Shown: positions 1 through 64,000 of the stretch, one piece after another
Layout of the letters: every line of letters starts with the position of its first letter
How positions within the stretch are numbered: the stretch's first letter is position 1
Source of the DNA: Herbinix hemicellulosilytica
Lineage (GTDB): Bacteria > Bacillota > Clostridia > Lachnospirales > Lachnospiraceae
Assembly (NCBI RefSeq): GCF_002904165.1
Contig: NZ_CVTD020000008.1
Coordinates: 124,001 to 188,000, forward strand
DNA length: 64,000 nt
Direction of reading: 5' to 3'
Made by a program: the position numbers and the translations under genes
Notes under the pieces: model-generated
Seen by the model: only the letters and a program-made list of their open reading frames with translations
What the model was told of the DNA's origin: nothing
Database searches by the model: none

Positions 1-1103
1 AACCTCTGGATAACGTGGCTGCGGCAGTGAAAAAAGGCACGACTGTTAAAGTTGATAAATCGGCCGTTTCTGCTTATAAGAAAATTCTCGGAAGCAAGGC
101 ATCGGTTGTCGAGGCTAAGAAAATAGTAAAAACAAAAGATATTAAGGTAAATAAAGAAGAATTGAAACTTTCTACTTATAATACAGCCACATTAACCGGT
201 ACACTTTCAAAAGGTTCAAATGAAACGATTTATTGGCTTTCTGCAAATCCCGATATTTTGGAGGTGTCCTCAAAAGGGGTTATAACACCAAAGAAAGCAG
301 GTACCACTTATGTGGTTGCATATACCAGAACCTCGGGAAGACATAAAGCGGTGAAAGTTACAGTTACGGAAGCAATTTTTGATGACGGAATTTTTACTTA
401 CAGAATTACCGATCCGTCAAAAAAGACAGTGACTTTATGTGAAATCCGCCCGGATAAGTCTCTCAAAACTTTGACCATTCCCGAAACGGTTACTTATAAA
501 AAAGTAAAATACACTGTAACGTCAGTTATAGCCAATCCGGATGATCCTGCTGTTCCGTTAATACCCGAAAAGTATAGCAACAATAAGATAAAAACGATTA
601 TATTCCCCAAATCTATAACGGGAAAGGTCGGATACCTGGGAGTTTTAAAAAATATAGAGAGTATAACGTTTAAGGGGACTAAGGCTCCCGAAGCCATATG
701 CAACTGGTATGAAGACGGTGGGCTTTTGGCATGGCAGGCTGTAATTTACGTTCCAAAAAAATGTGTAAGTGCATATACATCCGCCCTGTGGTTAAGGGCC
801 TATGATACTTACCAGCAGAATCATTACGGCTGCATCATGGATTTTAATGTGGTTGAGACAGGTAACGATCAGGTAAAGCGTTTTGTGGCAGACGGAATAC
901 TGTACCATGTGACTAAATACGCAAGCAAAAAGAATAGCGGAGAAGTAATAGTAAAGGGAGCAGATGTCAACCTAAAGAAAATTGTAATAAAGAATACGGT
1001 TAAGTACAAAGGATATACCTATAAAGTTACCGCAATTTCAAGAGGAGCTATAGATTACAAAGGAAAAGAAGTGTATATTGATAAGTCTGTAAAGAGGAAC
1101 TGA
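1..1103 (+). CDS. Cell-surface protein with BIG2 and BspA-like repeats, 5'-truncated by window edge
   Basis: The reading frame is open through the left edge of the window, so this is the C-terminal part (about 366 residues) of a larger protein; the GTG at 15 is only the first possible start codon and is probably internal. About residues 50-120 form a bacterial Ig-like group 2 (BIG2) fold, with the typical pattern of a substitute 'W.S.NPDILEVSSKGVITPKKAG' strand order. The rest holds two segments that start with the BspA/LRR_5 type pattern (Y-x-I/V followed by a short strand and a 'KYKGYTYKVTAI' like stretch near the end). Such proteins are exported, wall-associated adhesins in Clostridia. No sorting signal, dockerin or SLH domain is seen at the C-terminus. 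The signal peptide would lie outside the window. Confidence 0.75.
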   Translation, partial: PLDNVAAAVKKGTTVKVDKSAVSAYKKILGSKASVVEAKKIVKTKDIKVNKEELKLSTYNTATLTGTLSKGSNETIYWLSANPDILEVSSKGVITPKKAGTTYVVAYTRTSGRHKAVKVTVTEAIFDDGIFTYRITDPSKKTVTLCEIRPDKSLKTLTIPETVTYKKVKYTVTSVIANPDDPAVPLIPEKYSNNKIKTIIFPKSITGKVGYLGVLKNIESITFKGTKAPEAICNWYEDGGLLAWQAVIYVPKKCVSAYTSALWLRAYDTYQQNHYGCIMDFNVVETGNDQVKRFVADGILYHVTKYASKKNSGEVIVKGADVNLKKIVIKNTVKYKGYTYKVTAISRGAIDYKGKEVYIDKSVKRN

Positions 1104-1165
1104 TTATTTTTTGGGTGTTTTGGTTTATAATATAGCAAGCTAAATAACTGATGTTTAAGATTATA

Positions 1166-1220
1166 TAACGGAACTCTTTCTTGTAAGCTTTTTATAAAAC
1201 AAGAGGGGTTCCGTTATTTA
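1166..1220 (+). terminator. Rho-independent terminator after the surface protein
   Basis: The arms TAACGGAACTC and GGGTTCCGTTA, extended by TTCTTG/CAAG, form a long stem, and the run after it is TTTA. It lies about 60 bp after the stop of the surface protein. The rest of the gap (1221-1556) is very AT-rich and holds no gene; I see no confident promoter in it. Confidence 0.75.
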
Positions 1221-1556
1221 ATTAATAATATGGGAAATGTTAATTAAAGAATTATAACCGTTTGCTTTATTATATGTCCTTGTATTATAATATTTATGTA
1301 TTTCGGCAGGTATGAACTTGCATAAAATCATATATTGTATTATTCTAAAGGATGAAATTACGATATTGTCAAACTATACTTCGCTTTAAAAAAATATGGG
1401 CTTAATATAAATTACATATGTATGTTTCTTTACTTTTACAAATATTATATAGACACATAAAAGTAACAGGCCGTATTTTTTTTGAGTTGATCTGGTTATA
1501 AAAAGCAATCATAAGCAGCTGATATATAAATTAATATAGAAAGTCTTGGTGGTTTA

Positions 1557-2936
1557 ATGGAAAATGATAAAGCAAAACTTTTTGAAGAATTAAGGACCAA
1601 ATATCCGAAATTCATATATAAAGGCTATACATATGCCATTGGTGAATCTTCTTTAGATATAGATTTTAACTTTGAAATACCCGGGCTTTCACAATTTAAT
1701 CCAAGGTGGTCGATTAAAAAGAGTGAAAGTAAGATTACAGACCCTAAAGATCTTGAACTTCTGATTTTTAATCTGGGAATGGTAGAGCTGATAAGTTATT
1801 GGAAATTAACGTGTTCACCTAAGATTATAATAAATTGTGGATATCTTTCTTCTGAACAGATTAAATGGTGGAAAAAACTATTTATAAAAGGACTAGGTGA
1901 ATTTTTTTATACTAACGGAATTTCATTTAATTATGATATGTTTGAGTTCCGGTGTGACAATTCGCAAAATAACATAAACTTTATAAAAAATCCTGTAGCT
2001 GTTGCAGACAATTCAAACCCCAAGGTGCTTATTCCTGTCGGCGGTGGTAAAGATTCTGCGGTTACAATAAACCTTTTAGAAAATAAAGCTGACAGATACG
2101 GTTATGTTATAAATCCGAGAAAAGCCTGTATAGATACTTTAAATGCTTCGTCTATTCCCGAAGATAAATACATTTTTGTTCACAGAACACTTGATCCGAA
2201 TATGTTAAGACTTAATGCCGAGGGATTTTTAAACGGTCATACTCCTTTTTCGGCAATGGTTGCATTTTCGGCGGTTTTGACTGCATTTTTAAACGATATA
2301 CCTTATGTGGCTCTTTCAAATGAATCCAGCGCCAATGAAGCGACGGTTTTGGGATCAGACGTAAACCATCAATATTCCAAAAGTTTTGAGTTTGAGGCAG
2401 ACTTTGTAAATTATGAAAAAGAATATATAAAGTCCGGTGTTCATTATTTCAGCTTGCTTAGGCCGTTTGCCGAGGTAAAAATTGCAGAGTTCTTTTCAAA
2501 GTATAAGGAATATCATGAGATTTTTAGAAGCTGCAATGCAGGCAGCAAATTGGATATTTGGTGCAATAAATGTGCAAAATGCCTGTTTGTTTATATAATT
2601 CTTTCACCTTTTCTGGATGAGAGCGGGATGCTTAAAATATTCGGTGAGAATTTATTAGATAAAGATGAACTTAAACCCATATTTGATAAATTGATCGGTA
2701 TTATGCCCGAAAAACCTTTTGAGTGTGTAGGAAGCTACAATGAGGTGAATGCTGCATTACAGGAGCTTTTACGCCAATATGAAAAAAATGGCATGTCATT
2801 ACCGGTACTGCTTGAATATTACAGGAAACTTCCAGGCATTCCGAAATATAATTTACAAGACTATTGCGACAGCTTTGACAACGATAATTTAATTCCTGAT
2901 TATTTTCTAAATCTACTTAAAGATATGGGGAAATGA
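1557..2936 (+). CDS. murL: MurL-like UDP-MurNAc-L-Ala-L-Glu epimerase (PP-loop ATP-dependent enzyme)
   Basis: 459 residues. MurL is known from Xanthomonas to epimerise the terminal L-Glu of UDP-MurNAc-L-Ala-L-Glu to D-Glu using ATP, so that D-Glu enters peptidoglycan without glutamate racemase. Seen here: a PP-loop-like nucleotide motif PVGGGKDSA at residues 160-168, which fits an adenylating enzyme, and a cysteine set Cys326, Cys336, Cys339, Cys342 (C-x9-C-x2-C-x2-C), like the metal site of QueC-type PP-loop proteins. The gene overlaps the next gene, a MurD-family ligase, by ATGA, exactly the partnership known for MurL and MurD2. ATG at 1557 follows a weak GGTGG site. The identification rests on remembered family features plus context; another PP-loop ATPase acting with MurD is the alternative. 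Confidence 0.75.
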   Translation: MENDKAKLFEELRTKYPKFIYKGYTYAIGESSLDIDFNFEIPGLSQFNPRWSIKKSESKITDPKDLELLIFNLGMVELISYWKLTCSPKIIINCGYLSSEQIKWWKKLFIKGLGEFFYTNGISFNYDMFEFRCDNSQNNINFIKNPVAVADNSNPKVLIPVGGGKDSAVTINLLENKADRYGYVINPRKACIDTLNASSIPEDKYIFVHRTLDPNMLRLNAEGFLNGHTPFSAMVAFSAVLTAFLNDIPYVALSNESSANEATVLGSDVNHQYSKSFEFEADFVNYEKEYIKSGVHYFSLLRPFAEVKIAEFFSKYKEYHEIFRSCNAGSKLDIWCNKCAKCLFVYIILSPFLDESGMLKIFGENLLDKDELKPIFDKLIGIMPEKPFECVGSYNEVNAALQELLRQYEKNGMSLPVLLEYYRKLPGIPKYNLQDYCDSFDNDNLIPDYFLNLLKDMGK

Positions 2937-4228
2937 CAATGATAGAACTATTAACCGATATTGTTAAAAATAAAAATGTACTGATTCTTGGTTTTGGCAA
3001 AGAGGGCCAATCTACATATAATTTATTAAACAAGCTTAATGTCTGTAAAAGACTTGATATTTCGGACATAAAAATGCCGGACTACAAATTCAGTTCAGAA
3101 ACAATGGTTTATACGGGAGATACTTACCTTGACTGTCTGGATTCATATGATTTAGTTTTTAAAAGCCCCGGTGTAGTTTTACCGAAAGACATTCATGAAT
3201 ATAAATGCAGAATTACATCCCAAACCGAAGTTTTTCTTGCAGCTTACAGAAGGCAGGTAATCGGAATAACCGGAACTAAAGGCAAAAGTACCGTATCAAC
3301 CCTGTTGTATCATGTTTTATCAAACAGCAATGTAAAATGCATTCTTGCCGGAAATATCGGAACTCCGGTATTTGATGTTATAGATAATATAGATAAAGAT
3401 ACGGTAATAGTTCTTGAGCTTTCCTGCCATCAGCTTGAGTATTGCAATTATTCACCGGCTATAGCCGTATTGTTAAACATTTATGAGGACCATCTTGATC
3501 ATTATAAAAGCTTTGAAGCATACAAAAAAGCCAAAAAGAATATATTCCTTCATCAACATGCATCTGATACATTATATTGTGGCGAGGAAGTTATATTGGA
3601 TAATGACGAAGCTATATCCCGGGTATTTTATATAAATGCCGACATATTACCTTTCAAATCATTTGAAAGTATAGGAGACGTAAAATTAAAAGGGGTACAT
3701 AACTTAAAAAACTGTGCCTTCGTTTATGCAATAAGCAAGAACTTCGGAGTATCGGATGATGGTTTTATTTCTTTGCTGCAGACATATAAACCTCTTAGAC
3801 ACCGCCTGGAATATATAGGCACTAAACACGGGGTGGAATATTACGACGATTCCATATCCACAACCGTTGAATCCACAATAAATGCAATTAAGAGTATAGA
3901 AAATGTAGAAACAATAATTCTTGGCGGAATGGACAGGGGAATAGATTATACCAATCTGATCCGGTTTTTGCTTAACAGTAAAATAAAAAATATTCTTCTT
4001 ATATATGAATCCGGGAAGCGGATTTATGAGCTTTTTAAGCAGGAAACAGATTTACATAATAAAAAAATAATTTACTGTTCCGATTTGGAACGGGCTATAA
4101 AAATGGCCCAGGATGTAACATCCAAAGGAACTGCCTGCCTGCTTTCTCCGGCATCGGCAAGCTACGGGCATTTTAAGAATTTTGAAGAAAGAGGAGATGC
4201 ATTTAAGCATTTACTTTTTGATTACTAA
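2933..4228 (+). CDS. murD2: MurD-family UDP-MurNAc-L-alanine--glutamate ligase, probably MurD2 (L-Glu)
   Basis: 431 residues, cytoplasmic Mur ligase of the MurC-F superfamily. It couples ATP hydrolysis to addition of glutamate to UDP-MurNAc-L-Ala. Visible: an N-terminal Rossmann segment (LILGFGKEGQST, residues about 16-27), the ATP loop GTKGKST at residues 114-120, the EDHLDHY block with metal-binding histidines, and the C-terminal SPASASYGHFKNFEERG signature that is typical of MurD rather than MurC/E/F. Its start overlaps the stop of the MurL-like gene (ATGA), so translation is coupled; a second ATG at 2939 is equally possible. Context points to the L-Glu-using MurD2 type, but sequence alone cannot separate MurD2 from D-Glu-using MurD here. 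Whether a standard murD exists elsewhere in the genome is unknown. Confidence 0.8.
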   Translation: MTMIELLTDIVKNKNVLILGFGKEGQSTYNLLNKLNVCKRLDISDIKMPDYKFSSETMVYTGDTYLDCLDSYDLVFKSPGVVLPKDIHEYKCRITSQTEVFLAAYRRQVIGITGTKGKSTVSTLLYHVLSNSNVKCILAGNIGTPVFDVIDNIDKDTVIVLELSCHQLEYCNYSPAIAVLLNIYEDHLDHYKSFEAYKKAKKNIFLHQHASDTLYCGEEVILDNDEAISRVFYINADILPFKSFESIGDVKLKGVHNLKNCAFVYAISKNFGVSDDGFISLLQTYKPLRHRLEYIGTKHGVEYYDDSISTTVESTINAIKSIENVETIILGGMDRGIDYTNLIRFLLNSKIKNILLIYESGKRIYELFKQETDLHNKKIIYCSDLERAIKMAQDVTSKGTACLLSPASASYGHFKNFEERGDAFKHLLFDY

Positions 4229-4276
4229 GTTTGATATTAGAGCAATAAAATTATATAGGAAGTATATGCAGATTGA

Positions 4277-4314
4277 TTTTACCCGAAGATCTTGATTGAT
4301 TTTTCGGGTAAATA
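4277..4314 (+). terminator. Terminator of the murL-murD2 operon
   Basis: The arms TTTACCCGAA and TTCGGGTAAA pair perfectly around a 15-nt loop and are followed by an AT-rich tail. The hairpin begins about 50 bp after the murD2 stop codon. Confidence 0.7.
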
Positions 4315-4373
4315 TTTTATATTCTTAATAGCAAATATATCGCCTTTAGAAATAAAAAATGGAGGAGCATATT

Positions 4374-4534
4374 GTGAATAAGAAAAGCCGAACTATGTTT
4401 ATTGTGGTGAGTGTGGAGTAAAATATGACGAATCAAATATCTCTAACATTAAAAATAAGTTTTGCACCAATTGCGGGAAAGAATTACATACAAATGATAA
4501 GTTTTGCACGAATTGCGAAAGTAAGGTTGAGTAA
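4374..4534 (+). pseudogene. Frameshifted zinc-ribbon mini-protein
   Basis: A GGAGGAG ribosome site at 4361-4367 stands 6 nt before a GTG at 4374, but that frame stops after 15 codons. The +1 frame from 4382 on reads EKPNYVYCGECGVKYDES and then FCTNCGKELHTNDKFCTNC up to TAA at 4532, i.e. three CxxC knuckles typical of double zinc-ribbon proteins. No start codon exists in that frame after the TAA at 4379. One extra base near 4380 would restore a protein of about 53 residues starting at 4374. I therefore read it as a small zinc-ribbon gene broken by a single-base change (or a sequencing error). Function of the intact protein is unknown. Confidence 0.6.
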
Positions 4535-4607
4535 ATTTTTTAGTCTTATGTTCATGGATTTGTGTAAGGAAAATTTATGTTATTAATTGCAACATATTTA
4601 GTAATAT

Positions 4608-4692
4608 GGCCATTGAGAGTATCTGTTCTTATATTTAGGATAAACGATTCGTAGGTTATGAATTTAACGGATACTGCCAATGGCCTATTTTT
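4608..4692. terminator. Large inverted repeat, probable terminator between convergent genes
   Basis: The 20-nt arms 4608-4627 and 4666-4685 match at 17 of 20 positions when paired (GGCCATTG...CAATGGCC at the base) and are followed by ATTTTTATTTT. It lies between plus-strand and minus-strand genes, so it could serve one or both. The remaining part of the gap to 4807 shows no gene. Confidence 0.5.
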
Positions 4693-4807
4693 ATTTTAAT
4701 ATATGTACCTGCTATAAAAGCATATAGTAGATCTAACTGATTATATGCTAAAAACCGTATTTTCTTAAAAAATAGGTATCAGTTTCAATATTTTATGCCA
4801 GTGCAAG

Positions 4808-5677
4808 TTATAAATATCCTCTGAAGCCACGTCCGATAATTTCGCTGGTATTGGTTATCAGGATAAAAGCGTCGGGATGGTTCTTTTTAATGTAATGTTG
4901 GAGCTGTACGGCCTGAGAACGGGTCATTACCGTCAAAATGATTTTCTTTTTATGATCCGTAAATGCTCCTTTGGCATCATATACGGTAGCGCTTCTGTTT
5001 AAGCTCTTTATAATGAAGCTGCAGATATCGTCTGCATCATCGCATATGACGGTAAAATATTTGCACAGGTTTAAAGCTTCAACAATATTATCGACTACAA
5101 TGGATTTGATAATAAGTCCCGCCAAGGAAAGTAAACCTGTCAGCATACCGAAAATAGGAAATGTCAAAAGAGTAAGTATAAAATCTGTAGCAAGCAAGGC
5201 TTGTCCAATATTTACATTTGTTTTCTTCTTTAATATCATTGCAATGATATCGGTACCGCCTGTTGAACTACCAAGGTTAAAAAGGATGGCTGCACCGACT
5301 CCGGGAAGGACAACAGCAAAGAATAATTCTATAACAGGTTCATTTGTAAAAGGGCGGTCCATTGGGCTAATTATTTCCAAAAGTTTAAGTCCAACAGAAA
5401 GAATAAAGCTTCCGTATGCAGTCTTTACTCCAAAATCCCTGCCAAATACAATATAGCCTAAGACTAGGAGAATTGTATTAATAATAAGTACAATAGTTCC
5501 TGATGATATCTTGCCGCCTAAAATACTGCTAAGTAAAATTCCTGCTCCGGTTATCCCTCCAATGCTGAAATTGTTCGGAAACTTGAAATAGTGTACGCCA
5601 ACAGTTACCATTAAGGCGCCGATTGTGATTAAAAAATATTCTTTAAGAATATCTGTTTTTTTATTTTGCTCTTTCAT
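4808..5677 (-). CDS. YitT family membrane protein (DUF161 + DUF2179)
   Basis: 289 residues. About five to six hydrophobic segments occupy residues 13-200, including the conserved small-residue stretch SIGGITGAGILL after the first segment and LGSSTGGTDIIA in the middle, both marks of the YitT/DUF161 family. The last 80 residues are a soluble DUF2179 domain (VMTRSQAVQLQHYIKK ... EIIGRGFRGYL). Members are inner-membrane proteins of unproven function, sometimes annotated as transporters. The ATG at 5677 is preceded on the minus strand by an CCGGAGA-like site. It is transcribed toward the inverted repeat at 4608-4692 and may be in one unit with the PAP2 gene upstream, 108 bp away. Confidence 0.85.
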   Translation of the reverse strand: MKEQNKKTDILKEYFLITIGALMVTVGVHYFKFPNNFSIGGITGAGILLSSILGGKISSGTIVLIINTILLVLGYIVFGRDFGVKTAYGSFILSVGLKLLEIISPMDRPFTNEPVIELFFAVVLPGVGAAILFNLGSSTGGTDIIAMILKKKTNVNIGQALLATDFILTLLTFPIFGMLTGLLSLAGLIIKSIVVDNIVEALNLCKYFTVICDDADDICSFIIKSLNRSATVYDAKGAFTDHKKKIILTVMTRSQAVQLQHYIKKNHPDAFILITNTSEIIGRGFRGYL

Positions 5678-5785
5678 ATAATCTCCGGTTTAAATAAATT
5701 TTAATTATTCGTTAATTATACCACTATAATAATACTAAATAACAAAACATGCAAAAAGTATTTCAAGGAAATTTGTTACAATAAT

Positions 5786-6625
5786 TTATTTATGCCTATC
5801 TAACAGTAAGTTGTAATAAAAATAAATACATGCCAGTGTGACAAAAAATCCTGCGACAACGTCACTGGTAAAATGGGCACCAAGTACCACTCTTGAAACG
5901 GCCACAAGGCTGCCCCATATTACAGCAAGGAAAAAGAAAACTCTGCCTTTATATTTTTTTTGAGATGGTACAAAAACATTATAGGAAAGTATAGTAAAAG
6001 CATTGGCGGTATGGCCGGAAGGAAATGATTTAAACTCCTGACCTAAAGCAGGACCTGAAATTTCGTACCAGTAGCGAAATTCGTCAAATCCGGAAATGCT
6101 TCGCATCCTCGGTCTTCCCCATATATATTTCATTATGCTTACAAAAAGAATTTCTGTAAGAATGACCAGGATTAAGAATATTGCGTGTTGCCTGTATTTT
6201 TTTAGTGTTTTTTCATATTTAGGAGTAACGGTTGTTATAATTATGCCAATAACCAAAGCTATACCTGCAGTATTTAATCTGAAATTATTTATTGATGCCG
6301 AATTATCATATATGTAACGTAGGGGTATTATTAAAATCAGGTAAGTACACAATGATGAAAGAATGAATTCAAATATTAAGTAAATACAACGCAAAAGCTT
6401 ATTCGTTTTATTATGTACGGATAGCAATATTACGGTGCCGATAAGTAATCCCCAAAAGGCAGGCTGTTCTCCAAAAATGTAAAAGAACTTTGCCCATATT
6501 GATTCTTGGTTTAATAAAAGAAGTGACAGGTTGTAATCTATCTTCCCAAAGGCCAGGATTAAAAGAGAAATTGTGGTAAGAATAAAACTTCCTAATGTAA
6601 ATCTTTTAAGTAAGTTCTTATCCAT
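5786..6625 (-). CDS. PAP2 superfamily membrane phosphatase
   Basis: 279 residues with about six membrane segments. The three phosphatase blocks of the PAP2/acid-phosphatase family are present: K-x-x-x-x-RPR (KYIWGRPR, slightly shorter than the usual first motif), FPSGHTANAF and SRVVLGAHFTSDV. Relatives dephosphorylate lipid phosphates such as phosphatidate, PGP or undecaprenyl pyrophosphate on the outer face of the membrane; which substrate applies here cannot be told. A lipid-carrier role would suit the murL-murD2 genes nearby, but they are on the opposite strand and the link is only speculative. Start ATG at 6625; the gene precedes the yitT-like gene on the same strand. Confidence 0.85.
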   Translation of the reverse strand: MDKNLLKRFTLGSFILTTISLLILAFGKIDYNLSLLLLNQESIWAKFFYIFGEQPAFWGLLIGTVILLSVHNKTNKLLRCIYLIFEFILSSLCTYLILIIPLRYIYDNSASINNFRLNTAGIALVIGIIITTVTPKYEKTLKKYRQHAIFLILVILTEILFVSIMKYIWGRPRMRSISGFDEFRYWYEISGPALGQEFKSFPSGHTANAFTILSYNVFVPSQKKYKGRVFFFLAVIWGSLVAVSRVVLGAHFTSDVVAGFFVTLACIYFYYNLLLDRHK

Positions 6626-6985
6626 TAAAAACGCTCCATTTCATATATGGCGAAATTACTGCTGAATCATTTTATGCGGATTTTATATATGGGATTATTA
6701 AAATTTTAGTCATTTGCCTGTTTTATCTTCTAAGCTATTCTTTCTCCTGTTAGATTTCTTAACTCCCTGTCCTGAAAATTAGTAAAATTTTTGATTTTGA
6801 AAACAATTCTTAGTTTTTTAGATTTAAACTTTAGGTTCGATATTAAAAATAAACAATATGCAAAATAAAAGATATATTTTTTGCATATACAGAAAAATCA
6901 AAATAAAGATATCCTGTCTTTTTGTATAAAAAGAATAATATAATACTGTTGCTTATAAGCCATGACAGTATTTTACATAAATAAG
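6626..6985. other. Non-coding gap before the serpin cluster
   Basis: Divergent intergenic region with no gene of its own. It holds a hairpin AATACTGT (6942-6949) / ACAGTATT (6965-6972) just upstream of the serpin promoter, which could be an operator or part of a short transcript. Otherwise the DNA is AT-rich without recognisable signals. Confidence 0.4.
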
Positions 6986-7014
6986 TTTACATAATTTGCT
7001 ATTTATGTTATAAT
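6986..7014 (+). promoter_or_regulatory. Sigma-A type promoter for the first serpin gene
   Basis: TTTACA at 6986-6991, a 17-nt spacer, and a consensus TATAAT at 7009-7014. It sits about 85 bp before the GTG start of the serpin gene on the same strand. Confidence 0.7.
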
Positions 7015-7099
7015 ATGTAAAAACATAATTTTGAAAAGAATACACCTATTGTATGAATTGGGTTCTTAATTTTTTTTTATAGAGAGGAGAAACATATCA

Positions 7100-8521
7100 G
7101 TGAAAAAGCTTTTAAATCGTTATTCAATGTTTTATATTTTGGTATTAGCCTGTATATGCTGCTCTTCATGTTCAGTTAAAAAGGAACATGATTTGATAAA
7201 TGACCAAAATTATAAGGTGGAGCAGGAGAAGGAGCAAGTAATTCCTCAGGAGGATTTATCGGATAAAAATATACAAGATAACTCAGAAAACACTTCTGAT
7301 ATTAAAACCAAGATCGAGGAGGATGACTTGCCTGCCGAAAATTATGGAAATAAAAATAATCTAAGTAAGGACTTTTTACAAAATTTTTATGATTTTACAG
7401 AGCAAACCTTTGCACATATTATCAGGGACAATGAAGGAAAAAATCAAATCTATGCGCCCTTTAACTTTTATCTGTCCTTATCTATGCTTAATGAATTATC
7501 TGAGGGAGAAGCAAGGGAAGAGATACAAAAGGCTTTAAATATATCTGATGCTAAAAATAATGCATCAGAGTTGAATACCGCACTTTCCTCCCTGCAGGAG
7601 AGGAGATTATTTCCCATAGGCAGACTCAATATAAATACTTCGCTGTGGTTAAGTGACGAAATAAACTATAAGGATAATTTACTAAATATGCTCCAAAGCC
7701 AATATAATACTGAAATATTTAAGGGTGATTTAAAAGATAGGGAATTTCAAAATTTAATGACAAAATGGGTGTATGAGAATACCAATTTTGAATTTCAACC
7801 TGACTATCAATCTGACTATCATAAATCTTTTGATCAGTTAGATCAACATACATTTATTTCTTTAAGTACCCTTGATTTTTATGATGAGTGGCTGAATCCA
7901 TTCAATGAAGAGGATACAAAGCCAGATACCTTTTTTATAAGTGATAATGAGAAGATTACCTGTGATTTTATGAATATGGAAGCTTGGTCTCATCCATTTA
8001 TGGTTGGTGAAGACTACATATCAACCATATTTATATTAAAGGGAGGAGCCGAATATATGCTATTTATCCTTCCGAAGGAAGTTTTGTCAGTGGATGAATT
8101 AGTAGAAGAAAAAGGGAAATTAGCTGAAATCATATATAATTGGACTGATGGGCAAGTTTCCGATGGGAAGATTTCCGTAGGGAAGGTAAAATTAAGCATT
8201 CCTAAGTTTGCCTATGAGGATGAAATCGACCTGAGAAAAACAGCAGAAAAAATGGGAATTAGAAAAATATTCGATATAAATTCAAAAGCATTTTCTTTAT
8301 TTGCAGATGAGGATACATATATAACTGATATCCGGCAGGTGTCAAAAATTGAAATTAATGAAAAGGGATGTTCCGCATCCTCATATACTGAGATAGCAGC
8401 AGTGGGTGCAGTAGCATCGAAGGATGAAGCAGAAGTAATTTTAAACAGGCCATTTATTTATATATTATATAAAGATAAAATTCCATTTTTGGCAGGAGTT
8501 GTAAGAAACCCTATTGGATGA
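7100..8521 (+). CDS. Serpin-family lipoprotein, copy 1
   Basis: 473 residues. Serpins are suicide protease inhibitors; this one would be anchored outside the cell by a lipid, given the signal peptide ending in CCSSC (Cys24). Residues 25-80 are a charged, low-complexity linker. The serpin fold starts near FYDFTEQTFAHI and shows APFNFYLSLSMLNEL, a central TLDFYDEWLNPFNEEDT region, the hinge EINEKGCSASSY, a reactive loop AAVGAVASKDEAEV at about residues 429-446, and the closing NRPFIYILYKDKIPFLAGVVRNP. The hinge keeps the Glu-x-Gly pattern of inhibitory serpins. GTG at 7100 follows AGAGAGGAG. A close paralogue lies at 9821-11239 with a protease gene between them, so self-protection from that protease is plausible. 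Confidence 0.88.
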   Translation: MKKLLNRYSMFYILVLACICCSSCSVKKEHDLINDQNYKVEQEKEQVIPQEDLSDKNIQDNSENTSDIKTKIEEDDLPAENYGNKNNLSKDFLQNFYDFTEQTFAHIIRDNEGKNQIYAPFNFYLSLSMLNELSEGEAREEIQKALNISDAKNNASELNTALSSLQERRLFPIGRLNINTSLWLSDEINYKDNLLNMLQSQYNTEIFKGDLKDREFQNLMTKWVYENTNFEFQPDYQSDYHKSFDQLDQHTFISLSTLDFYDEWLNPFNEEDTKPDTFFISDNEKITCDFMNMEAWSHPFMVGEDYISTIFILKGGAEYMLFILPKEVLSVDELVEEKGKLAEIIYNWTDGQVSDGKISVGKVKLSIPKFAYEDEIDLRKTAEKMGIRKIFDINSKAFSLFADEDTYITDIRQVSKIEINEKGCSASSYTEIAAVGAVASKDEAEVILNRPFIYILYKDKIPFLAGVVRNPIG

Positions 8522-8606
8522 GAGAAATTTGTAAATAAAAAGTGATGTAGGTGTAATTATCAAATATAATTTTTTATTTATGATACAACCTAAAGAATAA
8601 AATAAG

Positions 8607-8628
8607 TTAAAAAAGTTAAGGGCTGAAT
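8607..8628. repeat. Left arm of a perfect 22-nt inverted repeat around the protease gene
   Basis: The 22 bases here are the exact reverse complement of 9780-9801. The two copies enclose the protease gene (about 1.15 kb between them). No target-site duplication or transposase is apparent. Confidence 0.85.
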
Positions 8629-8674
8629 GTTTTTGTTACATATGAATTTGATAAAAATGGAAAGGGGACTATTA

Positions 8675-9750
8675 ATGAAGAAAGCAAAAATACTTACAGC
8701 TGTTATTTTAACCGTATGTATTATAAGTTCTAATTTTTTATCAGTGTATGCAAATGAAAAAAGCAATTATATTAATCAAGTTAATTATCTGGCTTTGAAT
8801 TCACCCCAAAATTTCCGACAACATCAAATTGGATAAATAACAAAATTATAAATTTGGTTCCATTATATGATGTGAATGATTCTTTATATGCTTATTGTGT
8901 TGATATTGTTAATGAAGATACTGGAAACTACGCTTATATGATAATACTTGCTATAACAGATAAGCCTCAGATACTTGAATTCCATCCTAATGGGAGTTCT
9001 CCTTATATGAATATTGCTGATAAAAAAGCTTATTATGCTGGTTTATCAAAGTATTATATTAAAGAAACTGATAGTATGTTACAGGATTTAACAACCGGTA
9101 ATAAAATCAATAAGAAAGATATTAGTGTAATTATTAGCAAAGAAAATTCTCATCTATCTTATAATGCAATAGGTGGGAACAGCAATATAAAAGGGGTTAA
9201 TGCAATAGGAGGGTATAGCAATATAGATGCAGTGCCAGATTATAAATCTGAAAAAGGATGTGCGCCAACAAGTTTAGCAATGCTAATAAAATACACCTAT
9301 GGCAATTTAGTTGATAGCCAAACTACTTTAATAGATAGATTAGCTTATGAATTCGATTCATTACCTGGAAGTGGTGCTACACCTGTGGCATATATTAAAC
9401 CGGGGGTAATCCGCTATTTATCTTCTAAAGGCATTACGCCTACCTTTTGTAGATTTATATCTGAGAATTATTTTGGAGACCCTATTTATGGTATGACTTA
9501 TAATTCATTAGAAACATACCAAACTTATATTAATGCAAAAATTCCGGTAGTAGTTATAATGTTTGGTGCCAAGGGAACATCACCTGCCTTTCCTAGTGGA
9601 TTTAATGATCATGCAGTTTGTGGTACGGGTTATTATGTAGGTTCAGCTGGGGAGTTTATTATTGTACATACTACAGCACAAGAAGGGGATGTTTATGTGG
9701 CCTATTCAGAGTATGCCTTAGGCCAATTTGCTTGGTTTACAGTATACTAA
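8675..9750 (+). pseudogene. Secreted C39/papain-like cysteine protease gene interrupted by a frameshift
   Basis: ATG at 8675 follows AAAGGGGAC and encodes a signal peptide (MKKAKILTAVILT, then a cut after SVYA). The frame ends at 8836, but the next frame carries the continuation without a gap: around 8805-8815 (CCCCAAAATTTCC) the reading shifts by one base, and the second frame reads FPTTSNWINNKIINLVPLYD and on to 9750. The mature domain has a catalytic Cys block GCAPTSLAM and a His block NDHAVCGTGYY, as in C39-like/papain-fold peptidases; the segment before it (about 150 residues) resembles an inhibitory propeptide. Two repeats, NAIGGNSNI and NAIGGYSNI, precede the catalytic part. It is either a one-base mutation in a run of identical bases, a sequencing error, or phase-variable. 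Confidence 0.65.
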
Positions 9751-9779
9751 CTATTATAATAAAAATATATTATTTAATA

Positions 9780-9801
9780 ATTCAGCCCTTAACTTTTTTA
9801 A
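9780..9801. repeat. Right arm of the 22-nt inverted repeat
   Basis: Exact reverse complement of 8607-8628. It ends immediately before the AGAGAGGAG ribosome site of the second serpin gene, so in a transcript the two arms could pair and hold the protease message as a loop. Confidence 0.85.
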
Positions 9802-9820
9802 AGAGAGGAGCTTTAAATCA

Positions 9821-11239
9821 GTGAAAAAGCTTATAAAGAGTTATTCAATATTTTATATTCTGATATTAGTCTGTATAGTTTTCTCATCATGTTCCGTTAA
9901 AAAGGAACATGATTTGATAAATGACCAAAATTATAAGGTGGAGCATGAGAAGGAGCAAGTAATTCCTCAGGAGGATTTATCGGATAAAAATTTACAAGAT
10001 AACTCAGAAAACACTTCTGATATTAAAACCAAGATCGAGGAGGATGACTTGCCTGCCGATAATTATAGAAATAAAAAAAATATAAGTAAAGACTTTTTAA
10101 AAAATTTTTATGATTTTACAGAGCAAACCTTTGCACATATTATCAGGGACAATAAAGGGAAAAATCAAATCTATGCGCCCTTTAACTTTTATTTGTCCTT
10201 ATCTATACTTAATGAATTATCTGAGGAAGATGCAAGGGAAGAGATTCAAAATGCTTTAAATATATCAGATGCTAAAGATCATGCATCAGATTTGAATACC
10301 GCACTTTCCTCCCTGCAGGAGAGAAAATTTCCCATAGAATTATCCATAGACAGACACAATATAAATACTTCGTTGTGGTTAAGTGACAAAATAAACTATC
10401 AGGATAATTTATTAAATATGCTCCAAAGTCAATATAATACTGAAATATTTAGGGGTGATTTAAAAGATAGGGAATTTCAAAATTTAATGGCAAAATGGGT
10501 GTATGAAAATACCAATTTTGAATTTCAACCGGACTATCATAAATCTCTCGATCAGATAGATCCATATGCATTTATTTCTTTAAGTACCCTTGATTTTTAT
10601 GATGAGTGGCTAAATCCGTTCAATGAAGAGGATACAAGACCAGATACCTTTTTTATAAGTGATAATGAGAAGATTACCTGTGATTTTATGAATATGGAAG
10701 AACGGGATCATCCATTTATGGTTGGTGAAGACTTTATTTCAACCGTATGTGTTCTAAAGGGTCATGAATCTATGCTATTTATCCTTCCGGAGGAAGGTTT
10801 GTCAGTGGATGATTTTATAGGAGAAAAAGGGAAATTATCTGAAATCATATATGGCTGGACTGATGAGGAAGCTCCTGTTAAAAAGGTTTCCGCTGGTAAA
10901 GTAAAATTAAGCGTTCCTAAGTTTGCCTATGAGAATGAAATTGATCTGAAAGAAACAGCAGAAAAAATGGGAATTAAAAAAATATTCGATAAAAATTCAA
11001 GAGCATTTTCTTCATTTGCAGATGAGGATATATATTTAACTGACATCTCTCAGGCGTCAAAAATTGAAATTAATGAAAAGGGATGTTCGGCATCCTCATA
11101 TACAGAGATATTTGCATTTGGCTCATCAGGACCAAAAGATGATGAGGCAGAAATAATTTTAAACAGGCCATTCATTTATATAATATATAAAAATAAAGTT
11201 CCATTTTTGGCAGGGGTTGTAAGAAACCCTATTGGTTGA
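9821..11239 (+). CDS. Serpin-family lipoprotein, copy 2
   Basis: 472 residues from GTG at 9821, chosen because AGAGAGGAG lies 10 nt upstream and the start matches copy 1; a longer frame back to 9728 has no such site. The first 90 residues and most of the body are nearly identical to copy 1, including the lipobox Cys24, the acidic linker and the hinge EINEKGCSASSY. The reactive loop differs: FAFGSSGPKDDEAEI instead of AAVGAVASKDEAEV, with one extra residue, so the target protease is probably different. An insert PIELSIDRHNI in the mid-region is also changed. The gene lies 70 bp after the protease gene and is likely in the same transcript or driven by read-through. Recent tandem duplication followed by loop divergence is the simplest reading. 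Confidence 0.88.
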   Translation: MKKLIKSYSIFYILILVCIVFSSCSVKKEHDLINDQNYKVEHEKEQVIPQEDLSDKNLQDNSENTSDIKTKIEEDDLPADNYRNKKNISKDFLKNFYDFTEQTFAHIIRDNKGKNQIYAPFNFYLSLSILNELSEEDAREEIQNALNISDAKDHASDLNTALSSLQERKFPIELSIDRHNINTSLWLSDKINYQDNLLNMLQSQYNTEIFRGDLKDREFQNLMAKWVYENTNFEFQPDYHKSLDQIDPYAFISLSTLDFYDEWLNPFNEEDTRPDTFFISDNEKITCDFMNMEERDHPFMVGEDFISTVCVLKGHESMLFILPEEGLSVDDFIGEKGKLSEIIYGWTDEEAPVKKVSAGKVKLSVPKFAYENEIDLKETAEKMGIKKIFDKNSRAFSSFADEDIYLTDISQASKIEINEKGCSASSYTEIFAFGSSGPKDDEAEIILNRPFIYIIYKNKVPFLAGVVRNPIG

Positions 11240-11440
11240 GAGGATTCGTAAATAGATTGTATATCAGATAAAAAATATTGCTTTTCGGGGAAGGAAACAA
11301 AACGTGAACATTTAGGACACTCACATTAGGACATGGAGATTTATCTATGATTGCAAATCTAAAACAGAAAATCTAAGATACTTGTCTGTGTATTTAGAAC
11401 ATGAGTTGACTCAAGGGGCATCAAGTGCCGAATAAATAAA
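11240..11440. other. Gap between second serpin and tRNA-Gly
   Basis: No gene or clear terminator hairpin is seen in this stretch. It contains short AT-rich runs only; translation in all frames gives nothing recognisable. Confidence 0.3.
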
Positions 11441-11441
11441 A

Positions 11442-11477
11442 ACTCCAAAATCCTTATAAAATTTAGGATTCAGGAGT
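11442..11477 (-). terminator. Terminator of tRNA-Gly copy 1
   Basis: On the minus strand the arms ACTCCTGAATCCT and AGGATTTTGGAGT form a stem followed by TTTTTATTT, just downstream of the tRNA. Confidence 0.7.
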
Positions 11478-11487
11478 AAAAATAAAA

Positions 11488-11559
11488 AGCGCGAGACGGG
11501 ATTCGAACCCGCGGCCTTCGCCTTGGCAAGGCGACGCTCCACCACTGAGCCACTCGCGC
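11488..11559 (-). tRNA. tRNA-Gly (anticodon GCC), copy 1
   Basis: On the minus strand the acceptor arms GCGCGAG/CTCGCGC pair over seven bases, the anticodon loop is TTGCCAA flanked by TCGCC/GGCGA, and the T arm contains GGTTCGAATCC. The discriminator base is U, as usual for bacterial glycine tRNA. The 3' CCA is not encoded. Confidence 0.97.
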
Positions 11560-11580
11560 ATCACTTATCGAACAAGAAAT

Positions 11581-11609
11581 ATAATATATTTATTTTGGAC
11601 ATTTGTCAA
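11581..11609 (-). promoter_or_regulatory. Promoter of tRNA-Gly copy 1
   Basis: Read on the minus strand: TTGACA (11609-11604), 17-nt spacer, TATTAT (11586-11581), 22 bp before the tRNA 5' end. Confidence 0.75.
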
Positions 11610-11791
11610 GATAAAAATTAATTTTTATTTCAAAACTATTTTTTAGCTTGATTAAAATTTATTGTTGCCATACAATACTTCCTTCCCTCATTTGCCTAAA
11701 TTTGAATAGGAAATACAGGCATTATGTAAAAGGCATTTTCATTTCAGGGCTTATATATAACCTATACAAAAGGATGATGTTTAATAAGTTG

Positions 11792-11945
11792 TCATATGTC
11801 AATTTCTTTTGCTTTTTTATAAGCTAAATCCCAAAACTGATGAATCGAAAGATGTTCATAATCCCAATTCATAGGTTCCAAAGCAGTAGCACCCTTATAT
11901 CCACAGTGAAGTAAATATTATTGAAAAACAAGAATATCAGGAAGA
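11792..11945 (-). pseudogene. C-terminal remnant of a sugar isomerase/epimerase-like gene
   Basis: On the minus strand the frame ending in TGA at 11794-11792 reads GYKGATALEPMNWDYEHLS and then FWDLAYKKAKEID. This looks like the last helix of a xylose-isomerase-like TIM-barrel protein, where an 'ALEPMNW' block and a terminal LAYxxAK helix are common. An in-frame stop lies about 7 codons upstream of GYKG and no start codon or ribosome site is present, so only a decayed fragment remains. It lies between two tRNA-Gly genes. Family assignment is by eye and uncertain. Confidence 0.45.
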
Positions 11946-12005
11946 ATCTCCACTATTGTATTTTTAATAATTGGGGTTGGGTAAGTTGGAAGCCTAAACG
12001 GAAAC

Positions 12006-12039
12006 AAAAAAGACCTTATGCTTTGCATAAGGTCTTTTT
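12006..12039 (-). terminator. Terminator of tRNA-Gly copy 2
   Basis: AGACCTTATGC and GCATAAGGTCT pair perfectly around a TTT loop, with A-runs on one side and T-runs on the other, so it could act in both directions. It lies just downstream of the second tRNA-Gly on the minus strand. Confidence 0.85.
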
Positions 12040-12042
12040 ATA

Positions 12043-12114
12043 AGCGCGAGACGGGATTCGAACCCGCGACCCTCGCCTTGGCAAGGCGATACTCCACCAC
12101 TGAGCCACTCGCGC
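12043..12114 (-). tRNA. tRNA-Gly (anticodon GCC), copy 2
   Basis: Nearly identical to the copy at 11488-11559: the same acceptor stem, the anticodon loop TTGCCAA and the T arm GGTTCGAATCC, with a few changes in the variable region and at the edge of the anticodon stem. No encoded CCA. It has its own promoter and terminator. Confidence 0.97.
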
Positions 12115-12174
12115 ATATTATGATGTGTCACTGCTTTGCTGTTTTGCCTGCTGTATTTCGTGAGCACGTATCAT

Positions 12175-12203
12175 AATATACTATATATATTGGGGTTTGT
12201 CAA
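12175..12203 (-). promoter_or_regulatory. Promoter of tRNA-Gly copy 2
   Basis: Minus strand: TTGACA (12203-12198), 17-nt spacer, TATATT (12180-12175), about 60 bp before the tRNA. Confidence 0.75.
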
Positions 12204-12257
12204 CACCTTAAAATAAATTTTTTTAATTTTACTTATTTTATAAATTATTCAGATAAA

Positions 12258-13025
12258 TTAACTAATTAGAACAGTTAATATATATTCGTTGTTTGGGAAT
12301 GATTTGTTTTTTAAAGCATCGGATTTTGCCACTTTTACATCAATCCAGAGTTCTTCGGCAGCAATCAAAAGATTAGCCATCATTATTCCCATATCAATCA
12401 TTTTCATCCGATCTAAAGGTTTGGCAAACCAAGGATTTTTTCTTGCAAATACGTGAATACGGTTTTTATAAACGACAAAGCGCCAAGGCTGGTTATTTAT
12501 GCTTGACGGAGCAAGCCTTGCTGCTTCCAGCATTTTACGGATATTTGAGGATACCTCTTCTTTATAGACTACAAGATCTTCTTCGGGAAGACGGTTTGCC
12601 TGTGAAGGGTCCCTATATACAGGCCCCTTGGATTTGCCAAAGGCAAGTGAAATTACATAATCGTATTTCATTGAGCTTTTCAGGGCTCTTCCGGGATTGG
12701 CAGTTCCAAGGAAGCAGGTCCCTAGACCTTTGGATTCAATATATAGATTTAATTGCTGCATAAGATAACCGGCATTCAAAAGATAATCTTCAGTTTTCTC
12801 GGCGGACAGACAGATATAATATGGAGCCTTTATAGAAAAAGGACCGTTAAATCCCTGTTTTTGCTCTATGTTACTGACTAATTTGAATTCCACTTTTGAA
12901 TCCTTAATCAACATGGGTAGGCTGTCTGCAAATTTTAAGATATCTTCAAGTGTTTCCCAGTCTATTCTTTCCTGGCAAAAATTTCTGATGCTTTGTCTTG
13001 CGAAAATTGTATCAAACATATTCAT
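12258..13025 (-). CDS. Nitroreductase-family protein
   Basis: 255 residues. The fold is FMN-dependent nitroreductase of the longer 'putative TM nitroreductase' type: an N-terminal FDTIFARQSIRNF block, a middle LNAGYLMQQLNLYIESKGLGTCFLG segment and a C-terminal AARLAPSSINNQPWRFVV block that binds flavin phosphate, with APSSxNxQPW the family signature. Such enzymes use NAD(P)H to reduce nitro compounds, quinones or enones. It is the second gene of a two-gene minus-strand unit, 15 bp after an AraC-family regulator that probably controls it. ATG at 13025 has an AGGTATG-type site upstream; an internal ATG at 13019 also exists. Confidence 0.85.
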   Translation of the reverse strand: MNMFDTIFARQSIRNFCQERIDWETLEDILKFADSLPMLIKDSKVEFKLVSNIEQKQGFNGPFSIKAPYYICLSAEKTEDYLLNAGYLMQQLNLYIESKGLGTCFLGTANPGRALKSSMKYDYVISLAFGKSKGPVYRDPSQANRLPEEDLVVYKEEVSSNIRKMLEAARLAPSSINNQPWRFVVYKNRIHVFARKNPWFAKPLDRMKMIDMGIMMANLLIAAEELWIDVKVAKSDALKNKSFPNNEYILTVLIS

Positions 13026-13040
13026 ATGACATACCTCACT

Positions 13041-13910
13041 TTACTGATTTGATGCTAAATTTTGCAGGGCCTTTTTCCGGTAATATAATGGTGAAATACC
13101 ATAATATTTTTTAAATAATTTACTGAAGTGATAGGCGTCATCGTAACCTACCTTATTTGCTATATCTTTGATACTGCTGTTTTTGTCTTTTAATAAGATG
13201 TCCTGAGCTTTTTCAAGACGAATCTTTATAAGATAATTTATCGGGGATTCACCGGTTTCTTCTTTAAATATTTTTGATATATAAACCGGGCTTAAGTACA
13301 TATTATGCGCAATTTGCTCCAGAGATATCTTTTTGTTGTAATTTTCGTTAAGGTAATTTATAACTCTTTTTACGGCATAGTTTTTGTTGTATGATTCGAA
13401 GGTGCATTTTGACTGCTCATAACTGTCGTTGCTGACTATTTCACGCATAATAAGCAGCAGCATCTGCATCAGATGGGTTTTAAACATAATATATTTTCCT
13501 ACATTGCAGCTTTCTTTCTCCGCAATCATCGCATAGCAGTGCATCATAAGCTTTTGCTTAAGTTCGGCTGTGGTTTTTAATATGAAGCTGCCGCCCTTTA
13601 ATTCGATTGAGTTTGGAGCCATATTTTTGAAATGAAAATCGGTAAATCCGGCAATAAATTCGATAGTTGGCTCTTTGGGATTGGTAACGATGTGGGTATG
13701 CATTACACCGGGATTGCAGATAACAAGGTCTCCGGCTTCCACGTCAAATTCTCTGCCGTCAATCAGATATTTACCTTTTCCGGATAAGATATAAGCCAAT
13801 TCTGCATGTTCATGATTATGGTAAACTCCGTTTATTGTCATTTTGCATTTGGATACATAAAATACGGTGGGATTAAAATCGTTATAAGTTAGGTCATAGT
13901 CAAAAGCCAC
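13041..13910 (-). CDS. AraC-family transcriptional regulator with cupin sensor domain
   Basis: 289 residues. Residues about 20-100 form a cupin (YHNHEHAELAYILSGKGKYLIDG, then GDLVICNPGVMHTHI), which binds a small ligand, often a sugar. Residues about 190-280 hold two helix-turn-helix motifs of the AraC type (ISLEQIAHNMYLSPVYISK and SSIKDIANKVGYDDAYHFS, ending in KLFKKYYGISPLYYR). The gene lies directly upstream of the nitroreductase gene on the same strand and is likely its activator. ATG at 13910 follows an AAAGGGGTG site. Ligand unknown. Confidence 0.9.
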   Translation of the reverse strand: MAFDYDLTYNDFNPTVFYVSKCKMTINGVYHNHEHAELAYILSGKGKYLIDGREFDVEAGDLVICNPGVMHTHIVTNPKEPTIEFIAGFTDFHFKNMAPNSIELKGGSFILKTTAELKQKLMMHCYAMIAEKESCNVGKYIMFKTHLMQMLLLIMREIVSNDSYEQSKCTFESYNKNYAVKRVINYLNENYNKKISLEQIAHNMYLSPVYISKIFKEETGESPINYLIKIRLEKAQDILLKDKNSSIKDIANKVGYDDAYHFSKLFKKYYGISPLYYRKKALQNLASNQ

Positions 13911-14294
13911 TGTAATTTCACCCCTTTAAAGGCATATATTCTGCCTAAGATTCTTTTGTGCCGACTTTTTTATATATTTTACTTACATATTTTATATCAG
14001 TAGATTAATGAATATTATAACATTTTAAATATAAATTAGAAAGAATAATTTAATGTTAATTTTAAATATGGTGCAATCATTAGTGGTTGCGAGTTTTTAT
14101 ATGCAGGCGACGGCTTTAATTGATTTGTTACTAAAAGTTATTATATATAATTGTTAGGTTGTTAAGTTTGGTAATTTCGATAATATGCCAGTTTTTATTT
14201 AAAATGTTTGAAATATATATTAAGACTAATTTTATCGTATTTTACATGATATTATAATTATAATTTTATTAAAAAATTTATTTTTATAAGGTAG
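13911..14294. other. AT-rich divergent intergenic region
   Basis: This region separates the araC-type gene from the SH3 lipoprotein gene. It is extremely AT-rich, with no gene and no clear hairpin terminator. It must hold the minus-strand promoter of the regulator, but no convincing pair of boxes stands out. Confidence 0.35.
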
Positions 14295-14323
14295 TTGGAA
14301 GAAGAGGACAAATATGATATTAT
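14295..14323 (+). promoter_or_regulatory. Possible promoter of the SH3 lipoprotein gene
   Basis: TTGGAA (14295-14300), 17-nt spacer, TATTAT (14318-14323), about 50 bp before the ATG at 14372. Confidence 0.5.
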
Positions 14324-14371
14324 TGTATAGGACGATATTCTTATAAGACATCTAAACGTTGGAGTGATTTT

Positions 14372-14827
14372 ATGAAAAGCAAACTTTTATATATTTTTTT
14401 GGCAGCCTTGGTAGTATTATTTGCAGGATGTAAAAGTGAAGATAAGGAAGCTTATTTTATTCCTACTCCTGCACCGGAAATTCCCGATCTTACAGAAGAA
14501 AATGATGTGCCTAATGATATCACTGACGATACGGATGGCCAGAATGAAGAGTCTGAGGATGCGGAAAAACCGGTTGTTATCGGTCAAACTACAACAAAAT
14601 ATGTTAAGCTAAATACTTTCGGAGCCATATTAAATGTCAGGTCTTCACCGACAACAGCAGAAGATAATGTGGTGGGGTTTTTGGTTCATACAGAACCGGT
14701 AGAAGTAATTTCAATAGAGGACGGTTGGGCAAGTTTTATGTACAAAGGGCAGATTTGCTACGTAAGTGCAGAATTCCTTGTGGATTTTGTTCCTCCGTAT
14801 ATATCACCTCCTACTCCGTCGCAGTAA
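14372..14827 (+). CDS. Lipoprotein with bacterial SH3 domain
   Basis: 151 residues. The signal peptide MKSKLLYIFLAALVVLFAGC ends in the lipobox LFAGC (Cys20), followed by an acidic, low-complexity spacer (residues 21-70). Residues about 77-140 are a bacterial SH3 (SH3_3) domain: LNVRSSPTTAEDNVVGFL, then PVEVISIEDGWASFMYKGQICYVSAEFL. SH3_3 domains usually bind peptidoglycan, so the protein probably connects membrane and wall or targets an unknown partner. No enzymatic domain is attached. GGAG lies 10 nt before the ATG. Its stop codon is only 8 bp from the convergent LysR gene. Confidence 0.85.
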   Translation: MKSKLLYIFLAALVVLFAGCKSEDKEAYFIPTPAPEIPDLTEENDVPNDITDDTDGQNEESEDAEKPVVIGQTTTKYVKLNTFGAILNVRSSPTTAEDNVVGFLVHTEPVEVISIEDGWASFMYKGQICYVSAEFLVDFVPPYISPPTPSQ

Positions 14828-14835
14828 ATTATAAG

Positions 14836-15729
14836 TTATTCATTTTTTAAACGTACAAAATCAATAAGTTTTTTTAAAGAATCAGAGAGGTAGGCTGATT
14901 TGCTGTAGCAAAATCCAACCTCTCTTTTATTTATAGGTTTTTTAAGAGGAATAAGAATAAGTCGGCCAGAGTTAAGTTCATCAGACACAAATTCTTTTAT
15001 AACGCAGGCAACGCCAAGGCTTGTTTTGGCAAACTCTATTAATAGGTCCATGCTGCTTACTTCAAGTATATGTTGCGGGATAATGTTATTATCCTTAAAA
15101 TATTCTTCTACATGCTTCCGTGAAATATTTTCTTCATCCAAAAGCAATATAGTGGCTGCAGAAAAGAGATCTTCATATTTTTCCCGAAGCCTCAGATTAT
15201 CCAGGTAATCTTTGGTGGCTACAAAAACGTCTTCGATTTCGGCTACAGGAATGAATTCATACATTTTCAGATTGGCCGGTTTAGCCACAAGCCCTATGTC
15301 TAAAGTGCCGTTTTCCAGTTGTTTTAGGGTATGAATGGTAGATTGGCTTTCAATCGTTATTTTTATATGGGGATATGTTTTCAGAAAACGATCCAGATAA
15401 GGAAGCAGAATATATTTGCACAAGGTAGCGCTGACACCGATTTTAAGATGTCCGATCCCCAGTTCTTGTATACGTTTTATATGATCTTCGCCCTGTTTTA
15501 AAATATCAAAAGCTTCTTTTGTGTACTTATAAAGTATCTGTCCTTCTTCAGTCAATTTTACTCCCCTGGAATTACGGACAAACAAAACCTGATTTAAGCA
15601 TTCTTCAAGATTTGTGATGGCTTTGCTGATTGCTGGCTGGCTCACATAGAGTACTTTTGCAGCCTGAGATATGCTGCCTGTTGCGGCGACTGTGTTAAAT
15701 ACATTATATAAGGACAACAGATTATTCAT
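14836..15729 (-). CDS. LysR-family transcriptional regulator
   Basis: 297 residues. The N-terminal winged helix (FNTVAATGSISQAAKVLYVSQ, then PAISKAITNLEECL) is the LysR signature; residues 90-295 are the periplasmic-binding-protein-like effector domain. It is divergently transcribed from leuB, the classic layout for a regulator that controls leucine biosynthesis. A palindrome at 15773-15787 in the shared promoter region is a likely binding site. Effector unknown; CysB/CbbR-like members bind pathway intermediates, and an isopropylmalate-type ligand would be a reasonable guess. Confidence 0.9.
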   Translation of the reverse strand: MNNLLSLYNVFNTVAATGSISQAAKVLYVSQPAISKAITNLEECLNQVLFVRNSRGVKLTEEGQILYKYTKEAFDILKQGEDHIKRIQELGIGHLKIGVSATLCKYILLPYLDRFLKTYPHIKITIESQSTIHTLKQLENGTLDIGLVAKPANLKMYEFIPVAEIEDVFVATKDYLDNLRLREKYEDLFSAATILLLDEENISRKHVEEYFKDNNIIPQHILEVSSMDLLIEFAKTSLGVACVIKEFVSDELNSGRLILIPLKKPINKREVGFCYSKSAYLSDSLKKLIDFVRLKNE

Positions 15730-15772
15730 AATACTTCATCCTTTTTGATTTATTATATTTTACACAAGATAT

Positions 15773-15787
15773 AACTTAGAGTTATAG
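15773..15787. promoter_or_regulatory. LysR-type T-N11-A palindrome in the lysR-leuB gap
   Basis: ATAACT-TAG-AGTTAT is a perfect inverted repeat that fits the T-N11-A rule of LysR-type regulators. It lies 44 bp from the regulator's start and 96 bp before leuB. Confidence 0.55.
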
Positions 15788-15882
15788 TAACCATTCTTAA
15801 TATGTATTTCTATTATACCAGTCCATATGGTAAAATATCAATAGGTCGAATAGCAATAAATCAAGTGTGGGGGTGATATAAG

Positions 15883-16971
15883 ATGGATTACCGAATTGCG
15901 GTAATTCCAGGGGACGGTATCGGACCCGAAATTATTGCTGAAGCAAAAAAAATTCTGGACGTTATAGGTAGAAAATACGGGCATAATTTTCAGTATACCG
16001 AGGTGTTGATGGGCGGGGTATCGATCGATATAACAGGAGTACCCCTTACGGACGAAGCGCTTCAGACGGCAAAAAGCTGTGATGCGGTTCTTTTGGGTGC
16101 TGTCGGGGGAGATGTGGGTAAATCCAACTGGTACAGCCTTCCTCCGAATCTGAGGCCGGAAGCCGGTCTTCTTGCTTTAAGGAAAGGTTTAAATCTTTTT
16201 GCCAATATAAGACCGGCAGTTCTTTTTGACGAATTAAAGAGTGCCTGTCCTCTAAAAGAGGATATAATCGGTGACGGTTTTGATTTTGTTGTGGTAAGGG
16301 AACTGACCGGCGGATTATACTTCGGTGAAAGATGGACCAAGGAAGTGGAAGGATTAAGGACTGCAGTAGATACTCTTATATATAACGAGAAAGAAATTGA
16401 GAGAATTGCCAGATGTGCCTTTGAAATCGCAAGAAAGAGAAGAAAGAAAGTATGCAGCGTAGATAAGGCTAACGTTCTTGATTCTTCAAGGCTTTGGAGG
16501 CAGATTACCCATGAAGTGTCAAAGGATTATCCTGATGTGGAGTTTACCGATATGCTGGTTGATAACTGCGCCATGCAGATTGTAAAAAATCCTCGCCAGT
16601 TTGACGTTATTCTTACGGAGAATATGTTCGGTGACATTCTCTCTGATGAAGCCAGCATGATAACAGGCTCTATTGGGATGCTTGCCAGTGCAAGCCTCGG
16701 AAAAACCAAGCTTGGCCTATATGAGCCTATACACGGCTCGGCTCCGGATATTGCAGGACAAAATAAAGCCAATCCTATTGCTACTATTTTGTCAGCGGCT
16801 ATGATGCTTAAGTATTCATTTGATCTGGATAAAGAAGCGGCTGTGATAGAAGACGCTGTCAGAAATGTACTTAAAAAGGGATACCGTACCGTCGATATAA
16901 TGTCCCCCGGAAAGACTTTGGTAGGTACGGATAAGATGGGTGATCTTATTGCCGACGAAATAATAAACTAA
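15883..16971 (+). CDS. leuB: 3-isopropylmalate dehydrogenase
   Basis: 362 residues, the usual length. It oxidises and decarboxylates 3-isopropylmalate with NAD+ to 2-oxoisocaproate in leucine synthesis. Visible: the N-terminal IAVIPGDGIGPEI block, substrate-binding arginines in the LRP and VVVRELTGGLYFGER region, and the C-terminal NMFGDILSDEASMITGSIGM block with the metal-binding aspartates, followed by EPIHGSAPDIAGQNKANP. GGGGTGAT lies before the ATG. It is first in leuB-leuC-leuD; leuA is not in this window. Confidence 0.97.
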   Translation: MDYRIAVIPGDGIGPEIIAEAKKILDVIGRKYGHNFQYTEVLMGGVSIDITGVPLTDEALQTAKSCDAVLLGAVGGDVGKSNWYSLPPNLRPEAGLLALRKGLNLFANIRPAVLFDELKSACPLKEDIIGDGFDFVVVRELTGGLYFGERWTKEVEGLRTAVDTLIYNEKEIERIARCAFEIARKRRKKVCSVDKANVLDSSRLWRQITHEVSKDYPDVEFTDMLVDNCAMQIVKNPRQFDVILTENMFGDILSDEASMITGSIGMLASASLGKTKLGLYEPIHGSAPDIAGQNKANPIATILSAAMMLKYSFDLDKEAAVIEDAVRNVLKKGYRTVDIMSPGKTLVGTDKMGDLIADEIIN

Positions 16972-17130
16972 AGAGTTAGGGCATAGCAAGCCTAAATGGT
17001 AATCGGTAAATGGATTAGATAATAAAAATTATAAAAACTCTAATGTTAAAACGATTTTATCTTCTTTAAATATTTTAGAGAATGTTAATACATAATTGGA
17101 AGATTAATTTAAAATAGGGGAGGAATGTAT

Positions 17131-18396
17131 ATGGGAATGACAATGACGCAAAAAATTTTAGCTGCCCATGCGGGACTTGACAAGGTAAGTGCGGGCCAAT
17201 TAATCGAAGTGAATTTGGATCTGGTTCTCGGCAATGATGTCACGGCTCCCGTTGCCATAAAAGAGATGGAAAAGCTGAAAAAGAAAGGAATATTTGATAA
17301 GGACAAAATTGCTCTTGTACCGGACCATTTTACTCCGAATAAGGATATCAAGTCTGCACAGAACTGCAAATGCATGAGAGATTTTGCAAAAGAATATGAT
17401 ATTACCCACTACTTTGAAATCGGTGAAATGGGGATTGAGCATGCACTTCTTCCTGAAAAAGGCCTTGTTGTAGCGGGGGATGTGGTTATAGGTGCAGATT
17501 CCCATACCTGTACTTACGGAGCTTTGGGTGCATTTTCAACCGGTGTCGGAAGCACCGATATGGCTGCGGGTATGGCTACCGGTAAGGCCTGGTTTAAAGT
17601 TCCTTCCGCCCTTAAGTTTATACTTAAAGGAAAGCCGGCAAAATGGGTTAGCGGCAAAGACATAATCCTGCATATCATAGGTATGATCGGTGTTGACGGG
17701 GCTAGATATCAAAGTATGGAATTTGTAGGAGACGGGATAGCGCACCTGAGTATGGATGACCGTTTTACCATAGCCAATATGGCCATCGAAGCAGGAGCAA
17801 AAAACGGAATATTCTCCGTAGATGATGTTACAATTCAGTACATGAAAGAACATTCAAGCAAGCCTTATACCATATATGAAGCCGATGAGGATGCCGAATA
17901 TGAACAGGTTTATGAAATAGAACTCGATAAAATAAGGCCTACGGTAGCATTTCCTCACCTTCCTGAAAATACCCGTACGATCGATGAGGTCGGAGATATA
18001 AAGATCGATCAGGTTGTCATCGGTTCCTGTACCAACGGAAGACTGGATGATTTAAGGGCAGCTGCCAGGGTATTAGAAGGAAAAAAGGTAGCCAAAGGTG
18101 TTCGTGTTATTATTTTTCCTGCTACCCAGAAGATTTATCTTCAGGCTCTCGAAGAAGGGCTTATTGCCACCTTTATAAAAGCCGGTGCTGTTGTCAGCAC
18201 ACCTACCTGCGGACCTTGCCTTGGAGGGCATATGGGAGTTCTTGCAGCCGGAGAGAGGGCCGTTTCAACAACCAACAGGAACTTTGTCGGCCGGATGGGA
18301 CATGTAGATTCGGAAGTTTATCTTGCCAGTCCGGCAGTGGCAGCCGCCAGTGCGGTTACCGGCAAAATATCAAGTCCTGAGGAACTTGGGCTGTAG
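17131..18396 (+). CDS. leuC: 3-isopropylmalate dehydratase large subunit
   Basis: 421 residues from ATG at 17131. This start is chosen over 17125 because GGGGAGG lies 7 nt upstream, whereas it would almost touch the earlier ATG; the protein then begins [15 protein letters not shown]. LeuC with LeuD isomerises 2-isopropylmalate to 3-isopropylmalate through a 4Fe-4S cluster. The cluster cysteines are in VIGSCTNGR and in [12 protein letters not shown]; the [20 protein letters not shown] block is also present. The length is that of the short HacA/LeuC2-type dehydratases of Clostridia and archaea rather than the 460-residue enterobacterial form. leuD follows after 15 bp. Confidence 0.96.
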
Positions 18397-18411
18397 GAAG
18401 GGGGATTTGCA

Positions 18412-18900
18412 ATGAAAGCAAAAGGAATAGTACACAGATACGGCGATAATGTGGATACTGACGTTATAATACCGGCAAGATACTTAAACACATCCGAGCC
18501 TAAGGAATTGGCAAAATATTGCATGATGGATATAGATCCGGATTTTGCCGGACGGGTAAAACCCGGTGACATAATAGTTGCAGGCAAGAATTTTGGATGC
18601 GGCTCATCAAGGGAACATGCACCGATTGCTATAAAAGCATCCGGCGTTAGTTGTGTAATAGCAGAAAACTTTGCCAGAATATTTTACCGCAATGCTATTA
18701 ATATCGGCCTGCCTATAATAGAATGTCCTGAAGCCTCAAAAGATATAGAAGCGGGAAATGAGGTTGAAATTGATTTTGATAAGGGGATTATTTACAACTT
18801 AACTAAGAACAGACAGTACAAAGGGCAGGCTTTCCCGGAATTTATGCAAGAGATTATTAAGGCAGAAGGGCTAATAAATTATATTAATTCTAAGTTTTAG
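18412..18900 (+). CDS. leuD: 3-isopropylmalate dehydratase small subunit
   Basis: 162 residues. It provides the swivelling substrate-binding domain of isopropylmalate isomerase. Signatures: [14 protein letters not shown] near the N-terminus and [22 protein letters not shown] in the middle, which defines the small subunit. Short (about 160 residues) LeuD pairs with the short LeuC type found just upstream. GGAAGGGGG precedes the ATG. It is the last gene of leuBCD. Confidence 0.96.
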
Positions 18901-19042
18901 ATAGATTTGTGATAAGGCATAAAAATTGAATGAGTTATATTAGTGATATCACTAAAATTTCTGTTAAATGAAGCTATAGTAAATGTTTGGTAAGATATAG
19001 TTGAATAACAGGGGATTTTTTATAAATCTTAATGCCTTTACA

Positions 19043-19114
19043 AATACCTGCAGTAATCACTGTCACATCTGATAATATAGATGTGACGGTAAATAATGGC
19101 AGGTATTTTTTTCT
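19043..19114 (+). terminator. Terminator of the leu operon
   Basis: Outer arms AATACCTGC / GCAGGTATT and inner arms GTCACATCT / AGATGTGAC form a two-part stem ending in TTTTTTTC. It is about 140 bp after leuD; the region between (18901-19042) shows no gene. Confidence 0.85.
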
Positions 19115-19221
19115 TTTTTGCGCAGATATTACTGGTGTAAAGTATCTATGATTAATTATTATTATTTTATAATATAAGAAGATGTGCTAAAATAATTAAA
19201 AAACATACAAAAGGTGATATT

Positions 19222-19635
19222 ATGTGGATTTTATATGCTTTATTGTCTGCCATATTTGCAGCATTGGTATCAATTCTGGCAAAAAAAGGGCTGGAAGGAG
19301 TTAACTCTAATCTGGCTACTGCCATCAGAACATTTGTAGTTCTTTTAGCTGCTTGGGGAATTGTATTCTTTACAGGAAAACATAAGGAAATACCAAACCT
19401 GACAGGCAGGAACTGGTGGTTTTTGGTTTTATCAGGACTTGCTACAGGAGCTTCTTGGCTTTTTTATTTTAAGGCATTGCAATTGGGAGAAGTATCAAAG
19501 GTGGCTCCTATAGATAAATTAAGTGTCGTTTTTACGATGATTTTAGCATTTATTTTTTTGGGAGAAACCGTATCCTTAAAAACAGTAATCGGAGGCTTAT
19601 TAATAGCAGCCGGAACTTTAGTATTGGTATTTTAA
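19222..19635 (+). CDS. EamA-type (DMT) half-size transporter
   Basis: 137 residues with four or five membrane segments. It matches one EamA domain: MWILYALLSAIFAALVSILAK at the start, then ASWLFYFKALQLGEVSKVAP, and a last helix ending in GLLIAAGTLVLVF. Full DMT permeases carry two such domains, so this one is likely to work as a homodimer in the membrane, as in the SMR-like single-domain members. Substrate unknown. AAAGGTGAT lies 8 nt before the ATG. Confidence 0.85.
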   Translation: MWILYALLSAIFAALVSILAKKGLEGVNSNLATAIRTFVVLLAAWGIVFFTGKHKEIPNLTGRNWWFLVLSGLATGASWLFYFKALQLGEVSKVAPIDKLSVVFTMILAFIFLGETVSLKTVIGGLLIAAGTLVLVF

Positions 19636-19701
19636 CAGTCACCTTTTTATATCGATTATCATAATCTAAAATAGAATTTATATTAGGTGATGATAATTGA
19701 T

Positions 19702-20445
19702 ATGAATGGTGTTATACGATATACAATCCGGCCTTATGACACCTTTTGGATGCTGGCCCAGATATTCAATACAACGGTTGAATCAATAATGCAATTAAAT
19801 CCTGGGGTTGACCCGCATAATCTTCAGGTAGGGCAAGTAATTAATATAAGGCCGGGTTTAGGCTTCATACCTTCGTCTCCAATGGATAATGATATGGACG
19901 ATATGGATGAAATTGATATGATGTTGCCGGATTTATTGGATTATTTCCATACACTTTGGGGACAACATATCATGTGGACCAGGATGGTAATTCTGGGTAT
20001 TATTTTTGATCTTCCTGATTTACAATATACTACCGAAAGGCTTCTTCGCAATGCCCAGGATTTTGCCGAAGGGATTCGTGTATATTACGGTGATGAGGCC
20101 GCACAGACGTTTGAGAACTTGTTCAGAAATCATATCACATTAGCTGCAGATTTTGTGACAGCAGCCAAAGCAAACGAAGAGGCAAGAATGGATGAGGTAT
20201 GGCAAAGTTGGACAGATAATGCCGGACGGATAGCAGAATTTTTAAGCCAAATTAATCCTAATTGGAGCACTGAAGACTGGAATGCTATGTTGATGGAGCA
20301 TCTTCAGTTACTTGCAGAAAATACAATGCTTTTGCTTGAGCAAAATTACCAGGCTTCAATTGATGGATTTGACGATATATACAATCAGGCTATGGAAATG
20401 GCGGATATGATGGCTGAAGGCATTGCAACTCAATTTCCCGGATAA
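19702..20445 (+). CDS. LysM-domain protein with C-terminal helical bundle
   Basis: 247 residues from ATG at 19702; starts at 19687 and 19690 are in frame but overlap the AGGTG ribosome site. Residues about 5-48 are a LysM domain (YTIRPYDTFWMLAQIFNTT, then LQVGQVINI), which binds peptidoglycan or spore cortex glycan. After an acidic linker rich in Asp and Met, residues 75-245 are strongly helical and resemble a four-helix bundle with repeated W, H and E/D positions (HTLWGQHIMWTRMV, FRNHITLAADFVTAAKANEEARMDEVWQSW). No signal peptide is visible, so it may be a spore-coat type protein or leave the cell by lysis. The bundle's function is not recognised. Confidence 0.7.
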   Translation: MNGVIRYTIRPYDTFWMLAQIFNTTVESIMQLNPGVDPHNLQVGQVINIRPGLGFIPSSPMDNDMDDMDEIDMMLPDLLDYFHTLWGQHIMWTRMVILGIIFDLPDLQYTTERLLRNAQDFAEGIRVYYGDEAAQTFENLFRNHITLAADFVTAAKANEEARMDEVWQSWTDNAGRIAEFLSQINPNWSTEDWNAMLMEHLQLLAENTMLLLEQNYQASIDGFDDIYNQAMEMADMMAEGIATQFPG

Positions 20446-20554
20446 TTATCCTATAATTCATAGTATATCGTATTAGTTGCGGATATTGGGTATTTATTTC
20501 CGGCAGCTTAAAAAATATAATTAAAAAGTGAATAATTCAAAACAAAGGTTTTAT

Positions 20555-20650
20555 CGGCTTTGTAAATCCCACAGTCAGACTGAGATGATAAAGTGTCGAC
20601 TGTATGATATCGGGGCAACCGTATCATGGGGTACAAAGCCGTTTTTGTTT
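20555..20650 (+). ncRNA. Three-way-junction RNA or complex terminator
   Basis: Outer stem CGGCTTTGTA (20555-20564) / TACAAAGCCG (20632-20641), perfect over 10 bp and followed by TTTTTGTTT. Inside are two hairpins: ACAGTC (20571-20576) / GACTGT (20598-20603), and ATGATA (20604-20609) / TATCAT (20622-20627) capped by CGGGGCAACCG. The overall shape is a compact three-way junction ending in a U-tract, i.e. either an elaborate terminator for the LysM gene or a regulatory RNA. I do not recognise a known riboswitch. The rest of the gap to 20808 shows no gene. Confidence 0.45.
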
Positions 20651-20808
20651 AAATAATTAAGGATTAGAACGGGTGTTCGATTCTGTTATCAAGACAAATA
20701 AGTATCTGATCACAGACATAAAGTTACATTCGCTGCATATAGTATTGTGAATACTGAATTTTTGTGTTATTATAGTAATAGCGTATTTATCTGGGAGAGG
20801 TGATCACA

Positions 20809-21060
20809 TTGTCTATAAGCTATAAAAAGCTTTGGAAGCTTTTAATTGATCGAGATATGAAGAAAAAGGACCTTTGTGCTTTGGCAGGAATTAGCCATTC
20901 GTCCATGGCAAAGCTGGGTAAAAACGAAAATATAACAACCGATGTGTTGGAAAGGATTTGCCTGGCACTGCACTGTGACATAGGTGACATTATGGAGATT
21001 ATTCCGGATTCTGATAAAGCTGATTTGAATAATAATCATTATTCGGGACAAGCGGATTAG
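20809..21060 (+). CDS. XRE-type helix-turn-helix regulator
   Basis: 83 residues starting at TTG 20809, chosen because GGGAGAGGTG ends 6 nt upstream; the frame reaches GTG 20800 but that overlaps the site. The Cro/CI-like helix-turn-helix reads KDLCALAGISHSSMAKLGKNENIT and then LERICLALHCDIGDIMEI, as in the YozG/HTH_26 group of small phage-like regulators. It has no sensor domain. It lies 49 bp upstream of the PII-like gene and the DUF1538 transporter and may control them. Confidence 0.85.
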   Translation: MSISYKKLWKLLIDRDMKKKDLCALAGISHSSMAKLGKNENITTDVLERICLALHCDIGDIMEIIPDSDKADLNNNHYSGQAD

Positions 21061-21108
21061 GCAATGTAAACAGCTCATAAATTGATACTAATTATAAAAT
21101 AGATAGGA

Positions 21109-21786
21109 GTGGTTAAAATAGATACCATATTTTTCACTATTGTTGACAGGGGCAAAGCGAATGCCGTTCTTCGCAAAGCCAGAGAATGTGGTGCAACAAG
21201 CGGTACAATTCTACTGGGGGAAGGCACCGTTCAGTCCAAACTATTGGATTTTTTAGGCTTAACTGAAACAAGAAAAGAAATTCTTTTGATTCCTGCATCC
21301 GATGAATTGGATACAAATCTTCATGATCAAATCAGTCAATCATTTAATCTGTCAAAAAAGAACAAAGGCATAGCATTTTCAATTCCTTTTCAACGCCGGA
21401 CATTGAATAATTCTTCTCAGGAGCACAATATTTCCATAGATGATGAAAGATTTAACCATTGTTGTATATTTACCATTGTCGAAAAAGGAAGGGGCATGGA
21501 CTGCATAAAAGCTGCAAGGGCAGCAGGAGCCCGCGGAGGTACTTTGATTCATGGTCACGGTGCCGGGGTACCGGTAGATTCTTATTTTCATCTTGCTATA
21601 GAGCCCCAAAAGGATACTGTCCTTATTGTTACCAGAAAAGAAAAGGCTGTTCCAATAAAAATGAGAATATATAACGATCTTGAGCTTAACAAGCCCGGAA
21701 ACGGTATAATCTTTACTCTTCCTGTAAGCAGAACTAGCGGGCTCTTTGAAGACAAGGCCGAAGATCGTAAAGGAGGGACATCATGA
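21109..21786 (+). CDS. Tandem PII-like protein
   Basis: 225 residues. Two PII-like (GlnB-fold) units: residues 3-95 (IFFTIVDRGKANAVLRKARECGATSGTIL) and about 115-215 (CIFTIVEKGRGMDCIKAARAAGARGGTLI, then HGHGAG). PII proteins are trimeric sensors of ATP/ADP, 2-oxoglutarate and energy state; the loop tyrosine region of canonical GlnB is not seen, so it belongs to the wider PII-like group. The stop overlaps the start of the DUF1538 gene (ATGA), so the two are translated together. The GTG at 21109 lies inside the AGGAGTGG site; the real start may be a little further downstream. Confidence 0.7.
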   Translation: MVKIDTIFFTIVDRGKANAVLRKARECGATSGTILLGEGTVQSKLLDFLGLTETRKEILLIPASDELDTNLHDQISQSFNLSKKNKGIAFSIPFQRRTLNNSSQEHNISIDDERFNHCCIFTIVEKGRGMDCIKAARAAGARGGTLIHGHGAGVPVDSYFHLAIEPQKDTVLIVTRKEKAVPIKMRIYNDLELNKPGNGIIFTLPVSRTSGLFEDKAEDRKGGTS

Positions 21787-23642
21787 GCTCACTGATTGAC
21801 AAGGTAAAAGAGGTAGCTAAAACACTTATTCCTGTTGTAGTTTTGGTGCTCATTATCTGCTTTACTATAGTGGATGTTGGCACTGATGTTTTGTTCCGTT
21901 TTTTAGTTGGCAGTGTCCTCCTTCTTATTGGGCTTACCATTTTCCTATGGGGTGTAGATATGGCAATGAATCCCATAGGTGAGTATATGTCAAAGGAGGT
22001 TGCCACTTCAAAATCTCCCGTAAAAATCGCCGTACTTGGTTTTCTTTTAGGTTTTCTTATTACCGTTGCCGAACCCGATTTGCTTATTCTCGGAAATCAG
22101 ATTGAGGAAGCATCCGGAGGAACTTTAAGTTCATTCCTGATAGTTTATATGGTTTCTATAGGTGTAGGGGCTATGGTTACATTAGGAATTTTCAGATTGC
22201 TAAGAGACAGACCCCTTAACAGATTTATGGCAGTTACATATGGCATAATTCTTATTTTAGGTTTACTTGTGTCTCAGGAATTTCTGGCAATAGCCTTTGA
22301 TTCTTCAGGTGCGACCACAGGAGCCTTAACCACTCCTTTCGTACTTGCATTATCTCTTGGACTTTCCAATGTTAAAGGCGGCAAATATGCTGAGGAAAAC
22401 TCTTTCGGCCTTGTTGGAATTATGAGTGCTGGGCCTATACTTGCAGTCATGTTGTTGTCTATAATATCCGGGCAGAAAAACATCCATGGAGATGCTGGAG
22501 AGTACATTTTCCAAAAGGGAGTTATTGGCCCTATACTTGAAGCAGTTCCACATATATTTATAGAATCTCTTGTTGCATTACTTCCGATAACAATATTATT
22601 TTTTATATATAATTTTACTAAATTTAAAATTAAAAAGAGCGAAATGGTTCAGATTATAAAAGGTCTTATTTTTTGCTTACTCGGTCTTGTAATCTTTCTT
22701 ACAGCCGTTAATTGCGGTTTTATGGATATGGGAAGAATAATAGGTATGGAATTGGCGCAAATGAGCAGCAGCCTGTTAATAGGAATAGGATTTGTACTAG
22801 GTCTTATAGTCGTTCTTGTAGAGCCTGCGGTACATGTGCTTGGTTCCCAAATAGAAGAGGTTACAGGTGGTTATATCCCAATAAATTTAATCAGAATGAC
22901 CTTATCTTTGGGAGTCGGAACCGCAATTGCCCTTTCAATGGTTAGAATTGTTGTACCTGAGGTTAAACTGTGGTATTTCATTCTTCCGGGATTTGCATTG
23001 GCAGTGTTTCTTTCATTTAAGTCAAACCCTGTATTTGTCGGAATTGCTTATGATGCCGGAGGAGTGGCTTCGGGTCCAATGACTGCCACCTTTGTCCTTG
23101 CATTGGCACAGGGAGCTGCCACAGTCATAGATACAGCCAATGTTCTTGTTGACGGTTTTGGAGTTATTGCCATGGTGGCAACAGCGCCGGTTCTTTCGAT
23201 TATGGCTTTGGGAACAATATTTGAACGCAGAAAAGTTGTTGAACTTAAACATTCTGCCGAAGAAACAGGCTCAGTAGCCGATATGCCGATAGCTGTCAGT
23301 GATTTTAATCATGATTGCCTTATAGCTATTGTAAACAGAGGCTATGCAGGATATGTTGTTGATTTGGCAAGAGAGGCGGGAGCTACGGGCGCCACTGTCT
23401 TTCACGGAAGAGGCGGCACGGACCATCCCACGGTTATATTGCCTATTGTTAATATCGAATTAATGCCAGAAAAGGAACTTATATGCCTTATTACAGATAT
23501 AGATAAAAGCGAAAACGTTGCAGATTTTATACTTAAGGATACCGAGCTTGTTGAGAAGGGTGAAGTGGCGGTATATATCTCACCGACATTTGCCCTGATT
23601 AAAGACTTTTCAAGTGACGAAACTTCAACTGCAACAGTTTGA
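21783..23642 (+). CDS. DUF1538 membrane protein with C-terminal PII-like domain
   Basis: 619 residues. Two related membrane halves (about residues 15-270 and 285-490), each with several hydrophobic segments and a repeated block: VAEPDLLILGNQIEEASGG in the first and LVEPAVHVLGSQIEEVTGG in the second. This is the DUF1538 family. Residues about 510-600 are a PII-like domain (DCLIAIVNRGYAGYVVDLAREAGATGATVFHGRGG), related to both units of the preceding gene. It is probably a secondary transporter or channel gated by PII-like sensing; the substrate is unknown. It is the last gene of this unit, ending in the terminator at 23730. Confidence 0.85.
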   Translation: MSSLIDKVKEVAKTLIPVVVLVLIICFTIVDVGTDVLFRFLVGSVLLLIGLTIFLWGVDMAMNPIGEYMSKEVATSKSPVKIAVLGFLLGFLITVAEPDLLILGNQIEEASGGTLSSFLIVYMVSIGVGAMVTLGIFRLLRDRPLNRFMAVTYGIILILGLLVSQEFLAIAFDSSGATTGALTTPFVLALSLGLSNVKGGKYAEENSFGLVGIMSAGPILAVMLLSIISGQKNIHGDAGEYIFQKGVIGPILEAVPHIFIESLVALLPITILFFIYNFTKFKIKKSEMVQIIKGLIFCLLGLVIFLTAVNCGFMDMGRIIGMELAQMSSSLLIGIGFVLGLIVVLVEPAVHVLGSQIEEVTGGYIPINLIRMTLSLGVGTAIALSMVRIVVPEVKLWYFILPGFALAVFLSFKSNPVFVGIAYDAGGVASGPMTATFVLALAQGAATVIDTANVLVDGFGVIAMVATAPVLSIMALGTIFERRKVVELKHSAEETGSVADMPIAVSDFNHDCLIAIVNRGYAGYVVDLAREAGATGATVFHGRGGTDHPTVILPIVNIELMPEKELICLITDIDKSENVADFILKDTELVEKGEVAVYISPTFALIKDFSSDETSTATV

Positions 23643-23729
23643 TATATATGTATGATTAATTGGAATTTGAGGATAACTGATATAAAATTCTTAGATAATG
23701 TGCGCAAATAACATAAAATTATAAAAACG

Positions 23730-23795
23730 CCTGTCGCAATATATTGTCATACGTATTATACATCGTATATGACGTAAATTGCGGCAGGTTTTTTG
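23730..23795 (+). terminator. Terminator of the PII-like/DUF1538 unit
   Basis: CCTGTCGCAAT (23730-23740) pairs with ATTGCGGCAGG (23778-23788) with one mismatch, with an inner TGTCATACG / CGTATATGAC stem, and then TTTTTT. Remaining gap to 23938 has no gene. Confidence 0.85.
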
Positions 23796-23938
23796 CTATT
23801 TAAGAAATTTTGGCTACCTATAATTAATTTTTACAATCGTCATTTCTTATATATAAATAAATTATTCTAATACCAGGAACTGTATTTTATAAAAGTAATA
23901 AACTGATAGTAACAGTTAATAATATTTCAGGAGGTTTT

Positions 23939-24862
23939 ATGCTATCTAGAACGGACTATATAAGACAGTCCCTGGAAACTCATCTTTTTTTTGCAAGAAT
24001 TATGAAAGAGCATGCATTTTTCTTACAAGTCGGTTTTACTCCGAAGGATAACAAATATATCAAATATGCAAATGAGCTAAGGATGGCTTTTGATGATTTT
24101 CTTGAAGATTGCGTCGAATTGGCAAATGGGGTTATAAGTAAGACAGTAATAGCTTCAGGTGAAATCATTACACAATATACATTGGAAGCCGAAAAGCTGA
24201 CAGAGTTTTATACAGGAGTTAATTTCAGAACAAAAATTACACAGAAAGAAAAAGCTTTAGTGGCTGGTAATGATTGTCATCCGACCATGGAACGGAAAGT
24301 ATTTATACTCAACAGAAGAGCCTTAAGTTTGCTGGACAACATCATAAGGTTTAAAACAAATATTCTTAATGAGGTTTTATCTTGCAAGATGTTTACTTTA
24401 AATTATCCTTTACTCATTGAACACATTTTAAGAGAGGCTAGGCTGTATCGTCGCCTTATTCAAAAACTTCAGGCAAGGGAAACAATAAATGTGAAAAAAG
24501 AAATGCTCGAACAGGAAGCATTTTGGAATCAGATAATGGGCGAACATGCAAAATTTATACGCGGTTTACTTGATCCTTCAGAAGAAGAGCTGTTTGATGC
24601 TGCAGACCGCTTCGGCCGGGAATTTGACAGGCTTACCGATGAAGCTAAGGATGCCATGGACAGATGTACGCCTGTAGATTATATGCAAATAACCGATGAA
24701 AGTTTAAGGGCTACCAAAAATATCCGTGATTTTAAAGCACAGGGAACCGAAGGGCTTTTGGATTGTAAGATAAAATCGATTATTCTGCCTTTGCTGGGAG
24801 ACCATGTACTTCGTGAAGCCAATCATTATCTTAATCTTTTAAAAATTTTCCGTCAATGTTAA
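23939..24862 (+). CDS. DUF2935 protein (tandem ferritin-like domains)
   Basis: 307 residues. Two repeats of about 130 residues, each beginning with a helix that carries E-x-H-x-F and H-A-x-F type pairs: SLETHLFFARIMKEHAFFL and, in the second, EQEAFWNQIMGEHAKFIRGLLDPSE; each ends with PLLGDHVLREANHYLNLL-like helices (LLIEHILREARLYRRLIQ). The DUF2935 family has a ferritin-like four-helix fold and conserved His and Glu residues that could bind two metals. Function not established. AGGAGG lies 7 nt before the ATG. Confidence 0.9.
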   Translation: MLSRTDYIRQSLETHLFFARIMKEHAFFLQVGFTPKDNKYIKYANELRMAFDDFLEDCVELANGVISKTVIASGEIITQYTLEAEKLTEFYTGVNFRTKITQKEKALVAGNDCHPTMERKVFILNRRALSLLDNIIRFKTNILNEVLSCKMFTLNYPLLIEHILREARLYRRLIQKLQARETINVKKEMLEQEAFWNQIMGEHAKFIRGLLDPSEEELFDAADRFGREFDRLTDEAKDAMDRCTPVDYMQITDESLRATKNIRDFKAQGTEGLLDCKIKSIILPLLGDHVLREANHYLNLLKIFRQC

Positions 24863-24934
24863 AAAATTAATGTATTTTTTAAATTGCAAAAGCAGATAAT
24901 AGTAGAGCAAACTAAAGATTTGGAGGGAATAAAA

Positions 24935-25117
24935 ATGGCAATCAAAAAGATGGATAAACCTAATGAAGGAGTACGCTGTGTTGTCAATACCTGTGAATAT
25001 TATATGGCAGGAGATCATTGTGCTGCAGAACAGATACAGGTAGAGCCGAGGAATGCTTCGGATTCCGAAGATACAGACTGCGCTACATTTGTTAAAAAAA
25101 GTGATTCGTTCAGTTAA
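24935..25117 (+). CDS. DUF1540 small cysteine protein
   Basis: 60 residues from ATG 24935, which follows GGAGGGA; the upstream extension to 24884 is not needed. The family pattern VRCVVNTCEYYMAGDHCAAEQIQ plus a late DTDCATF gives four cysteines that probably bind zinc or another metal. DUF1540 proteins are common in spore-forming Firmicutes and are sometimes spore-associated. It follows the DUF2935 gene by 72 bp, so the two may be made together; function unknown. Confidence 0.85.
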   Translation: MAIKKMDKPNEGVRCVVNTCEYYMAGDHCAAEQIQVEPRNASDSEDTDCATFVKKSDSFS

Positions 25118-25130
25118 AAAAATAATTAAT

Positions 25131-25208
25131 AAAAGAGAGTGGTCCAAATATTTTATCCAAGCGTGTTGTTAAGACGAAGCTTAAGATATAATTTGGGACA
25201 CTCTCTTT
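25131..25208. terminator. Shared terminator between convergent DUF1540 and ytvI genes
   Basis: AAAGAGAGTG...AAAT (25131-25148) pairs with ATTTGGGACACTCTCTTT (25191-25208) with one bulge. A-run on the left and T-run on the right let it work for both strands. Confidence 0.8.
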
Positions 25209-25239
25209 ATTTGAGTTTTTTTATAAATTTTATAACGTT

Positions 25240-26301
25240 CTACTTAAAAAGCTTAATAGTTCCTTCGTCATTTAATGTTTTAACTATAGTTGCAATAACC
25301 GGAAGCAGTAAAAGGCCAAGTACACCCATCAGTTTTGCACCTACATACATAAGCACTAATGTAATAATCGGATGAAGGCCTATCTGGCCGCCGACAATTT
25401 TGGGTTCTATCGTTTGGCGTACGGCTGTAATTACAATGTATAAGATGAACATACCGATACCTATTTTTGTATTTCCGAGTATTAATGCTATTATTGACCA
25501 CGGAAGTAATACAGCGCCGGTTCCCAGAATTGGCATTATATCTATAAGAGCAATCATAGCGCCAAATAAGAAGGGATTGGGAATACCAAGCACCAAAAAA
25601 CCCAAAGACAATTCGGCAAATGTTATGGATAAAATTGCAGTATAAGCTTTAATAAATTTACCTATTGTACCTAAGCCTTTGTCTTTAAGCCTTAAAATCA
25701 TATCCCTGCTGTTGCCGTTAAATTGACGCATTAAAAAGTCTGATATTTTATAATAATCAATGGTAAAGAAAAATGATGATACAATAGTGAATATCAATTT
25801 TATTAAAAGAGACGGAACCTTTCCGGCAAGTCCCGTTATTTTGGATATAACGGTTGCGGAAGCGTTCTTAACATAAGAAAAGATAGTATCACTGATATTA
25901 AGTAGAAAATCCTCGACATAAGGTTTTATGTCGGGAAATTGATTGATTAAATTGGTTGCTGCCTTGTCCAAAGCCGGCTCTATAGTATTTCTGTATAAGT
26001 CGGGCAATTGACCGAACAGTTCCTTTAGGAAGGTAAATGCCTTAGCTCCGATTATACTTATTATAAATGCAAGTATTCCGTAGAATATGATAAGTATAAA
26101 TATAGATACGAAGGAACGTTTAATACGAATCTTTTTTTCTATGTAATCGATTACTTGTCTGAACAGTATGGCAATTATTAATCCTATAACAAAAGGCATT
26201 AAAAGGGGTAGGATATATTTTATTGCTATATATCCGAGCCCTAGGATAAATACGATATAGATAACATGCAAGATAAAAGCTTTCTGTTTTTCAATATTCA
26301 T
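25240..26301 (-). CDS. AI-2E/YtvI family membrane permease
   Basis: 353 residues, the usual length for the PerM/AI-2E transporter family. Pairs of hydrophobic segments at both ends (residues 10-90 and 210-345) enclose a helical soluble loop (about 95-175). The late block GIPNPFLFGAMIALIDIMPILGTG and the final EPKIVGGQIGLHP and LGLLLLPVIATIVK are family marks. In Clostridia and Bacillus a member (YtvI) is a sporulation membrane protein. Start ATG at 26301 with AAGG-containing site upstream. It is the last gene of the minus-strand pit-DUF47-ytvI set, with 31 bp from the DUF47 gene. Confidence 0.88.
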   Translation of the reverse strand: MNIEKQKAFILHVIYIVFILGLGYIAIKYILPLLMPFVIGLIIAILFRQVIDYIEKKIRIKRSFVSIFILIIFYGILAFIISIIGAKAFTFLKELFGQLPDLYRNTIEPALDKAATNLINQFPDIKPYVEDFLLNISDTIFSYVKNASATVISKITGLAGKVPSLLIKLIFTIVSSFFFTIDYYKISDFLMRQFNGNSRDMILRLKDKGLGTIGKFIKAYTAILSITFAELSLGFLVLGIPNPFLFGAMIALIDIMPILGTGAVLLPWSIIALILGNTKIGIGMFILYIVITAVRQTIEPKIVGGQIGLHPIITLVLMYVGAKLMGVLGLLLLPVIATIVKTLNDEGTIKLFK

Positions 26302-26332
26302 AAGGTAAATTGCCTTTCCGGGTATTTTTCAA

Positions 26333-26959
26333 TTATGAGTTTTTCATAACAATTTGCTCCATAGTATCAGCAACATCTTCACATTTATCGCAGCATTTCT
26401 CAAGTCTATGCAGTATTTCAGTCCAAGTCATAAGTTCAATTGCATCTTTTGAAGAAGAGTAAAGGCCACGCATCATTTCCATGTAAAGACCGTCTCCTTC
26501 TTCTTCCAGATGGTTGATTTCTACAATTTTTCCATGAAGAGTTTTAGAATTTTTAAAGTTCTGAAATTCAACAAGTGCATCATGTAAAGACTTGCAAAGG
26601 GTAGAGATAAGCTCAGTGAATTTTAATATACCGGAACGGATTTCTTTAATGTTAAACATATTGATAAATAATAATACATCTTCAACGCAATCAGTTACAT
26701 CGTCTATTCCTTGAGCCAGGGTGATAATGTCCTCCCGTTCAATCGGCGGAAGAAATTCCTTAACCAAATGATTCATAAGTTCATGCTTTGCTATATCTGC
26801 GCTGTGCTCGATCTCATGCATTTCTTTAACTTTATTTGGAAGTTCGGATGCCTTGAACTCGGCTAACGTTTTATGCAGAATTTCTGCCGAAGACAATGAG
26901 TATTTTGATAAGTTCACAAAAGCTTCAAAATAATTGAATCCTTTTTTACTTTTCTTCAT
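26333..26959 (-). CDS. DUF47/PhoU-like phosphate transport accessory protein
   Basis: 208 residues, all helical, of the DUF47 (Pit accessory, PhoU-like) family. Seen: FEAFVNLSKYSLSSAEILH, the conserved HEIEHSADIAKHELMNHLVKEF block, EDIITLAQGIDDVTDCVEDV, and WTEILHRLEKCCDKCEDVADTME near the end, with acidic and His residues that bind metals in PhoU. It regulates the Pit phosphate channel encoded 168 bp upstream on the same strand. Start ATG 26959, GGAAGGAA site upstream. Confidence 0.9.
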   Translation of the reverse strand: MKKSKKGFNYFEAFVNLSKYSLSSAEILHKTLAEFKASELPNKVKEMHEIEHSADIAKHELMNHLVKEFLPPIEREDIITLAQGIDDVTDCVEDVLLFINMFNIKEIRSGILKFTELISTLCKSLHDALVEFQNFKNSKTLHGKIVEINHLEEEGDGLYMEMMRGLYSSSKDAIELMTWTEILHRLEKCCDKCEDVADTMEQIVMKNS

Positions 26960-27126
26960 CTTGCAGTTCCTTCCTTTTTTGATTTGTATTTTGTAATTAA
27001 AATATTAGTTTTTAAATATAATGTTACTTATATTATAGATAGATTTGATTTTATTTAATATTTAATTTGCTTGTTATTTTTTTTCGGATTTAATTCAGGC
27101 ATTAATAAGTATAGACAAATCTGATG

Positions 27127-28173
27127 CTATTTAAAAATATTCATAAACAAGTATGCCATAAGGTATCCTAACAGGCCGCAACCGGGAAATGTAAGAATCC
27201 ATGCTGCAACCATTTCTTTTACAATACTCCAGTTGACACTGGATAACCTTTTGGATGCTCCGACTCCCATAATGGCAGTGGTCTTGGTGTGGGTGGTACT
27301 GACCGGAATTCCTGCCAGTGATGCAGCAAGCAGGCTTATTGCCCCTGCGGTATCTGCGGAAAATCCTTGATAAGTATCCATTTTAACCATACCCATACCT
27401 ACGGTTTTAATTATTTTGTAACCGCCGATGGATGTTCCCAGGGCCATTACTAATGAACATAATATCATAAGCCATATGGGAATTTCGAATTGGTTCACGT
27501 TGCCATTACCGTTGGATAAAACTATTCCCAACATAAAAATACCCATAAATTTCTGACCGTCTTGCGCTCCATGCATAAATGCCATGGCTGCCCCTCCGGC
27601 AATCTGAGCACCTTTGAATACCTTGGTTGTTTTACGCCTGTCCATGTTTTTGCAGATTTGGCCGATAACTTTTGTAACTACATAGCCTAATACAAAACCT
27701 AAAATAGTTGACATAAACAGACCGTAAATAACGTTCATCCATTCTTTCCCGTTTATTCCTTTACCGCCCTGCAGAGCTATTGCTGCTCCCGTAACTCCCG
27801 CAATCAGGGCATGGGATTCACTGGTAGGTATACCGAAAGCCCAGGCTGCGGTAGCCCAAACAACTATGGCAACTAAAGCGGCACATAGTGCTATTAAGGC
27901 ATCTTGGCTTTCGCCGAAGTAAACCATATTTGATATGGTTTCTGCGACGGACTTATTAACCATAGTCATTATGAGAACACCTAAGAAGTTAAAAACAGAT
28001 GCCATAATTATGGCATTTTTTGGGGTTATTGATCTGGTGGATACACAGGTTGCAATTGCATTGGGTGCGTCGGTCCACCCGTTAACCAATATTACCCCGA
28101 GTATCAAGGCCGAAGTAATGAATAAAGCGGGATTTGTCAGCTGCCGTAGGAATTCAGCTAAAGAAATAGTCAT
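27127..28173 (-). CDS. pit: Low-affinity inorganic phosphate transporter (Pit family)
   Basis: 348 residues with about nine to ten membrane segments. The PiT signature is in both halves: GWTDAPNAIATCVSTRSITPKNA at the start and AGIPVSTTHTKTTAIMGVGASKRLSSVNW near the end; the middle has PTSESHALIAGVTGAAI and GAQDGQKFMGIF. Pit proteins import phosphate with protons as a metal-phosphate complex. It is the first gene of a three-gene unit with a DUF47 regulator and a YtvI-like permease. AGGAGG lies 8 nt before the ATG at 28173. Confidence 0.93.
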   Translation of the reverse strand: MTISLAEFLRQLTNPALFITSALILGVILVNGWTDAPNAIATCVSTRSITPKNAIIMASVFNFLGVLIMTMVNKSVAETISNMVYFGESQDALIALCAALVAIVVWATAAWAFGIPTSESHALIAGVTGAAIALQGGKGINGKEWMNVIYGLFMSTILGFVLGYVVTKVIGQICKNMDRRKTTKVFKGAQIAGGAAMAFMHGAQDGQKFMGIFMLGIVLSNGNGNVNQFEIPIWLMILCSLVMALGTSIGGYKIIKTVGMGMVKMDTYQGFSADTAGAISLLAASLAGIPVSTTHTKTTAIMGVGASKRLSSVNWSIVKEMVAAWILTFPGCGLLGYLMAYLFMNIFK

Positions 28174-28434
28174 AATTGTGCCTCCTAAAGCATATGATTA
28201 TTATTTACCCAATAACATTAAAATAGTAACATTAAAACTGAAAGTAAGCAATATAAAAAGTAATATTGTATAATAATTAACTAATTTTAAATCAATTTTC
28301 ATAATTTAAAGTAATTTTATGATTGATTTTTGTAATAAAATACATTATTATATACTGTACTACTTTAAAGTGAAATATAACGAAAGTTAAGAAATAAAAA
28401 ATGTATAAATATAAATTCAAAGGTGGTAATTGTT

Positions 28435-30108
28435 ATGAGAAGTGACGCAGTCAAGAAAGGGATTCAGCAGGCCCCTCACAGATCTTTATTTAATGCTCTG
28501 GGGTTTACGAAGGAAGAGTTACATAGACCGCTTATCGGTATCGTCAGTTCCTATAATGAAATTGTTCCCGGACATATGAATCTTGATAAAATCGTCGATG
28601 CGGTCAAAATCGGAGTGGCAATGGCCGGAGGAACTCCTGTTGTATTTCCTGCTATTGCGGTTTGTGACGGAATAGCCATGGGACATCAGGGAATGAAGTA
28701 TTCGCTTGTAACAAGAGAATTGATTGCGGACTCTACGGAAGCCATGGCTATGGCTCATCAGTTTGACGCTTTGGTTATGGTTCCGAATTGCGATAAAAAT
28801 GTACCGGGGCTTTTAATGGCAGCGGCAAGGATTAATATTCCTACTATATTTGTAAGCGGAGGCCCCATGCTTGCAGGAAGAATAAAAGGTGAAAAAAAGA
28901 GCCTGTCCAGTATGTTTGAAGCTGTAGGCGCATATACCGCAGGCAAGATGACAGCCGAAGAAGTGGAAGAATATGAAAATAAAGTTTGTGCAACCTGCGG
29001 TTCATGTTCCGGTATGTATACGGCTAATTCAATGAACTGCCTTACAGAAGTAATAGGTATGGGACTTAAAGGCAACGGAACTATCCCTGCCGTATATTCT
29101 GAAAGAATCCGCCTGGCAAAACAGGCAGGAATGAAGATCATGGAACTGCTTGAAAAGAATATTAGGCCAAGAGACATTATGACCAGGGAAGCCTTTATTA
29201 ATGCCCTGACTGTGGATATGGCTCTAGGCTGCTCCACCAATACTATGCTGCATTTACCTGCCATTGCCCATGAAGCGGGAGTGGATTTAAATATAGATAT
29301 AGCCAATGAAATCAGTGAAAGAACGCCTAACCTTTGCCATCTGGCTCCTGCCGGCCCTACATATATGGAAGACCTGTATGAGGCTGGCGGTGTGTATGCT
29401 GTCATGAACGAACTTAATAAGAAGGGACTTATTAACACAGACCTGATAACCGTTACCGGAAAAACCGTAGGAGAAAACATAAAAGATTGTGTGGTTTTAG
29501 ATTATGAAGTGATAAGACCTATTGACAATCCTTACAGCAAGACCGGTGGAATAGCGGTTCTTAAAGGTAATCTTGCTCCGGACGGCGGTGTGGTTAAAAG
29601 GTCTGCCGTGGCACCGGAGATGTTAAAACATGAAGGGCCTGCAAGGGTATTTGACTGCGAAGAGGATGCCGTGGCTGCTATTCTTGGCGGAAAAATTAAT
29701 CCGGGTGATGTGGTAGTCATTAGATATGAAGGACCTAAAGGCGGTCCGGGTATGAGAGAGATGTTAGGGCCTACAAGCGCAATAATGGGAATGGGACTGG
29801 GCTCAAGCGTAGCTCTTATAACCGACGGACGTTTCTCCGGAGCATCCAGAGGAGCCTGTGTCGGCCATGTGTCGCCTGAAGCTGCGGTAGGCGGAAATAT
29901 AGCTCTTATTGAAGAAGGAGATATAATAAATATTGATATAGATAATTATTCTATCAATGTTTTGGTGTCCGAAGAAGAACTGGCAAGAAGAAGAGCCAAT
30001 TGGAAACCCCGTAAACCTAAGATTACCACAGGATATCTTGCTCGGTATACACAGATGGTTACATCAGGCAACCGCGGAGCTATCCTCGAGGTACAAATGA
30101 AGGATTGA
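28435..30108 (+). CDS. ilvD: Dihydroxy-acid dehydratase
   Basis: 557 residues from ATG 28435, which follows AGGTGG; an upstream GTG at 28423 is inside that site. It dehydrates 2,3-dihydroxy-isovalerate and -3-methylvalerate to the 2-oxo acids, the common step in valine, isoleucine and leucine synthesis. Signatures: [23 protein letters not shown], the cluster block [19 protein letters not shown], and late [21 protein letters not shown]. It is followed by ilvB 15 bp later. Confidence 0.97.
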
Positions 30109-30123
30109 TGGAGGTGTTGTTAT

Positions 30124-31809
30124 ATGGAATTATCAGGTGCGCAAATCGTTATAGAGTGTTTGAAGGAACAGGGAGTAGATACGGTATTCGGTTATCCCGG
30201 AGGGGCCATCTTAAACATATACGACGAACTGTATAAACATAAAAACGAAATAAGACATATTCTTACTTCCCATGAGCAGGGAGCATCCCATGCGGCAGAC
30301 GGTTATGCAAGGGCCACCGGTAAAGTTGGCGTGTGTATGGCTACTTCCGGTCCCGGTTCCACCAATCTGGTTACCGGTATTGCAACCGCTTACATGGATA
30401 GTGTTCCTATGGTTGCCATTACTGCGAATGTTGCGGTAGATTATCTTGGAAGAGATTCTTTCCAGGAAGTTGATATAGCGGGTGTAACAATGCCCATAAC
30501 CAAGCATAATTTTATAGTCAAGGATATAAATAAACTGGCAGATACCTTAAGAAGAGCCTTCCATATAGCCAAATCCGGAAGGCCGGGACCGGTACTGGTA
30601 GACATTACTAAGGATGTAACCGCTCCTACCAATAAAATTGAATATACAAGGGTTGACATCCCTCCGATTCAACGAAGTTCGGACCAAATAACTGATGAAG
30701 ATCTGAAAGAAGCCGTTAAAATGATCGCCAAGTCCGAAAAACCCTTTATATTGGTAGGAGGCGGTGCAGTCATATCCGATGCATACGACGAATTAAAGGA
30801 ATTTGTAGAAAAGGTTGATGCACCGGTTGCCGATACTTTGATGGGCAAAGGAGCCTTTGACGGAACCGATCCCAGATATACGGGTATGGTAGGTATGCAC
30901 GGTACAAAGCCTTCAAACTTAGGCATTACCCAGTGCGACCTTCTTATTGCTATAGGCGTAAGATTTTCCGACAGAGTAACCGGCAATGCCAAGCAGTTTG
31001 CCCGTAAGGCTAAGATTCTTCATATAGATATAGATCCTGCCGAAATTAACAAAAACGTTATATCACATCATTCGATAGTAGGGGACGTAAAAGAAGTTTT
31101 AAAGAGACTAAACAGCATGCTGGATAAACAGGATCATAAAGAGTGGCTTAATCATATTACCGATATGAAGGCCATGTTCCCTATGACTTACAGGAAAGAT
31201 ATTCTAACAGGACCTTATATAATAGAAAAGATATATGAATTAACCGAAGGCAAAGCAATTATAACTACCGAAGTAGGGCAAAATCAGATGTGGGCAGCCC
31301 AGTATTATAAATATACTTCGCCCAGAACCTTTATTACTTCAGGCGGTTTAGGGACCATGGGATATGGACTCGGAGCCAGCATCGGGGCCAAGGTAGGAAG
31401 ACCTGACGCAAAAGTAATCAATATAGCCGGTGACGGATGCTTCAGAATGAATATGAACGAATTGGCAACAGCCACCAGATATAATATTCCTATCGTAGAA
31501 GTGGTTCTGAATAATAAGGTACTGGGAATGGTTCGCCAGTGGCAGACCTTGTTCTACGGCAGAAGATATTCATATACGGATCTTAACGACAAGGTTGATT
31601 TTGTCAAACTGGCACAAGCTATGGGAGCAAAGGCATACCGGATTACCAGACAGGATGAAGCGGAAAGTATACTAAAAGAAGCTTTGTCTCAGAATGAGCC
31701 TGTACTGGTAGATTGCATTATAGACTGTGACGAAAAAGTATGGCCTATGGTTGCTCCGGGAGCTCCGATAGAAGAAGTATTTACTGAAGAAGATTTAAAA
31801 TCAAACTAA
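30124..31809 (+). CDS. ilvB: Acetolactate synthase large (catalytic) subunit
   Basis: 561 residues, full length. It is a thiamine diphosphate and FAD enzyme that makes acetolactate or acetohydroxybutyrate. Visible: FGYPGGAILNIYDELY, the catalytic Glu in HEQGASHAADGYARATGKVG, and the thiamine-binding GDGCFRMNMNELATATRYNI, closing with the VLGMVRQWQTLFYGRRYS region. It is translated after ilvD and before serC. No ilvN small subunit follows it, which is unusual because the biosynthetic enzyme normally needs one for valine control; that gene may be elsewhere. Confidence 0.95.
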   Translation: MELSGAQIVIECLKEQGVDTVFGYPGGAILNIYDELYKHKNEIRHILTSHEQGASHAADGYARATGKVGVCMATSGPGSTNLVTGIATAYMDSVPMVAITANVAVDYLGRDSFQEVDIAGVTMPITKHNFIVKDINKLADTLRRAFHIAKSGRPGPVLVDITKDVTAPTNKIEYTRVDIPPIQRSSDQITDEDLKEAVKMIAKSEKPFILVGGGAVISDAYDELKEFVEKVDAPVADTLMGKGAFDGTDPRYTGMVGMHGTKPSNLGITQCDLLIAIGVRFSDRVTGNAKQFARKAKILHIDIDPAEINKNVISHHSIVGDVKEVLKRLNSMLDKQDHKEWLNHITDMKAMFPMTYRKDILTGPYIIEKIYELTEGKAIITTEVGQNQMWAAQYYKYTSPRTFITSGGLGTMGYGLGASIGAKVGRPDAKVINIAGDGCFRMNMNELATATRYNIPIVEVVLNNKVLGMVRQWQTLFYGRRYSYTDLNDKVDFVKLAQAMGAKAYRITRQDEAESILKEALSQNEPVLVDCIIDCDEKVWPMVAPGAPIEEVFTEEDLKSN

Positions 31810-31923
31810 ATATCGGAAAAGAATTGACAAAAAAATAACATAGTTCTATAATATATTCAATACTTTATTTAACTAAAGTTATATCATATTACATCGAAAC
31901 AGTTAATAAGGGAGGATATGATA

Positions 31924-33015
31924 GTGGGAAGAATTTATAATTTTTCAGCTGGACCTGCCGTGCTTCCCGAAGAAGTATTAAAGGAAGCGGCAGAAGAAAT
32001 GCTTGATTACAAGGGCACCGGAATGTCTGTTATGGAGATGAGCCACAGATCAAAGGCTTTTGAGGAAATCATTCAAGAAGCAGAAAAGGACTTAAGGGAA
32101 CTTATGAATATCCCGGACAATTATAAGGTGCTGTTTGTTCAGGGAGGAGCTTCCCAGCAGTTTGCTGCGGTTCCTATGAACCTGATGAAGAACAAAGTGG
32201 CAGATTATATTGTTACCGGACAATGGGCTAAAAAAGCATATCTGGAAGCATGTTTATACGGAAAAGCCAATATAATTGCTTCTTCAGCAGATAAAACTTT
32301 TTCTTATATTCCGGATTGCTCGGATCTTCCTGTATCCGAGGATGCAGACTATGTCTACATATGCGAAAACAACACTATTTACGGAACCAAATTTAAAACT
32401 CTTCCGAACACCAAGGGTAAACCCCTTGTAGCAGACGTATCCTCCTGCATATTGTCAGAACCGGTTGATGTTACAAAATACGGGGTTATGTTTGCCGGAG
32501 CACAAAAAAACATCGGACCTGCAGGTGTAGTTATCGTTATTATAAGAGAAGACCTGATAACGGAAGATACTTTGCCCGGAACACCTACAATGCTCAAATA
32601 TAAGATTCATGCAGACAATAATTCGTTATATAATACTCCTCCAGCATATGGTATTTACATATGCGGCAAGGTATTTAAATGGGTAAAGAAAATGGGCGGA
32701 CTTGAAGTCATGAAGAAAAGAAACGAAGAAAAAGCAAAGATTCTTTATGATTTCCTGGATGAAAGCAAGCTGTTTAAGGGAACAGTGGCAAAAGAAGACC
32801 GTTCCCTAATGAACGTTCCTTTCATAACCGGAAGTGACGAACTGGATGCAAAATTCATAAAGGAAGCCAAAGCCGCAGGGTTTGAGAACCTTAAAGGTCA
32901 CAGAACCGTAGGTGGTATGAGAGCAAGTATTTATAATGCTATGCCGATCGACGGAGTTAAGGCTCTTGTTGAGTTTATGAAGAAATTTGAGGATGAGAAT
33001 TTATCCCGGTTATAA
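31924..33015 (+). CDS. serC: Phosphoserine aminotransferase
   Basis: 363 residues from GTG 31924, chosen because GGAGG ends 8 nt upstream while ATG 31918 would be only 2 nt from it; the protein then begins MGRIYNFSAGPAVLPE, the typical SerC start. It is a PLP enzyme converting phosphohydroxypyruvate to phosphoserine. Signatures: GTGMSVMEMSHRSKAFEEI and the Schiff-base lysine in FAGAQKNIGPAGV. It is followed by serA after 89 bp, giving the two first steps of serine synthesis together. A promoter could lie in the 100 bp upstream; the ilvB-serC gap has no terminator hairpin. Confidence 0.96.
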   Translation: MGRIYNFSAGPAVLPEEVLKEAAEEMLDYKGTGMSVMEMSHRSKAFEEIIQEAEKDLRELMNIPDNYKVLFVQGGASQQFAAVPMNLMKNKVADYIVTGQWAKKAYLEACLYGKANIIASSADKTFSYIPDCSDLPVSEDADYVYICENNTIYGTKFKTLPNTKGKPLVADVSSCILSEPVDVTKYGVMFAGAQKNIGPAGVVIVIIREDLITEDTLPGTPTMLKYKIHADNNSLYNTPPAYGIYICGKVFKWVKKMGGLEVMKKRNEEKAKILYDFLDESKLFKGTVAKEDRSLMNVPFITGSDELDAKFIKEAKAAGFENLKGHRTVGGMRASIYNAMPIDGVKALVEFMKKFEDENLSRL

Positions 33016-33104
33016 ATAAATTGTGGATAAAAGCCGGAAAATTTATGGCTGCGGTTGACAGGCCCGGATAAAATTAATCTGTATATGAAAGGAGAGTTAT
33101 CCAT

Positions 33105-34283
33105 ATGAAATACAGTTGTCTTAACCCGATTGCACCGGTGGGACTAAATATATTTACGGATAAATACCAAAAGACGGATAATGTAGACGAAGCGGACATA
33201 ATACTGGTCAGAAGCGCATCCATGCATGATATGCAGTTTTCCGACAACCTGAAAGCAATTGCCAGAGCCGGAGCCGGCGTTAACAATATTCCTGTGGATA
33301 TATGTGCGGAAAAAGGTATAGTTGTTTTTAATACTCCCGGAGCCAATGCCAACGGGGTTAAAGAACTGGTAATTGCAGGTTTGCTGCTTGCTTCCCGTGA
33401 TATTATCGGTGGTGTAAATTGGGTTCAGACTATAAAGGATCAACCGGGAGTGGCAAAGTTAGTTGAAAAAGGCAAGAGCAAATTTGCCGGTAAAGAAATT
33501 CAGGGCAAAAAATTGGGAGTAATAGGTTTAGGTGCCATCGGCGTTCTGGTAGCAAACGCTGCTGTGCATCTGGGAATGACCGTATATGGTTATGATCCGT
33601 TTATTTCTGTTGAAAGAGCTTGGAGTTTGTCAAGACATGTTATTCCGGTAAACAGCAGGGATGAAATTTATAGAGAGTGTGACTACATAACACTGCATGC
33701 TCCGCTGATAGACAATGGTGATCCGAGCAGCAGTACTAAAGGGATGATAAATAAAGAGGCCTTCGATAAAATGAAGGACGGAGTTATTATCCTGAATTTT
33801 GCGAGAGACCTTCTGGTTAACGATGATGATATGGCCGAAGCCTTAAAATCCGGAAAAGTTGCCAGATATGTAACGGATTTCCCTAACGATAAAACGGCCA
33901 ATATGGAAGGGGTTATCGCAATACCGCATCTTGGTGCCTCTACCGAGGAATCGGAAGATAACTGTGCGATGATGGCTGTAAAACAGCTTAGGGAATATAT
34001 TGAGAAAGGAAATATAATAAATTCGGTAAATTATCCAAACTGTGATGCAGGCGAATGTGCAGCTTTGGGGCGCATAACTATACTTCACAGAAATATTCCT
34101 AAGATGCTTACTCAATTTACCGGTGTATTTTCCGCTTTAAATGTAAATATAGCAAATCTGGTAAATAAGAGTAAAGGCGACTATGCGTACACTGTAATTG
34201 ACGTAGATTCAACTATTAACGGAGACGTTATTTCTAAACTTAACTCAATAGAGGGCGTAATTAAGGTTAGAGTGGTTAAATAA
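33105..34283 (+). CDS. serA: D-3-phosphoglycerate dehydrogenase with ACT-like C-terminus
   Basis: 392 residues. D-isomer-specific 2-hydroxyacid dehydrogenase fold: the NAD-binding block GKKLGVIGLGAIGVLVANAAV, catalytic Arg near ARAGAGVNNIPVD, and His in IPHLGASTEESEDNCA. Residues about 325-392 look like an ACT domain (LTQFTGVFSALNVNIANL, then YTVIDVDS), which gives serine feedback in other SerA proteins. It oxidises 3-phosphoglycerate to phosphohydroxypyruvate, the step before SerC. GAAAGGAG lies 8 nt before the ATG. It ends at the terminator at 34339. Confidence 0.95.
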   Translation: MKYSCLNPIAPVGLNIFTDKYQKTDNVDEADIILVRSASMHDMQFSDNLKAIARAGAGVNNIPVDICAEKGIVVFNTPGANANGVKELVIAGLLLASRDIIGGVNWVQTIKDQPGVAKLVEKGKSKFAGKEIQGKKLGVIGLGAIGVLVANAAVHLGMTVYGYDPFISVERAWSLSRHVIPVNSRDEIYRECDYITLHAPLIDNGDPSSSTKGMINKEAFDKMKDGVIILNFARDLLVNDDDMAEALKSGKVARYVTDFPNDKTANMEGVIAIPHLGASTEESEDNCAMMAVKQLREYIEKGNIINSVNYPNCDAGECAALGRITILHRNIPKMLTQFTGVFSALNVNIANLVNKSKGDYAYTVIDVDSTINGDVISKLNSIEGVIKVRVVK

Positions 34284-34338
34284 ACAGTATAATAATATTT
34301 GGTAATTTGTATATGGTATTTTAAATAATATTATGGGG

Positions 34339-34390
34339 GAAGCGGCTTTTAGCATATGATTAGATCATAGCCAAAAGTGCGCTTCTTCTT
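34339..34390 (+). terminator. Terminator between serA and the DUF1015 gene
   Basis: GAAGCGGCTTTT (34339-34350) pairs with AAAAGTGCGCTTC (34373-34385), followed by TTCTTTAT. It separates serA from the DUF1015 gene, so the latter has its own promoter in 34391-34591, where no clear boxes are seen. Confidence 0.7.
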
Positions 34391-34591
34391 TATATAAATA
34401 ATGTTTAATCAGAAAATCCCGACATAAAAAATTGAATTATATTTATAATTTTGAGTAATTATTAAATATTAGTTATATAACTTGAAAAAGCATTTCATTT
34501 AAATTATTATAGTAGTACTTTATATAGATTTTTTCAGAGAAAAGTCTGTTGAATTTTGATAAATAATAGATAATAAGGAGAATGGAAAAAT

Positions 34592-35833
34592 ATGGCCATA
34601 GTGAGACCCTTTCGATGCATAAGGCCTGCTAAAGAGTTTGCCGGAAGAATTGCTGCACTCCCATATGACGTATACAGCAGGTCTGAAGCAAAACAGGAAG
34701 TAGAGCGGGAACCTTTGTCTTTTTTAAGGATTGATCGTGCGGAGACAAATTTTGATGATGATGTGGATACATACGATGAAAGAGTATACAAAAAAGCAAA
34801 AGAACTGTTGGAAAATATGATTAAAGACGGCTATTTTATAACCGATAATGATGAGTGTTATTATGTGTACGAACTGGTGATGGACGGACGGGCTCAGACA
34901 GGACTGGTTGCCTGTGCCTCTATAGACGATTATCTTAATAATGTTATAAAAAAGCACGAAAATACAAGAGAAGATAAAGAGATTGACAGAATAAAACATG
35001 TAGATATCTGCAATGCCCAGACAGGACCCATATTTTTAGCCTATAGATCACAACAGACAATTAATGAGATTATAGATAAAGTCAAAAAAGAGGAACCTCT
35101 TTATTATTTTACATCAACAGACGGAATCGGCCATCATGTCTGGAGAATAGCAGATGGAGAGAAAATTAATGTTATTCAAAAATGTTTTGACGGTATTCGG
35201 GAAATTTACATAGCGGACGGCCACCACAGGGCCGCTTCTGCCGTCAAGGTGGGTTTAAAAAGAAGGGGAGATAATCCGGGATATACGGGAAATGAGGAGT
35301 TTAACTTCTTCTTATCCGTTTTATTTCCCCATGATCAATTAATGATTTTGCCGTATAATAGGACGGTAGCTGATCTGAACGGATATACGGAAGAAGAATT
35401 CCTAAAGAAAGTTGAAGTCAATTTTGTAGTAACCAAATTGGGAAAAGAGCCTTATACCCCGAAAGAAAAAGGGGAAATTGGAATGCTGCTTAACGGATAC
35501 TGGTATAGCCTGAAAGCCAAAGATATTATAAGATGCAGCAATGACCCTGTAAAATCTCTGGATGTTTCTATTCTTCAGGATTATTTGCTTGAACCTGTTT
35601 TAGGAATTAAAGATCCGAGAAGAGATAAAAGAATTGATTTTATAGGTGGAATCCGAGGATTAAAAGAATTGGAAAGACGGACATCCAAAGATATGAAAGT
35701 AGCATTTTCCATGTATCCTACATCAATTGAGGAGCTGTTTGCCGTGTCGGATGCAGGTAAGCTAATGCCCCCGAAATCAACTTGGTTTGAACCAAAACTT
35801 AGAAGCGGACTTTTCATACATGCGTTATCTTAG
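34592..35833 (+). CDS. DUF1015 family protein
   Basis: 413 residues. Members begin with a conserved VRPFRCIRPAKEFAGRIAALPYDVYS block, as here, and carry an invariant IADGHHRAASA motif (present around residue 210) plus FNFFLSVLFPHDQLMILPYNR. The HxxH and Asp residues suggest a catalytic or metal-binding role, but the reaction is not established. In many Clostridia it sits after serC-serA, as it does here, which suggests a role in serine-linked metabolism; that link is inference. AAGGAG lies 9 nt before the ATG. Confidence 0.9.
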   Translation: MAIVRPFRCIRPAKEFAGRIAALPYDVYSRSEAKQEVEREPLSFLRIDRAETNFDDDVDTYDERVYKKAKELLENMIKDGYFITDNDECYYVYELVMDGRAQTGLVACASIDDYLNNVIKKHENTREDKEIDRIKHVDICNAQTGPIFLAYRSQQTINEIIDKVKKEEPLYYFTSTDGIGHHVWRIADGEKINVIQKCFDGIREIYIADGHHRAASAVKVGLKRRGDNPGYTGNEEFNFFLSVLFPHDQLMILPYNRTVADLNGYTEEEFLKKVEVNFVVTKLGKEPYTPKEKGEIGMLLNGYWYSLKAKDIIRCSNDPVKSLDVSILQDYLLEPVLGIKDPRRDKRIDFIGGIRGLKELERRTSKDMKVAFSMYPTSIEELFAVSDAGKLMPPKSTWFEPKLRSGLFIHALS

Positions 35834-35873
35834 GAATATTGATATAATTGGTGATTTATTTCACATTTAATGC

Positions 35874-35906
35874 TATAATATCGGATGTATTGATAAATCA
35901 TATCAA
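35874..35906 (+). promoter_or_regulatory. Rubrerythrin promoter with overlapping palindromic operator
   Basis: A consensus -10 TATAAT is at 35874-35879, and 11 bp downstream lies the perfect inverted repeat TTGATA-N5-TATCAA (35890-35906). A regulator bound there would block transcription. PerR often controls rubrerythrin in Clostridia, but this site does not clearly match the PerR box, so the regulator is not identified. No good -35 box is seen. Confidence 0.45.
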
Positions 35907-35946
35907 TATATCATTTATTATAAAACTTATACATAGGAGGTCAAAT

Positions 35947-36543
35947 ATGAGTAAGAGTTTAAGAGGCACAAAGACATTGGAAAATCTTATGAAATCATTT
36001 GCAGGTGAGGCACAGGCAAGGTTAAGATACACCTACTATGCTTCCGTAGCAGGCAAAGAAGGATATAAACAGATTCAAAATATTTTTATGGAAACAGCAG
36101 AGAATGAAAAAGAACATGCTAAAGTATTCCTGAAACTGGCTCAAAAATACCTTGACGGAGAAAATCCTGCTCCGGTTGAGATAAATGCTACTTATCCGTT
36201 TGCATATGGAGACACAGTTGCTAACTTAAAGGCTGCCGCAGCAGGTGAACACGAGGAAAGCGAAGTTGATTATCCCGCTTTTGCAAAGGTAGCAAAAGAA
36301 GAAGGATTTGACGATATTGCAGAACGTTTCCTTTTGATTGCAAAAGTAGAGAAACATCATGAGGAAAGATATAAGAAGCTTTTAGAGAATATCGAAACCG
36401 GCAGAGTTTTCAAGAAAGACGGCAAGGTTTACTGGAAGTGCCTCAACTGCGGATATGTGCATGAGGGAGATGCCGCTCCGGAAGTATGCCCTGCATGTGC
36501 TCATCCCCAAGCATATTTCCAACTGCTGGATGACTGCTTCTAA
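35947..36543 (+). CDS. rbr: Rubrerythrin
   Basis: 198 residues from ATG 35947, after AGGAGG; the open frame runs 33 codons upstream but without any ribosome site. Residues 1-150 are a ferritin-like diiron bundle (FAGEAQARLRYTYYA, ENEKEHAKVF, GEHEESEVDYPAFA, VEKHHEERY), and the last 35 residues are a rubredoxin-like domain with CLNCGYVHEG and CPACAHP. It is a peroxidase that reduces hydrogen peroxide with electrons from rubredoxin-type donors, protecting anaerobes from oxygen. Monocistronic: own promoter and terminator. Confidence 0.97.
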   Translation: MSKSLRGTKTLENLMKSFAGEAQARLRYTYYASVAGKEGYKQIQNIFMETAENEKEHAKVFLKLAQKYLDGENPAPVEINATYPFAYGDTVANLKAAAAGEHEESEVDYPAFAKVAKEEGFDDIAERFLLIAKVEKHHEERYKKLLENIETGRVFKKDGKVYWKCLNCGYVHEGDAAPEVCPACAHPQAYFQLLDDCF

Positions 36544-36607
36544 ATTATCTAATAATATAAGTAATATGGTGATTGACATCAGTTCATATTTCAAATACTT
36601 TATAATA

Positions 36608-36640
36608 ACCCGGCTGGTATCTCCAACCGGGTATTTATTA
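36608..36640 (+). terminator. Rubrerythrin terminator
   Basis: ACCCGGCTGG pairs with CCAACCGGGT (one mismatch) around TATCT, followed by ATTTATT, 65 bp after the rubrerythrin stop. Confidence 0.8.
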
Positions 36641-36708
36641 AAATCGACGTCAAAAAATAAAACGGCGAAAATAGACCGACAGTAAAAATCGACATGCAAT
36701 ATTTTTCT

Positions 36709-36736
36709 TTGATATCAAAATAAAGTGTGTTAAAAT
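36709..36736 (+). promoter_or_regulatory. Promoter of the structured leader / YesL gene
   Basis: TTGATA (36709-36714), 16-nt spacer, TAAAAT (36731-36736). Transcription would begin near 36743, about 250 bp before the YesL start. Confidence 0.6.
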
Positions 36737-36742
36737 ATACAC

Positions 36743-36886
36743 GAATAAGCAGATTAGGCGAAGGAAAACAGTACGTTTTAAGTGACATGATAATGTCACT
36801 ATAAAACGCAGGGTTTTCCTTCGATAAGTGCAACGTGAGCGACAATGCGAAGCATTGGAGCTACTAACTCGCCGAAAGCAGATTAG
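36743..36886 (+). ncRNA. Structured leader RNA or small mobile insert upstream of yesL
   Basis: A long hairpin: AAGGAAAAC (36761-36769) / GTTTTCCTT (36813-36821), then CGTTTTA / TAAAACG and AGTGACAT / ATGTCACT with a GATA loop. A second hairpin is AGC-GA-CAATGC-GAA-GCATTG-GA-GCT (36838-36862), with tandem G.A positions as in kink-turns. GGCGA (36757-36761) and TCGCC (36869-36873) could close both into one junction. A 9-nt direct repeat GCAGATTAG flanks the block (36749-36757 and 36878-36886). I do not recognise a known riboswitch class. A further short hairpin lies at 36899-36924; no U-tract follows. Confidence 0.5.
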
Positions 36887-36994
36887 TGCATAATGATAAG
36901 CATTTTATATGGTATATTAATGCTACAGCAAAAATAATAAAGTCAGTGTAAATGCTATTATATTTTTAAATTATTATATACAAGGGAGATTACT

Positions 36995-37654
36995 ATGAGC
37001 AGTTTTTTTAATTTGGAAAATCCGGTTTTTCAACTGCTGGCAAAAGTGTGTGATATGCTTTTTGTAAGTATTGTTTATATTACTCTTTGTTTACCTATTG
37101 TTACCATAGGTCCGGCCAGCACAGCCCTGTATTATGCGGTTGTAAAAGTTATCCGCAGAGAAAGGGGATATATTTTCAAAGAGTTCTTCCGGTCATTCAA
37201 GCTTAATTTCAAAAGAGGTGCCATAATAGGAATATTACTTACACTTGCATATATTGTTTTAGGATTTGATTTACTTTATGCATGGGGACTTACAGAGCCG
37301 GACAGCAGTAAAGGGTCTCTTCTTATGGGTATATTTTTAGGAATCGCGTTTTTGGTTGTCAGCTTTTCCATATATGTTTTTCCTATTCTTTCCCGGTTTG
37401 ATATGACAGTAAAGCAGTTATTCAAAGCGGCTGTTTATATGTCGATGAGGCATGTACATTTTACAATTTTAATGATAGTCGTAAATGTTGCCGCAGTGGT
37501 TATCGTTATTTTCTTTTTTCCCTTTATCTTTATTGCCCCGGCAACTGTTGCTTTGGTTAATTCGTTTATGATGGAAAGAATATTTAAGAAATATATGCCA
37601 AAATCTGAAGGACCGGGGGAAGAAACCGGTAAAGATGAGTGGTATTTGGAATAA
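36995..37654 (+). CDS. YesL-family (DUF624) membrane protein
   Basis: 219 residues with about five membrane segments. The family start SSFFNLENPVFQLLAKVCD, the block ITLCLPIVTIGPASTALYYAV and the middle RRERGYIFKEFFRSFKLNFKRG mark DUF624/YesL. Such proteins normally accompany sugar ABC importers and are thought to assist them, but here it precedes glutamine synthetase, 15 bp apart, so it may serve another role. AAGGGAG lies 8 nt before the ATG. Function unproven. Confidence 0.88.
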   Translation: MSSFFNLENPVFQLLAKVCDMLFVSIVYITLCLPIVTIGPASTALYYAVVKVIRRERGYIFKEFFRSFKLNFKRGAIIGILLTLAYIVLGFDLLYAWGLTEPDSSKGSLLMGIFLGIAFLVVSFSIYVFPILSRFDMTVKQLFKAAVYMSMRHVHFTILMIVVNVAAVVIVIFFFPFIFIAPATVALVNSFMMERIFKKYMPKSEGPGEETGKDEWYLE

Positions 37655-37669
37655 GGGGGAGAAAAACAT

Positions 37670-39778
37670 ATGTCGGAAAAATTAACTGATATATTCGGTA
37701 TAGATGTGTTCAGCGATGCGGTAATGATTGAAAGACTTCCAAAAAAAATATACAGTGCTTTAAAAAAGACTATTGAAAACGGGGAGGACCTGGACCCTAA
37801 TGTGGCGGAAGTGGTTGCCAACGCCATGAAGGACTGGGCAATCGAGAGGGGAGCAACCCACTATACCCATTGGTTTCAGCCCATGACCGGAATAACCGCT
37901 GAAAAGCATGATTCATTTATAAGTCCAACTTCTGACGGAAAAATTATAATGGAATTTTCGGGAAAGGAACTGATAAAAGGAGAGCCGGACGCATCATCCT
38001 TTCCTTCCGGAGGATTACGGGCAACCTTTGAAGCCAGAGGTTACACCGCCTGGGATTGTACTTCACCGGCATTCTTAAGGGAGGATGCTTTGGGTGTGAC
38101 ATTATGCATACCTACAGCATTTTGTTCGTATACCGGAGAAGCCCTGGATATGAAAACACCGCTTCTTAGGTCCATGGAGGCTTTAAATAAACAGGTTTTA
38201 AGAATATTAAAACTTTTCGGCCATACCGATATAAAACATGTTTACCCGACGGTAGGGCCGGAGCAGGAATATTTTCTTATCGACAAATCCAAATATTTAA
38301 AGCGGGACGATCTTATATTTACGGGAAGAACTTTATTCGGAGCCATGCCTCCTAAAGGTCAGGAATTGGGGGACCATTATTTCGGAAACATTAAAGAACG
38401 GGTAGCTTCATTTATGAAAGAATTGAATATTGAACTGTGGAAGATGGGTGTAACGGCAAAGACACAGCATAATGAAACGGCTCCCGCCCAGCATGAACTG
38501 GCTCCGATTTTTACAACCGCAAATATAGCGACCGATCATAATCAGCTAATAATGGAATCCATGAAGCGGATTGCCAATCGTCACAATCTGGCATGCCTGC
38601 TTCATGAAAAACCTTTTGCCGGGGTAAACGGGTCAGGAAAACACAATAACTGGTCGCTGGTTACAGATACGGGTAGGAATTTACTGGATCCCGGTAAAAC
38701 TCCTCACGAAAATACTCAATTTTTGCTGTTCTTTACAGCTGTTATAAAGGCTGTGGATATGCATGCTGATTTACTGAGGGTGTCAGCCGCAAATCCGGGT
38801 AATGATCACAGGCTTGGTGGACATGAAGCTCCTCCAGCTATAATATCGGTATATATTGGGACTCAGCTGGAAGACGTGCTAAATCAGATTATGAAAAACG
38901 GGGAAGCAAAAAGCTGTATGGTCGGCGGAAAAATAAATGTCGGTGTACATACCATTCCTGAGCTTTATAAAGATGCCAGTGACCGGAACCGGACATCTCC
39001 TTTTGCATTTACAGGAAATAAATTTGAATTCAGAATGGTTGGTTCTTCTATGTCAGTAGGCATGGCAAACACTGTGATTAACACCATAGTGGCCGATGTT
39101 CTTAGTGAAATGGCTGATGAGCTTGAACAAGCTGAAGACTTTAATTTGGCCGTTCATGATCTGATTAAAAGAACTATAACCGAACATATAAGAGTTATAT
39201 ATAACGGGAACGGATATTCACAGGAATGGATTGAGGAGGCTGAAAGAAGAGGCTTACCTAATTTAAGGTCCATGGTGGATGCTATTCCCGCATTGGTTAC
39301 GGAAAAGGCTGTTAAACTGTTTGAAAAACATAATGTCTTTTCGAAAACAGAACTTATGTCACGTCGGGATGTACTATTTGATTCGTATGCCAAGACACTT
39401 AATATAGAAGCCAAAACCATGATATCCATGGCAGGCTCGCAATTCATCCCTGCGGTAGTAAAATATACGAAAATATTGGCGGATTCGATTAATTCCGTAA
39501 AAGAAGCAGTACCGGAAGCCGATATATCGGTACAAAAGGAACTGCTAATAAAGACTTCCGGATTATTGTCCGAGGCTCAAAGTGCATTGCAAAAACTTCG
39601 TGATCTGATAAAAGAGGCAGAGGGGATAGCTGACGGAGAAAAGAAAGCACGGTTTTTCTATGAGAAAGTTAAACCGGCCATGGAAGCACTTCGTACACCG
39701 ATTGATACCCTTGAGCTTATAGTTGACAGGGAGTTATGGCCGGTGCCTACATATGGGGAGTTATTGTTTGAGATATAA
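37670..39778 (+). CDS. glnN: Glutamine synthetase type III
   Basis: 702 residues, the length of GSIII rather than GlnA (about 440). It condenses ammonia and glutamate to glutamine with ATP. Signatures: [21 protein letters not shown] near residue 60, [30 protein letters not shown] in the glutamate site, [18 protein letters not shown], and [13 protein letters not shown]. The C-terminal extension of about 130 residues (helical) is typical of GSIII. AGGGGGAG lies 8 nt before the ATG. It is preceded by a YesL protein and a structured leader RNA, and ends at the terminator at 39801. Confidence 0.96.
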
Positions 39779-39800
39779 ATATAGTGAAGATACATATGAT

Positions 39801-39845
39801 AAAAGGCCGAGAAAGAAAAGATTTACTTTCTTGGCCTTTTTACTA
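39801..39845 (+). terminator. Terminator after glnN
   Basis: AAAAGGCC-GAGAAAG pairs with CTTTCTTGGCCTTTT, followed by a T-run, about 20 bp after the stop codon. Confidence 0.85.
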
Positions 39846-39962
39846 TGGTTTTATGTTTAATTTTATGATTTTATATTTAAATAAATATTTACACCTGTAA
39901 TAAATAGGCTGAATATAAATTTTATTAAACCATTATTAGCAAATTGTATCTAAAAAAATTTC

Positions 39963-39991
39963 TTGACATAGAATGTATTATAATATATATT
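39963..39991 (+). promoter_or_regulatory. Promoter of the fatty acid synthesis operon
   Basis: TTGACA (39963-39968), 17-nt spacer, TATATT (39986-39991). The operators described next begin at its -10 box. Confidence 0.7.
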
Positions 39992-40022
39992 TTGATTATC
40001 AAAATATTTGACTACCAAAATA
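39990..40022 (+). promoter_or_regulatory. Two FabT-like operators
   Basis: First site TTTTGATTATCAAAA (39990-40004), an almost perfect palindrome; second site TTTGACTACCAAA (40007-40019). Both match the pattern TTTGA-N-N-N-CAAA known for FabT, the MarR-type repressor of the fatty acid operon. They overlap and follow the -10 box, just upstream of the marR-type gene, which fits autorepression. Confidence 0.65.
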
Positions 40023-40078
40023 ATTATTAATTTATTAGAACATAATGAGTTATTTTTACTTACTTAGGAGTGGATTAT

Positions 40079-40549
40079 GTGAAAGAGAGAATTTTAGAGA
40101 TTAACAAACTACTGGTTGAGATTTACGAAGATGTAATCCATATTGAGGAATACGCGATAAAAACAGGAGTGTTTAAAGATCTTTCCATAACCGAAATCCA
40201 TACGCTTGAAGCAGTAGGCCTTTACGGTTCGAAAACCATGTCAGAAGTAGCATCGGAACTAAATATTACGATGGGGACTTTGACTACTGCGATCGACAAG
40301 CTGATTAAGAAAGGATATGTAGAAAGAAAAAGAAGTGATGTAGACCGCAGAATAGTAAATGTGAGTCTGACCAAGAAAGGAAAGTTAGCCTATCGTGTTC
40401 ACGAAAAGTTTCATTTGGATATGGTAAAGGCTATTATGAATGATTTTACTTCACAGGAGGAAGAAGTGCTGCTTTGTGCGCTTAGAAAGTTAAATAACCA
40501 TTTGAAGGACATATATAATTATTCAGGCGAGAATCAGCAAAGTCAATAG
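40079..40549 (+). CDS. fabT: MarR-family repressor, probable FabT
   Basis: 156 residues from GTG 40079, which is 8 nt after TTAGGAG; GTG 40070 overlaps that site. Winged-helix MarR fold: LSITEIHTLEAVGLYGSKTMSEVASELNI, then TLTTAIDKLIKKGYVERKRSDVDRRIV. As the first gene of the fab-acc operon it is placed like FabT of Firmicutes, which binds acyl-ACP and represses the operon when long-chain products are plentiful. The two palindromes upstream are likely its sites. Confidence 0.85.
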   Translation: MKERILEINKLLVEIYEDVIHIEEYAIKTGVFKDLSITEIHTLEAVGLYGSKTMSEVASELNITMGTLTTAIDKLIKKGYVERKRSDVDRRIVNVSLTKKGKLAYRVHEKFHLDMVKAIMNDFTSQEEEVLLCALRKLNNHLKDIYNYSGENQQSQ

Positions 40550-40562
40550 GAGGACTACCATA

Positions 40563-41567
40563 ATGGGCCATGCAGCCATAATAGGGACAGGAAGTTTTGT
40601 ACCCGACAATATAATGACCAACGACGATTTAAGTAAAATGGTTGAAACCAGTGATGAATGGATCAGGACCAGAACAGGGATTCGTGAACGGAGAATTTCA
40701 TCCGGATTAAACACTTCTGATCTTGCTTATGAAGCAGGAACACGGGCTATAAAGGATGCTGGTCTGCAACCTGAAGATATAGATCTTATAATATGTGCGA
40801 CCATAACACCCGACTATTTTATGCCGTCCTGTGCATGTATGGTTCAGCAAAGATTGGGGGCAAAAAATGCGGCTGCTTTTGATCTTGTCGCTGCATGTAC
40901 AGGAATGATTTACGGGATTGTTACTGCAGAGCAGTTTATTAAAAGCGGTATGTACCGTAATGTTCTTGTAATAGGCACCGAGGTTTTATCCAAAATTCTG
41001 GATTGGGAAGACAGATCAACCTGTGTTTTATTCGGGGACGGAGCCGGAGCAGTAGTATTATCTCAGTCCGATAAAGGGGGAATTATTCTTGCATCCAATC
41101 TGGAATCTGACGGAAGCAAATATAAGCTTTTGACATGTCCGGCTGTACCGCTTAAAAATCCTTATGTCAGTGTCGGTGGTAAAAATTCTCAGGCAGATTT
41201 GTATAATGATACAAGGTCTGTTATAAAGATGGCAGGTCAGGAGGTATTTAAATTTGCTGTCCGGACTATTATCGATAACATAGAAGCGGTATTAAAGAAA
41301 ACAGGCCTTAATTCGGACGATATTCGGTATATTATACCCCATCAGGCCAATCAGAGAATATTCGAACAGGCTTCAAAATTGAGTGGGATTTCAGTAGACC
41401 GCTTCTATATGAATCTGGACCGATACGGAAATACATCGGCGGCAAGTATAGGAATAGCTTTGGATGAGCTTGCTAAAGATACGGGGATAAAATCCGGTGA
41501 CATAGTGGTACTGGTCGGTTTTGGCGGAGGTATGACAGGCGGATCTGTCATCCTAAAGTGGAATTAG
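40563..41567 (+). CDS. fabH: 3-oxoacyl-ACP synthase III
   Basis: 334 residues. It starts fatty acid synthesis by joining acetyl-CoA (or branched acyl-CoA) to malonyl-ACP. The triad is visible: Cys in DLVAACTGMIYGI, His in IPHQANQRIF, and Asn in YGNTSAASIGIA; the first block is GTGSFVPDNIMTNDDL. AGGAGG lies 8 nt before the ATG. It follows the regulator by 13 bp. Confidence 0.97.
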   Translation: MGHAAIIGTGSFVPDNIMTNDDLSKMVETSDEWIRTRTGIRERRISSGLNTSDLAYEAGTRAIKDAGLQPEDIDLIICATITPDYFMPSCACMVQQRLGAKNAAAFDLVAACTGMIYGIVTAEQFIKSGMYRNVLVIGTEVLSKILDWEDRSTCVLFGDGAGAVVLSQSDKGGIILASNLESDGSKYKLLTCPAVPLKNPYVSVGGKNSQADLYNDTRSVIKMAGQEVFKFAVRTIIDNIEAVLKKTGLNSDDIRYIIPHQANQRIFEQASKLSGISVDRFYMNLDRYGNTSAASIGIALDELAKDTGIKSGDIVVLVGFGGGMTGGSVILKWN

Positions 41568-41645
41568 TAATAAACCGGGTATATACCCGGGTTCATAAAA
41601 ATATATATATCTATTATATTAATAGCTTTAAGGAGGATTTGAATT

Positions 41646-41888
41646 ATGGATATGAAAAAAGTTAAAGAAATTATAGCAGAGCAATTGGGAATAGACGCAG
41701 AGGAATTAAGACCCGAGACATCGCTAAAAGATGATTTAAATGCAGATTCTTTGGATCTTTTTCAAATTATTATGAGTCTGGAAGAAGAATTTGATATTGA
41801 GATACCAACAGAGGATACCGAGAACATAAATACAATAGGTGATATTGAGGCTTATCTGGAAAAAAGATTGGAAAATGTAGAAGAATAG
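41646..41888 (+). CDS. acpP: Acyl carrier protein
   Basis: 80 residues, acidic. The phosphopantetheine attachment serine is in [11 protein letters not shown] (DSL). Carries the growing acyl chain for the enzymes encoded around it. AAGGAGG lies before the ATG. Confidence 0.96.
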
Positions 41889-41919
41889 TAAGAAATCTAT
41901 TTAGACAGGAGCTTAAAAA

Positions 41920-42852
41920 ATGAAATCACGAATATGTGAGATGTTAAATATTGAGTATCCCATATTTCAGGGAGCTATGGCATGGATAGCAAATGCTTCC
42001 CTGGCAGCAGCCGTATCAGAAGCCGGAGGACTCGGAATTATAGCGGGAGGTACCGCTCCGGTGGAACTTATTAGGGAAGAGGTCAGGAAAGCAAAAAAAA
42101 TGACGTCCAAACCTTTTGGAGTAAACATAATGCTCTTAAGCAATAATGCCAATGAGATAGCAAAAATGGTTTGCGAAGAAGGGGTTAAAGTGGTTACCAC
42201 CGGTGCCGGGACTCCGTCAAAATATATGGATATGTGGAAAGCCCATGATATAAAGGTAATACCTGTAGTTCCTTCCGTAGCCATAGCCAAAAGGATGGTA
42301 AGATGCGGTGCTGATGCGGTTATTGCCGAAGGCACAGAAGCGGGGGGACATGTCGGGGAACTGACTACTATGGTACTTGTTCCGCAGATTGTCGACGCGG
42401 TGGATGTACCTGTTATAGCAGCCGGCGGCATAGCAGACGGCAGGCAGGTTGCCGCAGCGTTTATGCTTGGGGCTGAAGGGGTACAGGTCGGGACCCGGTT
42501 TTTAACCGCATTTGAATGTACTATACATGAAAATTACAAGAAAAAAGTACTTAATGCCAAGGATATTGATACCGTTGTTACAGGGCGCCGTACAGGACAT
42601 CCGGTGAGGGTAATTAAAAATAAATTAAGCCGAAAATTTTTTGAGCTGGATGAAAGCCTGGCTTCGAAGGAAGAGTATGAAAAGCTTGGATCCGGAGCAT
42701 TGGCCAGAGCTGTTTTTGATGGGGATATGGAGTACGGAAGCATTATGGCAGGACAGGTTGCCGCAATGGTAAACAAAGAGCAAAGCTGCAAGGAAATAAT
42801 AAAAGAAATGATGGAAGATGCATCAAAACTGTTAAATAAAGACTGGAATTAG
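41920..42852 (+). CDS. fabK: Enoyl-ACP reductase II (FMN-dependent)
   Basis: 310 residues, nitronate monooxygenase/FabK fold. It reduces trans-2-enoyl-ACP with NAD(P)H through FMN, replacing FabI; such bacteria resist triclosan. Visible: [27 protein letters not shown] (start), [30 protein letters not shown] and the FMN phosphate region [32 protein letters not shown]. Close to typical Clostridium/Streptococcus FabK in length and position after acpP. Confidence 0.96.
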
Positions 42853-42866
42853 AATAGGGTGGTTTA

Positions 42867-43808
42867 ATGAGGAAAATAGCGTTTATCTTTCCCGGTCAGG
42901 GCTCACAATATGTCGGCATGGGAAAGGAGCTGTGTGACAGTTTTGAGCAATGCAGGGAAGTATTTGATATTACAGATGAATGCCTGGGTTTTAATTTTTC
43001 TGAGATGATATTTAACGGAAAGAAAGAAGACCTGGACCGGACCGAAAATACGCAGCCGGCTATTGTTACCGTTTCCCTTGCGGCATATGCGGCTTTAAGG
43101 ACATACAATGTTATGCCCCATGTAACGGCTGGCCTTAGCCTTGGCGAATATACCGCTTTAACGGTCAGCGGTGTCTTTACCCAGTCCCAGGTAATCGGTC
43201 TGGTTAGAAAAAGAGGCAGATTTATGGAGGAAGCTGTTCCTGAAGGTAAGGGTAAAATGTGTGCCGTTTTGGGTCTTACCGAAGAAAAGGTAAGGGAAGT
43301 TTGCCAAAAGGCAAAAGAGTATGGCCTGGTAGAACCGGCAAACTTTAACTGTCCCGGACAGATAGTCATAGGAGGGGAAGCAAAAGCTGTGGAGGAAGCG
43401 GCTAAAATAGCCGAAAGTGAAGGTGCTTTAAAATGCATATTCCTTTCGATGAGTACTCCTTCTCATACGGAATTGCTTTTTCCCGCGGCAGAAAAGCTAA
43501 AAAAAGAATTGGACAATATAACCCTGGGACATATGAACATTCCGGTTATAAGCAACGTTACCGCCGATTATATTAAGTCGGTGGAGGATGTTAAAGACTT
43601 GCTGTACCGACAGGTAATGAAAAGTGTTTTGTGGGAACAGTCTGTGCGAAAAATGGTTGAAGACGGAGTAGACCATTTTGTTGAGGTGGGACCCGGTAAG
43701 ACCTTATCCTCTTTTGTAAGGAAAATCAACCGCAACCTTAAGGTATATCATGTGGATGATATAAAATCCCTGGAAGAAACCGCAGCGGCACTGAAAAAGA
43801 TAAACTAA
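42867..43808 (+). CDS. fabD: Malonyl-CoA:ACP transacylase
   Basis: 313 residues. It moves malonyl groups from CoA to ACP. The N-terminal FIFPGQGSQYVGMG, the nucleophile serine in AGLSLGEYTAL and the GPGKTLSSFVRKI end block are all present; active-site Arg and His lie in the VRKRGRFMEEA and STPSHTELL segments. Start follows GGGTGG. A 154-bp gap to fabG contains no gene; a sequence resembling half of the FabT site (TTTAGATTATCAAG) is at about 43850. Confidence 0.96.
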   Translation: MRKIAFIFPGQGSQYVGMGKELCDSFEQCREVFDITDECLGFNFSEMIFNGKKEDLDRTENTQPAIVTVSLAAYAALRTYNVMPHVTAGLSLGEYTALTVSGVFTQSQVIGLVRKRGRFMEEAVPEGKGKMCAVLGLTEEKVREVCQKAKEYGLVEPANFNCPGQIVIGGEAKAVEEAAKIAESEGALKCIFLSMSTPSHTELLFPAAEKLKKELDNITLGHMNIPVISNVTADYIKSVEDVKDLLYRQVMKSVLWEQSVRKMVEDGVDHFVEVGPGKTLSSFVRKINRNLKVYHVDDIKSLEETAAALKKIN

Positions 43809-43962
43809 TCGTAGTAAAAACAATGAATGGGATTAAAGAAACCATTACTTTAGATTATCAAGACATTATATTAAAGCCTAGATGCGAACTTAAAAATAAA
43901 CAGATAATAATATAATTTTTTGCACTTATATTTATAAAAATAATTAAGAAATGGAGTCGGAT

Positions 43963-44703
43963 ATGCTTAAAGAAAAAATCGCTGTAATAACAGGTGCCGG
44001 AAGAGGCATAGGAAGAGCAATAGCATTGCAGTTTGCAGAGTATGGTGCAAAGGTGGTTTTAAATTACAGAAACAGTTTATCACAGGTTGAGGAACTTATC
44101 CAGACCATAAGCAGGCTTGGCGGTGAAGCTATTGCAGTCAAAGCCGATGTAAGCCGGGAAGAAGAAGCAAAATACCTGATTGAGGAAGCAGTAAAGAAAT
44201 ATAATAAGATTGATATTCTGGTTAACAATGCAGGCATTAATAAGGATAATTTGCTAATGAGGATGACAGAAGAAGAATTTGATGCCGTTATGGATGTCAA
44301 TTTAAAAGGCACATTTTTTTGCATGAAGCATGCGGCAAAGATTATGTTAAAACAGCGATACGGAAAAATTATAAATATATCCTCCGTTGTAGGATTAGCG
44401 GGCAATATAGGCCAGGCAAATTATGCCGCATCTAAAGCGGGGGTAATCGGCTTGACAAAATCGGCTGCCAGGGAGCTAGCCCGTAAAGGTATAACGGTAA
44501 ATGCCGTTGCACCGGGATTTATAAAGACAGACATGACTGATGCGCTTCCCGATAAGGTAAAGGAAGCTAGCATTGCTGCTATTCCGATGGGCCGTTTTGG
44601 AGAAGCTTCCGAAGTTGCAGGCGCCGTATGTTTTCTTGCATCTGAAGCTGCCAATTATATAACTGGCCAGGTGTTGTCTGTAGACGGTGGAATGGTTATG
44701 TGA
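43963..44703 (+). CDS. fabG: 3-oxoacyl-ACP reductase
   Basis: 246 residues from ATG 43963, after GGAG; the ATG at 43951 is part of the ribosome site. Classical short-chain dehydrogenase: TGAGRGIGRAIALQF for NADPH, NNAGINKDNLLMRM, Ser in INISSVVGLAGNIGQ, and YAASKAGVIGLTKSAA with Tyr and Lys. It reduces 3-oxoacyl-ACP. Its stop overlaps the region upstream of fabF. Confidence 0.96.
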   Translation: MLKEKIAVITGAGRGIGRAIALQFAEYGAKVVLNYRNSLSQVEELIQTISRLGGEAIAVKADVSREEEAKYLIEEAVKKYNKIDILVNNAGINKDNLLMRMTEEEFDAVMDVNLKGTFFCMKHAAKIMLKQRYGKIINISSVVGLAGNIGQANYAASKAGVIGLTKSAARELARKGITVNAVAPGFIKTDMTDALPDKVKEASIAAIPMGRFGEASEVAGAVCFLASEAANYITGQVLSVDGGMVM

Positions 44704-44744
44704 TTATATTATATGCCGAATTAAACGGCATGGAGGGAAACTGC

Positions 44745-45983
44745 ATGAATTACAGAGTAGTGATAACAGGTTTGGGCGCTGTTACGCCCATTGGAAACAA
44801 CGTCAAAGAATTTTTTGACAATGTCAAAGCCGGAGTTTGCGGTATTGACTTTATTACAGGCTTTGATACGGAAAATTTTGAAGTCAAATTGGCCGCATCT
44901 GTTAAAAATTTTGATCCGAAGCCATATATCGATGTAAAAGAAAGCAGAAGAATGGACCGGTTTTCACAATTTGCCGTAGTGGCCGCCGCTCAGGCTTTGG
45001 AAGATGCTGCTATTGATCCTGAAAGCCTGGATAAAGACCGCTTTGGTGTGATAGTCGGTTCAGGCATAGGCGGGCTTGCGAATATTGAAAAACAGGAAAG
45101 AGTCCTTTTGGAGAAAGGACCAAGAAGAATAGATCCTTTATTCATACCTATGGTTATCACAAATATGGCTGCGGGCAATATAGCCATAAAATTCGGAGCC
45201 AGGGGAATATGTTCCAATGTAGTTACAGCCTGTGCCACCGGCAGCCATTGCATTGGTGAAGCTTTCAGGTATATCAAGCACGGGTATGCCGATGTTATTT
45301 TAGCCGGAGGGACCGAAGCTTCAATTACTCCTTTAGGTATTGCCGGTTTTAATGCTCTAAAGGCATTGTCGACCAGCAAAGATCCTCTTAGGGCCTCAAT
45401 TCCTTTCGATAAAGAAAGAGACGGTTTCGTTATGGGAGAAGGCGCAGGTATATTGCTCCTGGAAGAATATGAACATGCCAAAAAAAGAGGAGCCAAAATC
45501 TATGCGGAAATAGTCGGTTACGGAGCAACTTGTGACGCTTACCATATTACTGCCCCGGACCCTGAAGGATACGGCGGCACATTATCCATGAAAAATGCCA
45601 TGAATGAAGCGGGTATTACCCCCAAGGATATCTCTTATGTGAATGCTCACGGTACAAGTACACCGATAAACGACAGGCTGGAAACTCTGGCAATGAAAGC
45701 AGCTTTTGGTAAAGATATATATAATATCCCTATAAGTTCAACTAAATCCATGATAGGACATTTGCTGGGAGCAGCCGGGGCCGTGGAAGCAATTGTGTGT
45801 GTAAAGGCTATTGAAGAGGGCTTTATACCCGCGACTATAGGCCTTAAGGTTAAAGATGAGGAATGCGATTTGGATTATGTACCAAATACCGGCAGAGAAG
45901 GAAAGCTATCCTATGTAATGTCCAACAGTTTAGGTTTCGGAGGCCATAATGCAAGCTTAATCTTTAAAAATATGGAGGTATAG
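44745..45983 (+). CDS. fabF: 3-oxoacyl-ACP synthase II
   Basis: 412 residues from ATG 44745, after GGAGGGA. Elongating ketosynthase: Cys in [16 protein letters not shown], His in [12 protein letters not shown] and His in [15 protein letters not shown], Phe-rich [14 protein letters not shown] end. It lengthens acyl-ACP by two carbons. The frame extends to 44700 but lacks a site there. Confidence 0.97.
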
Positions 45984-45985
45984 CC

Positions 45986-46480
45986 GTGAAATATAATGAA
46001 ATAATCGGCCTGATGCAGGAAATGACCAAGGCCGGTCTCAGCAAGATTTTGATTGAAAAAGAAGATTTTAAGCTTATTCTCGAAAAAGACGGGGTAAAAA
46101 CAAGTGAACCGGACCTTGCATCCGATGTAAAAGAAGCAAGACCGAATATTAATGATGCAAAATCTGCTGAAATTAAACCGTTAGATTCTCAAAAAGAAAT
46201 CACAGAAGAAAAAACGGATAACAAAGATAGTAAAGATATAGATCAGTATAAAAAGATTGTAGCTCCAATGGTAGGGACATTCTATGCTAAGCCTGCTCCG
46301 GATAAACCGCCTTATGTACAGGTTGGGGATAAGGTGAAGAAAGGGCAAATAGTCTGCATTATTGAGGCTATGAAACTTATGAATGAAATCGAAAGCGATG
46401 TGGACGGGGAAATTGTGGAGTGCCTTGTAGAAAATGAGCAGATGGTAGAATACGGCCAACCCCTTTTCCTTGTTAAGTAA
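45986..46480 (+). CDS. accB: Biotin carboxyl carrier protein of acetyl-CoA carboxylase
   Basis: 164 residues from GTG 45986, after GGAGG. The first 80 residues are a helical N-terminal part and a charged, flexible linker; the last 80 are the biotinyl domain with the biotinylated Lys in [12 protein letters not shown]. Carries carboxybiotin between AccC and AccD/AccA. A 239-bp non-coding gap follows before fabZ; it holds no gene and no clear terminator. Confidence 0.95.
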
Positions 46481-46719
46481 GAATTGCTTTCTCTTATAAA
46501 AGCTGTGCTTATAAAATCTCCGACTTCTAATAAAAAATCATTTGTGCTCTTTGTATAAAGACGTTAAGTAAATTTTAGATTTGATGTAAGTTTATAAATT
46601 TTTATTTTGGATTCTAAGGAAAGCTATACTTGAATATATAAAATTTTGACGAATCATGTTATATTAAATTTTGTATAAATGGAAAAAATAGGTTGCTATG
46701 GTCATAGAAAGGGATTATT

Positions 46720-47142
46720 ATGTTAAATGTAGATGATATCCAAAAAATAATACCTCACCGTCCACCTTTTCTATTGGTGGACCGTATAGATGAGCTGGAA
46801 CCGGGAATATACGGGTTAGGCGTTAAAAACGTTACAATGAATGAACCTTATTTTGCAGGTCATTTTCCGGGAAAAGCTGTTATGCCGGGAGTAATTATCC
46901 TGGAAGCTCTGGCACAGACAGGAGCCATAGTTATGCTTTCCTTAAAGAAAAATGAAGGCAAAATCGTATATTTTGGAGGTATGGATAAAGTAAAATTCAG
47001 ACGGCAGGTAGTTCCAGGAGATGTTCTAAAACTTGAAGTAAAAATAATAAAAGACAAGGGTAATTTCGGAGTGGGTTCTGCGGTCGCTTATGTAGAAGAT
47101 GAAGTGGCAGCAGAAGCTATACTTACATTTGCAATAATGTAA
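46720..47142 (+). CDS. fabZ: 3-hydroxyacyl-ACP dehydratase
   Basis: 140 residues. Hot-dog fold. The catalytic His is in NEPYFAGHFPGKAVMPGVIILEALAQTGA, and the early IIPHRPPFLLVDRI block is present. It removes water from 3-hydroxyacyl-ACP. AAAGGGA lies before the ATG. Confidence 0.96.
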   Translation: MLNVDDIQKIIPHRPPFLLVDRIDELEPGIYGLGVKNVTMNEPYFAGHFPGKAVMPGVIILEALAQTGAIVMLSLKKNEGKIVYFGGMDKVKFRRQVVPGDVLKLEVKIIKDKGNFGVGSAVAYVEDEVAAEAILTFAIM

Positions 47143-47169
47143 AATGCATAAGCAGATGGGAGAATCAGA

Positions 47170-48507
47170 ATGTTTCATAAAATATTGATTGCAAATCGCG
47201 GAGAAATTGCAGTTCGGATTATCCGTGCCTGCAAAGAAATGGGCATTGAAACCGTGGCTGTATATTCCGAAGCGGACAGGGAAGCTTTGCATGTGCTGAT
47301 GGCCGACGAAGCGGTATGCATAGGTCCCGACAGGTCGAAAGACAGCTATCTGAATATGCAAAATATAATAAGTGCCACCGTTCTCACAGGAGCTACAGCC
47401 ATTCATCCCGGCTTTGGCTTTTTGGCGGAAAACAGTGCTTTCGCCAGAATGTGTGAAGATTGCAACATAACATTTATAGGACCAAATGCAGATACGATCG
47501 AACTGATGGGAAATAAATCAAAAGCCAGAGAAACCATGCAAAAAGCAGGGGTTCCCGTGATACCGGGCTCTGACGGAGAAATAGAAAGCATAAAGGAAGC
47601 AAAAAAACTTGCGGAACATATAGGATACCCCGTTATGATAAAAGCCTCAGCCGGAGGCGGGGGCAAGGGCATGCGGGCGGTATACTCCGCCGATGAGCTT
47701 GAGAAAGCCATTATGTCAGCCAGAAGTGAAGCAAAGGCTGCTTTCGGCGACGATAAAGTCTATATGGAAAAGCTGATTATTAATCCCAAGCATGTAGAAT
47801 TTCAGATTTTGGCAGACAAATACGGAAACGTAGTACACCTTGGGGAAAGGGACTGCTCCGTCCAAAGGAGAAATCAAAAACTTATGGAAGAATCCCCATG
47901 TCCGGTTATGAGTAAGGACCTTCGTGCCAAAATGGGAAACGCGGCAGTAAAAGCAGCAAAAGCCACGGGGTATGTCAATGCGGGAACCATAGAATTTTTA
48001 CTTGATAATCAGAATAATTTTTATTTCATGGAAATGAATACGAGAATCCAGGTAGAACATCCTGTGACAGAGATGGTTACCGGAATTGATTTAATAAAGG
48101 AACAGATAAAGATAGCGGCCGGTGAAAAACTTAGCTTTCGCCAAAAGGATATTGAATTTAGAGGCCATGCTATCGAATGCAGAATTAATGCTGAAGATCC
48201 TAAACGGGGCTTTATGCCTTGTCCGGGTCTAGTGAAAAATGTGTTGTTCCCGGGAGGCCCGGGTATCCGGGTAGACAGCGCCTTATATCCCGGCTATATG
48301 GTGCCGCCCTGTTATGATTCTATGCTGGCGAAAATTATAGCCCACGGTAAAAACAGGGAAGAAGCTATAGACAGGATGAAGAGGGCTCTTTCGGAGCTTA
48401 TAATTGACGGCATAGAAACAAACGTTGATTTTCAATTTGAGCTTTTTGAAAGGGAAGAAATCATCTCGGGACATTATAATACAGGCTTAATCGAAGGAAA
48501 GAAGTAA
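47170..48507 (+). CDS. accC: Biotin carboxylase of acetyl-CoA carboxylase
   Basis: 445 residues. ATP-grasp enzyme carboxylating biotin on AccB. Signatures: [22 protein letters not shown], the ATP loop [34 protein letters not shown], and [19 protein letters not shown]. One base separates it from accD. Confidence 0.97.
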
Positions 48508-48508
48508 T

Positions 48509-49480
48509 ATGAATAAAAATTTGTTTAGGACAAAAAAATATGCCACATCAAAAATCTACCGTTCAAGACCGCAGGATAGGTTGGGACCTGAAGAAGAAAA
48601 ACCGAATGTACCCCAGGGGATTATGACAAAATGTCCCGCTTGCGGCAATATCATTTATACTAAACTTCTTTTAAAGAATATGAAGATATGTGAATGTGGA
48701 TATTATTTTAAAGTATCCGCATATGAACGGTTGGCCATGGTTATGGATGAGGATACCTTTGTTGAAACGGATCAGCAGCTTACGACAAGGGATCCTTTAA
48801 ACTTTCCCGGTTATGCCGATAAACTGGTCAAAACCCAGAACGCAACCGGCCTTGTGGACGGCCTTGTTACGGGAAAAGGCAGCATATGCGGTATTACCGT
48901 ATATATAGGGGTTATGGATGCTGCCTTTTTTATGGGCAGTATGGGTACCGTTATCGGAGAAAAACTGACCAGATTATTTGAAAGGGCAACGAAAGAGAAG
49001 CTTCCTGTCATTATCTTTACCGCATCCGGCGGGGCGAGAATGCAGGAAGGGATTTTCTCTCTTATGCAGATGGCCAAAGTAAGCGGTGCCGCATCAAGGC
49101 ACAGCGAAGCGGGATTATTGTATATTACGGTACTTACTGATCCCACAACCGGCGGTGTTACCGCCAGTTTTGCCATGCTGGGGGATATTATACTGGCGGA
49201 ACCGGGAGCCCTAATCGGTTTTGCGGGACCGAGAGTTATCGAGCAGACCATAGGGCAGAAGCTTCCCGAAGGTTTTCAGAGGTCGGAATTTTTACTTGAA
49301 CACGGTTTTGTGGATATGATAGTGACAAGAGATAAGATGAGAGAAACTTTGGGAGCACTGCTAAAACTTCACTATAAAGAAAATCCCCGTTATTTTGCAA
49401 ATCCGGCAGATAAACCGAGTAATATCATAGAAGAAAATACGGAAAATACTAATGATAATTCGGAAACTGACAAACCGTAG
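48509..49480 (+). CDS. accD: Acetyl-CoA carboxylase carboxyltransferase beta subunit
   Basis: 323 residues. The zinc ribbon [16 protein letters not shown] then ICECGYYF starts the protein, followed by the crotonase-like carboxyltransferase fold with [25 protein letters not shown] and [17 protein letters not shown]. The C-terminal 30 residues are a low-complexity Asn/Glu tail. It works with AccA to give malonyl-CoA. Confidence 0.96.
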
Positions 49481-49626
49481 AATAATTTACAGATAAACCG
49501 GAAAATTTTATCCGGCAATAATAAGAATAATAAAATAAGTATAGAAATCTCAGGTATAATTGATAATGATGCCTGCGCACATGAATAATACAGAATTAAG
49601 ACATGCAAATAGTTAGGAGGGGCGCA

Positions 49627-50412
49627 ATGGAATTAACACCTTGGGAGAAAGTAAAATTGGCACGGATGCCGCTTCGGCCTACCGGACTTGATTATATCGA
49701 AAGGATATTTGACGGTTTCATTGAATTGCACGGTGACAGATTTTACGGTGAAGACCGGGCAATTGTAGGTGGAATAGCCTTTTTTAATGACATTCCGGTT
49801 ACGGTTATAGCCCAGCAAAAAGGCCGAAATACAAAAGAGAATATAGCAAGAAATTTCTCCATGCCTCATCCCGAAGGATACAGAAAAGCCCTTCGCTTAA
49901 TGAAGCAGGCAGAAAAATTCGGTCGCCCCATAATCTGCTTTATTGATACTCCCGGTGCCTTCTGCGGTATCGGTGCCGAAGAAAGGGGGCAGGGAGAAGC
50001 TATCGCTACCAATTTGGCTCAGATGATGATGCTTAATACCCCGATTATATCTGTAGTTATTTCCGAAGGAGGAAGCGGCGGTGCTTTGGCTATCGGAGTG
50101 GCCGATAGGGTATATATGCTGGAACATGCTATTTATTCAATTCTTTCTCCGGAAGGGTTTGCCAGCATATTATATAAAGACGCTTCCAAAGCCGAAACAG
50201 CCGCAAAGGATATGAAACTGACGGCACAGGACTTATACCGGTTCGGAATAATTGACGGGATTATACCCGAACCTCCGGGAGGGGCCCATAACGACTATGA
50301 CTTTGTGGCAAATAAGGTAAAGGAAGTCATTAAAAAGGATATTGATGAACTTATGACTTTGTCTTGCGACGAAATGAGGGAAAGACGTTATAAGAAATTC
50401 AGGAACATATGA
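49627..50412 (+). CDS. accA: Acetyl-CoA carboxylase carboxyltransferase alpha subunit
   Basis: 261 residues from ATG 49627, after AGGAGGGG; the frame extends to 49603 but without a site. Seen: TPWEKVKLARMPLRPTGLDYIERIF, QKGRNTKENIARNFSMPHPEGYRKALRL, FIDTPGAFCGIGAEERGQGEAIA and ISEGGSGGALAIGVAD. It is shorter at the N-terminus than E. coli AccA (about 320), as in many Firmicutes. Last gene of the fab-acc operon. Confidence 0.96.
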   Translation: MELTPWEKVKLARMPLRPTGLDYIERIFDGFIELHGDRFYGEDRAIVGGIAFFNDIPVTVIAQQKGRNTKENIARNFSMPHPEGYRKALRLMKQAEKFGRPIICFIDTPGAFCGIGAEERGQGEAIATNLAQMMMLNTPIISVVISEGGSGGALAIGVADRVYMLEHAIYSILSPEGFASILYKDASKAETAAKDMKLTAQDLYRFGIIDGIIPEPPGGAHNDYDFVANKVKEVIKKDIDELMTLSCDEMRERRYKKFRNI

Positions 50413-50483
50413 TTCATAATAATATTATATATAAACGGTAATTAGAAAAAAATAATACTACAAATTATTAATTTAAATATAAA

Positions 50484-50541
50484 TAAGGCAAGCCGAAACA
50501 GTATAAGCAGTTTGGTTTTGCCTTCAGTTTCGGTTTGTCTT
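50484..50541 (+). terminator. Hairpin after the fab-acc operon
   Basis: AAGGCAAGCCGAAAC (50485-50499) can pair either with GTTTGGTTTTGCCTT just downstream or with GTTTCGGTTTGTCTT (50527-50541). No long U-tract follows, so it is a moderate terminator candidate. Confidence 0.55.
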
Positions 50542-50720
50542 AGTTATTGTAAAAATTCCTCCGTAAGGACATTTTAAATCCTGGGTCTTTACAGGTCTGA
50601 CAAATTGAAATTCGTCAATCAGGCTTCCCAGTTTTTCTCCTTTTGATTTAATTAAAGCCACCACATGGGGTAGCCGACACTATCGACAGCTAGCAAGTCA
50701 ATTTTTTCCTGTCTTCTTTT
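50524..50720 (-). pseudogene. Decayed gene downstream of the RHH regulator (C-terminal fragment)
   Basis: On the minus strand the frame ending in TGA at 50526-50524 reads PHVVALIKSKGEKLGSLIDE, then FQFVRPVKTQDLKCPYGGIFTITK. Upstream, a start-like GTG overlapping the RHH gene end gives VIKKEDRKKLTC and a stop, in another frame. So the gene once began in overlap with the RHH stop and has lost its middle part. I do not recognise the family. Confidence 0.5.
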
Positions 50721-51155
50721 TTAATCACTTTTTATCCCCTTTCTGTTAATTAATTCCAAAATTGATTTTTGGGCTTGAATCTTTCCGTAGATTTTAATTG
50801 ATTTTACGGTTGCTTCAAATAATTCAGGACTTATATCTTTATCAATAAGCAAAATCCCCATAACCATTATGTGAAGCTTTTTATTCGATTTCATTGCGTC
50901 TGAGAGTGCAGCCTTTCTTAATCTGTAAATGCCGATTCCGCCTTGTACCTGGCTTTCAGGTTCAAATGAATTTGCTTTGGTCTGTAGGTATAATCTTTCG
51001 ATATCAGATTTGTGCATCTCAAGTTGGTTGCGTATAGCTGTTCTGATAAAATCACTTCTGTTTGTATAAATCATGTTTTCAACAAGCAAATCTATCTGTG
51101 CCAATTCCATTATTCCGATATTTATAGTAGCTTTTTCGGTTCTGTTATTGTCCAT
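50721..51155 (-). CDS. Ribbon-helix-helix (CopG/Arc-type) protein
   Basis: 144 residues from ATG 51155; a longer start at 51164 is possible. Residues about 5-50 form a ribbon-helix-helix DNA-binding fold: TEKATINIGIMELAQIDLLV strand-helix, then IYTNRSDFIRTAIRNQLEMH, the typical 'nRSDFIRxAIRxxL' second helix. The rest (residues 60-144) is helical and may take part in oligomerisation. It could control the neighbouring decayed gene or itself. The family is often linked to toxin-antitoxin loci, but no toxin partner is seen here. Confidence 0.75.
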   Translation of the reverse strand: MDNNRTEKATINIGIMELAQIDLLVENMIYTNRSDFIRTAIRNQLEMHKSDIERLYLQTKANSFEPESQVQGGIGIYRLRKAALSDAMKSNKKLHIMVMGILLIDKDISPELFEATVKSIKIYGKIQAQKSILELINRKGIKSD

Positions 51156-51336
51156 ATATACCATCCTTTTTACTAATATTAAATTTTAATAAAAATACTC
51201 CAAAAACTATGCTAATATACTCTGATTGGAGTATATATAGAGTATAATTTAAATTACAATAATTGTCAATGAGAATTTACATTTAATGGAATCTACCTGA
51301 AGTTTAAAGTGAATTTCAAATAAGTTTTGATTTATA

Positions 51337-51400
51337 TAAAAACCTCCTATGTTATCAGAATGAGAGTTATAAATCTCAAAGATAACATAGGAGGTTTTTA
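51337..51400. terminator. Long perfect hairpin, terminator of the yesMN-type operon
   Basis: TAAAAACCTCCTATGTTATC (51337-51356) pairs perfectly with the reverse complement at 51381-51400, with a second small stem TGAGAG/CTCA in the loop. A-run before and T-run after make it usable in both directions; on the minus strand it follows the response regulator gene. 51165-51336 contains no gene. Confidence 0.8.
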
Positions 51401-51463
51401 CCTTATATATGTTATACATGATTAAGTTAAGTAGCAAAATATTTAATGAAAGTTCAAGCGCTT

Positions 51464-53053
51464 TTATAAATTGTGATTATCTTTAAACTCTTTGGGGGAA
51501 AGTCCTGTCACCTTTTTGAACAGGGTGGAAAAATATGAAAAGTTATCAAATCCTACAGCTTCTGCTATATCACTGATACTTTTATCACTTGTAAGAAGCA
51601 GTTCTTTTGCTCTTTCAATCCGATATTCATTTATATAGTTTTTAAGGGAGATACCAGTTTTCTTTTTATATACTTTTGCCAAGTATTCGGGAGTTAAGTA
51701 AAATTCGGCAGCAATTTGATTTCTGCCTATATCTTCATGATAATGTTCATGTATATATTGGTTTATTTTAGATATTAAGTTGGAGGATTTTTTTATTTCT
51801 TTTTCGTATTCAAATGTCTTCTCTAATAAATAGTTAACCCACCGAATCATATCGACGGTTGATTCTAAAGCCCTGTCCGATAATTTAATATAATAATCTT
51901 CATGAAACAGTTTCGTAGCCTGAATACCCTTTTGCATAAGGTCGGCAAAGACCACCTGTGTAATTTCCTGTTTTATAAGATAAAGCGAATATGTGTGCAG
52001 ACGATTATTGAGGCTCAGTTCATTAAAAGTTTGCTTAAGGTAGTTTAGTATCAGGCTTTTGTTCATTTCTGTTACATAGCTTGCCAATTTGCTTATGTCA
52101 AGTATCTGAATCTCGTTTTTATCCGGTATTTTAATTTCATTCTCAAAAACGACGCAATTATTGACACCTATGTTATAGTACATTAACTGTTCAAGCTTTT
52201 GCCTGAATTGTGGAATCTCTGAAATTTTGCATTGGTTGCTTATGCAGCAGGTTATTACGGAAGAAAATTTGTCTTTGTAAGTATTGATCAGTTTATTGCA
52301 TTTAAACTTCAGAGATTCACAATCGTTATCTTCGGATATTACAAAATAATGGACATAGTTATCGGTGGCATGAAATTTAACAACACTGTCATTTTCGCTT
52401 TTTCCGGAAATAATTTCAGAAATAGCATTCTCAATTACAAAATCAAATACACTTTTTTGATATTTTTCAATATCCTCTTCAATATTGCTTAGTTTTATAT
52501 AGATAATCGTATATAAATGTTCGGTATTTATGCTTAAATGCCTTTCTTTAAGATCATTTATAATTTCGGTTTTGTCCTTATAATTACCTTCCAATAGCTG
52601 TTTCCAGAAATCTAATTTTACAAAACGCTGATTTTTTTCCAGCCATTTTCCGTATTCGCTGCTTCTTTGAAGATTTCTTTTTTCAGTTATTTTATTTACT
52701 ATTTTCTGAAGGTTTAATTTCATTATATCCATGTTAAAAGGTTTAGTAAGATAAGCCGAAGCATTATACTGAATGGCATCGGCAGCATATGAAAAACTTT
52801 CGTGACAGGTTAAAAATAAAAACTCACAATCAAAATTTTTCTCTCTTACCCATTTTAACAAATCAAGGCCTGATTCCTGAGGCATCTCAATGTCGCTGAT
52901 TATAATATCTATATTGTTTTGTGCAATTAATCTTTTTGCACCGGATACATTATAGGCGGTAAATACACCATCAATTCCCATATCGGACCATACTATATTA
53001 TTTTTTATTACGTCTACAGTTGCAAAATCGTCATCTACTATTAATACATTCAT
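51464..53053 (-). CDS. yesN: YesN-type response regulator with AraC output
   Basis: 529 residues. N-terminal receiver domain (VLIVDDDFATVDVIK, phosphorylated Asp in IIISDIEMPQESG, Lys in YLTKPFNMD), a long middle region of about 250 residues, and a C-terminal AraC double helix-turn-helix (IGRNQIAAEFYLTPEYLAKVYKKK, SISDIAEAVGFDNFSYFSTLFKK). It is phosphorylated by the YesM-type kinase encoded 28 bp upstream. It should activate the divergent ABC importer genes (54962 on) in response to an extracellular sugar. Start ATG at 53053. Confidence 0.93.
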   Translation of the reverse strand: MNVLIVDDDFATVDVIKNNIVWSDMGIDGVFTAYNVSGAKRLIAQNNIDIIISDIEMPQESGLDLLKWVREKNFDCEFLFLTCHESFSYAADAIQYNASAYLTKPFNMDIMKLNLQKIVNKITEKRNLQRSSEYGKWLEKNQRFVKLDFWKQLLEGNYKDKTEIINDLKERHLSINTEHLYTIIYIKLSNIEEDIEKYQKSVFDFVIENAISEIISGKSENDSVVKFHATDNYVHYFVISEDNDCESLKFKCNKLINTYKDKFSSVITCCISNQCKISEIPQFRQKLEQLMYYNIGVNNCVVFENEIKIPDKNEIQILDISKLASYVTEMNKSLILNYLKQTFNELSLNNRLHTYSLYLIKQEITQVVFADLMQKGIQATKLFHEDYYIKLSDRALESTVDMIRWVNYLLEKTFEYEKEIKKSSNLISKINQYIHEHYHEDIGRNQIAAEFYLTPEYLAKVYKKKTGISLKNYINEYRIERAKELLLTSDKSISDIAEAVGFDNFSYFSTLFKKVTGLSPKEFKDNHNL

Positions 53054-53081
53054 CTATATATCATCCAATCTGACTTATAAA

Positions 53082-54776
53082 TTATTCAATAAACTTGTTT
53101 TTGGTTTTTCTGGGAACATAAATTTTATTCAGACAACCGAACGGATTCAGGTTTTCAATTTTTATAAGTCCTTCTTTTTCGTACATTATTTCCATCATGC
53201 GTTTCATGCTCCATAATCCAACTCTGTTTCCTGTATCGTCGGGTTTTTTATTATTGTTCATATAATCAATTACTTCTTTAGGATAACCTTTCCCGTCATC
53301 TTCAATTTCTATTAACAGCATGTCCTCATTCTGGTATGTTTGCTTACTGACTTTAATCAAAATAGTTAAAGTATTGTCCAGTGATACGGCATGTTTAAAT
53401 TCATTTTCGATAAAAGTGTGTATAATCATTTGCGGTATTTTCCATTCTTCCAACTCTTTGGGAAGGTCAATAAGGTAGAATACACTTCCCGGATATTTCA
53501 GTTCCTGCATCTCGAAGTAATTCTTTACATGATTTATTTCTTCCTTGACCGTTACAGTCCGAAGGCCTGCCCTAAACATATATCGGATATTTTTGGACAG
53601 AGAATTTATATATGTGTTGATATCTTCAAATTTTCCCTGACTGCTAAGGCTTGAAATTGTCGTTAAGGCATTTAAAAAGAAATGTGGCCTTATCTGTAGT
53701 TTAATACTTTTAAGTTCCATATCCTGAAGTTCAATTTTCTTTTCGTAACTTTGGATTTTTAAATTAACGATTTCATCTACCATTTGATTCGTAACTTCCT
53801 GCAGCATTTGAAATTCTCTTCTTCTGAAGTTGCCGCTTATACGGGTTTCATATTCCCCGTTTTTTATCCTTTCTATATCGTTTACAATATGCTGCATAGG
53901 TAATGCAATTTCTTTTTTTGTAAATTTTAATACATAAACCATAAACAGCATAGTAAGGCAGACTGCAGCAGCTACTATTATCATACCTATATTGGTTTGC
54001 TTAAGAATACTGCTTTTTTTGGCAATACTGTATATATATAGCTGACCGGGTACTATTTCTTTTTTTGCCTGATAATAGTTATCAGAGGATATACCGTTTA
54101 TATTCTGACCGGGTGAAATTTCACCGGTTACAGAGCCCCAGACTCTTCCTATGATACCGTCTTTATTTACAAGAACAATAGAGTGATTGCCGTTTCCTTC
54201 TGCGGCATGATCGGCCAAAAAATTATTGATACTGACATATATGGCTATAGCCCGGCTGTCGGAAAGCAGCATCTTATATAAATACGTTTCATTATCCTTT
54301 TCAAGGAAATTCCATTCAAAGCTGTTGATTTCCTTTGTTTTAACAACATCACCGGTAAACTTTCGCAGGCTGTTCTTTTTGTTAAAATTAAATCCGGATT
54401 TAATGGCATCAAGGCATATATCGTAATTTGCATCATATATGACCAGTAAGTCAACATTTTCTTTTCCCTGCAGCAATTCCTGCATATAGTTATATAACGA
54501 AATCGATGCCAGTATACGCTCGTTGCTGTTGCTGCTTTTTATCTTTGCAAGATCAACATTTCTTGATGTTATATTCTTAAGCAATCCGTCCATTTCATTT
54601 ATGCTGTTATAAGCTTCATTACTGTAAATGGCAAGAAAAGATTCTGATGAATCTTTAATTTCATTTTCCAGGATCTTGTATGATGAGAACAGAAAAATTC
54701 CCAATATGGTAAACAGCAAAACAGTTAAAATTATTAATAATCTGAATATGTCGTTTATAAAAGATTTTTTTTTCAT
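53082..54776 (-). CDS. yesM: YesM-type sensor histidine kinase
   Basis: 564 residues from ATG 54776, after GGAG; the frame extends to 54809. One membrane segment near residues 8-32, an extracellular sensor region of about 230 residues, a second segment near 265-290, HAMP, then a HisKA-like His_kinase block (IRPHFFLNALTTISSLSSQG) and an ATPase domain with NEFKHAV, DDGKGYP and GLWSMKRMMEIMY. It belongs to the LytS/YesM type. The divergent promoter region to the ABC genes (54777-54961) lies directly upstream. Confidence 0.93.
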   Translation of the reverse strand: MKKKSFINDIFRLLIILTVLLFTILGIFLFSSYKILENEIKDSSESFLAIYSNEAYNSINEMDGLLKNITSRNVDLAKIKSSNSNERILASISLYNYMQELLQGKENVDLLVIYDANYDICLDAIKSGFNFNKKNSLRKFTGDVVKTKEINSFEWNFLEKDNETYLYKMLLSDSRAIAIYVSINNFLADHAAEGNGNHSIVLVNKDGIIGRVWGSVTGEISPGQNINGISSDNYYQAKKEIVPGQLYIYSIAKKSSILKQTNIGMIIVAAAVCLTMLFMVYVLKFTKKEIALPMQHIVNDIERIKNGEYETRISGNFRRREFQMLQEVTNQMVDEIVNLKIQSYEKKIELQDMELKSIKLQIRPHFFLNALTTISSLSSQGKFEDINTYINSLSKNIRYMFRAGLRTVTVKEEINHVKNYFEMQELKYPGSVFYLIDLPKELEEWKIPQMIIHTFIENEFKHAVSLDNTLTILIKVSKQTYQNEDMLLIEIEDDGKGYPKEVIDYMNNNKKPDDTGNRVGLWSMKRMMEIMYEKEGLIKIENLNPFGCLNKIYVPRKTKNKFIE

Positions 54777-54961
54777 CTGCCATCTGCTCCGAATTATAAT
54801 ATTTATCAATAGAGTATACCATAGTTCGACAATTCTTTCATGTATTATTATATTTTATAAAAAAAATAATATATCTTATAATTGAAAAAATAAACCTTAA
54901 ATTTAAAAGATTGTAATATGCTTCGATGGTATGATGGTGTTACAAAGGAGGGAATAAATAT

Positions 54962-56494
54962 ATGAAAATATGGAAAAAAGGTTTGATTATTGCGTTATCA
55001 CTAATTATGGTAATCGGATTGGCGGGATGTGGCAAATCTACTACCGGTGAAAAGGATAAGGATGGTTCTAAATCCGGAGAAAACAAAAGCTATGACAAGG
55101 TAGTATATGCATATGCAACATTTAATAATATCCCTACTTCCGAAGTACTGGACACGGTAGAAGAGGAAATAAACAAAATTACCAGGGAGAAAATCAATGT
55201 TGAGGTTGAATTATTACCTATAGCAATCTTTGATTATTCTTCCAGCGTAAGCCTTGCTCTGCAGGGTGGAGAACAGATTGATTTATTTCAATCTTTAGGT
55301 GATTTTAACAACAGTGTTTCCAGTGATATGGCATACGATATTACGGATATGATTGATGTTTATGCAAAAGAAACCAAAGAAATTTTAGGAGAGGATATAC
55401 TGGCTGCATGTGTAAAAGACGGAAGACTGTATGGTATTCCTACTTACAAGCCTTATGCCTTGACTCCTATGGTGGTTTATAAACAGGAAATTGCGGACGA
55501 GCTGGGCATAGACATGAGCCAGGTAAAGAGTGTATTTGATCTGACCGATGTATTAAGGAAAGTAAAAGAGGCTTATCCTGATATGACACCTCTTGTGCCC
55601 GTACAAACAGGAACATCCGGAGTTAATATGACTATTCCGGAAGTTGATTATTTAACTGACGACTATTTCAGTCCTAAGGGTGTACTTATGGGCGATAGTA
55701 TGACAGTTGTTGATTACTACGGTACAGAGGAGTTTGCGGAAATTTGCAGATTGGTAAGGACCTGGTACAATGAAGGCCTTATTTTGAAAGATGCAGCTAC
55801 AACAACAAGTACATCCACAGAACTTATGTCTTCAGATAACAGCTTTTGCTATATAGCATCATACAGCTATCCGCCTGAGGATACCGCGGCATCTATCTCT
55901 GCCCAGGTAGGAAATATTCCTTTGGGAGCTGTTCAGATAGGAGAAGCTTATCTGGATACAACATCTATTAATGCTCTGACCTGGATGGTATCTTCAACAT
56001 CCAAAGTACCTGAAGCAGCATTAAAATTCTTAAACCTGACATTTACCGATCCTGACGTTATTAACCTGATCATATACGGTATTGAGGGCAGAGATTACGT
56101 TATGGATGAAGAAGGATATGTATCTTATCCCGAAGGTCAGGATGCTTCAAGCGTTCCCTATACTGCACAGTTAAGTTGCGGAACTTTGGGTAACTTTTTC
56201 CTTATGCATCCGATGAAAGGAACAAAGAAAGAATCTCTTATCTGGGAAGAAGAACAGAACAAGCTGGCAAAGAAATCTCCGGCAATGGGCTTTACTTTTG
56301 ACTCCAGTGAGGTTAAGACTGAATATACGGCTGTAAGCAACGTAATTCAGCAATATCTGCCGGGATTATTATGCGGCAGTGTCGACCCTGAAGTGGTTAT
56401 TCCTGAATTCAGAAGTAAGTTGTCGGATGCAGGTCTTGATGCAATTATAGCAGCAAAACAAAAACAACTTGACGAATGGCTGAAGAATAAGTAA
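54962..56494 (+). CDS. LplA-type extracellular solute-binding lipoprotein
   Basis: 510 residues. Signal peptide with lipobox LAGC (Cys23), then a family 1/LplA-type substrate-binding protein. Seen: an early YAYATFNNIPTSEVLDTVEEEI block, a tail with LPGLLCGSVDPEVVIPEF. Length is typical for oligosaccharide binders of the carbohydrate ABC importers that lack a cognate ATPase in the operon. First gene of the importer unit, divergent from yesM-yesN. GGAGGGA lies 8 nt before the ATG. Confidence 0.92.
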   Translation: MKIWKKGLIIALSLIMVIGLAGCGKSTTGEKDKDGSKSGENKSYDKVVYAYATFNNIPTSEVLDTVEEEINKITREKINVEVELLPIAIFDYSSSVSLALQGGEQIDLFQSLGDFNNSVSSDMAYDITDMIDVYAKETKEILGEDILAACVKDGRLYGIPTYKPYALTPMVVYKQEIADELGIDMSQVKSVFDLTDVLRKVKEAYPDMTPLVPVQTGTSGVNMTIPEVDYLTDDYFSPKGVLMGDSMTVVDYYGTEEFAEICRLVRTWYNEGLILKDAATTTSTSTELMSSDNSFCYIASYSYPPEDTAASISAQVGNIPLGAVQIGEAYLDTTSINALTWMVSSTSKVPEAALKFLNLTFTDPDVINLIIYGIEGRDYVMDEEGYVSYPEGQDASSVPYTAQLSCGTLGNFFLMHPMKGTKKESLIWEEEQNKLAKKSPAMGFTFDSSEVKTEYTAVSNVIQQYLPGLLCGSVDPEVVIPEFRSKLSDAGLDAIIAAKQKQLDEWLKNK

Positions 56495-56510
56495 TTGGAG
56501 ACAGATAGAT

Positions 56511-57437
56511 ATGAAGAAAGTTGTAAGCAAAAAAAACAGGGGACTGACCAAAAGTGGTCCCCTACTTTTAATAGCATTACCGGGCATTGTATATCTCATT
56601 ATTAACAATTATATACCGATGTTTGGAGTATTTTTGGCCTTTAAGGATTACAGCTATGTAAAAGGTATTTTTGGCAGTGACTGGAACGGTTTTGATAACT
56701 TTAAATATCTGTTCAGACAGGATGCTTTATTGATTGTAAGAAATACTATACTTTATAATCTGGCTTTTATAGTGATCGGAACTGTCTGTGCAATTTTGGT
56801 TGCAATACTAATGTGCGAACTGGGTGAAAGATTCAGGGTAAAGATATTCCAGTCGTCACTGCTTTTGCCTAATCTGCTTTCATGGGTTGTAATCGGGTTT
56901 ATAGGATATGCATTTCTTAATGCCGACACAGGATTTATCAATAAAACAATTATAAGGCTTTTTGGGGGTAATGAAGTTGCCTGGTATACCACTCCAAAAC
57001 CATGGCCATTTATATTGTTGTTGGTTTACCTGTGGAAAAACGTCGGCTACAGCAGCATTATATACATGGCTAGCATTGCCGGTATAGACAAAAGCATTTT
57101 TGAAGCGGCTAAAATTGACGGGGCAAAAAAGATAGAGCAAATAAGATATATAACAATTCCTATGCTTAAGCCCACTGTAGTCATTCTTACACTGATGGCA
57201 GTAGGAAGAATATTTTATTCAGACTTCGGCCTTTTCTATCAGGTACCGATGAACTCAGGTGCTTTGTATGATGTGACCCAAACCATAGATACTTATGTAT
57301 ATCACGGTTTGATGGAACTTAAAGACATAGGAATGGCTGCTGCAGCGGCTCTTTACCAGTCGGTAGTTGGATTTGTCTTGGTCGTTACAGCCAATGCCGT
57401 GGTAAGAAAAATCGACAGAGAAAATGCATTGTTTTAG
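56511..57437 (+). CDS. Sugar ABC transporter permease (LplB-like)
   Basis: 308 residues, six membrane segments. The EAA loop EAAKIDGAKKIEQIRYITIPMLKP is visible, and the start SGPLLLIALPGIVYLIINNYIPMFGVFLAFKDY is typical of LplB. It forms one half of the channel with the next gene. No ABC ATPase is encoded in the window; such permeases usually use a shared MsmK-type ATPase. Confidence 0.94.
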   Translation: MKKVVSKKNRGLTKSGPLLLIALPGIVYLIINNYIPMFGVFLAFKDYSYVKGIFGSDWNGFDNFKYLFRQDALLIVRNTILYNLAFIVIGTVCAILVAILMCELGERFRVKIFQSSLLLPNLLSWVVIGFIGYAFLNADTGFINKTIIRLFGGNEVAWYTTPKPWPFILLLVYLWKNVGYSSIIYMASIAGIDKSIFEAAKIDGAKKIEQIRYITIPMLKPTVVILTLMAVGRIFYSDFGLFYQVPMNSGALYDVTQTIDTYVYHGLMELKDIGMAAAAALYQSVVGFVLVVTANAVVRKIDRENALF

Positions 57438-57451
57438 TTTAGGAGGAAATT

Positions 57452-58342
57452 ATGTTTAAACAGACAGACGAAAAACGATTCAGGATATTCTCCACGGTGT
57501 TTTTATGCTTACTTACCATTATTGCACTACTTCCAATAATTTTGATAGTTATTGCATCGTTTACTGATGAAAAATCTTTATTATCTTACGGATATTCATA
57601 TTTTCCCAAAGCGTGGAGCTTTAATGCATATATTTATTTGATTAATCAAAGCAAATTGATTTTAAGGGCTTATGGAGTAACGGTTTTTGTAACGGCGGTA
57701 GGAACGGTAACAAGTGTATTGGTTACAACCATGCTGGCTTATCCGATGTCGCGAAAAAACTTTAAATACAGAAATCTGCTTTCATTCTTTGTTTTCTTTA
57801 CCATGTTATTTAACGGTGGTATCGTATCCAGTTATATGATGTGGACCAATATATTTAAAATCAAAAACACCATTTGGGCATTAATAATACCTAATTACCT
57901 GGTTACAGGATTTAATGTATTCTTGGTAAGAAACTATTACTCAAACAATGTACCTGATGCCATAATTGAATCTGCCCAGATTGACGGCGCCACCGAGATG
58001 CGGATATTTTGGAAGATTATTATACCCTTATCCGTACCTACCATAGCCACAATAAGCCTCTTTACCGCCTTATGCTATTGGAATGACTGGCTGAACGGCT
58101 TGTATTATATTACTAAGTCTGAATTGTTTGGTATTCAAAATCTTCTTATTAAGATAATGAATAACGTGCAATTTTTAAAATCAGGTTCATCAAATTATCT
58201 TGGAGTAGGCAATATGAATTTGCCGGGCACTTCTGTCAGAATGGCGATGGCTGTTATCGGAATTTTGCCTATTGTGATAATATACCCGTTTGTTCAAAAA
58301 TATTTTATTAAAGGTGTAATAGTAGGGGCTGTTAAAGGATAA
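57452..58342 (+). CDS. Sugar ABC transporter permease (YtcP/LplC-like)
   Basis: 296 residues, six membrane segments, EAA-type loop ESAQIDGATEMRIFWKIIIPLSVP, ending YPFVQKYFIKGVIVGAVKG, the usual end of this group. Partner of the preceding permease. AGGAGG lies 8 nt before the ATG. Confidence 0.94.
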   Translation: MFKQTDEKRFRIFSTVFLCLLTIIALLPIILIVIASFTDEKSLLSYGYSYFPKAWSFNAYIYLINQSKLILRAYGVTVFVTAVGTVTSVLVTTMLAYPMSRKNFKYRNLLSFFVFFTMLFNGGIVSSYMMWTNIFKIKNTIWALIIPNYLVTGFNVFLVRNYYSNNVPDAIIESAQIDGATEMRIFWKIIIPLSVPTIATISLFTALCYWNDWLNGLYYITKSELFGIQNLLIKIMNNVQFLKSGSSNYLGVGNMNLPGTSVRMAMAVIGILPIVIIYPFVQKYFIKGVIVGAVKG

Positions 58343-58428
58343 AAAGCATTATAGGGGTTATATGAAAAAATCAAATATTGTTCATACAGACAGAAATAAT
58401 CATACGTATAAATTATAAAGAATCCTTG

Positions 58429-58570
58429 GGACAGGTTCTTAACATGACCAGTAAGTATCTTTTGTTCGGATCAACTTTGCGAAATATCAGTGCAATAATA
58501 TTACCGGATATTTTAGCACCACTATAAAATGATACTACGGGTGCTGTTAAGAGACCTGTCCTTTATAAAA
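58429..58570 (+). ncRNA. Structured intergenic RNA candidate
   Basis: GGACAGGTTCTTAAC (58429-58443) pairs with GTTAAGAGACCTGTCC (58546-58561) with a one-base bulge. Inside are AGCACC (58516-58521) / GGTGCT (58540-58545) and further weak pairs. TTTATAAA follows. It may be a terminator or an attenuator between the permease and the DUF3237 gene; no known class is recognised. 58343-58428 and 58571-58770 show no gene. Confidence 0.45.
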
Positions 58571-58770
58571 GCAGCCTTACAACTAAAGTAATGAATTTAT
58601 ATTTTATATTAAGATCAATATCAAATGTTTGTAAATATTGATAGTCTTAGCAATAAAATGCCGCAAAGACTATGAATAAGACGGCAGATAATTTAAGAAT
58701 ACATATTTAGCAGTTGTTGGATGAACAGAAATATTCAAGGTATAGTCTGATAAAAATTTGGAGGGTATAT

Positions 58771-59187
58771 ATGAAGCTGGATGCTGAACATATCATGACA
58801 CTGCATGTGGAGTGCAAAGACAGCCTGGAAGTTAAAAACGACGGGAGAGGTTATTTGAGAGTTATTCCTATAGTAGGCGGAAGTGTAGAAGGCAAAATAA
58901 ACGGTGAAGTAGTCTGTGGCGGTGCGGACTGGAATACCTCATATGAATCAGGTATTGCCCATGTATGTGCAAAATATCTTATTAAAACAACTGACGGAGA
59001 GTATATAGATATACAAAATGAGGGCATAATTAAATTTGATTTGGAATCAAAAATTAAAACCACTCCCAGATTTAAGGCAGATATGAACGGGAAGTATAAT
59101 TGGCTTAATTATGGTGTATATGTTGCCTCTTTAGATGCGGGAGAAAAAGTGGGGCAGGTAGTAATTACGGTTTACAAATTAGATTAG
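58771..59187 (+). CDS. DUF3237 family protein
   Basis: 138 residues from ATG 58771, after GGAGGG; the frame reaches 58714 without a site. DUF3237 is a small lipocalin-like fold: LRVIPIVGGSVEGKINGEVVCGGADWN near residues 31-57 and AKYLIKTTDGEYIDIQNEG in the middle are the family pattern. Function unknown; members often sit in catabolic gene clusters. It is 24 bp upstream of an SGNH hydrolase gene. Confidence 0.85.
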   Translation: MKLDAEHIMTLHVECKDSLEVKNDGRGYLRVIPIVGGSVEGKINGEVVCGGADWNTSYESGIAHVCAKYLIKTTDGEYIDIQNEGIIKFDLESKIKTTPRFKADMNGKYNWLNYGVYVASLDAGEKVGQVVITVYKLD

Positions 59188-59211
59188 ATTTAAAAACAGG
59201 GCGGTGAAAAT

Positions 59212-60399
59212 ATGAAATGGAAAATGGCCTGGAGTTACCAGCCCATAAACCACAATACGTGTATAGGTACAATCACAAATACAACATTAAGAGGGTTTTT
59301 TAAAAATAATTTAAATGGGAATAAGCTCAGAATAAGATTTTCAAATCCGTATTCTCCGGAATCTTTGATATTTGACCATGTAACAATAGGAAAAAGAATA
59401 AGCGGTGATATAGAAGGTTTCCATACTGTTAGATATAAGGGAAATGAACTTATAAAAATAGAACCGGGAGATGTTTTTACAAGTGATGAAATTGATATGG
59501 ATATAAAGCCTGGTGAAGATATAGTTTTGTCCATATATATTAAGGATACAGCAAATATTTACTGTGTTTGTTCCACATGGTCGGCAAAAAGCTGGAACAC
59601 AAAATACGGTATAGGCAAGGATTATACCCTGGACAAGTCTTTCCCCGAAACTGATAATTACGATATATATCCCGTACTTCAATATGATGTAAACAGGGCA
59701 AATCATATTTTCGGCATAAGTGCTATTGAGGTTTTGACAGACGATAATGTAAAAACCATGGCTCTCTTTGGGGATTCCATAACCCACATGTCTTACTACA
59801 GCGACGTTCTGACCGATAAAATTATAGAAAAATATCCAGGAAAAATTACAATAGTAAACCGAGGTATTGGGGGAAACAGGCTCCTTCATGATTATACCCG
59901 CTTGGCGGAGATACCAAGCGGCGGCACTATATTTGGCGGCCCCGGTATAGAGAGGTTTGAAAGAGATATATACAGGTGGGATGTACCGGATTATGTAGTG
60001 GTTTTAATTGGAATTAATGATTTTACCCATCCTTATTTCTTTAACCGTAATGATGAAATTATTACTTTGGAAGAATACAAGAAGGGACTGCTAAGACTAA
60101 TTGACCTGGCTCATTCAAAAGGAAGCAAAATATATATAGGCACCGTGATACCATTCAAGAAAGACAAACTTGAATGGTTTGACGAGGTAGAAAGCCTGCG
60201 AAATGAAGCCAACGAGTGGATAAGAAAGCAAAAGGAAGCAGACGGGTATATAGATTTTGACCTGGCTGTAAGAGATGCCGATGATCCTGAAAAAATTGAT
60301 GATACTTGCCATATTGGTGACGGAATACATCCCAACGAAGAAGGCGGAAAAAGAATGGCTTATGCCGTACCGCTCGAATTATTATTAAAGGAGGATTAA
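59212..60399 (+). CDS. SGNH/GDSL-type hydrolase
   Basis: 395 residues. Residues 1-180 are a beta-rich domain (carbohydrate- or substrate-binding like); the hydrolase starts at the GDS block FGDSITHMSYYSDV (Ser189), with GIGGNRLL, VVLIGINDF and the Asp-His pair DGIHPNEEGG. Usually deacetylates or deesterifies sugars. No signal peptide, so it acts inside the cell after uptake. One base separates it from the Nif3-like gene. Confidence 0.9.
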   Translation: MKWKMAWSYQPINHNTCIGTITNTTLRGFFKNNLNGNKLRIRFSNPYSPESLIFDHVTIGKRISGDIEGFHTVRYKGNELIKIEPGDVFTSDEIDMDIKPGEDIVLSIYIKDTANIYCVCSTWSAKSWNTKYGIGKDYTLDKSFPETDNYDIYPVLQYDVNRANHIFGISAIEVLTDDNVKTMALFGDSITHMSYYSDVLTDKIIEKYPGKITIVNRGIGGNRLLHDYTRLAEIPSGGTIFGGPGIERFERDIYRWDVPDYVVVLIGINDFTHPYFFNRNDEIITLEEYKKGLLRLIDLAHSKGSKIYIGTVIPFKKDKLEWFDEVESLRNEANEWIRKQKEADGYIDFDLAVRDADDPEKIDDTCHIGDGIHPNEEGGKRMAYAVPLELLLKED

Positions 60400-60400
60400 T

Positions 60401-61225
60401 ATGACTGTAAGAGAGGTTATAGATAAAATTATAGAAAAAACGGGAGCATGCCCTTTGCCTTTTGATAAAACCTGTGATCTTTTGATAACTGGAAATTACG
60501 ATACAGAGGTTACGAAAATTGTAACAACTTTTATGGCTACCGTGGAGGTAATAAAAAAGGCAATTGAAATAGGAGCCAATATGATTATTACTCATGAACC
60601 GACATGGTTTACCGGCATTGATAAGACCGATTGGCTTCAAAACGATCCGGTATATATAAAGAAAAAGGAGCTTATAGACAAGCATAATATAGCCATATGG
60701 AGATTTCATGACCATATGCATATGGGAACAGAAGACGGAATATACAGGGGCTTTAACATGGAATTTGGATGGGAAAAGTACAGAATCAATAATCCCGATT
60801 CCATGAAGCATTTTGGAGTATGCTACCAGCTTCCCGAAACAACCTTGGAAGAACTTTGCAACTTTTTTAAAGAAAAACTGGATATGAAAGTTGTTCAGAT
60901 TATAGGCGACCCGAAAATGAAAGTTGAAAGGGTAAGCGTTCTTGTTGGTGGCGGAAGTCTTGGGCTTGGAAGGGAAGAAATGCCCATGCAACTTATGAAT
61001 GAAAACAACCTGGATCTTTTGATTTGCGGAGAAATTACCGAATGGACCACTTGCGCATATGTAAGGGATGCTGCCGAACTCGGTTTTAACAAAGGTATGC
61101 TTATTTTAGGCCATGAAAGAACCGAAGAGCCGGGAATGAAACATCTTGTATCCTGGCTTAAGGACATAGTAGGCGATACGGAAGTGCATTTTATAGATTC
61201 AAAGGAACCTTTTCAGTATTTATAA
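60401..61225 (+). CDS. Nif3-like dinuclear metal protein
   Basis: 274 residues. Nif3 family (GTP cyclohydrolase I type 2/NIF3), with a dinuclear metal site. Visible: GANMIITHEPTWFTGIDKTDW near the N-terminus, DHMHMGTEDGIYRGFNME, and the end MLILGHERTEEPGMKHLVSWL. It is shorter than the 370-residue canonical form. Its presence in a sugar-uptake cluster suggests it is an enzyme of the pathway rather than a housekeeping copy; no reaction is known. Confidence 0.85.
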   Translation: MTVREVIDKIIEKTGACPLPFDKTCDLLITGNYDTEVTKIVTTFMATVEVIKKAIEIGANMIITHEPTWFTGIDKTDWLQNDPVYIKKKELIDKHNIAIWRFHDHMHMGTEDGIYRGFNMEFGWEKYRINNPDSMKHFGVCYQLPETTLEELCNFFKEKLDMKVVQIIGDPKMKVERVSVLVGGGSLGLGREEMPMQLMNENNLDLLICGEITEWTTCAYVRDAAELGFNKGMLILGHERTEEPGMKHLVSWLKDIVGDTEVHFIDSKEPFQYL

Positions 61226-61267
61226 ATGATTATTAATATGGAATAAATTTAATGTTCCATAATTTTA

Positions 61268-61322
61268 TTGCCGTATCTTTGATTGTCCACTATAATTAAA
61301 TTATATTTTAATATAGTGGAGG
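61268..61322 (+). promoter_or_regulatory. Promoter of the LacI-type gene with overlapping palindrome
   Basis: TTGCCG (61268-61273), 17-nt spacer, TATAAT (61291-61296). The inverted repeat TCCACTATAATTAAA (61286-61300) / TTTAATATAGTGGA (61307-61320) overlaps the -10 box and part of the ribosome site GGAGG (61318-61322). It could be the regulator's own operator or a translation-controlling hairpin. Confidence 0.6.
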
Positions 61323-61327
61323 TAATT

Positions 61328-62302
61328 ATGCCTAGTATACGGGATGTGGCCAAAGAGGCCGGAGTAGGTGTCGGAACGGTTTCAAGAGCTCTAAGCGGAA
61401 AAGGTTATGTGGCGCCGGAAACTAAGAAAAAAATTTTAGAGATAGCAAAAAAACTTGATTATAATCCCAATGAAATAGCTAAGAATTTAGCCAGTAAACG
61501 AACAGGAATAATCGGAATAGTCGTACCTGATATCGAGAATCCTTTTTGGGGAAAATTTCTTAAATATACTGAAATAGAATTATATAATAACGGGTTTAAG
61601 GCTTTGATATGCAATACAATCGGTGTAAGCAACAGGGAACAGGATTTTATTGATTTAATGAAACGAAAAGTAATAGACGGACTAATAGTTGCAGCCCATT
61701 CACTAAACAATGAAGCATATCAGGGCCTTAAGCGACCGGTTATCAGTTTTGAAAGAGATATGGGGCCTAATATCCCTCAAGTCTGCTCCAATCACAAACA
61801 AGGAGGCAGACTTGCTGCAGAAAAACTTTTAAAAGCCGGATGTAAGCAGGTTATTCAGCTGGGCGGTACCTATAATGGTTTTACTCCTGCAGATGAACGG
61901 CATTATGAATTTAAAAGAGTTATGGAAGCAGCAGGAGCCAGTGTAACAACAATAGGCATGACATGGGATATGGTCAGTTATGAACATTACCGCAGGACTA
62001 TGGAAAATTATATGGAGTTATTCAGCAAAGTAGACGGTATATTTACGGCTGATATCGGGGCTTATTTTTGCCTGGCTTTTGCTAAAAAGAAAGGAATAAG
62101 GGTTCCTGAAGACTTAAAAATCATCGGATTTGACGGACTTGAAATAACAAGGATGTCAGACCCTCAAATAACAACTATAGTACAGGATATCCCTGCTATG
62201 GCACGAATTTGTGTGGAGTGTATGAGAGACATGCTTAATGGGCAAAAAGTAGAATCGAAATATATGGTAGATGTTAAGGTCCAGGAAGGTGGAACGGTTT
62301 AA
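61328..62302 (+). CDS. LacI-family transcriptional regulator
   Basis: 324 residues from ATG 61328, after GTGGAGG; the frame extends to 61283. HTH SIRDVAKEAGVGVGTVSRALSG with hinge ILEIAKKLDYNPNEIAKNLASKRTG, then the ligand domain. Probably represses the cluster when its sugar is absent. A perfect palindrome downstream at 62434-62447 and the inverted repeat at 61286-61320 are possible sites. Confidence 0.95.
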   Translation: MPSIRDVAKEAGVGVGTVSRALSGKGYVAPETKKKILEIAKKLDYNPNEIAKNLASKRTGIIGIVVPDIENPFWGKFLKYTEIELYNNGFKALICNTIGVSNREQDFIDLMKRKVIDGLIVAAHSLNNEAYQGLKRPVISFERDMGPNIPQVCSNHKQGGRLAAEKLLKAGCKQVIQLGGTYNGFTPADERHYEFKRVMEAAGASVTTIGMTWDMVSYEHYRRTMENYMELFSKVDGIFTADIGAYFCLAFAKKKGIRVPEDLKIIGFDGLEITRMSDPQITTIVQDIPAMARICVECMRDMLNGQKVESKYMVDVKVQEGGTV

Positions 62303-62433
62303 TGCGTTCTATAAATCTGAAATATTAATATATTAGTAACAGAGCAAAATAGTAATATAATTTGTTTAAAACATATAAAATTTATACACTTTTTTGTAAT
62401 TGACAAAATGGATGGAAAATTATATATTTTAAA

Positions 62434-62447
62434 TGGAAACGTTTCCA
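62434..62447. promoter_or_regulatory. LacI/cre-type operator
   Basis: TGGAAACGTTTCCA, a perfect 14-bp palindrome with a central CG, is the type of site bound by LacI-family regulators, including CcpA. It lies in the gap upstream of the permease remnant and the esterase gene. Confidence 0.65.
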
Positions 62448-62591
62448 CATACATATGATAAATTTTTCTGTTATCTAACATTGATATTTTGATTAATGAA
62501 GGTTTATAAACAAGACTGAGATAAAGCGGCACTTATAGACGGATGCTGCTTTTACGTTATTAACCAATAAGTCAGCGGATTATTCTCCTAT

Positions 62592-62693
62592 GATTGCCAA
62601 ATTGGTAAGGGGATAATTCCAATCTTAGTATTTTATTTATTTGAACAAGGATATATAATAGAAGGTGTAGTTTTAGGCCGTGTAAAAGGTTAA
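62592..62693 (+). pseudogene. C-terminal remnant of a carbohydrate ABC permease
   Basis: The frame 62592-62693 ends KGIIPILVFYLFEQGYIIEG, then VVLGRVKG and a stop. This matches the closing part of YtcP/MalG-type permeases, e.g. the end of the permease at 57452 (KYFIKGVIVGAVKG). No start codon, membrane body or EAA loop remains, so a second permease gene has been deleted here. Confidence 0.6.
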
Positions 62694-62745
62694 TTAAATT
62701 GTGGAACAGATTAAAAAGAGTAAATAATGAATGGGGGTAGTATCT

Positions 62746-63543
62746 ATGGCTATTTTCCAGGTAGATGTATATTCAAAATCATTAGCGAAAAGTACTTGTT
62801 TTCATATGGTAATACCTAATGATGTTCCTCCAATGATGATTGAGGGTAATGAAAACTATAACAGGAAGATGAAAACATTGTTCTTACTCCACGGTTATTC
62901 GGGGGCGAGTAAGGATTGGTTACTCGGAAGTTCCGTTCAGGAGCTGGCTATTAAGTATAATATGGCTGTAGTTATGCCATCAGGTGACAACAGCTTTTAT
63001 TTGGACGGAAAAGGAACAGGAAGAGCCTATGGAACATATGTAGGGCAAGAATTGGTCGATTATGTCAGAAAGACATTTAATTTGGCCATGAACAGAGAGG
63101 ATACCTTTATAGGCGGTCTTTCTATGGGAGGATTTGGAGCTATCCGTACTGGCTTATATTATCATGAAACCTTCGGTAAAATTGTGGGTCTTTCTTCGGC
63201 GTTAATTATCCATAATGTGAAGAACAAAAAAGAAGGTTTTAAGGACCCCATAGCAGATTATGATTATTACACTTTGGTATTCGGAAACCTGGATAAATTG
63301 GAAAACAGCGTAAATAATCCCGAATACCTGATTAAGAAGCTAAAAGAAGAAAACAAGCAAATACCTAAAATATATATGGCTTGCGGAACTGAGGATTTTC
63401 TGATTGAGGAAAACAGGGCATTTTTCAAATTTTTAAAGGATGAAAATATTGATGTAGAATATGTTGAAAGTCCCGGAGCTCATAACTGGGATTTCTGGAA
63501 TGCTTATCTTGAGCCTTCCATCAAGTGGTTGTTGAGTAATTAG
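62746..63543 (+). CDS. Serine esterase of the esterase D/tributyrin esterase type
   Basis: 265 residues from ATG 62746, after GGGGG; the ATG at 62731 overlaps that site. Alpha/beta hydrolase: LFLLHGYSG, nucleophile Ser in GGLSMGGFGAI, and catalytic His in SPGAHNWDFW. It resembles feruloyl/acetyl esterases and S-formylglutathione hydrolase. No signal peptide. In this cluster a sugar-ester substrate is likely. Confidence 0.92.
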   Translation: MAIFQVDVYSKSLAKSTCFHMVIPNDVPPMMIEGNENYNRKMKTLFLLHGYSGASKDWLLGSSVQELAIKYNMAVVMPSGDNSFYLDGKGTGRAYGTYVGQELVDYVRKTFNLAMNREDTFIGGLSMGGFGAIRTGLYYHETFGKIVGLSSALIIHNVKNKKEGFKDPIADYDYYTLVFGNLDKLENSVNNPEYLIKKLKEENKQIPKIYMACGTEDFLIEENRAFFKFLKDENIDVEYVESPGAHNWDFWNAYLEPSIKWLLSN

Positions 63544-63632
63544 ACCGCTCTTAATTTTCTACATGCCAATGTTTTAAACAGTAAAGTTAAGGACATTATA
63601 TACTAAGGAACATAAATCAGGAGGGCTTATAC

Positions 63633-64000
63633 ATGAATTTTAAAGACAATGAAACCGGCAGGCTAAACAGGGTTATTGACCTGGAATCAATACTTGAAAA
63701 TTTATCCGGTATATATAATATCGATGACACAGAAAATATACCGAAAGGTGATATGCCCGGAGATAAAATAAAAATAGGCGAAAGTCATATAAAAAAGGCT
63801 CAGATAATTCTCCCGAGGCTTCTTAAAATGCTTGTTCCCATTTTAAACGAGAATCCCAATAAAAGAGCGGTTGTTGCGGTTTGCGGAGGCTCCGGGGTAG
63901 GTAAATCGGAAATAGCATCTTTACTGTCTTACTATCTGAATAAATTGAATATAGGAAGCTACACCTTATCCGGTGACAACTATCCCCACAGAATACCCAA
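63633..64000 (+). CDS. P-loop kinase-like ATP-binding protein, 3'-truncated by window edge
   Basis: At least 122 residues; the frame is open through the end of the window. After a 90-residue helical start (NFKDNETGRLNRVIDLESIL) comes a Walker A loop GGSGVGKSEIAS and then SGDNYPHRIP, the kind of motif seen in uridine kinase/phosphoribulokinase-like proteins. It probably phosphorylates a small molecule or binds a nucleotide in the carbohydrate cluster. AGGAGGG lies 8 nt before the ATG. Confidence 0.8.
   Translation, partial: MNFKDNETGRLNRVIDLESILENLSGIYNIDDTENIPKGDMPGDKIKIGESHIKKAQIILPRLLKMLVPILNENPNKRAVVAVCGGSGVGKSEIASLLSYYLNKLNIGSYTLSGDNYPHRIP

Follow-up and report, generated by a model that had tools for sequence, protein, structure and literature searches.

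A pair of overlapping genes in the window, the 64,000-nucleotide stretch of DNA analysed here, is predicted to make the D-glutamate (D-Glu) of peptidoglycan without free D-Glu, standing in for a lost murI in a genome that has kept its canonical murD. The probability of this reading is put at about 85%. Its observed part consists of the homology of the two proteins, the layout of their genes, their conserved residues, the absence of MurI and of a D-amino-acid transaminase (Dat) over the respective cut-offs, the synteny at the site of the loss, and the distribution of MurL and MurI among related genomes. Nearly all bacterial cell walls contain D-Glu, and MurI is commonly regarded as essential and as a target for drugs.

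A MurL and MurD2-type gene pair

The first gene, ORF1, encodes the MurL relative and occupies positions 1557-2936 of the plus strand (ATG start, 459 aa). It is followed on the same strand by ORF2, the gene of the MurD2-type ligase, at 2933-4228 (ATG start, 431 aa), and the two share a four-base ATGA start/stop overlap at 2933-2936. ORF1 matches the NCBIfam MurL model NF041275 with 238.8 bits (E 8e-71), residues 73-407 of the protein corresponding to positions 64-396 of the 447 in the profile. ORF2 matches the murD model TIGR01087 with 307.5 bits (E 1.7e-91), over the cut-off of 211.95 bits. These family matches are beyond chance and, on sequence grounds, ORF1 and ORF2 are confirmed as a real MurL and MurD2-type pair. 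The first-pass annotation, which had named the MurL and MurD families and read the genes as a MurL-MurD2 pair, is supported and largely holds. The features that it had described in ORF1, the PP-loop motif GGGKDS (residues 162-167; 2040-2057, plus strand, coordinates computed from the ORF start) and the four-cysteine site C326-x9-C336-x2-C339-x2-C342 (2532-2582, plus strand), were recovered, as was the ATGA overlap.

The match of ORF1 to NF041275 lies below the curated cut-off of 700 bits, which counts against the main reading; this cut-off was reached by none of the 397 sampled genomes of the host family. Because of its score, ORF1 is not filed in that narrow Xanthomonadales equivalog and is placed in the wider MurL family. 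In Pfam its sole match is DUF6395, weak and below the cut-off, and the DUF6395 model matches 35 of 37 ORF1 relatives at E up to 0.1. The GC contents of ORF1 and ORF2 (33.9 and 34.9%) are not unusual for the window (37.0%, sd 4.0, in 1.3-kb steps) and give no sign of transfer. A known defence protein was rejected as a reading, as PADLOC returned no match.

Elsewhere in the window, positions 15-1103 (plus strand) hold the tail of a 740-aa BspA-type leucine-rich repeat (LRR_5) protein that starts before the window. Positions 7100-8521 and 9728-11239, both on the plus strand, encode serpin-family proteins that resemble each other (PF00079, E 3.7e-48 and 1e-49), and the gene of a Peptidase_C39-like protein lies between them at 8854-9750, forming an inhibitor/protease-like cluster.

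Conserved residues of the MurL relative

Two alignments of MurL proteins were compared. In the first (A1), which comprised 22 rows including one Xanthomonas and one Pseudonocardia protein, the four cysteines, the GGG-x-DS motif and a KPFECVG motif with a fifth cysteine are invariant in every row. In the second (A3), with 37 rows and without the Xanthomonas and Pseudonocardia rows, the five cysteines and GGGKDS are again invariant, and the E and V of KPFECVG are nearly so. The rows nearest to ORF1 come from loci L101 and L102.

The four-cysteine site is probably a metal site. It had been proposed as a possible mark of a variant enzyme, an idea that does not stand: since both this site and the PP-loop are shared with Xanthomonas MurL, and the cysteines with Pseudonocardia MurL as well, they are traits of the family and not of a variant. 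The spacing of the cysteines in ORF1 recalls QueC. The Pfam QueC model matched two of the 37 ORF1 relatives, with a best E of 0.049, and did not match the window protein. The QueC-like site noticed in the first-pass annotation is a general feature of MurL.

A search of solved structures with ORF1 gave no match at E up to 1. A profile built from the 37 relatives matches TtuA (PH0300), a PP-loop enzyme, over the P-loop segment (E 9.7e-5) and has no match to it beyond the P-loop. When checked, ORF1 was found to belong with MurL and not with a different PP-loop family.

A MurL relative on a plasmid of Pseudonocardia alni (L036, 3839-5239) carries GGGRDS in place of GGGKDS. No ligase is annotated within 4 kb of it in the plasmid gene table, which is incomplete. 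This protein perhaps acts on another substrate.

Specificity of the ligase

Published mutants point to a few positions that set the stereospecificity of these ligases. As described in the accessible text, E197D or R358K alone alters the stereospecificity of Xanthomonas oryzae MurD2 and both together switch it to D-Glu, while K319T lets Escherichia coli MurD accept L-Glu (PMC8788868). To obtain the E. coli numbering used here (D182, K319, K348), solved MurD chains of E. coli were aligned with the X. sacchari ligase, whose E and R are 161 residues apart, the same distance as between E197 and R358 of X. oryzae. A set of 104 MurD2-type ligases was examined, consisting of ORF2, the X. sacchari protein, 25 from family loci, 73 from database loci and four from genomes G640, G644, G660 and G750. 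Isoleucine at the position of K319 together with arginine at that of K348 occurs in 104/104 of these, and lysine occupies both positions in 9/9 canonical MurDs.

ORF2 has I308 at the position of K319 and R335 at that of K348 (R358 in X. oryzae), as in MurD2. At the position of E. coli D182 (E197 in X. oryzae), however, it has D186, the canonical residue, which counts against the main reading. Glutamate is found there in 88 of the 104 MurD2-type ligases and aspartate in the other 16, ORF2 included. Because of D186, ORF2 is called MurD2-type and not MurD2 proper. With two of the three published specificity positions matching MurD2, ORF2 is likely to be specific for L-Glu. Like canonical MurD, ORF2 exceeds the cut-off of the family model TIGR01087, and it is 30% identical to the canonical MurD of its own genome; it differs by isoleucine for K319, arginine for K348 and lysine for asparagine in the P-loop.

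The canonical residue at position 182 also suits an alternative of low probability, in which ORF2 is a dual-specificity or ordinary MurD, D-Glu is supplied by an aspartate- or cysteate-type (asp_race/CuyB-like) racemase or by DapF, and MurL rescues mis-ligated L-Glu. The I/R pattern, present without exception in the 104 MurD2-type ligases, argues against it.

In a quick tree of 61 rows, the MurD2-type ligases are separated from canonical MurD with a support of 100. ORF2 pairs with the ligase of L102 (support 99), and the canonical MurD of the window genome pairs with that of the same-genus genome G649 (support 100). The X. sacchari ligase forms a long branch (3.2), and its placement was flagged by a warning.

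Loss of murI in the window genome

The window genome (G000; 3.04 Mb in 35 contigs, completeness 100, contamination 0.84) has no MurI over the cut-off. MurC, MurE and Ddl are present over their cut-offs, together with a MurF-like protein below its own. A canonical MurD of 431 bits is encoded between genes read as mraY and ftsW, in what is read as the dcw cluster. The first-pass annotation had advised looking for a second murD, and this copy answers to it. It had also offered the pair as a second route beside murI, which is not borne out: with no MurI over the cut-off and no recognisable D-amino-acid transaminase, the pair is the only recognisable D-Glu route in this genome.

Other sources of D-Glu were considered. 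A murI elsewhere in the genome was rejected, because the MurI search gave no match over the cut-off and the single Asp_Glu_race protein exceeds the cut-offs of TIGR00035 and of the cysteate racemase CuyB while scoring far below that of MurI. The presence of this aspartate/cysteate-type racemase counts against the main reading, and it could provide D-Glu to a dual-specificity or ordinary MurD, as could DapF, for which a glutamate racemase side activity is known in Chlamydia (PMC5885031, from the part of the source available). However, racemase cross-matches of the same type also occur in genomes with MurI, for example G649, G412, G450 and G530, and are therefore no marker of MurI loss. No Dat over the cut-off was found in the window genome; its lone Aminotran_4 protein was considered as a D-amino-acid transaminase and rejected, being a branched-chain transaminase.

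A comparison with G649 seems to locate the loss. There, a MurI of 268.5 bits is encoded between genes read as a DUF1934 protein and spoIIR. In the matching stretch of the window genome, which has ten collinear ORF pairs with that of G649, the DUF1934 gene and spoIIR adjoin with 152 bp between them, and tblastn of the G649 MurI against this stretch found nothing better than E 0.55. Synteny thus suggests a clean loss of murI, and these two genomes of one genus, side by side, show how an essential step was exchanged, one gene at a time.

The canonical MurD of the window genome (L002, G000:C16:4867-6195, minus strand) is 66% identical to that of G649, and MraY and FtsW are 91 and 85% identical. 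Its rate ratio between the two genomes, 3.46, is the highest among 35 pairs. This resembled decay of the window-genome copy, but the end branches are nearly equal (0.25 in the window genome and 0.21 in G649, which has MurI), so the ratio is no evidence of decay on its side. MurD has changed fast in this genus. A canonical MurD that is kept, on a branch not longer than that of its MurI-containing sister, speaks for the alternative in which the ligase uses D-Glu made by another enzyme.

Distribution of MurL and MurI

MurL was found in 27 of the 397 sampled family genomes, representing 26 of 334 genera, and in none of 14 named control genomes. MurI was scored in the 27 MurL-containing genomes and in 47 family genomes without MurL, namely G649, ten fairly complete listed genomes, and every tenth genome from G420 to G780 except G550, which has MurL. 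It was over the cut-off in none of the former (0/27) and in 43 of the latter, one of which, in a 60%-complete genome, has an internal stop in MurI. Among the 38 controls of at least 90% completeness, 35 have MurI over the cut-off; the controls without it are G640, G660, G680 and G750. The Fisher value for MurL against MurI in the family is 2.7e-16, which overstates the independence of the evidence because the genomes are related.

A database scan revealed at least 571 encoded MurL relatives, from which the best 80 were taken further. The taxa in their titles are Lachnospiraceae, Pseudobutyrivibrio, Ruminococcus flavefaciens, Mordavella, Oscillospiraceae, Erysipelotrichales and Bacteroidales, the last being metagenome-derived and open to binning errors. 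MurI was over the cut-off in none of 50 further MurL-containing genomes drawn from these best 80 (completeness not given), a set that may share species with the 27. In a sample of the phylum, only the window genome had a match to NF041275 (1/398), a number that may be too low, the sample having been scored with the Xanthomonadales model; relatives were later found in other orders and in Bacteroidales. The distributions of MurL and MurI are near-exclusive. The absence of MurI wherever MurL was found, in both sets, also speaks against a MurL that merely rescues mis-ligated L-Glu.

The pairing of the two genes is widespread. A MurD2-type gene lies next to MurL on the same strand in 24 of 26 other family loci, with gaps of -125 to +249. 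In one of the remaining two it is 2.7 kb away; in the other (G644) there is none in the stretch and one on another contig. Among the best 80 of at least 571 database relatives, 73 loci have a MurD2-type gene within the stretch, and the other seven have an intact MurL, in some cases with the stretch ending soon after it. At L173 (1524-4226, on a single 4.4-kb contig), MurL and then the MurD2-type ligase form one open frame of 900 aa, which could be a true gene fusion or could stem from an indel introduced by assembly where the two genes overlap.

Canonical MurD and departures from the pattern

MurD was scored in 36 genomes, among the matches listed, down to E of about 1e-10. Among these matches, 23 of the 27 MurL-containing genomes have a MurD2-type ligase and no canonical MurD over the cut-off. 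The other four, the window genome, G689, G516 and G508, have a canonical MurD, which counts against the main reading; in G508 it is split into two parts, together scoring 395 bits, and contains an insert. Their canonical MurD would fit a different role for the pair, the synthesis of some other compound containing L-Glu or D-Glu, with the wall using salvaged D-Glu through canonical MurD. The probability of this is very low: where no MurD other than the MurD2-type ligase is among the matches listed, that ligase must serve the wall, and the neighbours of the pair in the window (genes of the LRR_5 protein, a YitT-family protein and a PAP2 protein) form no biosynthetic cluster.

Canonical MurD was found in five MurI-containing controls and in G680; G640, G660 and G750 have only a MurD2-type ligase among the matches listed. 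The finding of such a ligase in these three genomes, where no MurL was found, counts against the main reading. Dat was over the cut-off in none of 31 genomes scored, with a cut-off (277 bits) that is strict and was passed in only 1 of the 14 named control genomes. Four genomes, G644, G689, G660 and G680, encode Dat-like proteins that stay below that cut-off, at 203-212 bits. In G644 and G689, which have MurL, MurL need not be the only D-Glu route, given these proteins (206-212 bits); those of G660 and G680, which lack MurI over the cut-off, may explain their supply of D-Glu.

Three genomes stand apart. G750 is 99% complete and encodes a MurD2-type ligase (L095, G750:C15:563259-576371, at 5974-7179, minus strand); it has no MurL, no MurI over the cut-off and no Dat-like protein. 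In G640 (80% complete), with its MurD2-type ligase, no MurL and no MurI over the cut-off were found. In G483, given as 100% complete, an intact MurD2-type ORF stands behind a MurL remnant (L204, G483:C6:106390-116932, at 3331-4866 and 4896-5636, minus strand), a 246-aa N-terminal part without GGGKDS or the four cysteines, which likewise counts against the main reading. A tentative and unlikely, though not negligible, account is that these genomes rely on another epimerase that is yet to be described, or on a MurD2 that has reverted to D-Glu, so that there would be several end points of murI replacement with the window genome as an intermediate.

Proposed mechanism

The two reactions and the formation of AMP have been published for other species. 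In the accessible portions of those papers, MurD2 adds L-Glu, which MurL then inverts, using ATP and Mg, in one direction only and with formation of AMP; an adenylate has been proposed as the intermediate (PMC8788868, PMC5808125). By analogy, ORF2 and ORF1 would perform the same reactions as MurD2 and MurL. ORF2 would attach L-Glu first, and ORF1 would flip it to D-Glu afterwards. The PP-loop domain, which fits the conversion of ATP to AMP, would adenylate the alpha-carboxylate, as hypothesised in the published work and inferred here for ORF1. Inversion may then proceed through an enol or oxazolone, a suggestion made here. C390, H228, H271 or K275, all invariant in both alignments, are candidate acid/base groups.

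Significance and comparison with known systems

According to the accessible text of the sources, MurL has been reported in Gamma- and Alphaproteobacteria and actinobacteria, and relatives of low similarity in cyanobacteria, a fungus and an amoeba (PMC8788868, PMC5808125). No description of MurL from Bacillota or Bacteroidota turned up in a search of the open literature, although the original 2017 paper and closed papers may say more. From the sequences and the reviews as far as accessible, this is apparently a known pathway in new and large territory, namely Clostridia, Erysipelotrichales and metagenome-derived Bacteroidales, which the reviews do not name. Roseburia intestinalis genomes appeared to lack murI, and the MurL pair would be a testable answer to this lack, left open in the part of the report available (PMC7478625). 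Should the pair function as predicted, D-Glu would be made by another route in a set of gut and rumen Clostridia, and perhaps in Bacteroidales, and these bacteria would be indifferent to MurI inhibitors. In addition, the TIGR01087 rule would name their MurD2-type ligases ordinary D-Glu ligases.

The closest known system is the MurL-MurD2 pair known from X. oryzae, with assayed orthologs in Micromonospora and Salinispora (PMC8788868, PMC5808125, from their accessible text). The layout that the first-pass annotation had likened to that of Xanthomonas is indeed present in the annotated plasmid murL and murD of X. sacchari, which have the same order and a short overlap of 20 bases. The Xanthomonas proteins share the PP-loop, the four cysteines and KPFECVG of the window pair, as well as isoleucine and arginine at E. 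coli positions 319 and 348, and the likeness to X. oryzae extends to the window genome having no MurI or Dat over the cut-off. In contrast, identity to the X. sacchari proteins is only 32% for MurL (over 338 aa) and 23% for MurD2, and Xanthomonas MurD2 has glutamate at E. coli position 182 where ORF2 has aspartate. The host here is a Bacillota-type genome, and the canonical MurD kept beside the pair is, within this comparison, known for the window genome alone.
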